From Gemmatimonadaceae bacterium (GTDB taxonomy: Bacteria; Gemmatimonadota; Gemmatimonadetes; Gemmatimonadales; Gemmatimonadaceae), in contig JADLCY010000015.1 in the NCBI GenBank assembly GCA_020846935.1, positions 186,001 through 250,000 of the forward strand: 64,000 nt of DNA, in the 5' to 3' direction. Of this stretch, positions 1-64,000 are shown in pieces. The translations under genes and the position numbers were made by a program. The notes under the pieces were generated by a model. That model worked only from the letters and a program-made list of their open reading frames with translations. It was not told where the DNA came from and made no database searches. Positions within the stretch are counted from its first letter, which is position 1. Every line of letters starts with the position of its first letter.

Positions 1-88
1 GGAGCTGAAGCAGCTCCGAGTCCTCGGCGACCGGTTCGTGCAACCGCCCAAGAGCAAACAGCCCGACGCAGCCGTTACCGCGGCCTGA
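1..88 (+). CDS. C-terminal end of an unidentified protein (partial)
   Basis: Only the last 28 codons are inside the window, read in the frame that begins at base 2 and ends with TGA at 86-88. The tail is basic and then alanine-rich (LGDRFVQPPKSKQ before the end) and carries no family signature that I recognise. A strong hairpin begins 8 bases after the stop, so this gene ends its transcription unit. The product cannot be named from this fragment. Confidence 0.5.
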   Translation, partial: ELKQLRVLGDRFVQPPKSKQPDAAVTAA

Positions 89-95
89 AGCATCC

Positions 96-127
96 GCCCC
101 CTCGTTCACGAGGGGGCTTCGTGTTTC
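96..127. terminator. Strong hairpin between convergent genes
   Basis: A perfect 9-bp stem (GCCCCCTCG at 96-104, CGAGGGGGC at 109-117) closes a TTCA loop and is followed by a T-rich stretch. It lies between the end of a forward gene and the end of a reverse gene, so it may serve both directions. Confidence 0.85.
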
Positions 128-618
128 TAGCGTCGCCCGGGCCGCGTGCGTCGCACGACGAACGCCACACGCGCGCCGCCACCCAGCGCCAGCTCGACGG
201 CGGGAATGACCGCCCCGTGCGGCCGGCCCTCGATCCCAGCGCCGACGAAGACCGCCGGTTTGACGTGGCGCGACCCGTCGTCGACGGTGCTGATGCCCGA
301 GAGGCCGTAGACACCCCGCGGCGACTCGCGGAATGGGTCGAGGAGAAAACGCACGACGACGTCCGCGCGCCAGGTTGCGACGGTGCGCCCATCTCGCTGA
401 GTGGCTCCCGTGGCCGCCACGAGCCCCCAGCGGAGATACGTCCCGGCCGCTGCGTTCACGCCGACGCCTGCCTGCACGCTCGTGTGCCGCGAAACGATCG
501 CCTCGAGCCGAAGCTCCGGGCGCGGTCCAGCCGCCCGCTGCGCGCGCGCCAATGGTGCGACACCGACAAGGAGCCCAAACGCGAGCGCCCACGCGCCGCG
601 CGCGCGACCGCTGATCAC
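127..618 (-). CDS. Secreted protein of unknown function, possibly outer-membrane associated
   Basis: The 163-residue product starts with a clear Sec signal peptide (hydrophobic core at about residues 8-22, cleavage after ALARAQ near residue 27). The rest alternates short hydrophobic and polar stretches rich in Gly, Val and Arg, as in small outer-membrane barrels, but no family is recognisable. The GTG start at 618 overlaps the stop of the CDP-alcohol phosphatidyltransferase gene by 4 bases, so the two are translationally coupled. Its pattern resembles the secreted protein at 33543-34133, but I cannot claim homology without an alignment. Confidence 0.65.
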   Translation of the reverse strand: MISGRARGAWALAFGLLVGVAPLARAQRAAGPRPELRLEAIVSRHTSVQAGVGVNAAAGTYLRWGLVAATGATQRDGRTVATWRADVVVRFLLDPFRESPRGVYGLSGISTVDDGSRHVKPAVFVGAGIEGRPHGAVIPAVELALGGGARVAFVVRRTRPGRR

Positions 619-1148
619 GCCGGTGTGCGGCTGCGCTCCCTCCAGAGGAGCAAGGTGTAGTCGATGACGGCGATCACGGCCGTGACGGCGACGACGATGA
701 TGAGCGAGGGCACGAGGTCAGGTCGAATCAGCACGGCGATCAACGTCGCGAGCTGCAGCGCGGTCACGAGCTTGCCGGCGGCGCGAGCCCGGAACGTGAT
801 GGGCCGAAGCCATGATACGCTTTTCGCGACGAGGAACCCGATAGCGGTCATGACGTCGCGAAAGATGAGCACGACATACTGCACGGTGGTGAGCTGTCGT
901 TCGACGAGAAACACGCAGACCGCGGCGAAGACAAAGATGCGGTCGGTGATGGGGTCGAGCAGGGCACCCCAGCGCGTGGTGGCGTTGGCTCGGCGCGCGA
1001 GCCAGCCGTCGAGCACGTCGGTGGCGGCGGCGAGGAGGAGCACGAGGAGGCGTTGCGCGGGATCCCCGATGACGACGAACGCCGCGGCCAGACCAAGGCG
1101 CGAGAGCGACAGCACGTTGGGGGCAGTGATGAACGTGTCGCGGCTCAT
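615..1148 (-). CDS. pgsA: CDP-alcohol phosphatidyltransferase (PgsA-like)
   Basis: The 177-residue integral membrane enzyme carries the complete CDP-alcohol phosphotransferase motif: D44, D47, G48, A51, R52, G61, D65 and D69, spaced as D-x2-D-G-x2-A-R-x8-G-x3-D-x3-D. The family exchanges CMP on a CDP-activated lipid for an alcohol. The length and the early motif best fit phosphatidylglycerophosphate synthase, although cardiolipin or inositol-type relatives are not excluded. The rest is four or five hydrophobic helices. I chose the ATG at 1148 because the upstream codons are Arg-rich and would precede the usual short N-terminus (SRDTFITAPNVLSLSR). It overlaps the downstream secreted-protein gene by 4 bases. 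Confidence 0.85.
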   Translation of the reverse strand: MSRDTFITAPNVLSLSRLGLAAAFVVIGDPAQRLLVLLLAAATDVLDGWLARRANATTRWGALLDPITDRIFVFAAVCVFLVERQLTTVQYVVLIFRDVMTAIGFLVAKSVSWLRPITFRARAAGKLVTALQLATLIAVLIRPDLVPSLIIVVAVTAVIAVIDYTLLLWRERSRTPA

Positions 1149-1222
1149 GGGCGAAAGGTACCCGCGATGAGCGCCGGCACGAAGCCGGCGGCGCTTGTGC
1201 GCACGGGCGGCGCGATTGGAGA

Positions 1223-2806
1223 TTGAGCCTCGAACGCGGCGCACTGACGCCGAGACCCTCGAGTCCACCCCGAACCCTTCGCGCCGTGTGGGATGTGCCG
1301 CGGGACGCCGCCACGCTGGCGTACGCCGCGCTCTCGGTGTTCGTCCTGCTGTGGGACGTCTTGCTCGCCGGACAGATTGCGCAGGCCCGACGTCAGGCGC
1401 GCGACTTCCTGGCGTTGACGGCCCTGTGCGGGCTATTCGTTGCCCCGGCCGCGCTCATCGCGCTCGCGGCGCCCTCGGCGTGGACCGGCGGGCCGGTGGC
1501 GTTGGTGACCTGGGTGTGGCCGGCTACGCTGGCCCTCTTCACGGCCCAGAGCCTGCTTGCGGTGACGCGGCGACTCGTCACTTCCCTCATCAGCGTCCCG
1601 ATCCTCGCCTTCAACCTGCTGCTGTTCCTCGCCGCGGCAGCGCGCTACGCCACCACCACGTGGCCCGGGGCGCCGGCGGCGCTGCTCGGCATCGAGGCAG
1701 CCCACACGAGCGTGATGGGCCTGGTGTGGAACGCGAGCGCACTGTGGTCGCCGATCGTGGTGCAGCTTCCGCTCCTCGCACCAGCGTATCCGGCGCGCTG
1801 GCGGGTGAGCAAGACGCTGCGTGCCACCCTGGCAATCGGCGCCACGGCATGGTCGCTCCTCATGCTCGCCGAGTATCCATCCGGGGTGCGGGCCGTGTCG
1901 ACTTTCGCGGCGCTGACCAACGAGCCGCTGCAGGAACGACCGCGAGGCGACCTCGCCCTCGGCGTGCGCATCCTTCCGGACCTGCGCGGGCCCCCGCCCG
2001 CGGCCGCCCTTGCCCGCGATCTCCCGCTCGCCGACTCGCTCGGAGTACGGCTGCTCTCCGTCGTTGTCACGCCCGAGGGCACGAGCGCACTGGCCCTGGA
2101 TTCGCTCGCCGCGGCCCTTGCGCCGTGGCGCGCCGACTCGGCGCGACTCGTCGTGTCCCTTGGCTATGGGCGCGCCGATCGCGCCGCCTGGCTCGCCTCG
2201 CCCGCGGCATACCGTGAGCGCCGCCTGACGATGGTTGACCGGGTGATGCGGCGCGTGCGACCCGATGTGCTGGTGCCCGCCGCCGAGCCGTTCGAGCTGG
2301 GGCCACGCCTCGTGGGCAACGTCCCGCTCGCGTGGTGGATGGACTACCACACGCGCGCCGCGAAGCTCGCGCACGAGTTACGGCCGCGCACGCAGGTCGC
2401 GGCGTCGATCAGCGCGTATACCATCGCCGACTCGATGTTCTACGCGTGGGCCTCGCGCACCGCGGTCATCGACCTGATGGCACTGACGTTTGCGCCGACG
2501 TTTCGCGGCGGCGGGTCGATTGCGGCCCGCCAGCGGGTCGTCACCCGTTGGATGGCAGGCAACCGCAAGCCGCACTGGGTCATAGCCGTGCGCGCGTACC
2601 CCTACGTGTTCGGCGAAGCCGCGCAGCAAAGCGCGATGCTGGGCACCTTCGCGTGGGCCAGCCGCCAGCCGAGGGTCACCGCGGTCGTGCTCGATGGCGC
2701 CGGCGACTATGACATGCTGAGCGGGCTGCAGCGCGCCGACGGCGGCTTTCGCCCGGCGCTCGCCACGCTGGCCCGGGCCCGACAGGCGTTGCAGGAAAGT
2801 CGTTAG
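1223..2806 (+). CDS. Polytopic membrane protein with a large exported C-terminal domain
   Basis: The first half (about residues 28-220) holds roughly six hydrophobic segments. The second half (about 225-527) is soluble and alternates strands and helices, with DYHTRAAKLAHELRP and a run of aromatic and acidic strand ends that resemble a TIM-barrel glycoside-hydrolase fold. I see no diagnostic catalytic pair, so enzyme activity is only a possibility. The start is uncertain: TTG at 1223 gives the longest form, and a GTG inside the VWDVP stretch is an alternative. It is divergent from the phosphatidyltransferase gene and lies 18 bases before the DUF2461 gene. The stop codon sits inside a CGTTAGGC octamer. 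Confidence 0.6.
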   Translation: MSLERGALTPRPSSPPRTLRAVWDVPRDAATLAYAALSVFVLLWDVLLAGQIAQARRQARDFLALTALCGLFVAPAALIALAAPSAWTGGPVALVTWVWPATLALFTAQSLLAVTRRLVTSLISVPILAFNLLLFLAAAARYATTTWPGAPAALLGIEAAHTSVMGLVWNASALWSPIVVQLPLLAPAYPARWRVSKTLRATLAIGATAWSLLMLAEYPSGVRAVSTFAALTNEPLQERPRGDLALGVRILPDLRGPPPAAALARDLPLADSLGVRLLSVVVTPEGTSALALDSLAAALAPWRADSARLVVSLGYGRADRAAWLASPAAYRERRLTMVDRVMRRVRPDVLVPAAEPFELGPRLVGNVPLAWWMDYHTRAAKLAHELRPRTQVAASISAYTIADSMFYAWASRTAVIDLMALTFAPTFRGGGSIAARQRVVTRWMAGNRKPHWVIAVRAYPYVFGEAAQQSAMLGTFAWASRQPRVTAVVLDGAGDYDMLSGLQRADGGFRPALATLARARQALQESR

Positions 2807-2824
2807 GCACCTTCACCCCTCGAC

Positions 2825-3538
2825 ATGTTCACTCCCGCCGCCCTCACGTTCCTCCGCCAGCTCAGGCGGAACAATCGCCGCGAGTGGTTCGTTGCGCGCA
2901 AGGCGACATTCGAGGAGATCCTCCTCGCGCCAATGCGCGAGTTCGTGGAGGAGATCGACGTACGTCTCGCCACCCTGGCCCCCGAGATCGGCGGGACCCC
3001 GAAGCGCTCGATCTTCCGGATTCATCGCGACGTGCGGTTCTCCAGGGACAAGTCACCCTACAAGACGCACATGGGCTGCTGGTTCACCGCGCGCTCGGCG
3101 GGCCACGGCGTGGGCTCGGAGACGCATGGCGCCGGCGCCGGATTCTACTTTCACCTCGAGCCGGGGGCGTGCCTCGTGGCCGGTGGGATCTGGATGCCGC
3201 CCCGCGATGCCCTGAAACAGATCCGCCAGGGGCTCGCCGAACGCCATCGGGAATTCGAGCGCACGATTGCCGCGCCGGCCTTTCGGCGTCGCTTCGGCTC
3301 CATGTCCGAGGAGCGCGTTCTCACGCGCGTCCCGCGGCCATGGGACGCCTCGCACCCTGCGGCACGGTGGCTTCGTTTTGCCTCGTTCACGGCGTCCGCC
3401 CCGCTCGACGACGCGGTCGCGATCGGCCCGAAGCTGGTGGAGAAGGTCGTGAAGGACCTGGCGGTGCTTCTGCCCATGGTCCGCTGGCTCAACACGACCC
3501 TCGGCTACCCGCCCCGCGATCGGCGCGACGGGTGGTGA
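2825..3538 (+). CDS. DUF2461 family protein
   Basis: The 237-residue protein matches the DUF2461 (TIGR02453) family from end to end. It has an early FLRQLRRNNRREWF segment, a central IFRIHRDVRFSRDKSPYKTH core, a GAGFYFHLEPG strand and an IWMPP turn. The family is widespread in bacteria and fungi without an established biochemical role. No signal peptide or membrane helix is present, so it is probably cytoplasmic. The ATG at 2825 starts 18 bases after the preceding gene, which suggests co-transcription. It ends 9 bases from the convergent M16 peptidase gene. Confidence 0.85.
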   Translation: MFTPAALTFLRQLRRNNRREWFVARKATFEEILLAPMREFVEEIDVRLATLAPEIGGTPKRSIFRIHRDVRFSRDKSPYKTHMGCWFTARSAGHGVGSETHGAGAGFYFHLEPGACLVAGGIWMPPRDALKQIRQGLAERHREFERTIAAPAFRRRFGSMSEERVLTRVPRPWDASHPAARWLRFASFTASAPLDDAVAIGPKLVEKVVKDLAVLLPMVRWLNTTLGYPPRDRRDGW

Positions 3539-3547
3539 CGCGTCGCG

Positions 3548-6178
3548 TCAGGCGCTGGTGCGGCGACCGCGCACCACGCCCTCGACGCGCTGGTCTGCGC
3601 CAAAGGAGCGCTGCGCCAGCGCCTGGATGGACGCGGGCGTGACCGCGTGCAGACGGCGCTCCACGTCGGCCAGTTCGTCAAGCCCGGTGCCGTGGACCCA
3701 CGCGTCGATCACCTCGCCGAGCACGTGTCCGGAGCCCTGCTGCGCGATCTGGTGCGCGCCGATGGCATAGGTGCGCGCGCGCTCGAGTTCCTCGGCGGTG
3801 ACCGGTTCGTCCTGAAGCTTCCGGAACTCGCGCAACAGCCCCTCGCGCGCCGCGTCCTCCTTGTCGGGCGACGTGGCAATGTAGGCGACCATCATGCCGG
3901 CAGTCGCCCGCTGCGAGGGTGCGACGTGCACGGTGTACGCCAGCGACTGCTTCTCGCGCAGCGCGTCAAAGAAGCGCCCTCCCAGGCCGCTGGCGATGAC
4001 CGAGACGAGGTGTGCGTCATGACGCGCCGGGTCGCGGCGCGCCGGCGCAGGGAACGCCATGCACAGTGCCGTTTGGGCCTTGTCGCGGAACTCGACCTGC
4101 TGTCGCCCGTCACCGGTCCAGGCCGGCACCGCAAGCAACGCGGCGTCCCGCTGGCGCACCGCGGCAAAGGCTCCGGCCACCATGGAAGCCGCCTCGGATG
4201 GGTCGACGTCGCCGACCACGGCGATCACGAGGTTCCCGCTCAGCACCTGTGCCGCGTGCCAGGCCCGCACGTCGTCCGGCGTGAGTCGCGCGAGCCCGTC
4301 GTCGGTGCCGATCGACCCGCGCGCGTACGGGTGATCGCCGAACGCGGCCTGCAGCGCAAGCCGCGTGGGGTAGCGGTACATGTCGTCGCGCACCTGGTCG
4401 AGCTGCGTGCGGGCAACGTCGCGCTCGGTATCTACCACCTGGTGGGTGAACGCGGGATCACACACGACGTCAGCGAGCAGGGTGACAGCCTCCGCAAACG
4501 CCCGCGTCGGCACCGAAAAGCCCCATCCGAGGCCATCGCTGGAAATCGAGGCGGAGATCGCGCCACCGAGCAGTTCGGCCTGGAGCGCGGTGGTTGCGGC
4601 ATCGCGCGTCCGCGTTTCCTTCACCGCCGCGCGCGCCATGATGAGGCCCAGCCCGGCGAGCGCCGCCGGCTCGCTCGCGGCGCCACCGGTGGCATAGACC
4701 CCGAGGTGCACGATGGGTGCACCGCGTCGGCGCCTGACGAGGACGGGGACGTCGCCGCGCGTCCGGAACACGCAGACGTCCTGCACGATGCCTTCGGGCT
4801 GCAGGCGGTCGCCGACGATCGCCGGTGCGGCGATCGCCGCGACGTCCGTGGATGGGTCCACGCTGCCTGACGAGGGTCGATCGAGTCGGGCAAACGCTGC
4901 CACGGTGTCGATGGCCCACGGCGTACCACTCGCCGGTTCGTACACCAGGAGCGAGGCCGCGCCCGGGTCGAGATGACGCCGGGCAGCGGCGGCGATGTCA
5001 TCGGCCGTGGCCGCGCTGATCGCCGTGGCATAGGCCTCACCACGTTCCCAACCACCGAGTGCCTCCCAGTCGGCGAGGTAGTTGGCCTGACCCTCCATCG
5101 TCTCGAGGCGCCGCATCTGGCGCGCCTCGAACAGTCGCTGCGCCCGCCGCACTTCGGTGGGTGTGATCGATTCGCCGAGCCGCGCCACCTCGTGCCACGT
5201 GGCGTGCAGTGCGTCGTCGATCCGCTCGGGCGCGCCTTCCAGCTGCACGACGAACACGCCGAGTTCCGTCGGCGTGTAGTTCCACGCGGAGACGCCCGTG
5301 GCAAGGCGACGCTCGCGCACCGCGCGATAGAGTCGTGAAGCGCGTCCGCTCGAGAGCACGCTCCCCGCGAGGTCGAGCGCCGCGGTGTCAGGATGCAGCG
5401 CGTCAGGCGTGCGCCATCCAAAGGCGGCGTGCCAGTTGGCGACGTCGCCGGCCAGGTGGCGATACCGTCGACCGGCGTTCGAGCGCTCCTCGGGCCCGCG
5501 GGTGCGCTGCGGCAATTCGTCAGGAAGCCGACCGTAGTGCTGACGGACGAGATCTAGCGCCCGTTCGCTGTCGATATCACCAACGATGCTCAGGATCGTT
5601 GTACGCGGCCGGTAGAAGTTGCGGTAGAAGCCCAGCAGGTGTTCGCGGGTGAGCGCGCGCAGTCCCGGTTCGCGACCGATGCGCCAGCGCCGGATGCGGT
5701 GCGCGTCGTGCAGGAGTTCGAAGAGCGTCTCGGTGGTGACTGCTTCGGGCGAGTCGGCCTTGCGATGGGCTTCCTGGATGATGACCTCCAGCTCGCGCGC
5801 GAGTTCCCCGGCCTCGATGAGGGAGTTGGCGTAGGCATCGGCCTGGATGGCAAGTCCGGCCTCGAACCCCGACGACGGCAGCACCGCGTAGTAGCGCGTG
5901 TGGTCGTAGATGGTGGCCGCATTGAGGTAGCCGCCGCTGGCCTTGGTTTGTCTGGCGATCTCACCGACGCCGCGTGACGGCGTGCCCTTGAAGTACATGT
6001 GCTCCAGCACGTGCGCGATCCCGCTCACGTCATCGGTCTCGTCGAAGTAGCCGGCCCTGACATAGGTGACGATGGCGACGACCGGTGCGGTCCGGTCGCG
6101 ACGGAGGAGAACGGTCAGGCCGTTCGGCAGGATGTACCGCTCGACGGCATGGTCGGCTGCGGTGAGTGCGTTGGCCAC
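3548..6178 (-). CDS. M16 zinc metallopeptidase, two M16 units in one chain
   Basis: The 876-residue protein is a tandem M16 (insulinase/pitrilysin) peptidase. The N-terminal unit has the inverted zinc motif H56-V-L-E59-H60 and the distal ligand E136, so it should be catalytically active. The C-terminal unit (from about residue 450) lacks HxxEH but keeps the substrate-clamping region around FFDALREKQSLAYTVHV, as in the inactive partner of two-chain M16B enzymes. No signal peptide is evident from the GTG start at 6178, so it may act in the cytoplasm, although related proteins are often exported. It is the last gene of a reverse-strand run beginning near 8.4 kb. Confidence 0.88.
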   Translation of the reverse strand: MANALTAADHAVERYILPNGLTVLLRRDRTAPVVAIVTYVRAGYFDETDDVSGIAHVLEHMYFKGTPSRGVGEIARQTKASGGYLNAATIYDHTRYYAVLPSSGFEAGLAIQADAYANSLIEAGELARELEVIIQEAHRKADSPEAVTTETLFELLHDAHRIRRWRIGREPGLRALTREHLLGFYRNFYRPRTTILSIVGDIDSERALDLVRQHYGRLPDELPQRTRGPEERSNAGRRYRHLAGDVANWHAAFGWRTPDALHPDTAALDLAGSVLSSGRASRLYRAVRERRLATGVSAWNYTPTELGVFVVQLEGAPERIDDALHATWHEVARLGESITPTEVRRAQRLFEARQMRRLETMEGQANYLADWEALGGWERGEAYATAISAATADDIAAAARRHLDPGAASLLVYEPASGTPWAIDTVAAFARLDRPSSGSVDPSTDVAAIAAPAIVGDRLQPEGIVQDVCVFRTRGDVPVLVRRRRGAPIVHLGVYATGGAASEPAALAGLGLIMARAAVKETRTRDAATTALQAELLGGAISASISSDGLGWGFSVPTRAFAEAVTLLADVVCDPAFTHQVVDTERDVARTQLDQVRDDMYRYPTRLALQAAFGDHPYARGSIGTDDGLARLTPDDVRAWHAAQVLSGNLVIAVVGDVDPSEAASMVAGAFAAVRQRDAALLAVPAWTGDGRQQVEFRDKAQTALCMAFPAPARRDPARHDAHLVSVIASGLGGRFFDALREKQSLAYTVHVAPSQRATAGMMVAYIATSPDKEDAAREGLLREFRKLQDEPVTAEELERARTYAIGAHQIAQQGSGHVLGEVIDAWVHGTGLDELADVERRLHAVTPASIQALAQRSFGADQRVEGVVRGRRTSA

Positions 6179-6232
6179 GAGTGACGGGAGCGCGCGCGTC
6201 GCGACGGGGCCGCGCGCAGGAAGTGGGAAGAG

Positions 6233-7240
6233 CTACCGAGGAGGCGCCGCAGGTGCGCCGGCAACCGGCACCGGGGGCACGCAGGTGGTCCACGGACCGG
6301 CGCCAGCGCGAGCGAGGAAACGATTGGCCAGTTCGGCCTGGCCAAGCAGCAACAGCGTGCAGCCCATGTACCCGAGGGAAGTCCGGTCTTCGGGCTTGAG
6401 CCGGATCGCGCGCTCGTAGAAGGTTCGCGCGAGATCCGGCCGCTGCTGCAGCAAGAGGAGCGAGGCGAGCTCGCGGTGGGTGAGGTAGTTGTCTGGCTCG
6501 AGGGCGACCGCGCGACGCAGTTCCTCGTTTGCCAGCGTCAGGTTTCCCGACTCGCGCGCGATGCGCCCGAGATAGAGGTGCGGTTCGGCGAGCGCGGGAT
6601 GCGCACCGGCGGCGGCCTGAAAGGCGTTCACGGCGGTGAGGCGATCGCCGGCCGCGTACGCGGCCCGCCCGCGTCGGAGATCATCGGGCCGGCCACGCAT
6701 GGCGTAGATCGCATACCCTCCCCCACCGATGACGGCGAGCGCGGCGACGATCACCACCGCACGTCCCATGAAGTTGCTCGACGCGGTGGTGGTTGGCAGA
6801 TGCGGAAGGGGTGCGGCGGACGACGGTGGGGCATCGTCGCGCGCAGGCGTCGGAGTCGCGGCGACGTGTCCGATACCGGGCTTCCCTCCGCGCTCGACGA
6901 CTCGCAGGGCCTCATCGAGTCCCGCGTGGGTGAGTTCGCGATCTCGCGTGGTTGGCGCGTAGTCGACCGCGCGGACACGCTCGGCGAGCGCGCCGAGGTC
7001 GACGAGTGTGTGCGCTTCGCCCAGGCTCAACAGCTCCCGCTGTCGCAGTTCGCGGAGGAGAGGCTGGCCGACGAGCGCCCGCGTGCCGGCGAGGGCCTGC
7101 AGGCCCTGTTCGATGGACGACCACGCCTCGATGATGCAGGCGGCCGCATCTTCCGGGCTCGCGGCTCGGTCGAGATCCTCGACCGATGATCGCGCCGCGT
7201 CGAGCGCGGTGCGCGCGGCGCGCTGGCCGGAGCCGTTCAT
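6233..7240 (-). CDS. Membrane-anchored TPR protein
   Basis: The 335-residue protein has an N-terminal helical region of about 110 residues, a Pro/Thr/Ala-rich linker, one transmembrane helix at about residues 158-180, and a C-terminal TPR array (LAEPHLYLGRIARESGNL, then LTHRELASLLLLQQRPDLA). The topology suggests that the TPR repeats are periplasmic and serve as a protein-interaction scaffold. The ATG at 7240 is preceded by a GAGG ribosome site. It lies 12 bases downstream of the next TPR gene, so the pair is probably one operon with the M16 peptidase. No specific function can be assigned. Confidence 0.75.
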   Translation of the reverse strand: MNGSGQRAARTALDAARSSVEDLDRAASPEDAAACIIEAWSSIEQGLQALAGTRALVGQPLLRELRQRELLSLGEAHTLVDLGALAERVRAVDYAPTTRDRELTHAGLDEALRVVERGGKPGIGHVAATPTPARDDAPPSSAAPLPHLPTTTASSNFMGRAVVIVAALAVIGGGGYAIYAMRGRPDDLRRGRAAYAAGDRLTAVNAFQAAAGAHPALAEPHLYLGRIARESGNLTLANEELRRAVALEPDNYLTHRELASLLLLQQRPDLARTFYERAIRLKPEDRTSLGYMGCTLLLLGQAELANRFLARAGAGPWTTCVPPVPVAGAPAAPPR

Positions 7241-7252
7241 GTGGTCCTCGGG

Positions 7253-8365
7253 TTACCTGATGATCCGCAGCAGGCCGGCGTCGGCCGCTCCACGAAGAAA
7301 GCCCTCGGCGCTCCCGGTGGGAATGACCATACCGGTCAGCGAAAAACCGCGACGGGCCTCGTTCGCCATGTAGTCCGCCAGCGACCGGGCGGCGAAGGTG
7401 CGGCTGCCGTCCTTCATCTGGGCGACGATCTCGTCCCAGGTGCCGCGAAACGCGCGACCGTCCCGCGCGATCACGCGATGCTCCGAAGGATCACGCCGCT
7501 GGTCGCCCAGTTCTACCAGCATCGTGCCGAACAGTTCCAGCTGTGTGCGCGCTGCGCGCTCCTCCTGTTCGAGCACGGTGGCCTCGACCTCGGCGAGCAG
7601 CTCGTCGATTTCGTCGGCCTCGCCCGCCAGGTCGGCCAGTCGCTCTTCCCATGGCCGCAGGTCGGGATCGCCGTCAGCAACCTTGTGAATGGATCGCCGG
7701 AGTTCCATGAGGCGCCAGATGCCCAGCTCGTCCCAATGGTCCTCGGGGTTGGTGCGATCGAGGTGGTACAGCGCGGCCTCGTGTTCGCCCCGATCGTAGA
7801 GAAGGTTGGCCAGGTAGATGCGGGCCTCGGAGTGCTCGGGGTCAAGCTGCAGCGAACGGCGCAACGTGGCGATCGCCTTGTCGTCGTCGTTGAGGCGGTG
7901 CTGCGTGTACCCGATGAGCGACACGGCCTCGGCGTGATCGGGCGCGTGTGCCACCGCCGCCTCGAAGTACGGCCGTGCGTCCTCGGCGAGGCCCTCGCGG
8001 AAGAGCGCGCGGCCCACCTGCAGCATCAGTTCGATGTCGTCCTGGTACCCCAGTTCCAGCGTCCGCGCGAACACCGCGCGTGCCTGTTCGAGCTGCCCCA
8101 GCTTGATCAGCACCTCGCCCAAACCGGCGAGTGCATCTTCGTGATCGGCGTCGAGCGCGAGCGCCTCGTCGAACGCCCGGCGGGCCCAGGCAATCTCCTC
8201 GCGCGCCAGTCGCGCGTAGCCGACGCCCACGTGCAGGCCTACGGCGGCGGGATACACCCCCAGCCCCTCGCGCAGCATCGCGAGCGCGTCTTCGTAACGG
8301 CCCTCGTTGTACAGCTGGTGCGCCCGCTCGTCGTACTCCTCCGAGCTGAGGAATGGCGTGGACAT
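7253..8365 (-). CDS. Cytoplasmic TPR-repeat protein
   Basis: The 370-residue protein is made of consecutive TPR units from about residue 10 to 220 (for example YEDALAMLREGLGVYP and HAEAVSLIGYTQHRLNDDDKA). An acidic coiled segment (EADEIDELLAEVEATVLEQEE) follows, and then a C-terminal domain of about 90 residues that I do not recognise. There is no signal peptide. The ATG at 8365 is preferred because a good sigma-70-type promoter (8402-8431) lies just upstream and would overlap any longer frame. Transcription from it probably continues into the second TPR gene and the M16 peptidase. Confidence 0.78.
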   Translation of the reverse strand: MSTPFLSSEEYDERAHQLYNEGRYEDALAMLREGLGVYPAAVGLHVGVGYARLAREEIAWARRAFDEALALDADHEDALAGLGEVLIKLGQLEQARAVFARTLELGYQDDIELMLQVGRALFREGLAEDARPYFEAAVAHAPDHAEAVSLIGYTQHRLNDDDKAIATLRRSLQLDPEHSEARIYLANLLYDRGEHEAALYHLDRTNPEDHWDELGIWRLMELRRSIHKVADGDPDLRPWEERLADLAGEADEIDELLAEVEATVLEQEERAARTQLELFGTMLVELGDQRRDPSEHRVIARDGRAFRGTWDEIVAQMKDGSRTFAARSLADYMANEARRGFSLTGMVIPTGSAEGFLRGAADAGLLRIIR

Positions 8366-8401
8366 CGCGGCGACGGCCTCCTGCGTGAGCGACCCTCGCA
8401 T

Positions 8402-8431
8402 ATTGTACATCGCGCGTACCGCGGGGTTCAA
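8402..8431 (-). promoter_or_regulatory. Sigma-70-type promoter for the TPR operon
   Basis: On the reverse strand, TTGAAC (8431-8426) and TACAAT (8407-8402) are separated by 18 bases. The predicted start of transcription is near 8395, about 30 bases before the ATG at 8365. Confidence 0.6.
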
Positions 8432-8496
8432 TGCCTCACTCGTCAGGCCAGGCACCCGCGTGAGATTGCGATCTTTTCCACACGGCGCGCATCGCG

Positions 8497-9411
8497 TCAG
8501 GCAGCGAGCGCCGCGGCGATGCGACCCGCGAGGTCGGCATTGTGCTCCAGCAGGGCCAGGTTGGTCTGCAGCGACCGGCCTTCGGTTGCGCGTTCCACCG
8601 CCGCCAGCAGGAAAGGCGTCGTCGCCGGCCCGTGTACACCGGCCGCGCGCGCCTCCTCGAGCGCGCGCGCGACCGCAGCCTCGATCAGCGCGGCTGGCAA
8701 CGCGTCGGACTCCGGTGGAGGCTGCACCACCAGCACCGCCTCGCGGCGACCAAGGGCGTGATGCGCGCGCACGATGTCCCGCAGCTGCTCGACCGAATCG
8801 GCACGCGCCGGAACCCGCAGCCCGCTGCTGCGCGAGAAGAACGCGGGGAACTCGCTCGTGCAATAGCCGATCACCGGAACGCCAAGGCTCTCGAGCCGCT
8901 CGAGCGTGGCGGGCAGGTCGAGGATCGACTTGGCGCCCGCACACGTGACCACGGCAGGCGTCTGCGCAAGTTCGCGCAGGTCCGCGGACTCGTCGAAGGG
9001 TGCACCCCGATGCACGCCTCCGATGCCGCCGGTGGCAAACACGCGAACCTCGGTGCGCGCGATCAGCGCGAGCGTGGCCGCGACGGTCGTTGCGCCCGAA
9101 CGGCGCGATGCCACCACCGGCGCAAGGTCACGCGCGGACACCTTGACGATCCCGTCACGCGCGAGAAAGCGCTCGAGTTCCCCGGGAGTGAGCCCGAGAG
9201 TCGGCACCCCGTCGACCACGGCGGTCAGGGCACTCGTGGCTCCGTGGCGCGCGATCGCTTCCGTCATGCGCCGCGCTGCATCCCGGTTGTGGGGTATCGG
9301 CAGTCCCTGCGCCAGCACTGACGTCTCGAGCGCAACCACGGGTCGGCGCGCCGCGAGGGCGGCACGCACGTCCGGCGTGAGCCTTATGGCGGAGGACAGC
9401 CCCTCACTCAC
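8497..9411 (-). CDS. psuG: Pseudouridine-5'-phosphate glycosidase
   Basis: The 304-residue product matches PsuG along its length. This enzyme reversibly splits pseudouridine 5'-phosphate into uracil and ribose 5-phosphate, salvaging pseudouridine. Visible signatures are VALETSVLAQGLPIPHN with E29, the KVSARDL stretch with K90, the GGIGGVHRGA loop, and the Schiff-base lysine K161 in CAGAKSILDLP. The family length is about 300 residues, so it appears complete. The GTG start at 9411 overlaps the stop of the small upstream gene by 4 bases. The usual partner kinase PsuK is not in the window. Confidence 0.93.
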   Translation of the reverse strand: MSEGLSSAIRLTPDVRAALAARRPVVALETSVLAQGLPIPHNRDAARRMTEAIARHGATSALTAVVDGVPTLGLTPGELERFLARDGIVKVSARDLAPVVASRRSGATTVAATLALIARTEVRVFATGGIGGVHRGAPFDESADLRELAQTPAVVTCAGAKSILDLPATLERLESLGVPVIGYCTSEFPAFFSRSSGLRVPARADSVEQLRDIVRAHHALGRREAVLVVQPPPESDALPAALIEAAVARALEEARAAGVHGPATTPFLLAAVERATEGRSLQTNLALLEHNADLAGRIAAALAA

Positions 9412-9641
9412 CCGGCCTCGTCCTCGAACTGCTCGGCGCGCCAGGTGTCGACCTTCTCCCGGTCACCCGACGTGTGGTCCCAGACGGCGAGGATCTTGAT
9501 CCGCTCGCCTTCCCATGCATCGAACCCCTTCCGCGAGCCCTTGGGAACATGGATCTCGTGGCCGTCTTCGAAGCGAAGGATGACGTGAGGGAAATTGCTG
9601 TTTTCGTACTGCTTCCGGAGCTTGGACGGGGTCTGGCTCAT
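9408..9641 (-). CDS. Small conserved-looking protein of unknown function
   Basis: The 77-residue soluble protein is rich in charged and aromatic residues (FPHVILRFEDGHEIHVPKG, then WEGERIKILAVWDH). It has no signal peptide or Cys and looks like a compact beta-rich fold. I do not recognise the family. The start is ATG at 9641. Its TGA overlaps the psuG start as ATGA-type coupling, so it is translated together with psuG and may be functionally linked. Confidence 0.65.
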   Translation of the reverse strand: MSQTPSKLRKQYENSNFPHVILRFEDGHEIHVPKGSRKGFDAWEGERIKILAVWDHTSGDREKVDTWRAEQFEDEAG

Positions 9642-9703
9642 GGGAGGCGAAGTTGGGGCGAGGTGGGCACGTCGCGAACGGTGCACGGTACCACCTCACC
9701 GGG

Positions 9704-10894
9704 TCAGGTCACCACGGCACTGCTGTCGGCAAATCGCTGCCAGGCTCCGGACTGCAGCGCCTCATCCATCGCGGCGACCGCAGCTTCCAGTTCCTCGTCT
9801 TTCGTATAGAAGTGCGGCGCAACGCGAATCCCGGCTCTTGGCCGATAGTCGACGACAATGTCGCGCGAAAGCAGGAACTGCGATACCTCGTACGCGTGCG
9901 GGACCGCGAACGCCACGGTCCCTCCCCGCCGAGCCGGGTCGCGCGGAGCGTAGACGGCGTACCCGCGCGCGTCGGCGAGGTCCACGAGTCGGCGTGTCTG
10001 CCGCATGCTCTTGGCACGAATCGCCTCGATCCCGGCCCGCCTGACGACGCGCGGACCCTCGATGGCCGCGTACAGCGCCGGGATCACCGGCGTGCCTCCC
10101 AGCCACCGGTACACGTTGGGTGCGTACTCCATCTCCGGTTCAAAGGCAAAGGGCCGCGTGTGCGACATCCATCCCACCAGTGACGGTTCCAGCCGCTCGC
10201 GCACCGACGGCGAGGCGTACAGGAAGCAGCCGCCGGGTCCGCCACACAGCCACTTCAGCACGCCACCGGTCACGAAGTCGACGCCACTCGCGCGCACATC
10301 GACCGGAATGACGCCAATCGCATGGAACGCATCGGACGACACCAGCGCACCCATCGCGTGCGCGCGGGCGCAGATCGCATCGATGTCCATCACGTACGCC
10401 GAACGGAAGAGCACATGCGAAATGGCGACGAGCGCCGTCCGTTCGTCGATGGCCGCGAGCAACCGTTCCTGGTCGATCGAGATGCCGTCATCACTCGGGA
10501 CCACCACGATCTCGGCACCGAGTCGGGTGGCGAGGTGGTCGTAGACGTAGCGTACCGAGGGAAAGTCCAGCTCGGTCATCACGATGCGGTTGCGCGGCGC
10601 CTCGTACCGCAGAGCGGACAGGATCGTTGCCTGCGCGAGGGTGACGTTGGGGAGCATCACCATCTCGCCCGGCGAGGCTCCGATGAGCGGTGCGACCTCG
10701 TCGGCGACCGCGCCCGGCAGGGCCCACCAGGCCTCGGTCCACGCGCGCACGCCGCGCTCGGCCCACACGTCGACGTACTCGGCGAGCCGGTCGGGGACGG
10801 CGCGCGGCATCGCACCTAACGAGTTCGACACCAGGTAGGTGGAGCGCTCGAGGATCGGGAACTCCTGGCGGAACGCGAGCAGCGGGTCGGTCAT
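9704..10894 (-). CDS. Kynureninase-family PLP-dependent enzyme
   Basis: The 396-residue class V aminotransferase-fold protein carries kynureninase hallmarks: the N-terminal NSLGAMP motif (residues 24-30), the PLP-binding aspartate in SSDAFHAIG (D188), and the Schiff-base lysine K214 followed by WLCGGPGG, the counterpart of KYLNGGPGG in KynU. Kynureninase hydrolyses kynurenine or 3-hydroxykynurenine to anthranilates and alanine. Cysteine-desulfurase-like relatives with the same fold remain possible. It starts 30 bases downstream of an APC amino-acid permease, an arrangement that suggests uptake and breakdown of an amino-acid-type substrate. No other tryptophan-degradation gene is nearby. Confidence 0.72.
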   Translation of the reverse strand: MTDPLLAFRQEFPILERSTYLVSNSLGAMPRAVPDRLAEYVDVWAERGVRAWTEAWWALPGAVADEVAPLIGASPGEMVMLPNVTLAQATILSALRYEAPRNRIVMTELDFPSVRYVYDHLATRLGAEIVVVPSDDGISIDQERLLAAIDERTALVAISHVLFRSAYVMDIDAICARAHAMGALVSSDAFHAIGVIPVDVRASGVDFVTGGVLKWLCGGPGGCFLYASPSVRERLEPSLVGWMSHTRPFAFEPEMEYAPNVYRWLGGTPVIPALYAAIEGPRVVRRAGIEAIRAKSMRQTRRLVDLADARGYAVYAPRDPARRGGTVAFAVPHAYEVSQFLLSRDIVVDYRPRAGIRVAPHFYTKDEELEAAVAAMDEALQSGAWQRFADSSAVVT

Positions 10895-10924
10895 TGCGGC
10901 GTGGAGGGAGGCGTCACGGGACGG

Positions 10925-12253
10925 TCAGGGTGCCGCCAGACGGCGGCGCGCCCGCGTTGCAAGGTACAACGCGGTGGCCACCGAGAGGGCGACCAGGATC
11001 GCGAGCCACTCGCCCGGTCGGATACTGGTGAACATCCAGCCGATCACCAGTACGCCCAGCCACGGAAGCACCGCCGGAGCGGGCGAACGAAACGGTGTCC
11101 CGCCCTGCCGAACTCCGGTGCGCCGCAACTGCCACGATGCCACGCAGCATGCGCCATAGAGCATCAGCACCGAAATGTTCGCGAGGACGGCCAGCCGCTC
11201 AAACGTGTTGGTGGCGGCGAGGACGATCGCGGCAACGGCCTGCAGGACGATCGCGATGTGCGGCGTCCGATGGATCGGATGCACGCTGGCCACCACCTTC
11301 GGCAGAAACCCGTCGCGAGCGAGTGCGTAGAGGACGCGGGAAAGCGCCAGCATCATCCCGCCCGCGTGACCGAACATGGAGACGGACGCGCCCACCAGGA
11401 GCAACGTGCGAGCCCAGGAACCCATCGCCTGCCCCGCGGCCGCGGCGAGCGGCGCCGTCGTGGCGGCCGAGAGTCCCTCACCGAGAATGCCTCGCGACAC
11501 GAACTGCAGCAGCAGGTAGAGCACGGTGATGCCGCCCATGGCCAGGAAGATGGCCCGCGGCACCGTGCGCGCCGGGTCGCGGACCTCTCCTCCGGGGACC
11601 AGCGCCGATTCGATGCCGCTGAACGCGAACGTGAGCAGGATCGCGGTGCGCGCGAGCGTGGTGGCGTCGGGCCACTCCTGCACGACCAGGTGCTCGGCCT
11701 TCACGCCGACCCAGCCAAATACGGCCAGCAGGAGCAGAGGGAGAATCTTCGCGACTGTCGCGACGTTGTTGAGCCGCGTTCCCTGCGTCACCCCACGGAC
11801 GTTCACTGCCGCGAAGAAGCCGAAGAGGGCGACGTAGAACGCGGTCCGGCCAAGCGGACCGCGAACGAGCGGCACCAGCGCGCCCACATTGTCGGCGAAC
11901 ACGGTGGAGACCGCGGCCATCGCGAACGTGCTCAGCAGCCACAGCACCACGCCGCCGAGGTAGCCGACGAAGGGGCCGAACGCGGTTTCGATGTAGGCGT
12001 ACGGGCCGCCGGTGAGTGCCACCCGGCTCCCGGCGTCGGCGATGCAGAGGACGATGATGGCCATCGCCACGGCGCACACCAGGTAGCCTAACGGCGCGGC
12101 CGCGCCGAGGGTGCGTGACACCTCGGCAGGCAGGCGAAAGATGCCCCCTCCGATGGTGATGTTCACGATGCCGGCCGCCAGGCCGACGACACCGATGGCG
12201 CGAACGAACCCCTGCTCACCGGCCGCGGATGGCGTATCGCTCTCAGGGGGCAT
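10925..12253 (-). CDS. APC-superfamily amino-acid permease
   Basis: The 442-residue protein has about twelve hydrophobic segments and the characteristic unwound first helix GIVNITIGGGIFRLP of the APC family. The family moves amino acids or polyamines by proton symport or exchange. The ATG at 12253 was chosen because the longer frame adds only a short polar extension that overlaps the divergent promoter region. It lies directly upstream of the kynureninase-family gene on the same strand and is divergent from the small secreted protein at 12313. The substrate cannot be read from sequence alone. Confidence 0.85.
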   Translation of the reverse strand: MPPESDTPSAAGEQGFVRAIGVVGLAAGIVNITIGGGIFRLPAEVSRTLGAAAPLGYLVCAVAMAIIVLCIADAGSRVALTGGPYAYIETAFGPFVGYLGGVVLWLLSTFAMAAVSTVFADNVGALVPLVRGPLGRTAFYVALFGFFAAVNVRGVTQGTRLNNVATVAKILPLLLLAVFGWVGVKAEHLVVQEWPDATTLARTAILLTFAFSGIESALVPGGEVRDPARTVPRAIFLAMGGITVLYLLLQFVSRGILGEGLSAATTAPLAAAAGQAMGSWARTLLLVGASVSMFGHAGGMMLALSRVLYALARDGFLPKVVASVHPIHRTPHIAIVLQAVAAIVLAATNTFERLAVLANISVLMLYGACCVASWQLRRTGVRQGGTPFRSPAPAVLPWLGVLVIGWMFTSIRPGEWLAILVALSVATALYLATRARRRLAAP

Positions 12254-12312
12254 TGGCCCCAAAGCTACCCCCTCCCTACCTTGGTGCAACTCATCAGGCC
12301 GAGGGAATTCCG

Positions 12313-12654
12313 ATGGTTCGTCGACTGCTCACGACGTGTAGCGTCGCGCTCTGCATTGGCGCGCTCGCAACGCCGCTCGCCGCGCAGGCACCGAGGGCAG
12401 GTACTGCGACGCTCGCCGCGCCATCGCGAGCCGCGTCGGTGGCCGGTGTGTCACGACCCTCCGAATCTGGCTTCGCCCGCGGAACGATCCTGCCGCAACA
12501 GGGGCTCCGGGCACGTGGCCGACCGGTGTCCTACATGGTGACCGGCGCTGCCGCATTCGTGGGTGGCCTGCTGATCGGCGACGATATCGGCACCGTGATC
12601 GCGGTCGGCGGGCTCGGACTCGGCGTCTACGGCCTGTATCTCTACACGCGCTGA
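12313..12654 (+). CDS. Small exported membrane-associated protein
   Basis: The 113-residue protein has a signal peptide (core TTCSVALCIGALATPLAAQA) and a middle polar region. Its C-terminus contains two Gly-rich hydrophobic stretches (VTGAAAFVGGLLIGDDIG, then IAVGGLGLGVYGLYLY), resembling a glycine-zipper hairpin. No named family is recognised. A GAGGGAA ribosome site precedes the ATG at 12313, and a TACCTTGG element lies 29 bases upstream of the start. Confidence 0.65.
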   Translation: MVRRLLTTCSVALCIGALATPLAAQAPRAGTATLAAPSRAASVAGVSRPSESGFARGTILPQQGLRARGRPVSYMVTGAAAFVGGLLIGDDIGTVIAVGGLGLGVYGLYLYTR

Positions 12655-12688
12655 CTCGGGCATTCCTCTTTCCCGCACCGACCATTCC

Positions 12689-13090
12689 ATGTCATGGACC
12701 GCCTCGAAGGTCACCGCCGTCCTCGCCGTGCCCGCGGTAGAACCCAGCCTCGCGTTCTGGGAGCACCGCCTCGGCTTCACCAGGGTCGTGGAGGTTCCGC
12801 ACGGCGACGCGTTAGGCTTCGTGATCCTCGTGAAGGGCGCGACCGAGGTCATGCTGCAGAGCGTCGCGTCGATCCGCGAAGATCTGGCGGGCGGTGGCGA
12901 CGTACCCGGCACCTCGACGGTGCTTTTCCTCGAACTCGATGACCTCGACGCCGCCGTGCGACAACTTGGCGACTACCCGATCGCCATGGCCCGTCGCACG
13001 ACGTTCTACGGGATGGACGAGATCGGCGTGCGCGACCCTGGCGGTCACCTCATCGTCCTGGCGCAGAAGGTCGCAACGGCTGGCGGATAA
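12689..13090 (+). CDS. Glyoxalase/bleomycin-resistance (VOC) fold protein
   Basis: The 133-residue protein has the VOC beta-alpha-beta-beta-beta pattern: VTAVLAVPAVEPSLAFWEHRLGF at the start, VFLELDDLDAAV-like second half, and the terminal RDPGGHLIVLAQK strand. Members bind a metal and act on small reactive compounds or bind drugs; the substrate is unknown here. The ATG at 12689 follows the preceding gene by 34 bases. It is convergent with the M20 peptidase gene. Confidence 0.82.
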   Translation: MSWTASKVTAVLAVPAVEPSLAFWEHRLGFTRVVEVPHGDALGFVILVKGATEVMLQSVASIREDLAGGGDVPGTSTVLFLELDDLDAAVRQLGDYPIAMARRTTFYGMDEIGVRDPGGHLIVLAQKVATAGG

Positions 13091-13158
13091 CACGACCTTC
13101 GGCTGGTGACGGGATGCCGGGTCGCCGGCCGTCGCTCGACCTGTGCGACGGAGTTCGC

Positions 13159-14196
13159 CTACGCCTTCGTCGCACGCAGCGCGAGCTGCTCGTACGCGTC
13201 CACAGCGCGCTCGAGCTCGGCCACCAACACGTGTTCCTGATCCGTGTGCGCGACGTGTACCGACCCGGGGCCAAGGAGGTACGGGGTGCCCCAGTTACCG
13301 AGGGCGGGCACGTCCGTCGCAAAGGCCGGCACGGACGTCGCGAACCCCGGCAAGGTGCCGAGTCGCACCGGGGGGACCATCACGCCCCACTCGAGTTCTG
13401 CGCGACCGTTCACCCAGCGCTCCACTTGCTCGTGGATCGTTTGTGCCGGCGTGACGAGCCGGAACATCAGGCGCGCCTCGGCGCTGGGCGCGAACACGTT
13501 GTCGGCGACGCCGCCGGCGAGCGAGCCGATGTTGACCGTGGTCTCGCCGAGCACAGGGTCAACGGGCCAGGCGATGCCGTCCAGCTCGGCGAGCAGTCGC
13601 ACGAGATCGTGCGTGGCCGAGCGTCCCATGGCGGGGTAGGCGGAGTGCGCGGCCTTGCCCCGCGTGCGGACCACGACGCGCTGCGCGCCCTTGGTGCCGA
13701 TGCCTAACGTGTTGTCGGTGGGTTCGCCGTTGATGAAGATGCGGTCGCGCGGCGCGAGGTGAGCGGCTGCCCATGCGTTGGCGGCGTGCGCGCCGTCATG
13801 GCAGGTCTCCTCGCCGATCACGAACAGGAGCGCAGCGCGGATGCCGCGCGCGCGCAGGCGCTCGGCGGCCATGATCATCGAGGCCGCGATGCCCTTGGCG
13901 TCGCATGCGCCGCGACCCCACAGGATGTCCCCGTCGAGGCGGGGCGGGATGAACGGCGGGACCGTGTCGAGATGCGTGGTGAGCGTGACATCGATGTCAT
14001 CGGCCGACGTGGCCAGGACGCACGAGCGCCCATCGGGCGTCACCTCGATGCGACGTGTTCGCCAGTTCCGCTCGGAGAGCAGCCGATCGACCTCGTCCAT
14101 CGCCTCGTGCTCGCGTCCGCTGGTCGAATCGATGGTCATGAGGCGCACGGCGAGTTCGGCGACTGACATGGGCAGGCGGGCAATTGGATGAGGCAT
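13159..14196 (-). CDS. M20-family zinc peptidase or deacylase (ArgE/DapE type)
   Basis: The 345-residue protein shows the M20 metal site in order: H75-L-D77 in TTHLDTVPP, D99 in GRGACDAKG, catalytic base E129 in GEETCHDG, a later ligand in the NGEP turn, and a terminal His in VAHTDQEHV. The dimerisation insert (VVVRTRGKAAHSAYP) is present. The family includes acetylornithine deacetylase, succinyl-diaminopimelate desuccinylase and dipeptidases, and the exact substrate is undetermined. The start is taken at the ATG at 14196; a GTG lies one codon earlier and another ATG 27 bases downstream. Confidence 0.83.
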   Translation of the reverse strand: MPHPIARLPMSVAELAVRLMTIDSTSGREHEAMDEVDRLLSERNWRTRRIEVTPDGRSCVLATSADDIDVTLTTHLDTVPPFIPPRLDGDILWGRGACDAKGIAASMIMAAERLRARGIRAALLFVIGEETCHDGAHAANAWAAAHLAPRDRIFINGEPTDNTLGIGTKGAQRVVVRTRGKAAHSAYPAMGRSATHDLVRLLAELDGIAWPVDPVLGETTVNIGSLAGGVADNVFAPSAEARLMFRLVTPAQTIHEQVERWVNGRAELEWGVMVPPVRLGTLPGFATSVPAFATDVPALGNWGTPYLLGPGSVHVAHTDQEHVLVAELERAVDAYEQLALRATKA

Positions 14197-14468
14197 CACC
14201 GGGACGCACGACCGCCATTCAGTCGAGCGGGTGGCTGGTCGAAGCTAATCTCCGGTTCGGCGTGTGCACCGCCCGGCGACGCCGACAACATCTCGAGGTC
14301 CTACGCTTCCTTCCGCACCCGCAGGTCGCGGGCGACGTGCGGCCTGGGCTCCATCTTCACGATCCAGAGCCCCGAGTTCATGAGGGCAAGCGGAGCGGCC
14401 GGGCGGCCTTCCCGCGACTACATTGCGACGACAGCGTTTCTCGCGGGCGACGACAGCTTTCCCCCACC

Positions 14469-17219
<2,751 letters not shown>

Positions 17220-17243
17220 CCCGGGCTCGCGTGCACCAAACGT

Positions 17244-17289
17244 GAATGCGGGCGAGCGACTGGGGGGAATCAGTCGCTCGCCCGCATTC
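17244..17289 (+). terminator. acnA terminator
   Basis: A perfect 19-bp inverted repeat (17244-17262 and 17271-17289) closes an 8-base loop and is followed by a pyrimidine run. It begins 25 bases after the acnA stop. Confidence 0.9.
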
Positions 17290-17724
17290 TTCTGCTCAGA
17301 TCGTCAGCGTGCGTCACCGAGCAGCGGAGGAAGTCTTCGGATCCATCGTTTCATCGTGCACTCCGGGTGTCAGGTGAATCGCGTCCTGCGTTCAGGGCAA
17401 TGCAGAGCAACACGTGTTCCACGTCACAGCGCCAGCGTGTGGTACGCCGGCCGGCGGAAGACCTCGATCCGTGGCGGCGGCGATTGCTTCCGGTAGGCGT
17501 CGCAATGTCTCGTCCTGGTCCCGGTTTTCGAGGTAGGACGAATCTGCCGTCTGACGGCGACGGAGCCGCGATATGACGCAGGGGCGTGGCGATTCGCAGC
17601 AGTCGTGGCGATCTGCCACGCCCTCATCGGCGAAGCGGGCGAGCGTCCCGGCGCCAGCAAATCGTGCGTTCCGTCACTCTCGCCCGATCGTCCATCTGGG
17701 GCATCCCAGCCCTGTCCCGTTTCC
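17290..17724. other. 435-base gene-free stretch upstream of a binding-protein gene
   Basis: I see no credible gene here. The only structure is an 8-bp inverted repeat, GGCGTGGC paired with GCCACGCC, around 17583-17620. No clear promoter could be placed. Confidence 0.5.
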
Positions 17725-19380
17725 ATGGACGTTCACCGTCTCGCTCCATCCCTCGTTTTCGCTGCGCTGACCGCGTGCGGCGGATCGGCTGACGACTCCG
17801 CTGAGGCGGGTGGCGGCACCATCGTGTTTGCCGTGGCGGGTGAGCCCGAAACCCTCGTGCCGCCGTCGGTAATGTCGGTACAGGCCAGGATCCCCGTCGA
17901 CCAGATCTTCGAGCCGCTCGCCTCACCCGGGCCCGAGGGCAGTACGCTCGGCGACGCCGGGTTCATGCCCCGTCTGGCGGCCAGTTGGCGCTGGAGCGCC
18001 GATTCATCGACCATCGACTTCTCCATCGACCCGACCGCGCACTTTCATGATGGTCGACGCGTCACGGCGAACGACGTGAAGTTCAGTCACGAGTTGTTCG
18101 TGGATCCCGCGGTCCAGTCCCCCAACGCGTCCTCGCTGCCCGCGATCGACTCCATCGTCGTGGTCGACTCGGCGACGGTCCGCGTCTGGTTCGGCGATCG
18201 TTCGCCGGAACGGTTCTTCAGGTTGGCCGCGAACCTGTTGGTCATGCCGCAGCACCTGCTCGCCTCCGTCGACAGAACCCGCCTTCCCGAGTCCGCGTTT
18301 GCGCAGGCCCCGGTCGGGAGCGGTCCGTACCGATTCGTGAAATGGGAGCGCGGTGCGACGATGGAACTCGCGGCCGACACCACACGCACCCGCAACCGTG
18401 CGCTGCCCGAGCGCCTGCTACTGCGCTTTGTGCCCGACCTCAATGCCGGAGCACGCAGCGTGGCTGCCGGCGAATCCGACTTCATCGAGAACCTGCGGCC
18501 CGAGGGGATGGCCCTGGTGGCACCGGATGGGCCAGCGCGCGTGGTGGAGTACGCGTCACCGGACCACGGCTACCTCCTGTTCAATACGCGCTCGAACGGC
18601 AATCGAAAGGCGGCACATCCCATTCTGGGAGAGCGCGCACTGCGGCGCGCGCTCGGCATGGCGATCGACCGGCGCGCGGTGGTCCGTAACGCGCTCGACT
18701 CGCTAGCGGTGGTGTCCACCGGGCCATTCTCGCGCGCATCATGGGCAGCGGACACCACGATCGCGCAGATCCCGTATGCGGTCGAGGCCGCGAGGGCGCT
18801 CCTGGATTCACTCGGCTGGCGCGATGCCAACGGCGACGGCATCCGGGAACGCCACGGACGGCCCCTGCGCTTCCAGGTGACCGTGCCCTCGGTGAGCGCC
18901 ACACGTCGCCAGATCGCGGTGACGCTGCAGGAACAGCTCAGGCAGGTGGGTGTCGACGCCGTGATCGATGTCGCGGAGCCGGCGGTGCTCGCTCCTCGCC
19001 TCACCCAGGGGAAGTTTGACGCGTTCATCCATGTGTGGCACGGCGATGCGTCGCCATCGGGCATCGTTCAGGTCTGGGGGGGCCGCGACCTGGCGCAGTC
19101 GGCAAACTTCGGATGGTATGCGAGCGCCACCGTGGACTCGCTCCTCGACCTCGCTGGCCATGAGGCGACGCGCGATCGCGCGCGCACGTTCTACCGTGAG
19201 GCGTACGAGGTCATCGTACAGGACGCCCCGGCGATCTTTCTGTGGGAACCCCGCACATTTGCGCTCGTGCACAGGCGCATCAAGTTCGACCGGCTCGACG
19301 GCAGCGGCTGGTGGATGGGCATTCCAACCTGGCGGATCCCAGCCGCCGAACGCCTCCCGCGTGACCAGGTGAGGCGTTAG
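17725..19380 (+). CDS. Extracytoplasmic solute-binding lipoprotein, peptide/nickel type (SBP family 5)
   Basis: The 551-residue protein has a lipoprotein signal with lipobox LTAC (C18), then the family 5 binding-protein layout: a GGTIVFAVAGEPETLVP strand, FHDGRRVTANDVKFS, a GSGPYRFVKWERG hinge and the SLGWRDANGDGIRE loop typical of oligopeptide-binding proteins. The ATG at 17725 starts directly at the signal peptide. No permease or ATPase gene is adjacent, so it is an orphan binding protein. The same family recurs at 24431. The stop codon lies in a CGTTAGGC octamer. Confidence 0.88.
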   Translation: MDVHRLAPSLVFAALTACGGSADDSAEAGGGTIVFAVAGEPETLVPPSVMSVQARIPVDQIFEPLASPGPEGSTLGDAGFMPRLAASWRWSADSSTIDFSIDPTAHFHDGRRVTANDVKFSHELFVDPAVQSPNASSLPAIDSIVVVDSATVRVWFGDRSPERFFRLAANLLVMPQHLLASVDRTRLPESAFAQAPVGSGPYRFVKWERGATMELAADTTRTRNRALPERLLLRFVPDLNAGARSVAAGESDFIENLRPEGMALVAPDGPARVVEYASPDHGYLLFNTRSNGNRKAAHPILGERALRRALGMAIDRRAVVRNALDSLAVVSTGPFSRASWAADTTIAQIPYAVEAARALLDSLGWRDANGDGIRERHGRPLRFQVTVPSVSATRRQIAVTLQEQLRQVGVDAVIDVAEPAVLAPRLTQGKFDAFIHVWHGDASPSGIVQVWGGRDLAQSANFGWYASATVDSLLDLAGHEATRDRARTFYREAYEVIVQDAPAIFLWEPRTFALVHRRIKFDRLDGSGWWMGIPTWRIPAAERLPRDQVRR

Positions 19381-19494
19381 GCGGCACTCGTGCGGCCACG
19401 CGCGAGACACGGGCGGCGCGAGGCGCTGCACACCGCCCGCGCCCGTTGCCTTGCCGCGGCGTCGGCACCGGCGAACGCCAGCCCGTTGGTACCG

Positions 19495-19965
19495 CTACCT
19501 GGGGATTCGGCTCAGGTCGACATTGTTGCCGATCACGCCACCGAGGATCGCGCCGGCCGCGGCGCCGATCACCGCGCCCTTCAGCCGGTCGCGCTTCCCC
19601 GACGTCACGGCACCGATGGCAGCCCCTGCTACTGCGCCAATCGCGGCGTCGCGCTTGGTGTGCTTCACGACCCGAGGCCCGCTCGCACGGCCGGCGGTGC
19701 TGCCACCGCTCGACGGCGCGCGATAGATCCGCGGCTGGCGCGCCACCGCCTGCTGGTACGCGCCGGGCGGCGACGCGGCATAGCCCGGCTGGCCGTAGCC
19801 CTGAGCGTAGCCCGCTTCGATCGGCGAGAGGTACTGCTGAGGCATGTACGCCTGCGACGCGAGCGAGAGGTCCTGGCGCAGGGCCTCGTCGATGGCCGGC
19901 GTTTCGCGGCCACACCCAGCCAGCGACGCGACAGCAACCGCGGTGATCGACAGACGACGAATCAT
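19495..19965 (-). CDS. Glycine-zipper lipoprotein
   Basis: The 156-residue protein has a lipoprotein signal (lipobox SLAGC, C18) and a middle region rich in Tyr, Gln, Pro and Gly. The C-terminal glycine zipper alternates small residues (AAIGAVAGAAIGAVTSG, then GAVIGAAAGAILGG), as in the YMGG-like and Rick_17kDa families. These proteins sit in the outer membrane and are thought to stabilise or span the envelope. The start is ATG at 19965. It is divergent from the selenoprotein gene and convergent with the binding-protein gene. Confidence 0.8.
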   Translation of the reverse strand: MIRRLSITAVAVASLAGCGRETPAIDEALRQDLSLASQAYMPQQYLSPIEAGYAQGYGQPGYAASPPGAYQQAVARQPRIYRAPSSGGSTAGRASGPRVVKHTKRDAAIGAVAGAAIGAVTSGKRDRLKGAVIGAAAGAILGGVIGNNVDLSRIPR

Positions 19966-20138
19966 GGGGGCTCCGGTGGGGTCACCTGCTTCAAGGCACC
20001 CTGCGTGCCGCGCAACGCACCGTTGTGGTGCAACGCTTTGCGACCCGCTCCGTCACCCCGGCGGGTCAATCGGTTGTCCTCCCAAACGGGCACGAGCACC
20101 CGTGGCGCTGGTTCTGCCCCGACCCGACGCCGAGCCCG

Positions 20139-20167
20139 TTGCCGCGCCTCGTACCTGTCAGCATTAT
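20139..20167 (+). promoter_or_regulatory. Probable promoter of the selenoprotein gene
   Basis: TTGCCG (20139-20144) and CATTAT (20162-20167) are 17 bases apart. The predicted transcript would start near 20174, leaving a short leader with the ribosome site GGGAGG before the ATG at 20196. Confidence 0.45.
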
Positions 20168-20195
20168 CCGCACACTCTTGCTGGGAGGCGTTCTC

Positions 20196-20771
20196 ATGGC
20201 GTCACGCAGGTTGATGCATTCGACGGTTGCCGCCGCCCTGCTCGCACTCGCGCCCATGGTGGGCGCTGCGCAGCAGGCGGAGACAGGACCCAAGGTCGGC
20301 GACATGGCCCCGGATTTTGCGCTCAGGGGTTCGACGCGCTACGGCATACTTCGCGACCAGGTCAGGCTGTCGGACTATCGCGGCAACACGGTGGTCCTCG
20401 CGTTTTTCTTCAAGGCCAGGACGCGTGGTTGAACAGTGCAAATGGAGGCGTACCGTGATCAGTACGCCACGCTGTTCAACAATGGCCGCAAGGTCGTGGT
20501 GATCGGGATCAGTGTCGACGCCGACACGGCGCAGTACTCGTGGGCACGCGACGCGAACTTCCCGATGCTCTTTGGCTCGGACCCGGACGGCACCGTCGGC
20601 TCCCTGTACGGCGCCTACGACGCGGCCCGGAAGACGGACAACCGCTCGCTCTACGTCGTCGGCCCCGACGGCCGCATCACGTTCAAGGCCCAGCCGTTCC
20701 GCCAGATGGCGGAAGAGGCCTACACCGAACTTGCCGCCGCCGTGGACAAGGCCTCACCGAAGGAGCCGTAA
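20196..20771 (+). CDS. Exported peroxiredoxin-like selenoprotein (Sec79 encoded by UGA)
   Basis: This thioredoxin-fold peroxiredoxin is interrupted by a single in-frame TGA at 20430-20432. Reading that codon as selenocysteine gives a continuous 191-residue protein. Sec79 lies in ARTRG-U-TVQMEAYRDQY, exactly where the peroxidatic Cys stands in the PxxxTxxC motif of BCP/AhpC-TSA proteins. The frame is the same before and after the codon, and downstream features (VIGISVDADTAQYSWA, then NRSLYVVGPDGRI) are intact. The protein contains no Cys, so Sec would be the only redox residue. A signal peptide (VAAALLALAPMVGAAQQ) places it in the periplasm. One oddity is Phe instead of the usual Pro four residues before the Thr. 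A SECIS-like hairpin follows the codon. The start ATG has a GGGAGG site; sel genes are outside the window. Confidence 0.85.
20428..20480 (+). promoter_or_regulatory. Candidate bacterial SECIS hairpin
   Basis: A perfect 9-bp stem pairs 20428-20436 (which contains the UGA) with 20472-20480. An upper 7-bp stem pairs 20447-20453 with 20462-20468 and closes an 8-base loop (CGTGATCA). The loop begins 21 bases after the UGA, within the known range for bacterial SECIS elements, and has G in one of its first two positions as the consensus asks. Confidence 0.75.
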
Positions 20772-20809
20772 CGCCGCGCGGCACGACCGATACGGCGTCT
20801 GAGACCACG

Positions 20810-20844
20810 CGCTGGGTGAGCGGATCCTTCCGACTCACCCAGCG
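20810..20844 (+). terminator. Terminator of the selenoprotein gene
   Basis: An 11-bp perfect stem (20810-20820 with 20834-20844) extends inward by four more pairs after one bulged base, and TCGTTTC follows. It separates the selenoprotein gene from the kinase gene and argues against any kinase start before 20845. Confidence 0.75.
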
Positions 20845-20890
20845 TCGTTTCCGGGCTCTCACGCATGGTGAATTTCCTCGCCTCGGAGCA

Positions 20891-22237
20891 TTGTCCCCTT
20901 CCCGTTCGCCGACTGCTTCATTGCTGCACGCGCGCCCCCTCCTCGAGCACCTCCTCGACGTCGCCCTGCAGGCGGCCGATCCGCGGCGAGCGACGGCGCG
21001 GGTGGTCGCGGAACTCCCGCTCCGCACGGCACCGGGCGTCATCGCCATCGGGAAAGCGGCGGCTGGCATGGCGCTTGGCGCACTCGATGCCCTCGCGGAA
21101 CGAGGGCTGACACCAACGCGGGGCGTCGTCGTCTCGCACACCGGCGAGCCCGCCACGATCGGCGGACTCCCGCATCTCCTAGGCAGCCACCCGCTGCCTG
21201 ACGAGCGCTCGCGGTGCGCCGCCGAAACGCTCGCGGAGGTGGCAGGCCAGGCCCGACGACTCGATGACGTGCTCGTGCTCGTGTCCGGCGGCACCACCAG
21301 CCTCGTGGCGCAGGCGATCCCGGGGTCGCCGATCGAAGACCTCCGGCCGACGTTCGATGCCTTGCTGCGTTCGGGGCTCGCGATCCAGCCGATGAACCTG
21401 CTCCGACGCCGGCTGCTGCGGTGGGGGGCGGGTCGCCTCGCGGCCGCACTGGCGCCAGCACACATCCACTGCCTGATCGTGTCGGATGTGATGGGGAGCG
21501 ACCTCGCGTCGATCGGATCGGGCCCCTGCGTGCGCGACCCCGCGACCGCGGAGGACGTTCGCGCCGCGTTCGTCGCCGCGGCGCCGTCGCTGCCGTCGTC
21601 GATTCGTGACGACCTGGGTCGCGCCATCCACCACGCGTCAGTCGAACCCCCGGTACCGGGCGGGGCGCGGTTCGACCGCGTGCAGACGCGTGTGATTCTC
21701 GAGAATCGCCACGCGCTCGCGGCCGTGCGCGAGGCGGCGCGCGCGGCGAGGCTCGCGGTGATCGAGGAGCCGCCGGCCGATGTGAGCGGAGAAGCGGCGG
21801 ATGTGGGCGTCGCGCTCGCCCGCTCGCTGGCTGCCGCGCAGCGATCGTTAGGCGCCGGCGAGCGCCGGCTCTGGATCGGCGGTGGTGAGCCGACCGTCAC
21901 CATCCCGGCCGGCGCCCAGGGCCGCGGCGGTCGATGCCAGGAACTCGCGCTGGCGTGTGCGCTCGAGTGGCACGCGCTGGGCGCTCGCAGCATCACGCTG
22001 CTCGCCGCAGGCACCGACGGGCGCGATGGCCCCACCGACGCCGCCGGCGCGGTCGTCGATGCGCACACCATCGACGCCATCCGCAACGCGGGACGTGACC
22101 CACGCGCGGACCTGCGCGCGCACGACTCGGGCAACGCCCTCGACGCGGCCGGGGCCTTGCTCCTGACCGGCCCCACCGGCACCAACGTCAACGACGTGGT
22201 CCTCGCGCTCATCGAGCACCCCGCCGACCAGCCCTGA
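20891..22237 (+). CDS. Glycerate 2-kinase family protein (GckA/TtuD type)
   Basis: The protein of about 448 residues matches the MOFRL/DUF4147 glycerate kinase family. It has VIAIGKAAAGMALGA near the start, SHPLPDERS, LVLVSGGTTSL, LIVSDVMGSDLASIGSGP and the C-terminal MOFRL segment (WIGGGEPTVTI, then LLAAGTDGRDGPTDAAGA). The family phosphorylates glycerate with ATP, feeding lower glycolysis. Start choice is difficult: a terminator hairpin ends at 20844 and no ATG follows in frame, so TTG at 20891 or 20921 is likely. It is followed by the agmatine genes, with a 215-base gap. Confidence 0.85.
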   Translation: MSPSRSPTASLLHARPLLEHLLDVALQAADPRRATARVVAELPLRTAPGVIAIGKAAAGMALGALDALAERGLTPTRGVVVSHTGEPATIGGLPHLLGSHPLPDERSRCAAETLAEVAGQARRLDDVLVLVSGGTTSLVAQAIPGSPIEDLRPTFDALLRSGLAIQPMNLLRRRLLRWGAGRLAAALAPAHIHCLIVSDVMGSDLASIGSGPCVRDPATAEDVRAAFVAAAPSLPSSIRDDLGRAIHHASVEPPVPGGARFDRVQTRVILENRHALAAVREAARAARLAVIEEPPADVSGEAADVGVALARSLAAAQRSLGAGERRLWIGGGEPTVTIPAGAQGRGGRCQELALACALEWHALGARSITLLAAGTDGRDGPTDAAGAVVDAHTIDAIRNAGRDPRADLRAHDSGNALDAAGALLLTGPTGTNVNDVVLALIEHPADQP

Positions 22238-22452
22238 TAGCGAGTTCGCTGAAGCCAGACCGCTGAAGGCGTCCCGCAGGCGAAGCATGCCGGCCCGGTG
22301 GAACGTGAGTGGCTCACGGCCAACGAGCTCCGAGATGAGCTGCCAGCGGTCGCAAGCCACCGGGAACGCCGCGGACCCGACGGGATTGATGCCGGGGCTC
22401 ATGGCGCGGCTCCCGTTACCGACCCGCCGACCGTTCCGATACCTTCTTTGAC

Positions 22453-23379
22453 ATGTCCAGGATCTTCAAGGTCGGAATCGTCCAGGAAACCGCCGCGTCG
22501 CCCGACATCGCGGCCAACGTCGCGCGCGCGGTCTCCGCCGTGCGTGCCGCACACGCACAGGGTGCGCAGGTCATTTGCCTGCAGGAGCTGTTCAATGCGC
22601 CCTACTTCTGCCAGACGCTCGACATGAAGTGGTTCGACCTGGCGGAGCCGATCCCCGGGCCCACCACCGATCGCATGCAGGCGCTGGCGAAGGAACTGGC
22701 CGTCGTGCTGATCGTGCCCATCTACGAACGCGAGGCCGCGGGTCTCTACCGCAATTCCGCGGCGGTCATCGACGCCGACGGCGCGCTGCTCGGCGTCTAT
22801 CGCAAGATGCACATCCCCCACGACCCGCATTTCGAGGAGAAGTACTACTTCGCGCCCGGTGACACCGACGGGAGGGCACTGGCCGCGCCCGGCAAGGTCA
22901 AGGAAGCGGACGGCTTTCGGGTGTGGCGCACGCAGTACGCCAACATCGGCGTCCTCATCTGCTGGGACCAATGGTACCCGGAGGGCGCCCGACTCACGTC
23001 GCTCCTTGGCGCCGACATCCTGTTCTATCCCACCGCCATCGGGTGGCATCCGCGGGAGAAGGCGGAGTTCGGCGAGGCGCAGGTGACGGCGTGGCGCACG
23101 ATCCAGCGTGCGCATGCGATTGCCAACGGCGTCTTCGTGGCGTCGCCGAATCGCGTGGGCTTCGAGACCGCGGCCGGCAGCGACGGCCTCGAGTTCTTCG
23201 GCAACTCCACGATCTACGACCCGTTCGGCCGCATCCTGGCCGAGGCGGGGACGGAACCGACGGTGCTCGTCGCGACGTGCGATACCGCGCGCATCGAGGA
23301 CACGCGTCGCAACTGGCCGTTCCTCCGCGACCGTCGCATCGACGCGTACGGTGGACTCTCCTCACGGTTCCTTGGCTGA
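22453..23379 (+). CDS. aguB: N-carbamoylputrescine amidohydrolase
   Basis: The 308-residue nitrilase-superfamily enzyme carries the catalytic triad E45 (CLQELF), K118 (YRKMHIPHDP) and C170 (LICWDQWYPE). These flanking residues are typical of AguB, which hydrolyses N-carbamoylputrescine to putrescine, CO2 and ammonia. The ATG at 22453 has no ribosome site. A TACCTTCT element at 22440-22447 lies so close that the transcript may be leaderless. It is one base upstream of the aguA start and completes the agmatine-to-putrescine route with it. Confidence 0.94.
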   Translation: MSRIFKVGIVQETAASPDIAANVARAVSAVRAAHAQGAQVICLQELFNAPYFCQTLDMKWFDLAEPIPGPTTDRMQALAKELAVVLIVPIYEREAAGLYRNSAAVIDADGALLGVYRKMHIPHDPHFEEKYYFAPGDTDGRALAAPGKVKEADGFRVWRTQYANIGVLICWDQWYPEGARLTSLLGADILFYPTAIGWHPREKAEFGEAQVTAWRTIQRAHAIANGVFVASPNRVGFETAAGSDGLEFFGNSTIYDPFGRILAEAGTEPTVLVATCDTARIEDTRRNWPFLRDRRIDAYGGLSSRFLG

Positions 23380-23380
23380 C

Positions 23381-24421
23381 GTGACCAACTACCGGATGCC
23401 TGCCGAGTGGGCGCCGCACGCGGCGACGTGGCTCGCGTGGCCCCATCATGAGCCCGACTGGCCCGGCAAGTTCGCCCCCATCCCGTGGGTGTACGCCGAG
23501 ATCGTGCGGGCGCTGCACACCTCCGAACGCGTGGAGATCCTCTGCCACGACGCGGCCGTGCGTGACGACGCCCGCGCCCGACTCGATGCGCACCACGTCG
23601 ACCCGAACGGCTATCGCCTGCACCTCGTACCCTATGATCGCGGCTGGCTGCGGGACTCGCTGCCCACCATGGTCCACGACTCGGCGGGTCGTGTGGTGCT
23701 CGCCAACTGGCGTTTCAACGCGTGGGCGAAGTACGACAACTACGCCCTCGACGCCGAGCTGGGCCCCGCGGCGTCCACGATCACCGGGCACGACCGCATC
23801 GAGCCCATGCGACCCGACGGCACCACGCGTGTGGTGCTGGAAGGCGGGGCCATCGACACCAACGGCGCCGGCCTCTTCCTCACCACGGAGGAGTGCCTGC
23901 TGTCCCCGATCCAGGAGCGCAACCCGGGACTCGGGCGCCACGACTACGAGCGCATCTTTCGCGACTACCTCGGCGTGCGCGAGACCATCTGGCTCGGTGA
24001 AGGCTGCGTGGGCGATGACACCCACGGCCACGTCGACGACATTGCCCGGTTTGTCGCCGAAGATACGGTCGTGCTCGCCATGGAGGCCGACCCCGATGAC
24101 GAGAATCATCGACGTTCGGTGGACAACCTCCACCGACTGCAGGCGTTCGGAGGCGGACGGCTCAACGTCGTCACCATCCCGTACCCACGCGCGGTGATGA
24201 TGGACGGGCAGCGCCTGCCCGCTTCGTACGCGAACTTCTACATCGGCAATCGGGTGGTGCTCGTCCCGACGTTCAACGACCCAAACGACCGAGTGGCGCT
24301 GAACACCCTCGCCGCGTGCTTTCCCGATCGCGAGGTCGTGGGGATCCATGCCGTGGACCTTGTCTGGGGCCTCGGCACGCTGCACTGTCTCAGCCAGCAG
24401 GAACCGACCCCTCAACGTTAG
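23381..24421 (+). CDS. aguA: Agmatine deiminase
   Basis: The 346-residue enzyme of the guanidino-modifying superfamily converts agmatine to N-carbamoylputrescine. It has YRMPAEWAPH at the start, the acidic substrate residues in VLEGGAIDTNG, the histidine of HGHVDDIARF, and the nucleophile C336 in GTLHCLSQQEP close to the end. The GTG at 23381, one base after the aguB stop, gives a normal N-terminus; an ATG at 23396 and a GTG at 23351 are alternatives. The stop lies in a CGTTAGGC octamer, 9 bases before the next lipoprotein gene. Confidence 0.93.
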   Translation: MTNYRMPAEWAPHAATWLAWPHHEPDWPGKFAPIPWVYAEIVRALHTSERVEILCHDAAVRDDARARLDAHHVDPNGYRLHLVPYDRGWLRDSLPTMVHDSAGRVVLANWRFNAWAKYDNYALDAELGPAASTITGHDRIEPMRPDGTTRVVLEGGAIDTNGAGLFLTTEECLLSPIQERNPGLGRHDYERIFRDYLGVRETIWLGEGCVGDDTHGHVDDIARFVAEDTVVLAMEADPDDENHRRSVDNLHRLQAFGGGRLNVVTIPYPRAVMMDGQRLPASYANFYIGNRVVLVPTFNDPNDRVALNTLAACFPDREVVGIHAVDLVWGLGTLHCLSQQEPTPQR

Positions 24422-24430
24422 GCAGCCCGC

Positions 24431-26095
24431 ATGCGAGCCTCCACATCGTGCGCCACCGCGCTCGCCGCCAGTGTCCTGCTGGCGTGCAGCGAGACCGCGA
24501 CCACCGCAGGCGCCTCGGGCGGCACGCTCCTCATCGCGACCGGCAGCGATCCCGAAGCGGTGCTTCCGCCGCTGGTCCACAACTCCGTGGGCAAGCAGGT
24601 GATCGACGCCCTCTACCTGCCCATCGCGCGCACCGGTGACACGATCACCCTGATCGGCGACTCCGGGTACGCGCCGGGTATCGCCGAACGCTGGACCTGG
24701 TCGACGGACTCACTCTCGATCGCGTTCCACATCGACCCGCGGGCCCGCTGGCACGACGGCCAGCCCGTGCGCGCGGCCGACGTGCGCAGTACCCTCGCCA
24801 TCTACCGCGCGCCGGCGATCGCCGCCGACGCCGTTCCCGCGCTCGTCGGCGTCGACTCGGTCTCGACTCCCGACTCGCTCACCTTCGTCGCGTGGTTCGC
24901 CCATCGGTCTCCGACCCAGTTCTACGACCTGGTCACGAATCTCATTCCGATTCCGGCGCACGTGTACGCCAACATCCTGCCGGACTCGCTCGCGGCCGCG
25001 CCGGCGGCCAGGGCACCGATCGGGAGCGGGAAGTTCCGCTTTGGTCGCTGGCTCCCCGGACAGCGCGTGGAGGTCATCGCCGACACGGCGCACTGGATGG
25101 GGCGCCCCGGGCTCGATCGCGTAGCGTGGCTCGTCGTCACCGACCCCACGGCGCAGGCCGCAATGCTCGCGGCCGGCGAAGCCGATATGGTCGAAGTGCT
25201 CAACGACGCCGCGATCGCCTCGCTCGCCGGTGACACCGCGGTGCACCTCGTCAGCAAACCATCGTTGGCGTACACGATGGCGGTCTTCAACCTTCATGAT
25301 CCACGATCGCCCGCACGGCCGCATCCCCTGTTTGGCAATCGCGACCTCCGGCGGGCCCTCTCGATGGCGATCGATCGCCGACAGCTCGTGGCAAGCGTGC
25401 TCGATTCACTCGGCGCGGCGATGGGCAGTCCGTGGGTGTCGCGGATCGGGCTCAACGACGCCAGGCTGCTGCCGTTCGATTCGGCGCACGCGTCGGCGCT
25501 GCTCGATACCCTCGGCTGGCGGGACACCGACGGGGACGGCATTCGTCAGCAGGGCACGCGCGCCCTCGAGTTCACGATCACGGCGCCGGCATCGAGCCGC
25601 GGTCGTCGCCGGTCGCTCGAGGTCATGGAGCCCCTGTTCAAGGCGGTCGGGGTTCGAATGAAGCCGGATCTCGTCGAGCCCAGCGTGCAAGGGACCGCCG
25701 CCGAGGCCGGCCGCTTCGACGTCACGCTGCTCGGGTTCAACGGCGATCCGAATCCCAACTCCGTGCGCCAGTTCTGGAAGACGGAGCAGCGAAAGGCAGG
25801 CAGCAACTACGGGGGCTACTCCAACCCACTCTTCGACGCGACCATCGATTCGGCGGTCGCCACGTTCGACCCGACCGCGGCCCACGCGCTGTTCATACGA
25901 GCCGGGCAGATTCTCGCCGAAGACGCGCCGGCCATCTGGATCTACGAGGCAAAGACAGTGCTGGGAATCCGCGCGCGGTTCCGTACGGCGGCGATGCCCG
26001 CCCACGCGTGGTGGGCGAATCTCGATCGCTGGGAGGTTGATCCAGCGCGACGGATCGATCGGGACCGTATCGGTCCCCGCCTCCCGCCGTCGTAG
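24431..26095 (+). CDS. Extracytoplasmic solute-binding lipoprotein, peptide/nickel type (second copy)
   Basis: The 554-residue protein has lipobox VLLAC (C19) and the SBP family 5 plan: GGTLLIATGSDPEAVLP, WHDGQPVRAADVRSTL, a GSGKFRFGRW hinge and SALLDTLGWRDTDGDGIR. It resembles the protein encoded at 17725 in length and motif order. It starts 9 bases after aguA and is probably co-transcribed with the agmatine genes, so a polyamine, agmatine or peptide ligand is possible. No permease or ATPase accompanies it. Confidence 0.87.
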   Translation: MRASTSCATALAASVLLACSETATTAGASGGTLLIATGSDPEAVLPPLVHNSVGKQVIDALYLPIARTGDTITLIGDSGYAPGIAERWTWSTDSLSIAFHIDPRARWHDGQPVRAADVRSTLAIYRAPAIAADAVPALVGVDSVSTPDSLTFVAWFAHRSPTQFYDLVTNLIPIPAHVYANILPDSLAAAPAARAPIGSGKFRFGRWLPGQRVEVIADTAHWMGRPGLDRVAWLVVTDPTAQAAMLAAGEADMVEVLNDAAIASLAGDTAVHLVSKPSLAYTMAVFNLHDPRSPARPHPLFGNRDLRRALSMAIDRRQLVASVLDSLGAAMGSPWVSRIGLNDARLLPFDSAHASALLDTLGWRDTDGDGIRQQGTRALEFTITAPASSRGRRRSLEVMEPLFKAVGVRMKPDLVEPSVQGTAAEAGRFDVTLLGFNGDPNPNSVRQFWKTEQRKAGSNYGGYSNPLFDATIDSAVATFDPTAAHALFIRAGQILAEDAPAIWIYEAKTVLGIRARFRTAAMPAHAWWANLDRWEVDPARRIDRDRIGPRLPPS

Positions 26096-26158
26096 CGCGC
26101 AGCCGCGGGCGCGGGCCGTCGTTACGGCCGCGACGTTCGAGTGTTTCGCCGCGGGAAC

Positions 26159-26172
26159 GTGAGCCGGCTCAC
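26159..26172. repeat. 14-bp perfect palindrome upstream of a binding-protein gene
   Basis: GTGAGCCGGCTCAC is perfectly self-complementary and is flanked by AAC on the left and ACGTT on the right, nearly extending the symmetry. It lies 57 bases before the ATG at 26230 and could be an operator or a weak terminator. No regulator is linked to it. Confidence 0.35.
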
Positions 26173-26229
26173 ACGTTGCGCGGCGTTCGCCGCCGACGTC
26201 TGTACATCGTGACCCATTCACCATTCCCG

Positions 26230-27327
26230 ATGGCCGCGCGACGCCTGGTCGTGGCGGCGCTTGCGTGCGTCTGCGCCTGCGACCGCGGGGACTCGACGAT
26301 CCACATCGGCGCCGCCGGGAACTGGCGGGAATCGTACGGCGTGATGGGCAAGCGTGGCATCGACCTCGCCACCGAGGAGATCAATGCGCAGGGCGGCGTC
26401 CGCGGGCGCCAGCTGAGCGTGATCGCCGAAGAGGACAGCAGCGATGGATCGCGCGCGGTGCGCGTCGCGTCCCGGTTCCTGGCCGACCCGTCCATCGTCG
26501 GAGTGATCGGGCATCTCGAGTCCGGTACCATGGTGGCTGCCGCGTCGGTCTACGATCAGGGACTGCCCGCGATTTCCAGCACGGCCACGAGCCCCTCGCT
26601 GTCAGGCATCTCGCCGTGGGTGTTTCGCGTCATCTCGTCCGACTCCATGAACGGCCGCGACATCGCCGCGCACGCACGACGCGCAGGCCTGCAACGCGCG
26701 GCGGTGCTGTACGAAAACAACTCCTACGGACGCGGGCTCTCCGATGCCTTCGCCCGGCACTTCGCCGGTGAAGTGGTGGCGAGCGACCCGATCGCTTCGG
26801 ACTCGACTTCTGACCTCGAGCCGACGATCGCATGGCTTCGCCGCATGCGGCCCGACGTGGTCTTCGTCGCCGGAACCGCCGCGTCAGGCATCGCGGTGTT
26901 GCGCGAGGCCAGGCGACAGGGCCTTGCGGCGTCGTTCATGGGCGGCGACGGATGGAGCGGCGTGGTCTCGTCAGGCAGCCTCGCCGAGGGTGTGCTCGTG
27001 GCCACGCCGTTCGCGGTCGGAGACCCACGGGAAGAGGTGCGACGCTTCGCGCAGGCCTTCCGCCAGCGGTTCGGCGTCGATCCCGACCAGAACGCCGCTC
27101 TGGCCTACGACGCCACGCGACTGCTGGCCCGTGCGATCGAAGAGGCCGGCGCCTCGCGTCAGGCCGTGCGCGACTGGCTGGCCAACTCGCTCTCGGGTGC
27201 GCCGTACCAGGGCGTGACCGGATCGATCCAGTTCACGCCGTCCGGCGACGTGGTCGGCAAGAGCTTCGTGATCACGCGGATCCGGAACGGCGGCTTCCAC
27301 GTGGAGGGCTCGGCGCGTGGCAGCTGA
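26230..27327 (+). CDS. Periplasmic-binding lipoprotein, branched-chain amino-acid type (Peripla_BP_6)
   Basis: The 365-residue protein has a short lipoprotein signal with candidate lipobox cysteines at 13, 15 and 17. A type I periplasmic-binding fold follows: [66 protein letters not shown] and a C-terminal [18 protein letters not shown]. Such proteins bind amino acids, amides or related small ligands. No LivHMGF permease genes are nearby. Instead the gene overlaps the following chemoreceptor by 11 bases, which suggests that it may feed ligand information to that receptor. Confidence 0.87.
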
Positions 27328-29038
27328 ATCCGCGGCCGCACTCGTCAGGCTCGGGAGCCTTCGGCAACGGCTCTTTGCCGGCTTCGGGCTGCTGACCCTC
27401 CTCTTCGTGCTCGCCGGACTGGCCGCGCGCGCCGCCGTGGGACGCATGTCCGACGTGATCGGCGAGACGCTCGCGTCCGTGCAGGCGGACGCGCAGCTCT
27501 CCTCGCGATTGTCCGCGTCGGTCACGCAGGAGCTGGCGGCCGCCGATCGCTACCTCGTCTCCCGCGACACGGCGGACCTGACGGCGTTCCGTCGATCCGG
27601 AGCCGCCGCGCACCGCGCGCAACGCAGCATGGCGCTGCAGCTCGCCACATCACGCGATGAGGCCGCGCTGATCGCCGCGATCGACCAGCAACTGTCGACC
27701 GTCGAGGTGCGGTATGCGCGCGCACATCGACTGGCCGACCTCGAGCGTCCGGCGGAGGCCATGCGCGAGGCCGCGCTCGCCCGACGTGGCATCGAGGAGC
27801 TGACGCGCGATGTGCAGTCGCTCGATGCGCTCAAGACCACCAGCGTGGAGTCGGCGTCGCGCTCGCTGCGCCGACAGGCCGACCAGCGGACGCTGTGGGT
27901 GCTCGTGATCATGGGCGTGGCATCCGTGCTGGGACTCGTGGTCGTGTTCACGACGGTGAGCTGGGTGACGCGACCGATGCGGCGTCTGGCGTCGCAGGCG
28001 CGCGCGTTGAGCAGCGGGGACTTCGCCCCGCAGTCGCACGACGACCTGCCGCTCGAGTTTCGCGGTCTGGCCGACGCGCTCAACGGCGCCGCGTCGTCCC
28101 TGGCCCGCGTGGTGAACGTGACATCCATGACCGCCGACGACGTCTCGGGCTCGGCCCGCGAACTCGCCAACGTGTCCGAGCAGATCTCCGCGTCCGCGAG
28201 CCAGATGGCCGCGTCGATGAGTGACATCTCGTCGAGCGCCGACAGCCAGGTGCGACAACTGCGCGCCGTCGACGAAGCGTTGCGCGCCATCCAGGACAAT
28301 GCCGTGGAAGTGCTGCGCGGCACGGATGAAGTGGGCGGACTCGCCGGCGAGATCGAACATTCGGCCCGCGCCAAACGCGCCGAGATCGAGCGCTCGCTCG
28401 GCATCCTCGTGATGGTGCGCAGCACCGTGGGTGAAGCGGCGGGCGAGGTGCAGGCGCTGCAGGGCACCGCGGACCACATCAACCGGCTCGTGGCGTCGGT
28501 CGGTCGGATCGCCGAGCAGACCGACCTCCTGGCGCTCAACGCGGCCATCGAGGCGGCCCGCGCGGGCGCGGCGGGGCGTGGGTTCGGCGTCGTCGCTGAC
28601 GAAGTGCGCAAGCTCGCCGAGCAGGCGCAGGTCGCGGCCGATGACGTGACGCAACTGACCCGATTGGTGACCAACCGCGTGGCATCGACCACGCGCGCCA
28701 TGGAGCTCGGCGTGCAACAGGTGTCGGAGATCGAGGGCGTTTCCCGCGAGCTCGACTCGGCGCTCAACACGATCACGCTCGCCGCGACGCGCACGCGAGC
28801 AGCCGCCGGGGCCGCCGCGGACAAGGCTCGCGGCAATGCACAGTTTGTGGCCAGCGCCGCCCGGAGTGTGGAATCGGTCGCCCGTACCGCCGAGAGCTAT
28901 GCCGCCGCCGCGCAGCAGGTCAGCGCGTCGACGCAGGAACAGAGCGCCGCGTGCGAGCAGATGAGCTCCGCCTCGACCCAGCTGCTCCAGGGCAGCGTCC
29001 AGTTGCGCGAACTCGTCGGGGGACTGGGCCGCAGCTGA
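27317..29038 (+). CDS. Methyl-accepting chemotaxis protein
   Basis: The 573-residue receptor has a transmembrane helix near residues 18-40, a periplasmic helical sensor region of about 150 residues, a second transmembrane helix near 192-213, a HAMP domain ([19 protein letters not shown]) and a long coiled-coil signalling domain. The hairpin tip is canonical: [21 protein letters not shown], then [16 protein letters not shown]. It signals through CheA/CheW, which are not in the window. Translation from the GTG at 27317 begins inside the end of the binding-lipoprotein gene, so the two are coupled. Confidence 0.92.
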
Positions 29039-29061
29039 TGCTACGGCGCCCGAAGCGCGCC

Positions 29062-29340
29062 GAGGACCCGGCGCCACGATGGGCGACCGGCGGCGCAGCC
29101 GAAGATCGAGCGCCCCCATGGACGAACGTGGCGGCGAGCAGCGCAGGATCGAGCGCCCCCATCGGCGACCGTGACAGCGTAGCCGCGGAGGATCGAGAGC
29201 CCCAATGGGGGACCGTGACAGCGCCCCTATGGGCGGCCGCGGAAGCGAAGCGAAGGAGGATCCAGCACGCCAGCGGGTGACCGCGGCTGCGTTGCGGCTC
29301 AAGCCGGCGTCCCGATGCGCGACCGCGGCAGCGCAGCGCG
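29062..29340. repeat. Degenerate tandem repeat of about 43 bases in a convergent gap
   Basis: About six imperfect copies of a unit resembling GAGGATCGAGCGCCCC followed by ATGGGCGACCGTG and GCAGCGCAGC lie between two convergent genes. Units begin near 29062, 29101, 29145, 29188 and 29256, with partial copies near 29224 and 29301. The two best copies (29101-29144 and 29145-29187) are 44 and 43 bases. Open frames through it are by-products of the repeat. Confidence 0.6.
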
Positions 29341-29358
29341 CGAACGCGCCGCGCGACG

Positions 29359-30159
29359 TTACCTCGGGCTTCGCCGGATCTGGCTCGACCCCCACTTGGT
29401 CGGATCGAAGATCTCGGGCGGCAGGAGGACGTTCACCTGCACGTTGAAGTACTCCTCCTTGAAGTACAGCCGCCCGTCGCGGTAGAAGTGCACATCGAAC
29501 GCGACGGGGTACCCACCCACGTCCTGATAGCGATAGAACCGGATGTCGCTTACCACCGGTCGGGCGCCACGGGCATCGCGCTGGATCACTCGACGCACGA
29601 GCAGCGAATCGCGATCGATCCAGAACTGTGACGTCGTGGTGTCGCCGGGCCGCGCGCCCACCACCATCACCGGGCGCCCCTGCCAGGTGGACGAGTGCAT
29701 CATGGCCAGATCGAAGCCCAGCGAATCGAGCTGCAGAACGGTCGTGTCCACCGCCTGGCCGTACACATCGGCGATGAGAACGGCGAGCGGATTCCAGCCG
29801 CGCTGCGGCGCCTGCGGCTTGTTGTCGGTGAACGCGTGGATCCGTCCGCCCGCGTACAGCACGCCGCTTCGCGAGGTGAGCGGCAGGTAGTCGATGCGCA
29901 GGCGTCCGGGCACGGCGAGGTACTCGTTCCAGACGCCTTTGATCTCGCGCCCCGACTGGGAGATGTTCGTCGTGTTCTGGGAGAAGCTGAGCGTCGTGAA
30001 GAACTTCCCGGCATAGCGCGCGTGCATCGCGGCGATGACGCCTCGACCGTCGCTGATCGGGGCCGGTGTTGGCGCGGGCGCTTCCGCGGTGCGCGTCGAT
30101 CTGGTGCAGGCGGTGGTCGCGAGCAGCAGTGCGACGGCGAAGCAGCGGAAGGGCAGCAT
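29359..30159 (-). CDS. Exported lipoprotein-like protein with a LolA/LolB-like or DUF4292-like fold
   Basis: The 266-residue protein has a signal peptide ending in TTAC (possible lipobox cysteine near residue 18). The body has the strand-rich pattern of outer-membrane lipoprotein-sorting or DUF4292-type proteins: MHARYAGKFFTTLSFSQ, RLRIDYLPLTSRSGVLYAGG, then SQFWIDRDSLLVRRVIQ and YPVAFDVHFYRDGRLYFKEEY. Those folds bind acyl chains. The exact family is uncertain. It is convergent with the chemoreceptor and divergent from queC. Confidence 0.68.
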   Translation of the reverse strand: MLPFRCFAVALLLATTACTRSTRTAEAPAPTPAPISDGRGVIAAMHARYAGKFFTTLSFSQNTTNISQSGREIKGVWNEYLAVPGRLRIDYLPLTSRSGVLYAGGRIHAFTDNKPQAPQRGWNPLAVLIADVYGQAVDTTVLQLDSLGFDLAMMHSSTWQGRPVMVVGARPGDTTTSQFWIDRDSLLVRRVIQRDARGARPVVSDIRFYRYQDVGGYPVAFDVHFYRDGRLYFKEEYFNVQVNVLLPPEIFDPTKWGSSQIRRSPR

Positions 30160-30267
30160 CGGGCGGTGGGCAGGGCCTCAACGGCGGTAAACAACAGCGA
30201 GGGTCGCGACGCCCCATGAGGATTGCTGATTACCTTTGCCTCGACAATCCCCCCAACCGCACGGCCG

Positions 30268-30978
30268 GTGTCCCCCGAAGGTCCTGCCCTTGCCCCCTCA
30301 GCCGTCCTGCTGCTGAGCGGTGGCCTCGACTCCACCACCTTGCTCGCCCTCGCCCAGCACGAGGGTCGCCGCGTGTTTGCCCTTACGTTCCGGTACGGCC
30401 AGCGGCACGAGGGCGAGATCGAGGCCGCGCGGCGGATCGCGCGCGCAGGGGGAGTGGCCGATCACGCGGTCATCGACATCGACCTGCGGCGTTTCGGGGG
30501 CTCGGCGCTCACCACCGCCGTCGACGTGCCGAAGGACCGACCCCTGGACGACCCCTCGGCGGGCATTCCGATCACCTACGTCCCTGCGCGCAATACGATC
30601 TTCCTGTCGTTTGCGCTTGCGTGGGCGGAAGTCCTCGACGCCGGCGAGATCTGGATCGGCGTGAATGCGCTGGACTACAGCGGGTATCCCGACTGTCGCC
30701 CGGCGTACGTGGCGGCGTTCGAGACCATGGCGAACCTGGCGACGCGGGCCGGCGTCGAGGGCACGCGCCCGGTGAGGATCCGCGCGCCGCTCATCGAGCT
30801 CACCAAGGCGCGCATCATCGCCCTTGGCACGTCGTTAGGCGTGGACTACGCGTCGACGACGAGCTGCTACGACCCCGCCCCCGACGGTGCGGCCTGCGGC
30901 CATTGCGACGCCTGCCAGTTGCGCCGTCGCGGATTTGCCGAGGCCGGCGTGGCCGATCCTACCCGGTACAGCCCGTGA
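30268..30978 (+). CDS. queC: 7-cyano-7-deazaguanine synthase
   Basis: The 236-residue enzyme converts 7-carboxy-7-deazaguanine to preQ0 with ATP and ammonia, in the queuosine/7-deazaguanine pathway. It has the PP-loop SGGLDST (residues 17-23), [37 protein letters not shown] and the zinc site C200, C210, C213, C216. The GTG at 30268 is preferred over a TTG 45 bases upstream because it gives the normal short N-terminus. A TACCTTTG element lies at 30231-30238. queE follows after 7 bases. Confidence 0.94.
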
Positions 30979-30985
30979 GGCCGCT

Positions 30986-31615
30986 ATGTACACGGTGAAG
31001 GAAGTGTTCTTCACGCTGCAGGGCGAGGGCGTGCATGCCGGGCGGCCGGCCGTGTTCTGCCGGTTCAGTGGGTGCAACCTTTGGAGCGGCCGAGAGAAGG
31101 ATCGCGCAAGCGCCGTCTGTTCCTTCTGCGACACCGACTTCGTCGGCGTCGGCCCGGATGGTGGACGATTCGATTCTGCCTCCGCACTCGCCGACGCCGT
31201 CAGGGCGTGCTGGCCGCAGGCATCGGGCGGGCGGCCCTACGTGGTGTGCACCGGTGGCGAGCCGCTGCTCCAACTCGATCGTGCCGCCGTGGACGCGCTG
31301 CACGCGGCCGGCTTCGAGGTCGCCATCGAGACCAACGGCACGCTGCCGGCACCTGATGGCATCGACTGGATCTGCGTGAGCCCCAAGGCGGCAGCCCCGT
31401 TGAGTCTCACACGTGGCCACGAACTCAAGCTCGTGTTCCCTCAGGCGGACGCAGCGCCGGAACGATTCGAGCGGCTGGATTTTCGCCATTTTTCGCTGCA
31501 ACCCATGGACGGCCCCGACGTCGCCGCCAACACCCGCGCTGCGCTGGCGTATTGCCTCGCACACCCGCGGTGGCGACTCAGCCTGCAAACCCACAAGCTG
31601 CTCGGCATTCGCTAG
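30986..31615 (+). CDS. queE: 7-carboxy-7-deazaguanine synthase
   Basis: The 209-residue radical-SAM enzyme rearranges 6-carboxytetrahydropterin to 7-carboxy-7-deazaguanine. It shows VKEVFFTLQGEGVHAGRPAVF at the start and the QueE-specific cluster spacing C-x14-C-x2-C (C30, C45, C48), followed by CTGGEPLLQ and IETNGTLP. The C-terminal LSLQTHKLLGIR is typical. The ATG at 30986 lies 7 bases after queC, forming a queC-queE operon. The QueD gene acting just before it in the pathway is 3 kb downstream. Confidence 0.94.
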   Translation: MYTVKEVFFTLQGEGVHAGRPAVFCRFSGCNLWSGREKDRASAVCSFCDTDFVGVGPDGGRFDSASALADAVRACWPQASGGRPYVVCTGGEPLLQLDRAAVDALHAAGFEVAIETNGTLPAPDGIDWICVSPKAAAPLSLTRGHELKLVFPQADAAPERFERLDFRHFSLQPMDGPDVAANTRAALAYCLAHPRWRLSLQTHKLLGIR

Positions 31616-31875
31616 CCCGACGGCGCGATTCGAACACCTGGCGGTTCACGTGGCGTCCGGGCGGGCGCGTCACCCACCTCGACGGCCGTGAACGGTTCGG
31701 CGTGTTGAGTCCAGCGGCCGTGTGCGTCCCGCTTCGCGTCACGAGCATCGCTCCCGCCATGAACGTTCTCGAACGTGCTGAGCGACGCGTTCGCCGACAC
31801 CGACGGCCCTGATCGTTCGCAGGGGCTTGTCGAAGCCGGAGTCCAGTTGAGCGACTACCCGACCTGAACCCGCCC
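31616..31875. other. Gene-free stretch between queE and the ArsR promoter
   Basis: I find no credible gene. A GATTCGAAC string just after the queE stop recalls a tRNA T-loop, but the flanks do not pair (see rejected items). Confidence 0.4.
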
Positions 31876-31904
31876 TTGCATCCCGTCAACAGGGGCGGTA
31901 AAAT
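31876..31904 (+). promoter_or_regulatory. Sigma-70-type promoter of the ArsR/SRPBCC pair
   Basis: TTGCAT (31876-31881) and TAAAAT (31899-31904) are separated by 17 bases. The predicted start of transcription is near 31911, only about four bases before the ATG at 31915. Confidence 0.65.
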
Positions 31905-31905
31905 A

Positions 31906-31923
31906 CTGAACCATATGGTTCAG
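31906..31923. promoter_or_regulatory. Operator-like 18-bp palindrome over the ArsR start codon
   Basis: CTGAACCATATGGTTCAG is a perfect palindrome that covers the predicted transcription start and the ATG. ArsR-type repressors bind such dyads, so this is probably the autoregulatory operator. Confidence 0.65.
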
Positions 31924-32277
31924 CTTTCGCCGCACCTCGACGCTTCGTTCGCCGCGCTCTCGGACGCCACCCGCCGCGGCGTGCTCGAGCAACTCGGACG
32001 CGCCGACGCATCGATCACGGAGCTTGCCCGGACGTTCCACATGACCCTCACGGGCATGAAGAAGCACGTTGGCATCCTGGAGCACGCCGGGCTGGTCAGG
32101 ACGGAAAAGGTCGGGCGCGTGCGGACCTGCTCGCTCGGCCCGCGCCGCCTGCAGGAAGCGGCGGCATGGATCGAGGGGTACCGTCGGCTCTGGGACGCCC
32201 GCTTCGACGAGTTGGACCAGGTCATCGAGCAACTGCAACGACAGGAGAAGACCCATGGACGCAGAAACAGGGCATGA
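31915..32277 (+). CDS. ArsR-family winged-helix repressor
   Basis: The 120-residue protein has the ArsR/SmtB winged-helix core: FAALSDATRRGVLEQLGRADASITELA, recognition helix region LTGMKKHVGILEHAGLV, and wing VRTEKVGRVRTCSLG. It lacks the CVC metal-binding motif of metal sensors and belongs to the group that usually precedes SRPBCC (AHSA1) genes. The ATG at 31915 lies inside its own presumed operator and very close to the predicted transcription start, so the mRNA would have almost no leader. It overlaps the next gene by 23 bases. Confidence 0.88.
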   Translation: MVQLSPHLDASFAALSDATRRGVLEQLGRADASITELARTFHMTLTGMKKHVGILEHAGLVRTEKVGRVRTCSLGPRRLQEAAAWIEGYRRLWDARFDELDQVIEQLQRQEKTHGRRNRA

Positions 32278-32767
32278 GCCCGCACCCACGAGGAACCCCA
32301 CCACGGTGGAGCGGACCTCCGAGCGTGAGCTGGTCGTAACACGAACCTTCAACGCCCCGGCGCGCATCGTGTACGAAGCGTGGACCAGGGCGGAGCTGTT
32401 CAAACAGTGGTGGGCGCCGAAGTCGATGGGCATGTCCCTCCGTTCCTGCACGCTGGATGTGCGGGTGGGGGGCACGTATCGCCTCGAGTTCGCACCCGAC
32501 GGAATGGCGTTCTTCGGCACGTACCTCGAAGTGATACCGCACGCGCGCCTCGTGTGGACCAATGAGGAAGGCGGTGAGGGCGGGCCGGTCACCACGGTGA
32601 CGTTCGAGGAACAGGGCGGCAGGACGCTGCTCGTCATGCACGAGCTGCATGCCTCGAAGGAAGCGCTCGACGCTGCCGGCAGCGGGGCCGCGGAGGTGAC
32701 GGTCGAGACGTTTGCGCAGTTGGATGCGCTGCTCGGCTCCCTGAGCGCGGTCGTTGGAGGGTCGTGA
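32255..32767 (+). CDS. SRPBCC (AHSA1-like) domain protein
   Basis: The 170-residue protein has the SRPBCC/Aha1 C-terminal fold: ELVVTRTFNAPARIVYEAWTRAELFKQWW, VRVGGTYRLEF and FGTYLEVIPHARLVWT. These proteins form a hydrophobic cavity for an unknown small ligand. The gene begins 23 bases inside the ArsR gene and has an AGGAG site before the ATG at 32255. This is the common ArsR-SRPBCC two-gene unit, so the repressor probably controls both. Confidence 0.87.
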   Translation: MDAETGHEPAPTRNPTTVERTSERELVVTRTFNAPARIVYEAWTRAELFKQWWAPKSMGMSLRSCTLDVRVGGTYRLEFAPDGMAFFGTYLEVIPHARLVWTNEEGGEGGPVTTVTFEEQGGRTLLVMHELHASKEALDAAGSGAAEVTVETFAQLDALLGSLSAVVGGS

Positions 32768-32894
32768 AGTCGTCGATCTCGCGGGTTCCCTTGCGAGGAG
32801 GCAGGACGATGCACCAGCGACGTGGCCGACAGGGTGGGAGCCGTCGCACGATGCTCGACTGGAGCGGCGCCGCACGCGCGGCGCTGCTCGTCAC

Positions 32895-33478
32895 ATGATT
32901 CGCGACGTGCCCGCGGACGTGAAGTACGCGGTCCGCTCCTTCTCCAGGAGTCCGCGGTTCACGGGTGTCACTGCTCACGCTTGCGCTGGGGATCGGCAGC
33001 AGTTTGGGCGCTGGACAAGGACGTCCCGGTGGCCGACCCGAACACGCTCCAATCCTGGGTCACCGAGGCGATGTCTCAGACGCGGTTCCTCCTGACGCTC
33101 ACGACCACCTTCGCGGGCTTGGTGCAGGCGCTCGCGGCGCTCGGTCTCTACGGCGTGATTGCCTGGCCTGCCCGCCAGCGCACGCGTGAAATCGGTGTCC
33201 GTGTCGCACTCGGCGTCCATGCCGGGGAGATCCGCCGGTTGATACCGGGCCACGACCTGGTCGTGGCAGGGGTCGGCATCGCGTTGGGACTCGGCGCCTC
33301 TGTGGCGCTTACCCGGAGCATGGCGCGGTATCTGGTGGGCGTTGGTGCCACCGACCCCGTCACGTTCCTGCCGGCGCCGCTGGTGCTGCTCGCGATGGCG
33401 CTGGTGGCGTGCTGTCTGTCCGCGCGGCAAGCGGCGGGGATGGATCCGGTGCGGGCGTTGAGGGATGAGCGGAGGTAG
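32895..33478 (+). pseudogene. Remnant of an ADOP/MacB-type permease gene
   Basis: The pieces of a roughly 800-residue ADOP permease survive in three frames. From 32895 one frame reads MIRDVPADVKYAVRSFSRSP, the usual ADOP start. A shifted frame then gives SLLTLALGIGSS, the usual next segment. From about 33020 a third frame reads ALDKDVPVADPNTLQSW and the whole C-terminal FtsX-like membrane domain (ALAALGLYGVIAWPARQRTR, then MDPVRALRDERR). The central 500-600 residues are missing. Two frameshifts plus a large deletion make a functional product very unlikely. Confidence 0.8.
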
Positions 33479-33542
33479 GGGGAGCAACCCGGGCCAGACA
33501 TCGAGGTCGCTTTGCCTGGCGTATGCACGCGCGAGACCTCCG

Positions 33543-34133
33543 TCAGCTGCCCAACCGAAGGCCGAACCAGCCAGCGAGACTCGGCGCGCCTCCGCCACCG
33601 CTGAGTACATCATACCGAAGGAGAAACCGAGGCCCGAATCCGCGAACGGCACCCGCACTCGCCGCCAGGCCAAACGTGCCGCGGCGCCCGTCGAACGAGT
33701 TGTAGCCAGCCACCGCTCCAACAGACAGCGCGGCGCGTGCATGGTATGCTCGCACGATGTGGGCGAGTACTGCCGCCTCCGCCGAAAAGCCGTCGGGCGC
33801 GCAACCGCCAGCGCACGCAAACGGCTGCACGCCGCGTGCAATTGAAAGGAGCGCGGTGCCTCGCGAAGACGAGAGTTCCAGGGCAGCGCCAAGCAGCAGC
33901 TGCCCGGCATTTGTCGCCCCGGACTCAACGTCACGTGGTCGCGGAAAACGCCCTGCACCCACAAAGGGCACGAAAGCGCCTGATGGTGATCGTGTGGACT
34001 GCGCCTGGACCGGTGCTGCGACCAACGTGATGAGAAGAACGCGGAGCAGAACGCTGGAAACCTCGGCGCGGATGGCAACGAGACGCCGGCGGCGTCGACC
34101 ACGCGGGTCTCGAAGAGAGCGCCCAGCGCGCAC
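33543..34133 (-). CDS. Exported protein of unknown function, barrel-like
   Basis: The product has a signal peptide (SVLLRVLLITLVAAPVQAQS) followed by about 150 residues of alternating strands rich in Gly, Ala and Phe (GAFVPFVGAGRF, SAEAAVLAHIVRAYHARAALSVGAVAGYNSF), ending GWFGLRLG. This fits a small outer-membrane or surface protein. Two Cys form a C-x3-C pair (FACAGGCAPDGF). The start is unclear: GTG at 34133 gives a long basic N-region of about 28 residues before the signal core, and no better start is in frame. Confidence 0.5.
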   Translation of the reverse strand: MRAGRSLRDPRGRRRRRLVAIRAEVSSVLLRVLLITLVAAPVQAQSTRSPSGAFVPFVGAGRFPRPRDVESGATNAGQLLLGAALELSSSRGTALLSIARGVQPFACAGGCAPDGFSAEAAVLAHIVRAYHARAALSVGAVAGYNSFDGRRGTFGLAASAGAVRGFGPRFLLRYDVLSGGGGAPSLAGWFGLRLGS

Positions 34134-34578
34134 CTCGTCGTCCAGGGGCCGTTCGGCCAATCCCTTCCGGCGCGAGGCTGCCCCGAAATTCAGAGCAAGT
34201 CCAACGCATTCGGCTGACCTGACCGCGCGCAGTCCAAGCGGGCCCTGGGCCTGAACTGCCGCCGGCTTCAAGGTGGCAGCATCACACGGCAGCTCCGTCA
34301 GCACGTGAGGTACGCTCATCACCATTCGTAGCTGTTCCGCCTCCGCTGTGGGCCACGCGAACAGAGCCGACCAGCTTGACCCGCCCGTGAGTTCCGGCCA
34401 CGGCCCGGGCGGGTCGGCCAGCCCTGCCCGCCCGTCTCCTCGCGCCCAACGCCAGCCATCACCACCGGTCGATCCGGCAAACCGCCCACTTTGTTTCAAC
34501 CTTCTCCCTCCGGCAGATTCTGACTCTGGCCAACAGGGCCAACCACCACCCTGACGACACCACGCGAGCCAACCCGAC
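34134..34578. other. 445-base gene-free, pyrimidine-rich stretch upstream of queD
   Basis: No credible gene is present. A 10-bp inverted repeat (GACCCGCCCG at 34378-34387, CGGGCGGGTC at 34406-34415) could form a hairpin with an 18-base loop. The open frames here lack coding character. Confidence 0.45.
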
Positions 34579-34956
34579 GTGCGACTGTTCAAGGACTTCA
34601 CCTTCGAAGCCGCCCACCGGCTCCCCAACGTCCCGGCTGACCATAAGTGTGCCAGGCTGCACGGCCACTCCTTCCACGTGCGCGTGACGGTCGAGGGCGA
34701 CGTTGGCGACGCCTCGGGCTGGGTAATGGACTTCGCTGACCTCAAGGCCGTCTGCGCACCAGTGATCGATGCGCTCGACCATCGCTACCTGAACGATATC
34801 CCCGGACTCAGGAATCCAACGAGCGAGGTCATCTCCCTCTGGATCTGGGAGCGCCTCGCCGGTGCGCTACCGGCGCTTGCCGAGGTGGAGGTGCGCGAAA
34901 CCTGCACCACGGGATGCGCCTATCGTGGTCCAGAGACCCTCAGAGATCCCACCTGA
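34579..34956 (+). CDS. queD: 6-carboxy-5,6,7,8-tetrahydropterin synthase
   Basis: The 125-residue enzyme makes 6-carboxytetrahydropterin from dihydroneopterin triphosphate, the substrate of QueE. It shows [13 protein letters not shown] with zinc ligand H13, catalytic C24 and zinc ligands H28 and H30 in CARLHGHSF, then [10 protein letters not shown] and [16 protein letters not shown]. The start is GTG at 34579. It is separated from queC-queE by the ArsR pair, a dead permease and an unrelated reverse gene, so it is probably expressed on its own. Confidence 0.93.
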
Positions 34957-35164
34957 CGGCGCCGCACACGACGTCGGGGCGCGCCCCGACCGACCTGGCT
35001 GACGTGAATGAACTCGGTCGAGCAGCAGACACAGAGGCCAGCCGCGACGGGGAATCACCTGACCGGACGGACAGCGCAAAGCCTGCGGCTGTGATCTGGG
35101 TGTACTCCCCTCCCGGGCAACCGACGCTAGGTTGACCACTCGAGTCCGCCCTGTACCCGAAAGG

Positions 35165-35827
35165 ATGACCGCCTCGTTCGCCCGACGTACCACCACGTTG
35201 ATCCTCCTCGCCTGCGCCATTGCGACGCCGGCCGAGGCTCAACGCACGCGCCGGGCGACCCACAAGAAGCCGTTCGAGGCCCTCTCCGAGTCCGCCCAGC
35301 GCCTCAAGGACTCGCTGTCGCTCCGGCTCGTTGCCGGGGCCGTCCCCCGGTACGACTCGGTCACCGCGCAGGGGGCCTTTGCGGCGGTGCCGACGAGGAC
35401 CGCCTCCCAGCAGCACGAGGCGCTGATCTCCATGGCCCGATCGCAGATCGGGACGCGCTACATCCTCGGCGCCGAAAAACCCGGCCAGGCGTTCGACTGC
35501 AGCGGCCTGGTGCGCTTCGTGATGTCGGTGCTCCGGATCGACCTGCCGCGCACAGCGAACGAACAGGCCACGCAGGGGATCATGGTCGAGCGGGATCCCG
35601 CAGTGCTCAAGCCCGGCGACTTGCTGACCTTCGGTCGGGGGAGCCGCGTCTCGCACATCGGGGTGTACGTCGGTGGCGGCCGATTCGTCCACGCCAGTAC
35701 GTCCAGAAGAAAGGTCGTCGAGGCCTCGATCGACCAGCCGAACACCTGGTTCCGGCGGAACTGGGTCGGCGTGCGCCGGTTGATCGCGGCGGTCGAGCCT
35801 CCGGTTGACACCGCGACGCTTCGCTGA
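35165..35827 (+). CDS. Secreted NlpC/P60 peptidoglycan hydrolase
   Basis: The 220-residue protein has a signal peptide (TTLILLACAIATPAEAQ), a linker of about 65 residues and a C-terminal NlpC/P60 cysteine-peptidase domain with nucleophile C112 in FDCSGLVRFV and H164 in SHIGVYVGGGRFVH. These enzymes cleave peptide cross-links in the cell wall (D-Glu to diamino-acid bonds). No SH3 or LysM binding domain is visible. The ATG at 35165 has an adjoining AAAGG; a TTG at 35132 would add 11 residues. Confidence 0.9.
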   Translation: MTASFARRTTTLILLACAIATPAEAQRTRRATHKKPFEALSESAQRLKDSLSLRLVAGAVPRYDSVTAQGAFAAVPTRTASQQHEALISMARSQIGTRYILGAEKPGQAFDCSGLVRFVMSVLRIDLPRTANEQATQGIMVERDPAVLKPGDLLTFGRGSRVSHIGVYVGGGRFVHASTSRRKVVEASIDQPNTWFRRNWVGVRRLIAAVEPPVDTATLR

Positions 35828-36060
35828 GCGTAGACAATCCCGAAACCCAGGCGCGGCTCTCGACGGGGCCGCGCTGTTCGTTTCCGGACACTCGTTCCCA
35901 CCTTCGAACACGACGCGGGCACTGCGCCGATCTCACAACCTGCTGCCCCGCAATCGTTTGCGTGGTGCGGGGGGCAAGGCACGCTTCTTTCTTTGCGACG
36001 TGTCAAGCGAGTCGGACATTCTCGCTGTCCAACCCTGATAACGACGAGCCCCGATCTCTC

Positions 36061-37308
36061 GTGGACATCAAGCGCGAGCCGCCAAAGAAGACGAAGCGCA
36101 ACATCCTGATCGCCGCCGGCGTGGTGGGGATCGTCGTGGCCACGGTGGCGCTGAGCAACCTCGAAGCGCGACCTCAGGGGGTTCCGCGCGCCGAGCTGTG
36201 GATCGACTCGGTGGTTCGCGGACCGTTCACTCGAAGTGTGCGCGCCCCGGGCACGCTCGTCCCCGAACAGATGCGCTACGTCGCCGCCGTCACGGCCGGA
36301 CGTGTGGAGGCGCGGCCGCTGCGTCCGGGCTCGCCGGTGACGCGCGCAACGGTCATTCTCGAACTGAGCAACCCGGAAGTGCAGCTCGAAGCGCTCAACG
36401 CGCAGCGCAACGTCACGCAGGCCGAGCAGGATCTCGTGACGCTCAAGACGTCGCTCGAGAGCAATCGGCTCGCTCAGGAATCGCAGGTGGCACAGCTGGT
36501 GTCACAGCGTGGCATCGCCTTGCGCGAGGCCGCGGTGTTCGAAGGGCTCGACCAGAAGGGCCTCTCGTCGAAGAACGAAGTCCAGCGCGCCCGCGAGTCT
36601 GCCGCGGAGCTGGATACGCGCCTCACGCTCGAGCGCAAGCGGCTGGCGGTGATCACGAACGCGATCGCCGAGCAGATCGAGAAGGCCGAGGCGAACCTGG
36701 CACGGATGCGTGCGATCTCGCAGTTCCAGCAGGAGCGCGTGAACTCGATGAAGGTGCTCGCGGGCGAAGACGGCGTGCTGCAGTCGCTCAACTGGGAGCT
36801 GGGTCAGTGGGTGAACCCCGGCCAGGAGCTGGCGCGCGTGGCGCAGCCCGGCAAGCTCAAGGCGGTACTGCGCGTCCCCGAGACGCAGGTGAAGGACGTC
36901 GCGCTCGGGCAGAAGGCGTCGATCGACACGCGGAACGGGCTGATCGACGGTCGGGTGATGCGCATCGACCCGATCTCGCAGAACGGCACGGTGACCGTCG
37001 AGATCTCGCTCGAAGGCGAGCTGCCGCGCGGGGCGCGGGCCGACCTCTCGGTGGATGGCCAGATCGAACTCGAACGGCTGGACAACGTGATGTACGTGGC
37101 GCGACCGGCCTATGGGCAACCGGAAAGCACGGTCGGCCTGTTCAAGGTCAGCGCCGACGGCAGGACGGCCGAACGCATCAGCGTGAAGCTCGGTGTCGCG
37201 TCGGTGAGCACGATCGAGGTGCAGCAGGGACTCCAGCCGGGCGACAGCGTGATCGTGTCCGACATGTCCCGGTTCGACAACGTCCAGAAGGTCCGCATTC
37301 AGCGTTAG
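36061..37308 (+). CDS. Membrane-fusion adaptor (HlyD/MacA type)
   Basis: The 415-residue protein has one N-terminal membrane anchor (residues 15-33), split lipoyl/barrel-sandwich strands, a long coiled-coil hairpin of about residues 100-225 (NAQRNVTQAEQDLVTLKTSLES and ERKRLAVITNAIAEQIEKAEA), and a beta-barrel plus membrane-proximal domain. It should bridge an inner-membrane ABC exporter to an outer-membrane channel. The GTG at 36061 is chosen because the Lys-rich segment before the anchor starts there. It opens a seven-gene forward operon; no TolC-like gene is in the window. The stop lies in a CGTTAGGC octamer. Confidence 0.88.
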   Translation: MDIKREPPKKTKRNILIAAGVVGIVVATVALSNLEARPQGVPRAELWIDSVVRGPFTRSVRAPGTLVPEQMRYVAAVTAGRVEARPLRPGSPVTRATVILELSNPEVQLEALNAQRNVTQAEQDLVTLKTSLESNRLAQESQVAQLVSQRGIALREAAVFEGLDQKGLSSKNEVQRARESAAELDTRLTLERKRLAVITNAIAEQIEKAEANLARMRAISQFQQERVNSMKVLAGEDGVLQSLNWELGQWVNPGQELARVAQPGKLKAVLRVPETQVKDVALGQKASIDTRNGLIDGRVMRIDPISQNGTVTVEISLEGELPRGARADLSVDGQIELERLDNVMYVARPAYGQPESTVGLFKVSADGRTAERISVKLGVASVSTIEVQQGLQPGDSVIVSDMSRFDNVQKVRIQR

Positions 37309-37352
37309 GCATCGTCCCGTTGGTCCTTTCCGTCCGACAAACCCTCCCGAAC

Positions 37353-38066
37353 ATGACCAGCTCCTCGCCCTCGGCCGACGCGCTCATCCGCATGGACGGC
37401 ATCAAGAAGATCTTCTACACGGACGAGGTGGAGACGCACGCCCTCGCCGAGATCCACATGGAGATCCGTCCCGGCGAATACGTGGCGATCTCCGGACCCT
37501 CGGGATGCGGCAAGACCACGCTGCTGTCGATCCTTGGCCTGCTCGACACGCCGACCGACGGCCAGTACATCCTGAGCGGCGAGAACGTCTCGAACCTCTC
37601 GGCCGCCGATCGCGCGCGGATCCGCAACCGCCAGATCGGCTTCATCTTCCAGGCGTTCAACCTGATCGGCGACCTCACGGTCTACGAGAACGTGGAGCTG
37701 CCGCTCACCTACCGCGGGATGGCGACCAACGAGCGACGGAAGCGCGTGCAGGAAGCGCTGGAACGCGTCGGCATGTCGCACCGCATGAAGCACTACCCGT
37801 CGCAGCTGTCCGGCGGCCAGCAGCAGCGCGTGGCCGTGGCGCGCGCCGTGGCCGGCGACCCGGCCATTCTCCTCGCCGACGAGCCGACCGGCAACCTCGA
37901 CTCCACGAATGGCGAGGCGGTGATGGAGCTGCTGCGCGAGCTGCACCGCGGGGGCGCGACGATCTGCATGGTGACGCACGATCCGCGATACGCGCGTCAC
38001 GCGGACCGCTCGATCCACCTGTTCGACGGTCGGGTGGTGGACGAGATGGCCGGGGCGCCGGCATGA
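37353..38066 (+). CDS. ABC transporter ATPase (MacB/LolD type)
   Basis: The 237-residue ATPase has Walker [10 protein letters not shown] (residues 48-56), a Q-loop in [22 protein letters not shown], signature [14 protein letters not shown] and Walker [14 protein letters not shown], followed by the switch histidine in [12 protein letters not shown]. This is the pattern of exporters that drive MacB/FtsX-type permeases. The ATG at 37353 lies 44 bases after the adaptor gene. Its TGA overlaps the start of the small membrane protein gene (ATGA). Confidence 0.92.
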
Positions 38067-38215
38067 ACGCGCGCCGACGACCGATGACGCGCGCATCCGG
38101 AGCCGCGACGCACGCAACGCCTGCGTGGGGATTCATCGTGCGCGGCGTGCTCACCGCGCTCGTCCTCGGCGCGGTGTCGGTCCTTGCGTTCCTGTTCAGC
38201 GCCACCGGTACCTGA
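38063..38215 (+). CDS. 50-residue single-span membrane protein in the exporter operon
   Basis: The ATG at 38063 overlaps the ATPase stop by 4 bases, and the frame ends at TGA 38213-38215. The product has a basic N-terminus ([12 protein letters not shown]) and one hydrophobic helix of about 22 residues (IVRGVLTALVLGAVSVLAFL), predicted N-in. It lies 30 bases before the permease gene, which has a CGAGGAG ribosome site. Coupling and position suggest a small accessory subunit of the exporter. It is not a recognised family. Confidence 0.6.
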   Translation: MNARRRPMTRASGAATHATPAWGFIVRGVLTALVLGAVSVLAFLFSATGT

Positions 38216-38245
38216 CGCTCGAAGGTCAGCCCGCGAGGAGTTTCC

Positions 38246-40660
38246 ATGGACGCCATCAGACAGGATCTCCAGTTCGCGCTTCGGTCGCTCCTCAAGTCGC
38301 CGGGATTCACGGCGATTGCGATCCTGTGCATGGCGCTGGGCATCGCGGCCAACGTGTTCGTGTACAGTCCCGTCAACGCGCTGCTGCTGCGCCCGCTGCC
38401 GTACCGCGATGCGGGCCGGCTCATGCACCTCAACACCTGGAGACTCGGCGAGCGCCGCGAGAACTTCGCCAGCTGGTCGTGGCTCGACGTGCAGGACGTC
38501 GGGGCGGGCATGTCCGGCGTCCTGAGTGAGGTCGGCACGTATCGCCTGGGGGAGTGGAACGTCGGCGGGATGGACGAACCCGAGCGCATCCGCGGCGCTC
38601 GCGTGTCGCCGTCGCTGTTTCCGATGCTTGGCCTGCAGCCGGCCGTTGGGCGGTTCTTTCGGCCGGACGAAGAGCGCAACGCTGCGGTCGTGATCCTCGG
38701 GCATGGCGTCTGGACGCGGAAGTTCGGCGCCGACTCGGCGGTGGTGGGCCGTGCCATCACCGTGAACGGCCTGCCGCATACCGTAATCGGTATCATGGCC
38801 CCGGGCGTCCGGTATCCGGAGACCGAGGATCTGTGGCTGCCGACCGACCCGACCGAGGTGGCGATGGCTCAACGCAACCAGCGCAACCTGCAGTTGGTCG
38901 CGCGGCTCGCGCCGGGCGTGTCCGAAGAGGAGGCCAATGCGAAGCTGTCCACGGTGATGGCGGCCCTCGCCGCGAAGTTCCCCGACACGAACCGGAACCT
39001 TGGCGGCTGGATGTTCGAGCTGAGCGAAGACGTGCGCTCGGAAGTGCGGGCGATCTTCCTGACCATGGTGGGCGCCGTGGCGTTCGTCCTGCTGATTGCC
39101 TGCTCGAACGTGGCGAACCTGCTGCTCGCCCGTGGCTCCGGTCGCCAGCGCGAGCTGGCGGTGCGGCTCTCGATGGGCGCCACGCGTGGGCGACTCGTCA
39201 GGCAGCTGCTCACCGAGAGCCTCCTTCTGGCGCTGGTGGGCGGCCTGCTGGGCGCGCTGCTCGGCGCGTGGGGCGTGGACGTGTTCGTGCGGTGGGGCAT
39301 GCCGGCGACCGTGCCGTTCTGGATGCGCTTCGACGTGGATCGCACCGTCATGGGCATCACGCTGGCCGTCACCGTGGTATCGGGGCTCGCGTTCGGCATC
39401 GTGCCTGCCCTCAGGCTCTCGGCGCCGGACCTCTCGCAGACCCTCAAGGAAGCCGGTGGCCGCGGCGGCAGCGCGCACGGCACCGTGGGCCGCCTGCGCG
39501 CCACGCTCGTGGTCGCACAGCTCTCGCTGTCACTCGTGCTGCTCGCGGGTGCGGCGCTGATGGTCCAGAGCTTCCTGCGTTCACGCACGGCATCGCTGGG
39601 CCTCGACCCTAACCACGTGCTCACCGGCGAGGTCTCGCTCACCGGCACGAAGTACGCGACCGACTCGCTGCGCAGCAGCGCGCGGGCCCGGCTGCTGGCG
39701 GCGATTCGCGCAATCCCCGGCGTGGAGGAGGCGGCCCTCGTCGGCTGGCGCCCCATCAGCGACTGCTGCTCGGGCGACGCGTATCGCATCGCCGGTCGTA
39801 CCTACGAGCCGACCGACGTGCCCGTGGCGCAATACAACACCGTGTCGCCCGGCTACTTCTCCGCCCTGCGCATCGCGATGCTGCGCGGACGTGATTTCAC
39901 CGACGCCGATCGGCTCGGAGGCGCGAAGGTCGTGATCGTCTCTCAAGCGCTCGCTGAGCGTGAGTGGCCCGGGGCTGACGCGGTTGGCCAGGTCATGACG
40001 ATCGGATCCGACTCGACGCCCGTGACCGTGGTGGGAGTCGTGGGCGACGTCGTGGTGCGACGGCTGACCGATCAGCTCCGCAAGGAGCACCTGTACGTCC
40101 CGTTCGACCAGGGGAGGTTTTTCGGCGCCGACCTGGTCATGCGCACGGCTGGGGATCCGTATGCGGTGGCCAGCGCGCTCAAGCAAGCCATCGCCGGCGT
40201 CGATCCCGACCTGCCCGCGAGTTCCATCGTGTCGATGACCGACGCAGTGCGCGACCGCATGTTCGAGGGGCGCGTCTACGGCGCGATGTTCGCGTTCTTT
40301 GGCATCGCCGCACTCCTGCTCGCGAGCGTGGGCCTCTATGGCGTGGTGTCGTTTGGCGTCTCGCAGCGCACGCAGGAGGTCGGCGTGCGCATGGCCCTCG
40401 GCGCCTTGCCGCGCGACGTCATCGGGCTCGTGCTTGGTGGCAGTGCGCGCCTGCTGGGTCTGGGCCTCGCGATCGGTGTACCGGCAGCGATCGGTCTGGC
40501 GCAGGTGCTGCGCGGATCGTTGTACGGCATCTCCGCGAGCGATCCCCTCACGTTCATCGCGATCGCGGCCCTGCTCGGCGTTGTGGCGCTGCTGGCGTCA
40601 TGGATCCCGGCGCGGCGTGCAACGCGGGTGGACCCCGTCGTCGCCTTGCGGGCGGAGTAG
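38246..40660 (+). CDS. ADOP-type (MacB-like) duplicated permease
   Basis: The 804-residue protein matches the acidobacterial duplicated orphan permease family. It has the N-terminal RQDLQFALRSLLKSPGFTA and first helix, a MacB periplasmic core domain, a first FtsX membrane domain at about residues 270-410, a second helix and core domain, and a final FtsX domain ending WIPARRATRVDPVVALRAE. Unlike orphan ADOPs, it sits with an adaptor and two ATPases, so it is probably the membrane part of a tripartite export or lipoprotein-extraction machine. Confidence 0.92.
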   Translation: MDAIRQDLQFALRSLLKSPGFTAIAILCMALGIAANVFVYSPVNALLLRPLPYRDAGRLMHLNTWRLGERRENFASWSWLDVQDVGAGMSGVLSEVGTYRLGEWNVGGMDEPERIRGARVSPSLFPMLGLQPAVGRFFRPDEERNAAVVILGHGVWTRKFGADSAVVGRAITVNGLPHTVIGIMAPGVRYPETEDLWLPTDPTEVAMAQRNQRNLQLVARLAPGVSEEEANAKLSTVMAALAAKFPDTNRNLGGWMFELSEDVRSEVRAIFLTMVGAVAFVLLIACSNVANLLLARGSGRQRELAVRLSMGATRGRLVRQLLTESLLLALVGGLLGALLGAWGVDVFVRWGMPATVPFWMRFDVDRTVMGITLAVTVVSGLAFGIVPALRLSAPDLSQTLKEAGGRGGSAHGTVGRLRATLVVAQLSLSLVLLAGAALMVQSFLRSRTASLGLDPNHVLTGEVSLTGTKYATDSLRSSARARLLAAIRAIPGVEEAALVGWRPISDCCSGDAYRIAGRTYEPTDVPVAQYNTVSPGYFSALRIAMLRGRDFTDADRLGGAKVVIVSQALAEREWPGADAVGQVMTIGSDSTPVTVVGVVGDVVVRRLTDQLRKEHLYVPFDQGRFFGADLVMRTAGDPYAVASALKQAIAGVDPDLPASSIVSMTDAVRDRMFEGRVYGAMFAFFGIAALLLASVGLYGVVSFGVSQRTQEVGVRMALGALPRDVIGLVLGGSARLLGLGLAIGVPAAIGLAQVLRGSLYGISASDPLTFIAIAALLGVVALLASWIPARRATRVDPVVALRAE

Positions 40661-40772
40661 CCCCGCGAACATCCGAGATGCAGGACTCCCGCTCGCCGTA
40701 GTAGTGTTCAGGCATTCGGCGCGAGGCCTGCGCCGCACGGGGCACCCCTCCCCGAGTCTCGCACCCAGGATC

Positions 40773-41513
40773 ATGGCGTTCTTCAAGTCGAGCAAGCCAG
40801 CCACCCCGGTCGAAGACCCGCCGGTCGTCGGCCCGCTGGTCTCGTTGCGCGGTCTCGAGAAGTTCTACGACACTGCGGCCGGTCGCGCCTACGTGCTGCG
40901 CCGGATCAGTTTCGACATCCAGCCGGGCGAGTTCATCACCATCATGGGTCCGTCGGGCGCGGGCAAGTCCACGCTGCTCGCCATCCTCGGGATGTTCGAC
41001 GGGCAATGGACCGGTGAGCTCGGGTTCCGCGGACACGCCGTGCATGCGATGTCCAACAAGGATCGGCTGGCGCTCAACCGGCGCTACATCGGGTTCGTCT
41101 TCCAGCAGTATCACCTGCTCGACGACCTGACCGTCGCGGAGAACCTCGACGTGCCACTGTCGTATCGGGACGTGCCGCGCGACGAGCGCGCCGCGATCGT
41201 CGGGGACGCGCTCGACCGCTTCTCGATCGTCGGAAAGAAGGACCTGTATCCGCGCCAGCTCAGCGGCGGGCAGCAGCAGCTCGTTGGCGTGGCGCGGGCG
41301 GTGATCGCCAGGCCGGCCCTGCTCCTCGCTGACGAGCCGACCGGCAACCTGCATTCGTCGCAGGCGCGCGAGATCATGGAGCTGTTCGTGCAGCTCAATC
41401 GACAGGGCACGACGATCGTGCAGGTCACGCACTCGGAGGAGAACGCGCGCTTCGGCTCGCGGATCATCACGGTGCGCGACGGGTGGATCGTCGAGGACAC
41501 GCCGACGGGCTGA
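40773..41513 (+). CDS. Second ABC transporter ATPase of the exporter operon
   Basis: The 246-residue ATPase has Walker A MGPSGAGKST, Q-loop FVFQQYHLLDDLTVAENLDVPL, signature LSGGQQQ and Walker [13 protein letters not shown]. Two positions depart from its neighbour: the Arg after LSGGQQQ is Leu, and the D-loop reads NLHS instead of NLDS. The switch His is in VTHSEENARF. It may pair with the first ATPase as a heterodimer with one weaker site. The ATG at 40773 follows the permease by 112 bases, and its stop overlaps the next start (TGATG). Confidence 0.87.
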   Translation: MAFFKSSKPATPVEDPPVVGPLVSLRGLEKFYDTAAGRAYVLRRISFDIQPGEFITIMGPSGAGKSTLLAILGMFDGQWTGELGFRGHAVHAMSNKDRLALNRRYIGFVFQQYHLLDDLTVAENLDVPLSYRDVPRDERAAIVGDALDRFSIVGKKDLYPRQLSGGQQQLVGVARAVIARPALLLADEPTGNLHSSQAREIMELFVQLNRQGTTIVQVTHSEENARFGSRIITVRDGWIVEDTPTG

Positions 41514-42880
41514 TGGCCCGCCTCCTCGTCGCCGACGACCAGGCGGACGTCATCGAGGCGCTCCGCCTGCTCCTCAAGCGCGAGGGGCACGTGGTGGAGT
41601 CGGCGCACACGCCGGCCGAAGTGGCCACGATGGTGTCGGCGCGCGACTACGACAGCGCGATCATCGACCTCAACTACACGCGGGACACGACGTCGGGTCG
41701 CGAGGGGCTCGACCTGCTGCAGCAGTTGATGACACTCGACGCCACCTTGCCCGTGGTGGTGATGACGGCGTGGGCGAGCATCGACTCGGCCGTGGAGGCC
41801 ATGCGGCGCGGCGCGCGCGACTACGTGGAGAAGCCCTGGGACAACGAGCGGCTGCTCTCGATCGTGCGCTCGGCGGTCGATCTCGGGCGTGCGCTGCGCC
41901 ACAACCAGCGGCTGGAGGGCGAGAACCGGTCGTTGCGCCATCCGGCGACGCCGTCGTTCATCGCCGGATCGCCGGTGATGCGGCCGGTGCTGCAGCTCAT
42001 CGAGCAGGTGGGCCCGTCGGACGCCAACGTGCTCATCACCGGAGAGCACGGCACCGGCAAGGAACTGGTCGCGAACCTGCTCCACGGCGCGTCGCCGCGC
42101 ATGGGCAAGCCGTTCGTCGCGGTGAACCTCGGCGGGATCGCCGAGGGCGTGTTCGAGAGCGAGATGTTCGGGCACGTGAAGGGCGCGTTCACCGACGCGC
42201 GTGCCGACCGGCCCGGGCGATTCGAGATTGCGCAGGCGGGCACCCTGTTCCTCGACGAGATCGGCAATCTGTCGTTGGGCCAGCAGGCCAAGCTGTTGCG
42301 CGTGCTGCAGACCGGCGAGTTCGAACGCGTCGGGTCGTCCAAGGTGCGACAGGCCGATGTGCGCGTCCTCTCGGCGACGAACGTCGACATTGCGAGTGAA
42401 GTGGCCGGGGGGCGCTTTCGCGAGGACCTTCTCTTTCGGATCAACACGATCGAGCTGCACCTCCCTGCCCTGCGGGAGCGACGCGAGGACGTGGGCCCAC
42501 TCGCGCACAGTTACCTCCAGCGGCACGCGCAGCGGTACCGCAAGCCGGCGCGCGGATTCGAGCCCGCGGCGATGCAGGCGCTGCTCGACCACGCCTGGCC
42601 CGGCAATGTGCGCGAGCTGGGGCATGTGATCGAGCGCGCCGTGTTGCTCGCGCGCGGAGAGCTGATCGGCGCCGGTGACCTGGCGCTGCGACCGGCGGCA
42701 TCGGCGTCCGTGCGCCTCGAAGACCTGCCGCTCGAGGAGGTGGAGCGGATCCTCATCCGGAAGGCGCTCGCGAAGCACGGAGGCAACGTGTCGCGGGCGG
42801 CGCGGGCGCTCGGCCTCTCGCGCAGCGCGCTCTACCGCAGGCTGGAGCACTTCCGGATCGTGGGCCCGGACGCGGGCTGA
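41513..42880 (+). CDS. NtrC-family sigma-54-type response regulator
   Basis: The 455-residue protein has a receiver domain (acid pocket D8/D9, phospho-acceptor D52 in IIDLNY, and a Lys in YVEKPWD), an AAA+ domain with Walker A GEHGTGKE, and a C-terminal Fis-type helix-turn-helix (NVSRAARALGLSRSALYRRL). The loop that contacts sigma-54 reads GAFTDA (residues 224-229) instead of GAFTGA. It overlaps the ATPase stop by one base and precedes a histidine kinase by 6 bases, so it is most likely the regulator of this exporter. Confidence 0.9.
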   Translation: MARLLVADDQADVIEALRLLLKREGHVVESAHTPAEVATMVSARDYDSAIIDLNYTRDTTSGREGLDLLQQLMTLDATLPVVVMTAWASIDSAVEAMRRGARDYVEKPWDNERLLSIVRSAVDLGRALRHNQRLEGENRSLRHPATPSFIAGSPVMRPVLQLIEQVGPSDANVLITGEHGTGKELVANLLHGASPRMGKPFVAVNLGGIAEGVFESEMFGHVKGAFTDARADRPGRFEIAQAGTLFLDEIGNLSLGQQAKLLRVLQTGEFERVGSSKVRQADVRVLSATNVDIASEVAGGRFREDLLFRINTIELHLPALRERREDVGPLAHSYLQRHAQRYRKPARGFEPAAMQALLDHAWPGNVRELGHVIERAVLLARGELIGAGDLALRPAASASVRLEDLPLEEVERILIRKALAKHGGNVSRAARALGLSRSALYRRLEHFRIVGPDAG

Positions 42881-42886
42881 CCCGTC

Positions 42887-44218
42887 ATGATCGCGCGCCC
42901 GCCCCGCGAGCCGCCGCCGCACGAACGTCGGGTACTCCTGCTCGCGCTGGCGTCCGGGCTCCCCGGGGCCATCGTCACCGTCCTGCTGCTCGTCGCCGGG
43001 GACTACTCGGCGAAGACCGTGTGGACCGTTGGAGGGTTGGTGACCGGGGCGTGGCTCGTCGGGGCGATCGCGCTGCGGGAACGCGTGGTGCGTCCGCTGC
43101 AGACGTTGTCCAACATGCTCGCGGCCCTGCGCGAAGGCGACTTCTCGCTGCGCGCGCGACTCAGTCGTTCGGACGACGCCCTCGGGCTCGCATTGCTCGA
43201 AATCAACATGCTCGGCGAGACCCTGCGTTCGCAGCGACTTGGCGCGCTCGAGGCCACGTCGCTCCTGCGCGCGGTGATGTCGGAGATCGACGTCGCCATC
43301 TTTGCGTTCGACGACACCGGGGCCCTGCGCCTCGCCAACCGGGCCGGTGAGCGCCTGCTGGCGCAGCGCTTCGAGCGCATCGCCGGCCGTCCGGCGTCGT
43401 CGTTAGGTGTGGCCGAACTGCTCGGCGGGGACTCGCCGCGCGTGTATGACCACGCCTTTCCCGAGCGCGCCGGTCGATGGGAAGTGCGTCGCACCACCTT
43501 CCGGCAGGAGGGCCGGCCCCACGTGCTCCTCGTGGTCACCGACGTCACGCGAACGCTCCGGGAGGAGGAGCTGCTCGCGTGGCAACGGCTGGTGCGGGTG
43601 CTGAGTCACGAGATCAACAACTCGCTGGCGCCCATCAAGTCGATCGCCGGCAGCCTCCGCGCGATGAGCGATCAGGCGCCGGGTGCTCCCGGTGCGCGCG
43701 AGGATCTGCACCGCGGACTCGACATCATCGAGGGCCGGGCCGATTCGCTGGCACGGTTCATGTCCTCGTATGCGCGGCTGGCGCGCCTGCCCTCGCCCGT
43801 GCGGCGTCGCTTCGATCTCGGCGCGATGGTACGCCGCGCGGCGGGCCTCGAATCGCGGCTCGCGGTTGGCGTGGAGGGTGGCCCTGCGATCGAGATCGTG
43901 GGCGACCCCGATCAGCTCGAGCAAGCGCTGATCAATCTTGTGCGCAACGCGGTCGACGCCGTAGGCCCGGACGGTGGCCGGGTATGCGTGGGTTGGCGGA
44001 TCGACGATCGCTCGGTTGAGATCCAGGTCGAAGACGACGGACACGGAATCAGTGGCACGTCGAACCTCTTCGTGCCGTTTTTCACGACGAAGCCCGAGGG
44101 CTCCGGGATTGGGCTCGTGCTCTGCCGTCAGATCGCCGAGGGGCATGGGGGATCGGTCACCATCGAAAATCGAAGTCACGGACGGGGCGCGGTGGCGCGC
44201 CTGCGTCTCCCGCGCTAG
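42887..44218 (+). CDS. Membrane PAS histidine kinase (NtrY-like)
   Basis: The 443-residue kinase has two transmembrane helices near residues 20-40 and 48-62, a HAMP-like segment (RVVRPLQTLSNMLAALREGDF), a PAS domain, a phospho-acceptor H241 in VLSHEINNSLAPIKS, and an ATPase domain with N box LINLVRNAVDAV, G1 DDGHGI and G2 GSGIGLVLCRQIAEGHGG. It is the cognate kinase of the preceding response regulator by position. Its last 62 bases overlap the end of the convergent propeller gene. Confidence 0.92.
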   Translation: MIARPPREPPPHERRVLLLALASGLPGAIVTVLLLVAGDYSAKTVWTVGGLVTGAWLVGAIALRERVVRPLQTLSNMLAALREGDFSLRARLSRSDDALGLALLEINMLGETLRSQRLGALEATSLLRAVMSEIDVAIFAFDDTGALRLANRAGERLLAQRFERIAGRPASSLGVAELLGGDSPRVYDHAFPERAGRWEVRRTTFRQEGRPHVLLVVTDVTRTLREEELLAWQRLVRVLSHEINNSLAPIKSIAGSLRAMSDQAPGAPGAREDLHRGLDIIEGRADSLARFMSSYARLARLPSPVRRRFDLGAMVRRAAGLESRLAVGVEGGPAIEIVGDPDQLEQALINLVRNAVDAVGPDGGRVCVGWRIDDRSVEIQVEDDGHGISGTSNLFVPFFTTKPEGSGIGLVLCRQIAEGHGGSVTIENRSHGRGAVARLRLPR

Positions 44219-45578
44219 TGGCCCCGCAGGCCGCGCAAGAGAGAGCCTGCGACCGACACCGTCTGTCAGGGCGAGGACCGCGCCAACGTTCGAGACCGCC
44301 ACGAGCCGCATCGGAGCTGGGCAGTAGCCGCGGGGGCCAGAGAAGTCCAGCGCCCTGGGGCCGGGCGTAAGCCAGCAAGATCGGCCCGACGCAAACTGGT
44401 TGCTCGTCAGACCGGCGTGCGGCCCTGCCTTCCTCGCTCCTGAGGTAGCGACTCAGGACTTCCACATCATCGTCGTCCTGCGTTACGACGTAGAGATACC
44501 TCGGCGAAGCCCCAACGATGCGGGCGCGCGCTGGAAGTTCCAGAGTTGCGATCTTCCCGCTCGCCCTGCTAACCACATCGTAGCGCGTAGCGAGAAACGG
44601 CGGTGGCGTGAGTCGCCTGACAGCGATCACTCCCTCACCAAGAGTCACGAGCGCCTGGTTGACGAAGGGCGGCAGTCGGTCGGGCCACGGCGGAACCTCA
44701 TGCGGGCCAATTGGAGGCTCCGCGGCCGGCCAGCGCCTCCGAGTGAACGCCGACTTCCATTCCGTTGTAATCCTGGGAAACTCGCTCTCGATCACGGTAC
44801 CCTCCTCCAGCACGCCTCGCGGATCAACCCAGTCGACGCGATATGGCTCACGACGAAGGAGCGCTATCCAGCCATCCTTGAGCAGCGCCACTTCGTCGGA
44901 GCCCACCAATGGATTTTCGAGTAGCCAACGGGAGGCAGGCGGAGGGCGTTCGCGCCACACGATGGTCTGGACCGCGCTGATCCCCCGAAGCCGGGCGACG
45001 GTATCCGCTCGCGGGCCAAGAGACCGCCCCTGCGTACCAAACCCGGATGCCAGGTAGCGTCTAATTACCAACAGCGAGTCCGCCGTGCCAACACTCGGAA
45101 CATATGGCACGCCCGTGCTTCGCCGAAACGCGTACGGCAGCACGTCCAGGATATGGCCCAGCGTGTCCGCACCAGACAGGCGGACTGACTTGCGCCCAGT
45201 GACCTGGATCGTCGCTGTGATCCTCTCGCCAACCACAACGATCCAACGCCCGGTACGCTGATCGTCCACGATCGTGGTGTCACCGCCCAGTGCAAACAGG
45301 CCGATTGCGCGGCGATACTCCCCGGGCCCGTCCCCCGTACGCCCGATGGGCACCGACTTGCCGGTCTCGAAGTCAATCAGCATCACCAGCTGGTCTGCGG
45401 TATCGAGCACGATGGCCTTGGTGGCCGAAATCTCCCGGATGGCGGCAACGCCCACAAAGCGCTCGGACGCCTTACCGACGAGGCGGCCCGGCATTCGCTG
45501 TGCTGCGAGTTCCCCGGGAGCTATCGCGCCGTGCAGTAGCGCCACGGACACGGCCACGCTCGCTACGGCTGCGTTCAC
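44157..45578 (-). CDS. Exported six-bladed beta-propeller protein with an unusual C-terminal extension
   Basis: The 473-residue protein has a signal peptide (ASVAVSVALLHGAIAPGELAAQ), then a propeller of the BF3164/six-bladed type with the diagnostic GRTGDGPGEYRRAIGLF turn followed by GGDTTIVDDQRTGR. It is related in layout to the protein encoded at 45970. The GTG at 45578 has a perfect AAGGAGG site. The paralogue ends just after VERLSRHP, but here the frame continues about 85 residues beyond VEVLSRYL and overlaps the kinase gene. The tail is Arg-, Pro- and Cys-rich and may reflect a lost stop or a frameshift. The partner ligand is unknown. Confidence 0.75.
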   Translation of the reverse strand: MNAAVASVAVSVALLHGAIAPGELAAQRMPGRLVGKASERFVGVAAIREISATKAIVLDTADQLVMLIDFETGKSVPIGRTGDGPGEYRRAIGLFALGGDTTIVDDQRTGRWIVVVGERITATIQVTGRKSVRLSGADTLGHILDVLPYAFRRSTGVPYVPSVGTADSLLVIRRYLASGFGTQGRSLGPRADTVARLRGISAVQTIVWRERPPPASRWLLENPLVGSDEVALLKDGWIALLRREPYRVDWVDPRGVLEEGTVIESEFPRITTEWKSAFTRRRWPAAEPPIGPHEVPPWPDRLPPFVNQALVTLGEGVIAVRRLTPPPFLATRYDVVSRASGKIATLELPARARIVGASPRYLYVVTQDDDDVEVLSRYLRSEEGRAARRSDEQPVCVGPILLAYARPQGAGLLWPPRLLPSSDAARGGLERWRGPRPDRRCRSQALSCAACGATSAGDAGAPPRPVRDFDFRW

Positions 45579-45663
45579 GGCGCCTCCTTGCACTCCATGG
45601 CGCGACCGCACCCGAAACCGCGAAGTTGCGTGGCCGTCCGAGCCAGCGCGTTCGCCACTGGTC

Positions 45664-45897
45664 TCACTCAATCGGCGTCCCACAATAGAGCCTGAGCTGT
45701 CCGCCAAACTCGGCGCAGTTGGCCTGATCAGTCGCGCATCCGTAAGCCGCGCACGCGCCCTCCACGTCCAGCGGGCAATAGCTTACCGTGACCGTCTGCG
45801 GACACGATTCCGTCGTTCTGACACGGTGCGGCGCGGCGAGCGCATGGCTGCCCATTGCGGTAACAACCAATCCCAGTATCGCGGTTCTTTGCATCAT
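45664..45897 (-). CDS. Small secreted cysteine-rich protein (6 Cys)
   Basis: The 77-residue product has a signal peptide (MQRTAILGLVVTAMGSHALAA). The mature part of about 55 residues has six Cys: SCPQ, YCPLD, ACAAYGC (two), NCAEF and YCGT. The ATG at 45897 has a GGAGG site. It lies between two propeller genes on the same strand, and a DsbA-like thiol oxidase is encoded upstream, so disulfide formation is likely. It resembles in plan the NVEALA-type peptides next to six-bladed propellers in Bacteroidetes, but I see no direct motif match. Confidence 0.75.
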   Translation of the reverse strand: MMQRTAILGLVVTAMGSHALAAPHRVRTTESCPQTVTVSYCPLDVEGACAAYGCATDQANCAEFGGQLRLYCGTPIE

Positions 45898-45969
45898 GTT
45901 GCCTCCATCGGTGAACTCACGTGGGCGCGCGGCGCGGCCCGCATTGAGTGGTGCGACTCTACCCAGGCA

Positions 45970-47106
45970 TCACATCGGGTGACGGCTCAGGCGCTCAACT
46001 CCACCCTCATCCCGAGTCACTACCACCACTGTACTCGGGCCAAACGAGATGATTCGCTGGTTGGAACCAACGATCATCGTCTGCACCAGGCCCGCAGCTC
46101 GGTCCACGATGTAGTACCTACCCTCGGGGTGCCGCGCGCTCGGCGTCAATCGAATGGCGACTCGTCCGCTGGGCATTGGCAGAACTGCTCGGGCCAGGAA
46201 GGGCGGCGCAACACGCGGCCAGTGTGGGTAGTCGCTCGCCGCGAACGGCTTCGAGCCCTCAGCGGCGAGTCGCCGCAAGACAAACGTCTTCTCTGCCGCG
46301 TCGAGTTCCACCTCGTCACTCGGTAGGTTGTGACCCTGGAGTCGCCTACCGTCCGCAGAGATCCATTCGACCCGGAACGGCGCGAGGCGCACCAGGGCCA
46401 CCCAGCCGTCTGGCAGCATGACGGCTTGCTCGAAGGTCGGCAGCGCTTCGCGCAGCACGTGTGTTATCTCCTGACCACCCGACCGCCGCACGAGCATGTT
46501 CGGTGGGCCCCGATAGCCCCCGGCGATGCGGGCAATGGTGTCCACTCTTGGGGTGGTGATTGACGCACGCAGTACGAATTGCGAATCCGCGAACTCGGGG
46601 AAGTGTCCGAAGGAGGTGGCGATGCCGCGTGGGCGCGGCCGCGAAATGAAACCTCGCGTACCGAGGAGGTGAGACGGGGACGCTCCGCCATAAAGCATGG
46701 GCCCGAGCGTCAACGCGCGGGGATCGGCGACCGTGAGGCTCCGAAGGAAGCGATCGGCCACAAACACGCTCCATCTCCGATTCTGGAGGTCGGTGATGAT
46801 GCATGTATCACCTTTGAGCCCCACCACGAACCCTGGCTGGGCAAACTCACCGGGGCCCTCGCCCAGGCGGCCTACGTCGACAACCCGTCGCGTGCGCCAA
46901 TCGACGAGACTCGCCGCTCGCAGACGCCAATCTGTAAGGAGCAATCGGTCATCATCGAGTGATCGCGCCGACAAGATGGACGCGAACTCGGCGTCCAGGC
47001 GCGATGATGCCGCCGCGAGCGTCGTCTGAGCGTCCTCCCGGCGTGGCGCCAATGCTATCGCGAAGACAGCCAACAGACGAACGACACGAGAGATTGGACG
47101 GCTCAC
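45970..47106 (-). CDS. Exported six-bladed beta-propeller protein
   Basis: The 378-residue protein has a signal sequence (VVRLLAVFAIALAPRREDAQ) and the six-bladed propeller hallmark GRLGEGPGEFAQPGFVVGL followed by CIITDLQNRRWSVF. Later blades show VMLPDGWVALVRLAPFRVEWISADG and RYYIVDRAAGLV. GTG at 47106 is favoured because GGAGAGAG lies at ribosome-site distance; a GTG at 47127 overlapping the DsbA stop is the alternative. Such proteins are exported or surface-exposed in FCB bacteria, with no known ligand. It is the paralogue of the protein encoded at 44157. Confidence 0.8.
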   Translation of the reverse strand: MSRPISRVVRLLAVFAIALAPRREDAQTTLAAASSRLDAEFASILSARSLDDDRLLLTDWRLRAASLVDWRTRRVVDVGRLGEGPGEFAQPGFVVGLKGDTCIITDLQNRRWSVFVADRFLRSLTVADPRALTLGPMLYGGASPSHLLGTRGFISRPRPRGIATSFGHFPEFADSQFVLRASITTPRVDTIARIAGGYRGPPNMLVRRSGGQEITHVLREALPTFEQAVMLPDGWVALVRLAPFRVEWISADGRRLQGHNLPSDEVELDAAEKTFVLRRLAAEGSKPFAASDYPHWPRVAPPFLARAVLPMPSGRVAIRLTPSARHPEGRYYIVDRAAGLVQTMIVGSNQRIISFGPSTVVVVTRDEGGVERLSRHPM

Positions 47107-47123
47107 GATGCTCTCTCCGCGGA

Positions 47124-47795
47124 TCACTTTCGCGCCAGGAGCGAGTCGATCGTTCGAACGAGCGCCGGCTCAGGAACCGCCCCGTAGAACCTGAGCCCAT
47201 TCACGAGAATCGTTGGTGTCCCCCTGACACCAAGGGGGCGCCCGGCCCGCAGCCCTCGTTCGGCAGCTGAATCTCCGATGCCCTGGATGCAACGCTTGAA
47301 CTCGGCCGTGTCCAGCACGCCGGCGTCCGCTGCATAGCTCGTCCATGACTTGAGCCCCAGCGAGTCCTGCTTCCGGTAAACCTCGTCGACCATAGCCGAG
47401 AACCGATCCTGGGCACCCGCGCATTCAGCAGCTCGGGCAGCGGGGCGGGCGAAGCGATGTGAGGGTAAAGGGTAGTGCACGAACGTATGTGAGACACGGT
47501 CGCCGTACCGTGCAAGAATCACCTTCATCGTTTCACGCGATCGCTTGCAGTATGGGCACTCCAGATCGCCAAACTCCACCACCTTAACGCGCGCATCGGC
47601 ACGCCCCTCCGTGTGGCCGACCGCCGTCAGGTGTTCCCAGTTCGTCATCAGCACCACCTCAGGAATCGACCCGTCCGGCGGTGACCGTTGGCCTCCGAAC
47701 TCCCGTTTTGCAAGCGCCGCAGCGACAGTAACCGCTGCGGCGCAAAGCACCACCAAGGCGATGCGCTCAAGGCGAGAACCAATTGCCGTTGTCAC
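47124..47795 (-). CDS. Membrane-anchored DsbA-like thiol-disulfide oxidoreductase
   Basis: The 223-residue protein has one N-terminal membrane helix (RIALVVLCAAAVTVAAALA) and a DsbA/thioredoxin_4 domain with active site C80-P-Y-C83 in EFGDLECPYCKRS and the cis-Pro loop VRGTPTILVNG. Two more Cys occur in AAECAG and FKRCIQG. It should act in the periplasm, probably as an oxidase or carrier. It lies between the genes for a cysteine-rich peptide (19 bases upstream) and a propeller, which suggests that it folds those substrates. The start is GTG at 47795. Confidence 0.88.
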   Translation of the reverse strand: MTTAIGSRLERIALVVLCAAAVTVAAALAKREFGGQRSPPDGSIPEVVLMTNWEHLTAVGHTEGRADARVKVVEFGDLECPYCKRSRETMKVILARYGDRVSHTFVHYPLPSHRFARPAARAAECAGAQDRFSAMVDEVYRKQDSLGLKSWTSYAADAGVLDTAEFKRCIQGIGDSAAERGLRAGRPLGVRGTPTILVNGLRFYGAVPEPALVRTIDSLLARK

Positions 47796-47813
47796 TGATC
47801 GAGAGCTCGCAGG

Positions 47814-48068
47814 CTACTCGTTGCAACCGTACATGACGCCGTCGGTGCAGCCCGGCGTAGGACCTCCAGAGCAGCCTGGGAGCCCAGTCGGACAGCCCCT
47901 CGCCGTGCACTCCGCCTTGATCTGTTCCTCGTCGCACGCGATGATCCCAGGCATGCAGAAATAGCAACTATCGACGGATGTGGCCGCGGCAGAGCGAGGC
48001 AGGGCAAGCTCGACGAATCCGATGAGGCAGGTTGCACATGCCAAGGCAAGCAAGGGGCGTTGGGTCAT
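47814..48068 (-). CDS. Small secreted cysteine-rich protein (8 Cys)
   Basis: The 84-residue product has a signal peptide (LLALACATCLIGFVELALPRSAAA). The mature part of about 55 residues has eight Cys: SCYFC, ACDEE, ECTARGC, GCSGG, GCTDG and a terminal YGCNE. The ATG at 48068 has a strong AGGAGG site, and a sigma-70-type promoter lies upstream (48143-48171). It is the first gene of the peptide-DsbA-propeller unit. It is not recognisably homologous to the 6-Cys peptide but has the same design. Confidence 0.78.
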   Translation of the reverse strand: MTQRPLLALACATCLIGFVELALPRSAAATSVDSCYFCMPGIIACDEEQIKAECTARGCPTGLPGCSGGPTPGCTDGVMYGCNE

Positions 48069-48142
48069 CTGAGCCTCCTGGTTCCGGATCGTTTAAGTGT
48101 TTGCTCCAGTGGCAGCCGCATCGTACCCTTGGACTGACAGCC

Positions 48143-48171
48143 ACTATGCCCCGAGGCTCCCGGCCAGTCAA
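48143..48171 (-). promoter_or_regulatory. Promoter of the cysteine-rich peptide unit
   Basis: On the reverse strand, TTGACT (48171-48166) and CATAGT (48148-48143) are separated by 17 bases. The transcript would begin near 48136, giving a leader of about 68 bases before the ATG at 48068. Confidence 0.6.
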
Positions 48172-48213
48172 CGTCGCTCCGTCGCACGGCGTGACGATCG
48201 GTTGCGCGACCCC

Positions 48214-48930
48214 TCAGAGGTCGATGTCGCCAAGCCCCAGCGCACTCATGAATTCGCGCGTGGTATTGCGGACGCGGTGTCGCATCCGCAGCGCGCGGAG
48301 GGCGGTGGGGGTCAAGCCCTCCAGAGCTTCTGTGGCTGCGGTCGCGCCTTCGCCGCTGTTCGTCGTCAACTCCCGGACATGAAGCAGGCGCCCCAACCGC
48401 AACAGGCAGCCAATGGATGGCAGGCCCTCCTGCCTCAGTAGCCTCGCCAAGTGGGATCGATTGAAGCGAAACCGAGTGGCAACATCGCCGACCCTCCAAA
48501 CGCGATGCCCGTTTCTGAGGCACGCAAGCACCACGGGTCGCAGGCGATTGGCTTCCAGACAATCGTGGACGGCGCGGATTTCGACCTCGGGCACGGGTGC
48601 GGCGACCCTCACCTGAACTGCGGCTGCGAACGCGTCCATTGCTCCTGCCAGATCCGTGAGGAACACGTCGTCCGCCCCGGCGATGAACAGGTGCTGCAGC
48701 CGCAGATGCGTTCCTGCGCGCCTCTCCCCGCACACGATGATGCCTACATGAGGGTGGGCGCGCCGCAGCTGGCGGATATCGCGCTCTGTACTCGCTCCCT
48801 CGGACGTCCGGGATCCAAAGACGACGAGCCGCGCAGCGCCGAGCGTCGCCGGCGACACCTGCCTGATGGCGACTCTCACGGGCGAGTGGCAGCGCGTAAG
48901 GGTAGCAATGGATCCCCAGAGGATCCCCAC
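48214..48930 (-). CDS. AraC-type regulator with a receiver-like N-terminal domain; start interrupted by a poly-G run
   Basis: From GTG at 48930 the frame gives 238 residues. The N-terminal part resembles a pseudo-receiver (RDIRQLRRAHPHVGIIVCGER, then AGADDVFLTDLAGAMDAF), and the C-terminal part is an AraC-type helix-turn-helix (RVGDVATRFRFNRSHLARLLRQEG). A better start, ATG at 48967 with a strong GGAGGAG site, lies just upstream, but 12 G residues between it and the gene put it out of frame; 11 or 14 G would restore MEWGGG-YLVEESVGILW. The gene lies directly upstream of the cysteine-rich peptide unit on the same strand, so it is its likely regulator. Confidence 0.72.
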   Translation of the reverse strand: MGILWGSIATLTRCHSPVRVAIRQVSPATLGAARLVVFGSRTSEGASTERDIRQLRRAHPHVGIIVCGERRAGTHLRLQHLFIAGADDVFLTDLAGAMDAFAAAVQVRVAAPVPEVEIRAVHDCLEANRLRPVVLACLRNGHRVWRVGDVATRFRFNRSHLARLLRQEGLPSIGCLLRLGRLLHVRELTTNSGEGATAATEALEGLTPTALRALRMRHRVRNTTREFMSALGLGDIDL

Positions 48931-48948
48931 GCTTTCCTCTACTAGGTA

Positions 48949-48960
48949 CCCCCCCCCCCC
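48949..48960. repeat. Homopolymer run of 12 C (12 G on the coding strand)
   Basis: The run sits five bases after the third base of the ATG at 48967-48965 and before the regulator's conserved region. Runs of this length slip readily during replication and are a classic basis of on/off phase variation; they are also prone to sequencing error. Confidence 0.85.
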
Positions 48961-49045
48961 ACTCCATGTCTCTCTCCTCCAATAGGCCCGCCTGGCGCAA
49001 ACGGTGACCATCGGCATCGAGTGTGCGACGCACGCCTCGGATCAG

Positions 49046-49819
49046 TCAAGCCCCGTGAGAGGTACTCTTCGCGATGGATCGGTGGGAGACGCCTTCGAGT
49101 TCGAGCAGAGCCTGCTTGCGCCAGAGCCCGCCGCCGTACCCCGTCAGAGCGCCATCGCTTCCGACGACGCGGTGACACGGAATGATGATCGCCATGCGGT
49201 TGTCCCCATTGGCGCGCCCCACGGCGCGAGGCGCCGAAGGCTTGCCGACGGCTGCGGCCAGCGCCTCGTAGCTCGTCGTGCGCCCCGGTGGGATAGTGAG
49301 CAGCGCCTGCCACACACTGCGCTGGAACGGCGTACCGAGCGGAAGCAGTGGAACGTCGAACGTCCGACGGCGACCGCTGAAGTACTCGGCCAGTTCCGCC
49401 TCGAGCGCCGGGAGCGCCGGAAACTCGCCCTCGACGATCTCGCTGCCGAACAGTGTTCGCACGCGCTCGCGCTGCGTGCGCAACATGGGCCGGTCGGCGA
49501 ACTCGAGGAGAGTGAGTCCTTCCCCTGTGCCGATCGCCACCATGTCACCGAGCGGCGTCGTCAGTCGCTGCTCGGCGAGTCCCACGGCCTGGCGATCACC
49601 CAAAGGCCTGCAGCGCTTGCAGGGCCGAAAGCCGGCGCGGAGCGCGTCCGATGCCGCAGCGAAGTACTCGACGTGCTCCTGAAGAGGCGTGCGGCATGCG
49701 CACGAAGGCAGACAGAACACGTGCGTGGTCGTGACACCAAACCAGAACGTGCCGTCGAGTCGCCGATCGCGACGGATGATGGCGTGATAGCGTTCGTCGC
49801 TCGAGGAGGTGGCGGGCAT
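49046..49819 (-). CDS. Ada N-terminal domain fused to O6-alkylguanine-DNA methyltransferase
   Basis: The 257-residue protein begins with an Ada-type zinc domain: C36, C40, C67 and C70 in VFCLPSCACR and FRPCKRC, matching Ada C38, C42, C69 and C72; the first is the phosphotriester methyl acceptor. The methyltransferase domain follows with active-site C215 in IIPCHRV and the arginine finger region PRAVGRANGDNR. The AraC helix-turn-helix that lies between these in E. coli Ada is missing, so this should be a repair protein without its own activator domain. It starts 9 bases downstream of the GGDEF-EAL gene. Confidence 0.9.
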   Translation of the reverse strand: MPATSSSDERYHAIIRRDRRLDGTFWFGVTTTHVFCLPSCACRTPLQEHVEYFAAASDALRAGFRPCKRCRPLGDRQAVGLAEQRLTTPLGDMVAIGTGEGLTLLEFADRPMLRTQRERVRTLFGSEIVEGEFPALPALEAELAEYFSGRRRTFDVPLLPLGTPFQRSVWQALLTIPPGRTTSYEALAAAVGKPSAPRAVGRANGDNRMAIIIPCHRVVGSDGALTGYGGGLWRKQALLELEGVSHRSIAKSTSHGA

Positions 49820-49828
49820 GCCCGCAAC

Positions 49829-52003
49829 CTAGTGCCACTCTACCGGAACGCGACCCGCTTGTTGCGCTCCGGCCGTCCCGGAGCGACACTCAGCGACATA
49901 GGCGGGCACATCCTCCGGCGCCATCGGCCGCGCGAAGTGATACCCCTGCCCGTAGTCCGCGCCCATGTGGTGAACGGCGCGCCGCTGTTCCTCGGTCTCG
50001 ATGCCCTCGGCGACCGTCTGCAGCGCCAGGGCGTTGGCCAGCTGAATGATCGTGCGGACCAGCGTCTGCGGCGGCCCCTCGCGGGTGACGCCATTCATGA
50101 ACGACCGGTCGATCTTGAGCACGTCGATCGGGAAGTGCTGCAGATAGCTCAACGACGAATAGCCGGTCCCGAAATCGTCCAGCGCGAAGCGAATGCCGTG
50201 CGCCTTGAGTTCGATCATGAGGCGACGCGCGATGTCGGGCTGGTGAATGACGGCGCTTTCGGTGAGTTCGAGGATGAGCGCACCCGGCGCAACACGCGTG
50301 TCGCGGACGATCGCCACCACCTCCTTCACGAACCCCGGATGCTGCAGCTGCCGGCCCGACACGTTCACCGAGAGGCTCACCAGTTCGCCGTCCACATCGC
50401 CCAGCGTGCGCTGCCATTCGCTGAGCTGCTGGCACGCGGCCGCGAGCACCCAGCGGCCCAGCGGAACGATCTGGCCTGACTCCTCGGCGAGCGGGATGAA
50501 CGTCGCCGGTGAGATGGCCCCGAACTGCGGGTGCGTCCAGCGCACCAGGGCCTCGAAGCGCGACACGCTGCCCGTGCCCAGCGAAACGATGGGCTGATAC
50601 ATCAACGTGAACTCCTCGCGACCGAGCGCGCGACGCAGCTCGCGATGCATCGAGCGGCGCTGGGTGTCGGCGTCGTTCATCGCCGGGTCGAAGGTCGCGT
50701 AGCGGCCTTTGCCCAGCGTCTTGGCGTGGTACAACGCCACGTCCGCGTCGTGCAGCAGCGCGTCTACCGGGTCGAGGCCTTCCGGATCGTCGCTCGACGC
50801 CACACGTGGCCCGGCATGACGGGCGCCATAGGCGATGCCGATGCTTGCACCGACGCTCGTGCTCCGGTCGCCCAGGGCAATCGGGGCGTCCAGCGCCCGC
50901 AGGATGCGCTCGGCCACGAGCCGCGTCTCGCCTTCGTCGCGGAGGTAGCAGAGCAGCACCGCAAACTCGTCGCCGCCGAGCCGCGCTACCACGTCGGACC
51001 CGCGCGTGGCCCCGAGCAGGCGTGTGGCCACCTCGCGCAGCAGCGCGTCGCCCGCGGCGTGACCGAAGGTGTCGTTCACGACCTTGAAACCGTCGAGGTC
51101 CACCGCAAGCACGGCCGCTCGTTCCGGCGATCCGCCGGAGAGTGCGCCCGCAACGCGTTCGAGAAAGCGCGTTCGGTTGGGAAGCCCGGTGAGCTGATCG
51201 TGGAAAGCCTGATGCGTGAGGGCCTCTTTCGAGGCCCGGAGCGCAACTTCGGCGCGCGTGCGCTCGTGGATCTCGCCCTCCAGGGAACGCACCGCGGACC
51301 CGAGCTGTTCCGCGGTGTCGTTGAAGCTGGCGGCGAGAAACCCCAGGTCGTCCATGGCGCGCGCCGGGAGGCGCACCGAGAAGTCGCCGCGCGCGAGCGC
51401 CCCGAGCGCCCGACGTGCTGCACGGATTCGGTAGGTGAAGCGCATCGGGCCGGCGATCGCAAGGTGTCCGATGCCGCCGAGCACCACGGTCTCGAGCACC
51501 ACGAGCATGCCGTCCGATGCACTCGCGGGTCCGCTCATGCCGACCCAGCGCGCGATGGGGTAGGCGATGACGGCCACGCCCAGCTGCACGCGCGCCGCCT
51601 GCGGAATGCTGAGGGCGTACGCGGCAGCCGCCAGCAGAAAGAACGGGATTCCGAGGTAGCCAAGGCTTCCGATGGAAGCGGTCAGGAAGGCGATGATGAA
51701 CGAATCGAGACCGAGCATCGCCCAGATCGGCCATCTGTGGACCTGATCCGCACGGTTGTGCCACATCACCACGAGGTTCGCCGCGATGGCGACGAGCTGC
51801 ATGCCGCCAAAGACCTGCCAGTGCCCGGGCATGACGTTGGTCAGCATGTCGGCCAGCGCCATCGCCAGGCAGAGGCCAATGACAACGAACCGCACCCTGG
51901 CGGACTGGCGCAGCCACTCCTTCTGCATGAGCCATCGTTCGCGAACGATGACCTCGCGCGGGAGGAGTCCGTGCTGGGCGGGAAGGGTCGGTTGGACGGT
52001 CAC
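49829..52003 (-). CDS. Membrane GGDEF-EAL cyclic-di-GMP protein
   Basis: The 724-residue protein has about five or six N-terminal membrane helices (residues 40-190), a HAMP-like segment (RALGALARGDFSVRLPARAMDD), a GGDEF domain with intact RLGGDEF, and an EAL domain with intact FEALVRW, DDFGTGYSSLSYL and the late EGIET motif. Both synthesis and hydrolysis of c-di-GMP are possible by sequence. No input domain other than the membrane region is visible. The ogt/ada-like gene follows at 9 bases, so the two may share a transcript. Confidence 0.92.
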   Translation of the reverse strand: MTVQPTLPAQHGLLPREVIVRERWLMQKEWLRQSARVRFVVIGLCLAMALADMLTNVMPGHWQVFGGMQLVAIAANLVVMWHNRADQVHRWPIWAMLGLDSFIIAFLTASIGSLGYLGIPFFLLAAAAYALSIPQAARVQLGVAVIAYPIARWVGMSGPASASDGMLVVLETVVLGGIGHLAIAGPMRFTYRIRAARRALGALARGDFSVRLPARAMDDLGFLAASFNDTAEQLGSAVRSLEGEIHERTRAEVALRASKEALTHQAFHDQLTGLPNRTRFLERVAGALSGGSPERAAVLAVDLDGFKVVNDTFGHAAGDALLREVATRLLGATRGSDVVARLGGDEFAVLLCYLRDEGETRLVAERILRALDAPIALGDRSTSVGASIGIAYGARHAGPRVASSDDPEGLDPVDALLHDADVALYHAKTLGKGRYATFDPAMNDADTQRRSMHRELRRALGREEFTLMYQPIVSLGTGSVSRFEALVRWTHPQFGAISPATFIPLAEESGQIVPLGRWVLAAACQQLSEWQRTLGDVDGELVSLSVNVSGRQLQHPGFVKEVVAIVRDTRVAPGALILELTESAVIHQPDIARRLMIELKAHGIRFALDDFGTGYSSLSYLQHFPIDVLKIDRSFMNGVTREGPPQTLVRTIIQLANALALQTVAEGIETEEQRRAVHHMGADYGQGYHFARPMAPEDVPAYVAECRSGTAGAQQAGRVPVEWH

Positions 52004-52102
52004 AGGGGCAGCGACTGACCCGGCGGGGGAACCGGGGCTTCCCTCAAGTGTCGGCGGACGCTTCGACCGACTTCAGTGTTTGGGGCGCAGCGGGCGGGTG
52101 GA

Positions 52103-53350
52103 TCAGTCTTCGGGCCGCCGAATCTCGCCAAGCCCCCTGAGGACGGGGACCTTCCAGGCCGTCAGCGCCACGGTCCCGATGGCAACAAGGCCGCCGGCCA
52201 CCACGGCTGGGACGGTTCCAATGAACCTGGCGGCCAGTCCGGACTCGAAGGCGCCGAGCTCGTTCGACGAGCCGATGAAGATGGCATTCACGGCAGAAAT
52301 GCGTCCCAGCATCCCGGTGGGCACCAGAATCTGGATCATGGTGCTGCGGATGACTGCGCTGACATTGTCGGCTGCACCGCTGATGAACAGGAGAGCCACC
52401 GACAGCGGGAAGCTGCGCGAGAGCCCGAACCCCACGATGCAGGCACCGAACACAGTGACCGCGAGGAGCAGCGCGCGTCCGGCGCGCCGGAACGGCGGGC
52501 GGTGTGCGATGGCCAGGGCGGTGAGGACCGCACCAGCGCCCGGTGCCGCCTGAAGCAGACCGAGTCCCCTGGGACCCACCTGCAGGATGTCCGACGCAAA
52601 GACCGGCATGAGCGCCACCGCACCTCCAAAGAGGACGGCGACCATGTCCAGCGCGAGCGCGGCGAGGATGACCCGGTTGGTGCGCAGGAACGCCAGGCCT
52701 TCGGCGAGGTTGCGCAGCACCGAGTCGCCGGGTGCGCCGCGTGGTGCCGGCCGATGGCGCACGGCGACCATCGCAAGGAGCGAGATCGCCGCGAGGCCGA
52801 CGTTGACGGCAAAGGTGAACCGCTCCCCGGTGGCCGCAAACAGCACGCCGCCTAACGCGGGACCCAGCACCATGCCGAGCTGCCAGGTGGAACTCCGCCA
52901 GGTGGCGGCGTTGGCATAGTGATCAGGTGACACGATCTCCGAGACCAGCGCCGACCGCGAGACCTGAAGGAACGAGCGCGCGAGCCCGCAGACGGCGACG
53001 ATGGCGTAGAACGGCCACACCACGGACGGGCTCGGCGACACGAGCACGAACCCGAGGACGGCGAGGGTGGCCACGAGGAGGACCGTCAGCGCGATGATGG
53101 AGATGCGCCGGCGATCCAGGCGGTCGGCGAAGTACCCGGCCAGGAGCGCAACACTCACGTAGGGCACGATCTCAGCGAGACCGATGAGTCCGAGAGCAAA
53201 CGGATCCTTCGTGGCCTGGTAGACCAGCCACCCCACCACCACCGCCTGGACCTGGGCCGCCATCGTCATCGTCAGCAGCGACACGATGAACCACCTGAAG
53301 GGCCGAAGCCGGAAGGCGGAGTAGGGATCGTGGCGCTGGGTGTCGCTCAT
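52103..53350 (-). CDS. MFS transporter (EntS/MFS_3 type)
   Basis: The 415-residue protein has about twelve hydrophobic helices. The MFS signature between helices 2 and 3 is GYFADRLDRRRIS, and further segments (ALVSEIVSPDHYANAATWRSSTWQLGMVLGPALGG) are typical of the MFS_3 group that includes the enterobactin exporter EntS. The substrate is unknown. The ATG at 53350 begins SDTQRHDPYSAFRLRPFRWF; longer frames are not membrane-like. It is divergent from the S9 peptidase gene with a 104-base gap. Confidence 0.88.
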   Translation of the reverse strand: MSDTQRHDPYSAFRLRPFRWFIVSLLTMTMAAQVQAVVVGWLVYQATKDPFALGLIGLAEIVPYVSVALLAGYFADRLDRRRISIIALTVLLVATLAVLGFVLVSPSPSVVWPFYAIVAVCGLARSFLQVSRSALVSEIVSPDHYANAATWRSSTWQLGMVLGPALGGVLFAATGERFTFAVNVGLAAISLLAMVAVRHRPAPRGAPGDSVLRNLAEGLAFLRTNRVILAALALDMVAVLFGGAVALMPVFASDILQVGPRGLGLLQAAPGAGAVLTALAIAHRPPFRRAGRALLLAVTVFGACIVGFGLSRSFPLSVALLFISGAADNVSAVIRSTMIQILVPTGMLGRISAVNAIFIGSSNELGAFESGLAARFIGTVPAVVAGGLVAIGTVALTAWKVPVLRGLGEIRRPED

Positions 53351-53454
53351 CGGTGCAGGCAAACTAACCGGGCAACGCAGGAATCGGCGGTCGCCCCTCG
53401 CGCACACCGGCTCCACGCCTACATTGATCGCGACTTCCTTCCGGATCGTGGACC

Positions 53455-55458
53455 ATGCGCTTGCGATACGCCGCCGCGCTCGTCGCCCTCACCGGGGCGT
53501 CACTCGGCGCACAGGGACCGGGCAACAAGCTCACGCTGGACCAGTACCTCGAGTGGGAGACCGTGCAGGCGCCCCGCGTGTCGCCGGACGGCCGACAGGT
53601 CATCTACGGGCGACGCTGGGTCGACAAGATGAACGATCGCTGGGAGACGACCCAGTGGATCATGAACATCGACGGCACGCGACAGCGTGCGCTGATCACC
53701 GGGAGCAGCCCCGAATGGTCACCCGACGGGACGCGCATTGCCTATACGACGCGAGGCGAGCCCGGGGGAACGCAGATCTTCGTGCGATGGATGGACGCCG
53801 AGGGCGCGGTCACCCAGCTGACGCGTCTCACGCAAGCGCCGTCGAACCTGCAGTGGTCCCCCGACGGCAAGTGGATCGCGTTCACGATGCTCGTGCCCAC
53901 CCGGGAGCAATGGAACCTGCCGATGCCGGCAGCGCCGCAGGGAGCGCGGTGGACCGAACCGCCGCGTATCGTCACGCAGCTCGATTACCGTCAGGACGGG
54001 CAGGGATTCACCACGCCCGGCCACACGCACATCTTCGTCGTGAGCGCCGACGGCGGCTCACCGCGACAGGTCACGAGCGGCGCGTGGGATCACGGAGCGC
54101 CACAGTGGATGCCCGACGGACGGAGCATCGTCTTCTCGGCCAACCGCGTGCCGGAGGCGGAATACACCTGGCGACAGAGCGACATCTACGCCGTGGACGT
54201 CGCCAGCGGGAACATCCGCCAGCTGACGAAGCGCAACGGGCCGGACAACTCGCCGACGCCATCGCCTGACGGGCGGCTGATCGCCTACACCGGCTACGAT
54301 TCGACGCGTGCGTCGTGGAAGGACTCCGAGCTCTACATCATGAATGCCGATGGGTCCAACCCGCGGCAGATCTCCGGCACCCTCGATCGTTCACCGCAGG
54401 CGCTGGTGTGGGCCCCGGACAACTCGGGCGTGTACTTCAGCGCCGACAACCAGGGGGCACGCAACCTGTATTTTGCCTCCACCGGTGGCGCGGTGCGCGA
54501 GGTCACGAAGGGCAAGCACATGCTCTCCGTCGAGGAGATCCGCAACGGCATCGGCATCGGCATCCTGACCACCGCCACGCAGCCCGGCGACATCGTGACG
54601 TTCCCGCTGGCCAACCCGACGTTCACGCAGCTCACCGCGGTCAACGACGATGTGCTCACGGGCCGCAAGCTGGGCGATCAGGAGGAGATCTGGTACACCT
54701 CCGTCGGCGGATTGCGCATCCAGGGATGGATCGTGAAGCCGCCCGATTTCGACCCGCGCCGCAAGTATCCGCTGATGCTGGAGATCCACGGCGGGCCGCA
54801 CTCGATGTACAACGTCGGGTTCAACTTCGCCCGGCAGAATCATGCGGCCGAGGGGTACGTGCTCCTCTATACCAACCCGCGGGGCTCGACCGGCTACGGC
54901 TCGAAGTTCGGCAACGAGATCATGAACGCGTATCCGGACAAGGACTTCGATGACCTGATGGCCGGCGTCGACACGGTCGTGAATCGCGGGTACATCGACA
55001 CGCAGCGCATGTACGTGTTTGGTTGCTCGGGCGGTGGCGTGCTCACCGCGTGGATCGTGGGCCACACCGACCGCTTTGCCGCGGCCAGCTCCAACTGTCC
55101 GGTGATCAACTGGCTCTCGTTCGTCGGTACGACGGACGGGCCGGGGTGGTATCGGAATTTCGCGAAGCCGTTCTGGGAGGATCCGAGCGAGCATCTGCGC
55201 CGCTCGCCGATCATGTACGTGGGCAATGTGAAGACGCCCACCATGCTCATGACGGGCGTCCTCGACCTCCGCACGCCGATCCCGCAGACGGAGGAGTTCT
55301 ACGAGGCGCTCAAGTTCCGGAAGGTGCCGACGGCCATGATCCGGTTCAACGAGGAGTACCACGGCACCGGATCGAAGCCCTCGAACTACCTGCGCACGCA
55401 ACTCTTCCTGCGGAGTTGGTTCGAGCGTTGGTCACACGGCGCGGCAAGTACACAGTAA
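53455..55458 (+). CDS. Exported S9-family peptidase (prolyl-oligopeptidase/DPP type)
   Basis: The 667-residue protein has a signal peptide (RYAAALVALTGASLGAQG), a propeller made of WSPDG repeats (EWSPDGTRIAYTT, QWSPDGKWIAFT, QWMPDGRSIVFSANR), and an alpha/beta hydrolase domain with triad S525 in VFGCSGGG, D604 in GVLDLRTPI and H636 in EEYHGTGSKPS. It should cleave peptides in the periplasm. A TACATTGA element lies 28 bases upstream of the ATG. It is convergent with the HDOD gene. Confidence 0.92.
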   Translation: MRLRYAAALVALTGASLGAQGPGNKLTLDQYLEWETVQAPRVSPDGRQVIYGRRWVDKMNDRWETTQWIMNIDGTRQRALITGSSPEWSPDGTRIAYTTRGEPGGTQIFVRWMDAEGAVTQLTRLTQAPSNLQWSPDGKWIAFTMLVPTREQWNLPMPAAPQGARWTEPPRIVTQLDYRQDGQGFTTPGHTHIFVVSADGGSPRQVTSGAWDHGAPQWMPDGRSIVFSANRVPEAEYTWRQSDIYAVDVASGNIRQLTKRNGPDNSPTPSPDGRLIAYTGYDSTRASWKDSELYIMNADGSNPRQISGTLDRSPQALVWAPDNSGVYFSADNQGARNLYFASTGGAVREVTKGKHMLSVEEIRNGIGIGILTTATQPGDIVTFPLANPTFTQLTAVNDDVLTGRKLGDQEEIWYTSVGGLRIQGWIVKPPDFDPRRKYPLMLEIHGGPHSMYNVGFNFARQNHAAEGYVLLYTNPRGSTGYGSKFGNEIMNAYPDKDFDDLMAGVDTVVNRGYIDTQRMYVFGCSGGGVLTAWIVGHTDRFAAASSNCPVINWLSFVGTTDGPGWYRNFAKPFWEDPSEHLRRSPIMYVGNVKTPTMLMTGVLDLRTPIPQTEEFYEALKFRKVPTAMIRFNEEYHGTGSKPSNYLRTQLFLRSWFERWSHGAASTQ

Positions 55459-55470
55459 GGGCCGCGACGC

Positions 55471-55498
55471 CGGCCGGTCACGCACCCGCGACCGGCCG
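55471..55498. terminator. Hairpin between convergent S9 peptidase and HDOD genes
   Basis: CGGCCGGTC (55471-55479) pairs perfectly with GACCGGCCG (55490-55498) around a 10-base loop. There is no T-run, so its terminator role is tentative. Confidence 0.5.
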
Positions 55499-57061
55499 AC
55501 GTGCAGCCGCCGCATCGAGAGGAGGCGGCGCCTCGGCTTGGCGCCCCGAAGTCGTGACGCCAGTCGTCGGCGTGCGGGTGGTACCGCCGCGGCTCGCAGC
55601 GATCGCGGTCATTCCCGGTTCCGTGCGGCGCGCGGCAATGCCACGAGCAGCGCTGTCGCAGATGGATCGGACGAACGCGACGGTGGACTTCTCCGGCGCC
55701 CGCACGTGCCAGGCACGGTCACAATACACGCAGCCCACCATGCGTGACCCGACCATGACGGGGAACACACCAAAGCTCCCGGCGCCCAGCGACTGCGCGA
55801 ACCGTAGCTCCTGAGCCGTGAAGTCGCGATCGACCGGGACGAACGTGCTCTGTCGCCGAAGCATGGCGACGGCAAGTGGTCCGGCGCGCGGCGACAGCTC
55901 GAAGGAGAACTGCGGGAGCAGCGCTTCCACCTGGTCGCCGAGTCCGAACCGCGCCGTGGCGGTCGACCGATCCGGTGACAACACGCAGAAGACGACGCGA
56001 TCGAACGGGCCGCCGCGATAGATCGCCTCGAGCATGGTGAGGATCAGGCGATTGAGGTCGGTGCCCGACGCCGGCTCGGCCGCGTGGCGGACCTCGGCGA
56101 CGAGTGCCTCGCGCCTGGCGAGTGCTGCCGCTTCGCCGTCCGGAGCGATCGCGAGTTCACCGGACGGTGTCCGCGACAGGCGTCCGCCGCCCAGCTGCAG
56201 GACCGCCGCATCGTGCTGACGCCGGAGTCGCAGGTCGTCCAGTCCGACCTTCGCGCTCGCAAAGATCTCGCGGGTCTCGCGCAAGGCAGCACGCACCACA
56301 TCGGTGGCCTGCGCGCGGTCGAGGGCAAGCCGTCGACCGTAGCGCTCCAGCACCGAGGGCACGCCGTCGAGTCGCACGGCGCGCTCGTGACGATAGACCG
56401 CGGTGGTCAGCTCATGCGCACACGAGACGATGGCGCTCAGCTCGTTGGCCGCCGCCGGGCCCTCCGCGCGCATCGCGAGGATCACCGATTCCGGCAGCCC
56501 CCAGTGACGCGCCATCGCATCGCCGAGATCCTCGAACACGAAGCCCAGCACGTCGAAGCTTGCGCCGGCGACGGACTGCTTTTGCGACTCCATGCGCGTG
56601 AGGACCTGCGCGTATTCGCGCGGGAAGTAGCCCGCCACGAGGACTTCGCCGAGGTTCCGGAACATGCCGGCGAGATGCGCCTCCTCGGGATCGGGAAGCC
56701 GTCGGAGCATCGCCAGTTCGCGGGCATGATTGGCGGTGATCATGCTCATGAGCATGAGTTCCCTGAGCCCGGGCGACCGCTTGCGGTAGTGGTCGAACAC
56801 CAGGAGGCTCGCCGCGAGGTGGCGCACCGTGCGGGCGCCGAGCAGGAGCATGGCGTGGGCCGCGCTCTGCACCGTGGCGCCGCCGCGCTTGTAGTACGCA
56901 CTGTTCGCGGTCCGCAGCACCTTGAGCGTCAGCGCGTACTCGCGGAGCACGATGTTCGCGAGCCGCTGCAGCGAGGCGTCGTCGTCAGGCACTGCCTTGA
57001 GCGCCTCGAGCGCATCCGTCGCGATCGCCGGGAAGTCCGACTCGGAGAGGATGCGCCGCAT
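55478..57061 (-). CDS. HDOD domain protein with a C-terminal GAF domain
   Basis: The 527-residue protein has an HDOD domain (residues 10-205: LANIVLREYALTLKVLRTANSAYY, LLGARTVRHLAASLLVF, LAGMFRNLGEVLVAGYFP). These metal-dependent-hydrolase-like folds without full catalytic residues often act in signalling. A central helical linker and a GAF domain from about residue 315 follow (LILTMLEAIYRGGPFDRVVFCVLS). ATG at 57061 is preferred: GAGG lies at ribosome-site distance, whereas a longer frame to 57148 would overlap the divergent cytochrome gene and leave no promoter space. Confidence 0.83.
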   Translation of the reverse strand: MRRILSESDFPAIATDALEALKAVPDDDASLQRLANIVLREYALTLKVLRTANSAYYKRGGATVQSAAHAMLLLGARTVRHLAASLLVFDHYRKRSPGLRELMLMSMITANHARELAMLRRLPDPEEAHLAGMFRNLGEVLVAGYFPREYAQVLTRMESQKQSVAGASFDVLGFVFEDLGDAMARHWGLPESVILAMRAEGPAAANELSAIVSCAHELTTAVYRHERAVRLDGVPSVLERYGRRLALDRAQATDVVRAALRETREIFASAKVGLDDLRLRRQHDAAVLQLGGGRLSRTPSGELAIAPDGEAAALARREALVAEVRHAAEPASGTDLNRLILTMLEAIYRGGPFDRVVFCVLSPDRSTATARFGLGDQVEALLPQFSFELSPRAGPLAVAMLRRQSTFVPVDRDFTAQELRFAQSLGAGSFGVFPVMVGSRMVGCVYCDRAWHVRAPEKSTVAFVRSICDSAARGIAARRTEPGMTAIAASRGGTTRTPTTGVTTSGRQAEAPPPLDAAAARRPVAGA

Positions 57062-57146
57062 GCGGACCTCGAGTGGCGTCGGCGCGTCCGTATTGTGCCC
57101 GTCCCTGTCACGCGGGTAACGTTGCGGCTGCTGCAGGTCCATGCCC

Positions 57147-57872
57147 ATGTCGCGAGGTTTCGGGGGCGGAGAAGACTTCCCGAGTATCGGCCGGTTGCCA
57201 CGAATTCTTCAGTCATTCGCAGTCGGGGCCCTCATGGCGCTCCCCGGCGTCGCCAGTCCTCAGGCGCCGCTGAGTGCGTTTGCCGTCCACAAGGCGGAAA
57301 CGCTGCTCAGGGAGCAGTTGCCCTGCCTCGGCTGTCACGCGCTTGGCAGCGACGGCGGTCGCCTCGCGCCTGACCTGCTCACTGTGCGCGAGCGACGATC
57401 GGTGGCCTACATCGCCGCGATGGTCGACGATCCGCAGCGCCTGGTGCCTGGGAGTCTCATGCCGCGCCTGACGATGGCGCCGGCCACCCGCGACCTCATC
57501 GTCCGCTACCTGCAGACGCGGCCCGGCACGGGGGCAACGCCACCTGCCGGGGCCGCGCGCGCGGTGCCTGACGCCGGTGGCCCCGCGTTGTATGGCCGAT
57601 GGTGCGCGCCGTGCCACGGAGCGTCGGGCCGCGGCGACGGGCTCAACGCGTCACGACTGCCGGTCACCCCTGCCGCGCACGCCAGCGCCGCCTCGATGTC
57701 GGCCCGCTCCGACGATGCCCTCTACGACACGATCGCGAGCGGCGGCGCGATCATGAACCGCAGCCCGCGGATGCCGGCGTTCGGCGAGACGCTCACGCCA
57801 CCGCAGATCCGCGCCCTGGTCGCCGAGATTCGCCGCCTGTGCCGCTGCGAGGGGCCGGCATGGAGCAGGTAG
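57147..57872 (+). CDS. Exported dihaem cytochrome c
   Basis: The product of about 241 residues has a hydrophobic export signal (FAVGALMALPGVASPQA) and two class I haem sites: CLGCH in the N-terminal half and CAPCH in the C-terminal half, each followed by a methionine-containing loop (MPRLTMAPA, RMPAFGETL). It should carry electrons in the periplasm. The start is uncertain; ATG at 57147 is used, while TTG at 57195 would begin directly before the signal core. The octaheme gene follows 25 bases downstream, so they form one electron-transfer unit. Confidence 0.82.
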   Translation: MSRGFGGGEDFPSIGRLPRILQSFAVGALMALPGVASPQAPLSAFAVHKAETLLREQLPCLGCHALGSDGGRLAPDLLTVRERRSVAYIAAMVDDPQRLVPGSLMPRLTMAPATRDLIVRYLQTRPGTGATPPAGAARAVPDAGGPALYGRWCAPCHGASGRGDGLNASRLPVTPAAHASAASMSARSDDALYDTIASGGAIMNRSPRMPAFGETLTPPQIRALVAEIRRLCRCEGPAWSR

Positions 57873-57897
57873 ACATGCGACGCCGGGGCACACCGTG

Positions 57898-60384
57898 ATG
57901 GCCAGGAAGCGCAAAGGAGGTCGACGACCGGGGGACGCGTCCGGCGGTCCGCGTCTGGTGCCTGACGAGTCACCGGCAGCGGCGCCTGCCTCGGCCCGCC
58001 TGACGAGAGGGCGACTGTGGGCAGCGCTCGGCGTCGTGGCCGCGATGACCGTGGCCGCCACGCTCACCGTGCTGCGCACCTCGCGCGACGCGCCGGACTC
58101 CGGTGTCGAGACGCCGCTCCCGCCGCCGCGGGTGGCATTCGAGGCGGCTGACGTTTCTGCGTCGGACTTTCTTGGATCCGAGGCCTGCGCCTCGTGCCAT
58201 CGCGCGGCGTACGACACCTGGCGGGGCTCTACGCACGCGGCCGCGGGCGGTGCTCCGGGATCCGTGCGGCTGCTGAAAGCCTTCGACGGCACGCCGATGC
58301 GCTTTCGCGATGGCGTGGTGGTCCCCGAGCGGCGCGGCAACACGTGGCAGTTCGTCGTGCGACAGGAGGGTCGCCCCGAGCGGACGTATCGCGTGGACGG
58401 CGTGGTGGGAGGTGGCCATATGCAGGGCGGTGGCACGCAGGGATTCGTGTCGCGACTCGCCGACGGCACGCTGCGCTTCTTGCCGTTCGATTTCATTCGA
58501 CGCGAAGCGACGTGGTTCTGCAATACCGGATCCCGCGCCAACCGCGGATGGGTGCCGATCACGCCCGATCTGCGCCTCGCCGACTGCGGGGACTGGCCGC
58601 CACAGCGCGTTTTGGGCGACGAACTGCGGTTCACCAACTGCCAGTCGTGCCACGGGAGCCAGATCGAAGTTTCGGTGGACTCGGCGGCGCGTACGTACCG
58701 GACGCGGTATGCGTCGCTGGGTATCGACTGCGAATCGTGCCACGGACCCGGACGGCGACACGTGGCGCTGGTGGGCGATCCGGCCGCGGTAGCACGGGGC
58801 GAGATCGGGATGACGCCGCTCGCCACGCTCGCCAAGGACGCGTCGTTAGGCACGTGTTTCCAGTGCCACGCCCTCAAGGACCAGCTCCGGCCGGGCTACC
58901 GCGCCGGACGATCGCTCACCGCCTACTACTCATTGCAGCTGCCACAGCTGGGCGACGCCGCGCACTTACCGGACGGACGCGTCCGGACGTTCGCCTATCA
59001 GGAGGGCCACCTCTTCAGCGATTGCTACGTGAACGGCGGCATGACCTGCACGAGCTGTCACGACCCGCATTCCCAGGGGTATCGCGACGTGCAGGGACGC
59101 CCGCTCGTGGGCCGCTTCGACGACCGCCAGTGCACGTCGTGTCATGCCAGCAAGGCCACGCAGGTCTCGCTGCATACCAACCACCCGGCAGACTCGCCCG
59201 GGAGTCGCTGCGTGGCCTGCCACATGCCGTACCTGCAGGAACCCGAGGTGGGCACGGCCTTGCAGTACGCGCGGTCGGACCACGCCATCCCGATCCCGAG
59301 ACCGCTGGCCGATTCGGCGCTGGGCGTTCGCAGCGCGTGCCGCTCGTGTCACGCCGATCGCTCCGAGGCGGCGCTCGACCAACAGGTCCGGTCGTGGTAC
59401 CGCGAGCTCAAGCCGATCGCCCCGACCATCGCCTCGGTGCTCGAGGGCCGCGAGACGACCGACGCCGCGCGCGCCGCCACCACCCTGCTCCTGCCGGACG
59501 CCCCGCATACCGCCGCGCAGTTCGTCGGTCTCGCGCTGTTCACCGAACGCTTCCTCACCCCAAACATCCCGCTGCAGGGCACGCCATCGGAGCGCCTGCG
59601 CCGGCTCGCCGCCGATCGCGACCTTGATGTACGCGCGGTGGCGCTGGCCGCGCTGCACTACACGGGTGGCGCACGAGCACGCGGCTTTCTGGCCACGCAG
59701 CTCGGCGACCAGGGCTCCGACGAGCCGCTCGTGCGGAGCCGGTGGGCCACGACGCTGGGGTTTCTCGCCGATCGCCAGCGCGAGGCCGGGGATCCGGTGG
59801 CGGCCGTGACCACCTACCAGAAAGCCCTCGAGATCGAGCCGCGCAATCCCCGCATCCACCTCAACCATGGGCTCGCGCTCGCAAACGCGGGCCGACTCCC
59901 TGAGGCAATCGCGGCCTACGACCGGAGCCTGACGCTCGATGCCGCGCAGCCGCTGGCCTGGGTGAACATGGGCATTGCACGGGCCGCGAGCGGCGATGCG
60001 CCGGGCGCCGTACGCGCGTACGAGCGCGCGCTCGCCATCAACGCGCGCGAGCCGCTGGCCCACTTCAATCTCGGCAACCTGCGCCTCGAGTCTGGTCAAC
60101 TGGACGCCGCCTCCGCGTCGTACCGCGCGGCGCTCGCCGCCGACCCATCGCTCGCGCTCGCCCGTTTCTACCTTGCGCGCATTCTCGCTCAGCGGGGCGA
60201 CCTGCGCGGCGCGCTTGCTGAAGTCGATGCCGGCCTCGAATTCGATCCCACCAACGCGGAGGCGCAGGCCGCGAGGGCGCAGCTTACCGCGATGATCGCC
60301 GGCGTCGGACGGCCGGCGGCTTCTTCGGTACCGCCGACGCCTCGCGCAGGGAGCGTAGCAGCACGCGCACCTCGGTCGTCGTGA
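57898..60384 (+). CDS. Membrane-anchored octaheme cytochrome c fused to TPR repeats
   Basis: The 828-residue protein has an N-terminal membrane anchor (GRLWAALGVVAAMTVAATLTVL), then a cytochrome c554-like region with eight CxxCH sites (CASCH, CQSCH, CESCH, CFQCH, CTSCH twice, CVACH, CRSCH) between residues 100 and 485. A helical repeat region follows, and at least four C-terminal TPR units (NPRIHLNHGLALANAGRLPEAIAAY and similar). It should be periplasmic and pass electrons, with the TPRs docking a partner. The substrate is unknown. The ATG at 57898 follows the dihaem gene by 25 bases. Its last 101 bases overlap the end of a reverse gene. Confidence 0.88.
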   Translation: MARKRKGGRRPGDASGGPRLVPDESPAAAPASARLTRGRLWAALGVVAAMTVAATLTVLRTSRDAPDSGVETPLPPPRVAFEAADVSASDFLGSEACASCHRAAYDTWRGSTHAAAGGAPGSVRLLKAFDGTPMRFRDGVVVPERRGNTWQFVVRQEGRPERTYRVDGVVGGGHMQGGGTQGFVSRLADGTLRFLPFDFIRREATWFCNTGSRANRGWVPITPDLRLADCGDWPPQRVLGDELRFTNCQSCHGSQIEVSVDSAARTYRTRYASLGIDCESCHGPGRRHVALVGDPAAVARGEIGMTPLATLAKDASLGTCFQCHALKDQLRPGYRAGRSLTAYYSLQLPQLGDAAHLPDGRVRTFAYQEGHLFSDCYVNGGMTCTSCHDPHSQGYRDVQGRPLVGRFDDRQCTSCHASKATQVSLHTNHPADSPGSRCVACHMPYLQEPEVGTALQYARSDHAIPIPRPLADSALGVRSACRSCHADRSEAALDQQVRSWYRELKPIAPTIASVLEGRETTDAARAATTLLLPDAPHTAAQFVGLALFTERFLTPNIPLQGTPSERLRRLAADRDLDVRAVALAALHYTGGARARGFLATQLGDQGSDEPLVRSRWATTLGFLADRQREAGDPVAAVTTYQKALEIEPRNPRIHLNHGLALANAGRLPEAIAAYDRSLTLDAAQPLAWVNMGIARAASGDAPGAVRAYERALAINAREPLAHFNLGNLRLESGQLDAASASYRAALAADPSLALARFYLARILAQRGDLRGALAEVDAGLEFDPTNAEAQAARAQLTAMIAGVGRPAASSVPPTPRAGSVAARAPRSS

Positions 60385-60781
60385 GCGTCGCGCGGACCCC
60401 CGAGACCACGTCGTCCGCCATGAACAGTCGATAGACCCGCTGCCGGTCCGCGCCGCGGCCCGCTGGTGAAAGACTCATGGCGCCGGCGCTCGTCCCCGGC
60501 TCCTCCACGCGCAGGGTCCATGTCGTGTCGCGCCGCGCGCGCGTACTCGTCAGGCGGCGCGTGAGTGAATCGACGAATCGACGCACGTCGGTCCCCCGGA
60601 ACGCCGCCGACGCCGAGCCGGAGTCCCCCGACGCACCCAGCAGGACATCGGTGCCGCTGGTGCGGACTTCGAACGCCACGTCCCCGAAAAGGCCGCGCCA
60701 CACGAGTCGACCGCCCTGCGCGTAAACAAGTGAAGGCGCGGCGACCGTGAGCACCACCAGGCTGGCGAGGAGTCGGAACAT
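60284..60781 (-). CDS. Exported protein of unknown function
   Basis: The 165-residue product has a signal peptide (LLASLVVLTVAAPSLVYAQ) and a strand-rich body (GLFGDVAFEVRTSGTDVLLG, TTWTLRVEEPG, then RVYRLFMADDVVSGVRATLT). It ends in a basic tail. It has no recognised family. The coding frame overlaps the 3' end of the octaheme cytochrome gene by 101 bases on the opposite strand. Confidence 0.65.
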   Translation of the reverse strand: MFRLLASLVVLTVAAPSLVYAQGGRLVWRGLFGDVAFEVRTSGTDVLLGASGDSGSASAAFRGTDVRRFVDSLTRRLTSTRARRDTTWTLRVEEPGTSAGAMSLSPAGRGADRQRVYRLFMADDVVSGVRATLTTTEVRVLLRSLREASAVPKKPPAVRRRRSSR

Positions 60782-60904
60782 CAGGCGAAAGTGGGGCCTC
60801 TCTCGACATTGTGGAAGTCGCGTTCGCCCCGTTTGCCGACTAGCCGGACGGCAGGTGCCGCATATCTTCGGATCACCGTTCGCTTACCCCCTCGAGAGGT
60901 GCAG

Positions 60905-63724
60905 ATGCAAGCACAACGATTGTGGCGATTCGTGCTGGCCACCGTGACGGTGTGTGCAGCCCCGGCGCTCCAGGCGCAGCAGGTGGGCAGCATCACCGGA
61001 AGGGTTACCAGTTCGGAAGGATCGTTGCCGGTAAATGGCGGCCGCATCCAGGCGATCGCGAGCAGCGGTCAGGCCGCAGCCTCGGTCCTGACGCGAGAGG
61101 ACGGCACCTACCGCATCGTCAATCTCGCCCCCGGGACGTACATCGTGCGCGCCGGAGGCATCGGATACATCCAGCAGGACATTCCCAACGTGACCGTCAC
61201 GGCCGGTGGGACGGTCACGCAGGACATCTCGCTCACCCCAGCGGCCACGCGGCTCAATGCGGTCGTGACGACCGCGACGCGCGGCGCCGAGCCGGAGAAG
61301 ATCCTCGAATCGCCCAACTCGATCTCCGTGGTGAGCGCCGAACGTATCGCCGAGCGACCGGCGGTGACGGCGACGGACCACCTGAAGTCGTCGCCGGGCC
61401 TCGCCATTTCCACGGGCGGCATCGCACAATCGAACGTCGTCTCGCGCGGATTCAACAACGCGTTTTCCACGACGATGCTGATGTTGCAGGACTATCGGTT
61501 TGCCGGGGTCCCGTCGCTTCGCGTCAACGTGCCGTTCCTGTTCACGGGCACCGGGGACGACATCGACCGCATCGAAGTGCTGCAGGGACCGGCGGCCGCG
61601 CTCTACGGGCCAAACTCCGGCAACGGAGTCCTGCACATCATCACGAAGTCCCCGTTCGCCTCGCAAGGCACCACGGTGACCGTGGACGGTGGCGAGCGAT
61701 CGCTCCTGCGCGCCGGCCTGCGCAACGCGGGCGCCACGGGCGACGGCAAGTGGGGCTACAAGATCGCGGGCGAATACTTCACGGCAAAGGATTTCGAGTA
61801 CCGGGATCCGAACGAACCCGCCACCTATTCGCTGACCGACACGCGGGTCCCCCAGTCGCGCCGCGGCGATGCCGTCTCGCGCAACTTCGATCTGCAACGC
61901 ACCTCCGGCGAAGCCCGCCTCGACTTCCGCCCCAACGAAGACACCGAGATCATCTCCTCGGCCGGCTACTCGAAGATCGGGCGCGGCATGGAGATCACCA
62001 CCACGTTCGGCGCCGCGCAGGTGCGAGACTGGAGCTACCTCAGCCTGCAGGAGCGCTTCCGGCACAAGAAGTTTTTTGCGCAGCTCTTCTACAACAACTC
62101 CAACTCGGGCAACGACAGCCCACAGGACGACGCCGGGACGTATTACCTGCGCACCGGCATTCCGGTGGTTGACCGTTCGAGCGTACTCGTCGGCCAGTTG
62201 CAGCAGGGCCTCGAGTTCGGTCGCACGCGCGTGGTACTTGGCGGCGACTACATCGCCACACGCCCGAAGACCGAAGGGTCGATCAACGGCCGCAACGACG
62301 ACAACGACGACATCAACGAATACGGCGCCTACATCCAGACGACGACGGAGCTGGCACCCAAGCTGGACCTGCTCGCCGCGATCCGTGGCGACGTGAACTC
62401 CCGCATCGAAGGCTCGCAGTGGTCACCGCGCGCCGCCCTGATCTTCAAGGCGACACCGACGCAGAACCTCCGCGTCACCTACAACCGCGCGTTCAACTCG
62501 CCCGCCTCGTTCGCCTTCTTCCTCGATCAGTACTCCGGCCAGACGCCAGCGCCCGGGCTGCCCGTGCAGATCATGGGCAACCCGCCAAAGATGGGGTGGC
62601 AGTTCAACCGCTCGTGCAACGGACTGTGCATGCGCTCTCCGTATGCGCAGGGCGTGCAGGCGGCGAGCGCCACCGCGGCCTACCCAGGCTTCATTCAAGC
62701 GCTGCCGAACATCGTGCGCGGCCTGCCCGTTTCGCAGTTTGGCCAGGCTGGTGAAGCCGGCCGCCAGCAGCTCCTCGGACTGCTCACGCAGCTCGGTCCC
62801 ATCCTCAACGCGCTCCGACCGACGCCGACCGACATCGGCTCGGTGCTGCTCGACCTCAATACGCGTCGCCCGCTCACCAGCGCGCCCACGGACTACGCGC
62901 CGCTCGGTGCGAACTTCTCGACCACCTGGGAAGTCGGCTACAAGGGGCTCTTCAATGAACGCTTCCGCCTGGCGACCGACCTGTGGTTCTCACGCCGACC
63001 GGCGGACCCCACCACGCAGATCCTCAACCCTGGCGTCCTGTTCAATCCGCAGCAACTGGGCGCGTTCCTCGGGGGCCGCATCGCGCAGGCGCTGATTGCC
63101 CAGGGTATGCCCGCACAGCAGGCGCAGGCCACGGCCACGGCGGCCGCCGGCGCCCTCACCCCGTTGATGGCGGCGATTCCCGTCGGCGCCGCGGCGTTCA
63201 CGAACCCGCTGTACGACCAGTCGTACCTCGTGTTCTCCTACCAGAATGCTGCAGGCTACGTGAACGTGAGCGGCCTCGACGTCGCCGCGGATTTCCTGAT
63301 CAACGACCGCTGGTCGCTCGAAGGCACCTACTCCTACCTCAGCGACAACGTCTTCCCGGACGCGCCGGGCGCCACGCCCGGCAACCCGCTCGCGGCCAAC
63401 GCCGCCAACCATCGCGGGAGCGCCGCGCTGCGCTACGCCAACCTGACGAGCGGATTCAGCAGCGAGATTCGCGGACGCTACGCCAACGCATTCCCCGTAA
63501 ACTCGGGCGTCTTCAATTCCTACGGGGTCGGGACGCCGGTGCGGTATCCCGCAGTGCCGGTGAATGCGTTCCTCGACCTCGGCTTCTCCTGGAAGCTGCC
63601 GGTGGCGAGCGAAGTGCGCTGGTCGATCAACGTGACCAACGTGCTCAACAACCAGAAGGCGACCTTTGTCGGCACGCCGAAGATCGGGCGGTTGGCGCTT
63701 ACGCGATTGCAGTACACGTTCTGA
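60905..63724 (+). CDS. TonB-dependent receptor with an N-terminal carboxypeptidase-regulatory-like domain
   Basis: The 939-residue outer-membrane receptor has a signal peptide ([18 protein letters not shown]), a CarboxypepD_reg-like beta-sandwich at about residues 26-110 ([36 protein letters not shown]), a plug domain ([21 protein letters not shown], then [21 protein letters not shown]) and a 22-strand barrel ending in LQYTF with a terminal Phe. It takes up a large or scarce nutrient using TonB energy, but no SusD-like or siderophore gene adjoins it. The ATG at 60905 has a GAGGTG site, and a TATCTTCG element lies 42 bases upstream of the start. Confidence 0.93.
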
Positions 63725-63761
63725 CATCAACCCGGGTGGCTGCACGCCACACGATCGATGC

Positions 63762-63793
63762 CGGGGGGTCGGTCCACGCGGGCCGGCCCCCCG
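63762..63793 (+). terminator. Terminator of the TonB-dependent receptor gene
   Basis: An 11-bp stem (63762-63772 with 63783-63793, one G-T pair) closes a 10-base loop and is followed by AAGCTTTCCTT. It lies 38 bases after the receptor stop. Confidence 0.8.
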
Positions 63794-63831
63794 AAGCTTT
63801 CCTTCATCGGCTGCCTGACGAGTCCCACGAC

Positions 63832-64000
63832 GTGACCACGCTGCCACGACGCTTTGCGGAGATCCCCGAGCGCGGCGTCCTCGGCCACCGCGGCAACCCC
63901 GCACACGCACCGGAGAACACGCTGGTGAGCTTTCGGCAGGCGCTGGACCTGGGCGCGCACGGGCTCGAGTTCGACGTGCGCCTGACGGGTGATGGGAATC
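63832..64000 (+). CDS. Glycerophosphodiester phosphodiesterase (N-terminal part)
   Basis: The 56 codons before the window edge show the GDPD active-site start: [18 protein letters not shown] followed by [17 protein letters not shown]. The HRG, ENT and E-x-D residues bind metal and catalyse hydrolysis of glycerophosphodiesters to glycerol 3-phosphate and an alcohol. No signal peptide is present from the GTG at 63832, so it is probably cytoplasmic. The gene is cut by the end of the window. Confidence 0.88.

Follow-up and report, generated by a model that had tools for sequence, protein, structure and literature searches.

The locus described here raises the question of why two small exported Cys-rich peptides are encoded beside a thiol oxidoreductase and two β-propellers in a bacterium of the Gemmatimonadaceae, and whether these genes form a single unit. 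The window is the whole 64,000-nucleotide (64-kb) stretch of contig JADLCY010000015.1 that was analyzed. A sequence-only reading of it had proposed a complete machine that makes, folds, and binds or displays a disulfide peptide. We conclude, with a probability of about 0.7, that the operon is an accessory unit making a disulfide-stabilized miniprotein in the cell envelope. The making and folding of the peptide appear well supported from sequence; we infer propeller binding, peptide release and a purpose.

The six genes lie on the minus strand between 44157 and 49017. An ORF scan places them, in order of transcription, as a candidate regulator, pep1, DsbA, propA, pep2 and propB (Table 1), so that all six adjacent reverse-strand genes listed in the sequence-only reading were recovered at approximately the positions it had assigned. 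The stop codon of the DsbA gene is overlapped by the GTG start of propA. GC3 is 0.69–0.75 in all six cassette genes vs 0.79–0.92 in six neighbors, which makes them atypical for the genome. Because of such codon use, most cassette genes escaped a gene caller that had been trained on typical genes, and ORFs were scanned directly instead. A search of an anti-phage library gave no match. Adjoining the cassette on the plus strand (38246–44218) are genes for a MacB-like permease, an ABC ATPase, an NtrC-type regulator and a histidine kinase. These genes could encode an exporter, but MacB-like permeases are common in Gemmatimonadota.

Table 1. Features of the cassette in the window.
Feature	Coordinates	Strand	Remarks
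Candidate regulator, 267 aa	48214..49017	-	HTH at the C terminus, AraC-like but below threshold; start codon uncertain
TTGACT-17-CATAGT, sigma-70-like site before pep1	48143..48171	-	Chance frequency
pep1, exported 8-Cys peptide (precursor 84 aa, mature form ~55 aa)	47814..48068	-	Recovered by family profile
DsbA-like thiol oxidoreductase, CPYC, N-terminal membrane anchor	47124..47795	-	Profile matches
propA, exported six-bladed NHL-like β-propeller	45970..47127	-	Structure model, profiles
pep2, exported 6-Cys peptide (precursor 77 aa)	45664..45897	-	No C2/C7 pair, unlike pep1
propB, second exported six-bladed propeller	44157..45578	-	Propeller domain ends near 44440

Both peptide genes have an ATG start, an RBS-like sequence upstream and a signal peptide, and the mature products contain eight (pep1) and six (pep2) Cys, in agreement with the two small exported Cys-rich proteins first predicted. 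No other ORF in the window satisfies a filter for length, signal peptide, at least six Cys, ATG start and RBS, and ten triplet-shuffled windows yielded zero ORFs under the same filter. A family profile of 24 peptides recovers pep1 and its relatives, and the family is alignable. The family has no model in Pfam or NCBIfam, where the few sub-threshold matches were each to one member only and where the peptides matched no known bacteriocin family. The NVEALA profile (PF14055) matched none of the 24 peptides, and its best hit in the window's own genome had an E value of 0.8, below the cut-off.

Four Cys columns are invariant across 32 mature peptide sequences, and the family pattern is a four-Cys core (C3, C5, C6 and C8) with optional Cys pairs. 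C2 and C7 are lost jointly: 24 sequences have both, five have neither, three have one only and none has only the other (p = 3e-4, a value that is indicative only since the alignment rows are related). The three exceptions look like alignment shifts. By eye, the first and fourth Cys are absent together in L144 (both copies) and L092. A C2–C7 disulfide bond is thus predicted for family peptides and, less firmly, a C1–C4 bond. The mature peptides are net acidic in 40 of 45 cases, with a median charge of -4. A structure model of the peptide (pLDDT 75) has a β-α-β-β arrangement and found no PDB match at E ≤ 0.001; at this confidence no fold was named.

Tandem copies occur at some loci. In L191 (1446–3572) three near-tandem peptide copies are followed by a propeller and a DsbA, with a different 6-Cys peptide further on. 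The leaders of these copies are 91–94% identical and the cores 56–75%. The tandem copies of L076 show the opposite, a core more conserved than the leader. We make no claim of positive selection on the cores, because dS is also raised in L191 and the pattern is reversed in L076.

The oxidoreductase of the window matches Thioredoxin_4 (E = 4.7e-20, 72.9 bits, cut-off 23.2) and DSBA (E = 4.7e-9, 36.7 bits, cut-off 25.6). It has a CPYC motif and one N-terminal hydrophobic helix, as expected of the membrane-anchored CPYC oxidoreductase described in the sequence-only reading, and both Cys of the CxxC are invariant in 34 DsbA relatives. A three-sequence DsbA profile was used to sample 79 genomes of the window's family, from which 40 high-scoring (cassette-type) loci were examined together with 20 control loci of lower score. 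Among the 40 cassette-type DsbAs, 24 have a Cys-rich signal-peptide ORF on the same strand within 450 bp upstream, a set picked by similarity to the DsbAs of the window's own genome and not a random sample, vs 0 of the 20 ordinary ones (Fisher p = 2e-6, which overstates independence because the sequences are related). The background for such an upstream ORF is 17 of 943 other ORFs. Inspection by eye raises the count to about 28 of 40 when ORFs overlapping the DsbA frame or downstream copies (L070, L090) are included; by the filter, a third or more of cassette-type loci have no peptide.

In a DsbA tree, peptide-linked rows and controls fall on opposite sides of one branch (SH-aLRT 91), and three of the 40 cassette-type DsbAs (L098, L105 and L108) group with the controls. 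Shuffled peptide labels required a mean of 17 changes, and none of 500 shuffles was as low as the observed arrangement, from which one row (L016) is to be discounted since its peptide label is a false positive, an ORF inside the regulator.

The linkage was also approached from the peptide side, as an independent test in which the DsbA was ignored. The 24-peptide profile matched 28 of 298 genomes of the phylum at E ≤ 0.01. Eight new loci (L140–L147) were found by peptide alone at E ≤ 3e-4, and a DsbA follows the peptide directly in all eight; in four, the short flanks also reach a propeller-like frame. Weaker peptide matches (L148–L150 and L152–L154) are immediately followed by propeller-like frames, and the fetched flank contains a DsbA in just one of the six. 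These rest on their neighbors, because E values near 0.005 occur by chance in other phyla. The sequence-only reading had named the absence of a conserved neighborhood as its refutation; this test was run, and it did not refute the reading.

A 34-sequence DsbA profile at E ≤ 1e-42 reached 84 of 298 genomes in eight coded families; some ordinary DsbAs are among these matches, such as three that neighbor VKOR-like genes (L253–L255). Forty loci were fetched from outside the window's family, and the arrangement recurs among them in further families of the class. Of their 42 DsbAs, 17 have a peptide no more than 1.7 kb upstream under the strict filter, and 22 have an adjoining propeller. With a looser Cys count, peptides of four to seven Cys were found beside eight DsbAs of family f6 (L256, L258, L260 and L262–L266) and downstream in L242, L244, L245 and L248. 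In the phyla of an Acidobacteriota record (247 genomes) and a Rhodothermia record (198 genomes) the peptide profile stayed at chance level except for L285. In this locus (696–1761; Rhodothermia record's phylum group) a leader-plus-Cys peptide immediately precedes a propeller-like frame that seems to begin with a lipoprotein signal; spread of the cassette beyond Gemmatimonadota is possible. In two myxobacterial records (L177, 4101–4451; L189, 4093–4431) the ORF immediately upstream of a DsbA encodes an exported 8-Cys product whose pattern is different. In a DsbA-profile scan of named genomes, ordinary DsbAs from many phyla dominated the matches, but L237, L191 and L235 were obtained from it. 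L237 (Gemmatimonadaceae, JAGNMU010000076.1) repeats the order of the window, with an 8-Cys peptide, a DsbA and a propeller.

RpoC of the window's own genome shares 70–76% identity with two Gemmatimonadetes records and one Gemmatimonadaceae record (the last match being a 250-residue fragment), vs 54–58% for its principal matches in Acidobacteriota, Myxococcus and Rhodothermia records, which makes Gemmatimonadota its most likely phylum. This genome contains fourteen propeller matches and several further arrangements of the same kind. Locus L018 encodes a 10-Cys peptide, a DsbA and a propeller. L015 has a 6-Cys peptide, a propeller-like ORF and a CFSC thioredoxin-like protein, and L023 a 6-Cys peptide, a propeller-like ORF, a thioredoxin-like protein and a second 6-Cys peptide. 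L016 consists of a regulator, a DsbA 48% identical to that of the window and a propeller, and no peptide was found in this cassette. Directly after it, L016:5070–6668 gives a weak RimK-like ATP-grasp match.

The structure model of propA (pLDDT 88.4) is confident, matches solved six-bladed propellers over the whole domain and has an NHL-type fold. Its best matches are NHL six-bladed propellers, with Z = 19.1 to Brat (1q7f) over 256 residues, and its sequence profiles also reach NHL proteins and 4raa, titled a putative exported protein. PropB is 27–28% identical to propA. Two exported six-bladed propellers had been predicted, and the model of propA and the identity of propB to it bear this out. 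Neither propeller of the window exceeds a Pfam cut-off; against DUF5128, propB scores 11.9 bits (cut-off 22.9) and propA has no match. Five of the 24 propellers of the set match DUF5128 at E ≤ 0.01, and that of L237, at 30.7 bits, is above the gathering score. The last ~90 aa of propB (44157–44440) lie beyond the propeller domain, where the ORF runs into the 3' end of the kinase gene on the plus strand. They are probably read-through, and the original stop codon may have been lost. Charge matching between peptide and propeller was considered and rejected, cassette and non-cassette propellers being alike.

A propeller was detected by profile in 10 of the 40 family loci, in nine of them directly downstream of the DsbA. 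CarboxypepD_reg/Plug-like proteins are encoded in 11 of the fetched loci and MacB-like permeases in five of the 40 cassettes; propellers, CarboxypepD_reg/Plug-like proteins and MacB-like permeases are each absent from all 20 control loci. This distribution indicates that the peptide and DsbA are the core and that the third gene occupies a variable slot. The propeller, taken in the sequence-only reading as a part of the system, is thus often nearby but not obligatory, being replaced elsewhere by CarboxypepD_reg/Plug or MacB-like proteins.

The candidate regulator had been called AraC-type, but the HTH_AraC match at its C terminus (E = 0.013, 16.0 bits) is below the gathering score of 26.6. It is 25% identical to the regulator of L016. 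Homologs lie beside three cassettes only (the window, L016 and L072), so a dedicated regulator is not supported as a general feature. The sigma-70-like site is well placed before pep1, but with one site found and 0.7 expected by chance in the region it does not stand out as the clear promoter that had been reported. A tract of 12 G (minus strand, 48949–48960), the sole homopolymer of at least nine in the window, falls in the 5' part of the regulator coding sequence. It is a candidate phase-variation site; alternatively, the regulator start codon lies downstream of it. Of the complete machine initially envisaged, conservation strongly upholds the peptide with its dedicated oxidase, often near a propeller; a dedicated regulator, a distinctive promoter and an obligatory propeller are not upheld as general features.

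These observations suggest the following mechanism. Pep1 and pep2 would be made with Sec signal peptides and exported, a step that is strong from sequence. The membrane-tethered periplasmic DsbA would then oxidize them, giving two core disulfides among C3, C5, C6 and C8 and the optional pairs. This step is proposed because of the phylum-wide linkage, its biochemistry being inferred, and the peptide is very probably the dedicated substrate of the neighboring DsbA. The DsbA would presumably be recharged by a VKOR-like protein whose gene lies at another site; such a gene was recognized by eye in L022 of this genome. Once folded, the peptide, acidic in most cases, may be bound by the cognate propeller, either within the periplasm or on the cell surface, a prediction that we put at about even odds. 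Since CarboxypepD_reg/Plug proteins or MacB-type permeases take the partner slot in other genomes, a role as envelope receptor or in export is suggested. The peptide would most likely act beyond the cell that makes it, either as a signal or as an effector between bacteria, and any one specific purpose is doubtful. A phylum-wide system of peptide-partner recognition, in which a hypervariable miniprotein, a private oxidase and a matched envelope partner, be it propeller, Plug protein or permease, would serve kin recognition or competition under a regulator possibly switched by the 12-G tract, is a rather unlikely extension.

The peptide could be bacteriocin-like, released against other bacteria after maturation by the DsbA, exported by the MacB-like permease where present, with the propeller or Plug protein protecting the producer or acting in targeting. 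The antimicrobial RiPP TMcin provides a precedent for a dedicated DsbA, and the patchy distribution and atypical GC3 of the cassettes are in keeping with such a role. MacB-like permeases occur at some cassettes and at no controls, but are common in the phylum; the diversified cores behind conserved leaders in L191 are countered by the reversed pattern in L076. Since the mature peptides are mostly acidic, unlike most membrane-active bacteriocins, and neither a processing peptidase nor an obvious immunity gene was seen to recur at the loci, we regard this reading as unlikely. The same is our estimate for a cell-cell or self signal, in which the peptide would be the ligand, the propeller or Plug protein the receptor and the regulator the output. 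Several parallel peptide-partner pairs within one genome and the acidic, structured nature of the peptides would suit it, as would the regulator homologs beside three cassettes; most cassettes, however, have no regulator, and no membrane segment linking the regulator to the periplasm was noticed.

A role for the peptide as thiol buffer, redox sensor or metal ligand in the periplasm, in place of a folded product, is quite improbable. The very high Cys content and the thioredoxin-fold partner would fit, but the conserved Cys framework and pairwise loss are as expected for disulfides, an oxidizing neighbor would remove free thiols, and the loci examined showed no metal gene that recurs. That unrelated envelope genes lie together by chance, or that the small ORFs are spurious, would fit the many spurious ORFs of high-GC genomes and the chance-level promoter. 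For the family as a whole this is very improbable given the control loci, the low background, the DsbA beside all eight strong independent peptide matches, the empty shuffled windows and the alignable family.

An envelope unit making a disulfide-stabilized miniprotein thus stays the preferred reading. The cassette defines an unnamed disulfide miniprotein family across several families of a little-studied phylum and links it to a private folding enzyme. It makes the joint role of envelope propellers and Cys-rich peptides directly testable, and the cassettes are a source of stable miniproteins with a folding helper encoded next door.

Several known systems resemble parts of the cassette. In Bacteroidota, NVEALA short exported peptides adjoin exported six-bladed propellers of the BF3164/DUF5128 type. 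This pairing is shared with the cassettes; the differences are that no NVEALA match exceeded the cut-off here and that a DsbA is part of the Gemmatimonadota unit. The closest solved folds to propA are the NHL propellers of Brat and TRIM2/3/71 (Z 16–19), but those domains are cytoplasmic and eukaryotic and bind RNA or proteins, whereas the cassette propellers are exported and bacterial, at ~10–15% identity.

E. coli STII is a Sec-exported peptide that depends on the Dsb system and exits via MacAB-TolC (PMC5985334). It shares with the cassettes a small exported peptide, oxidation by DsbA in the periplasm (predicted here) and a MacB-type permease, which in the cassettes is MacB-like and near some of them. 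However, STII uses the general Dsb system, whereas the cassette DsbA is dedicated and co-encoded, the cassette peptides matched no known family searched, and their partner in the window is a propeller. The TMcin clusters of staphylococci encode TmcD, a DsbA-family protein whose CxxC is needed for normal peptide oxidation (PMC13252029). Like the cassettes, they encode a DsbA-family oxidoreductase with a disulfide peptide (predicted as such in the cassettes), but TMcin has one disulfide and a transmembrane helix, belongs to a Gram-positive RiPP cluster and has no propeller. A search of mainly open literature found no description of the peptide family. There are precedents in kind for pairs of peptide and propeller and for dedicated DsbAs; what appears to be new is that both come together in a single operon that is conserved, diversified and variable in its partner.
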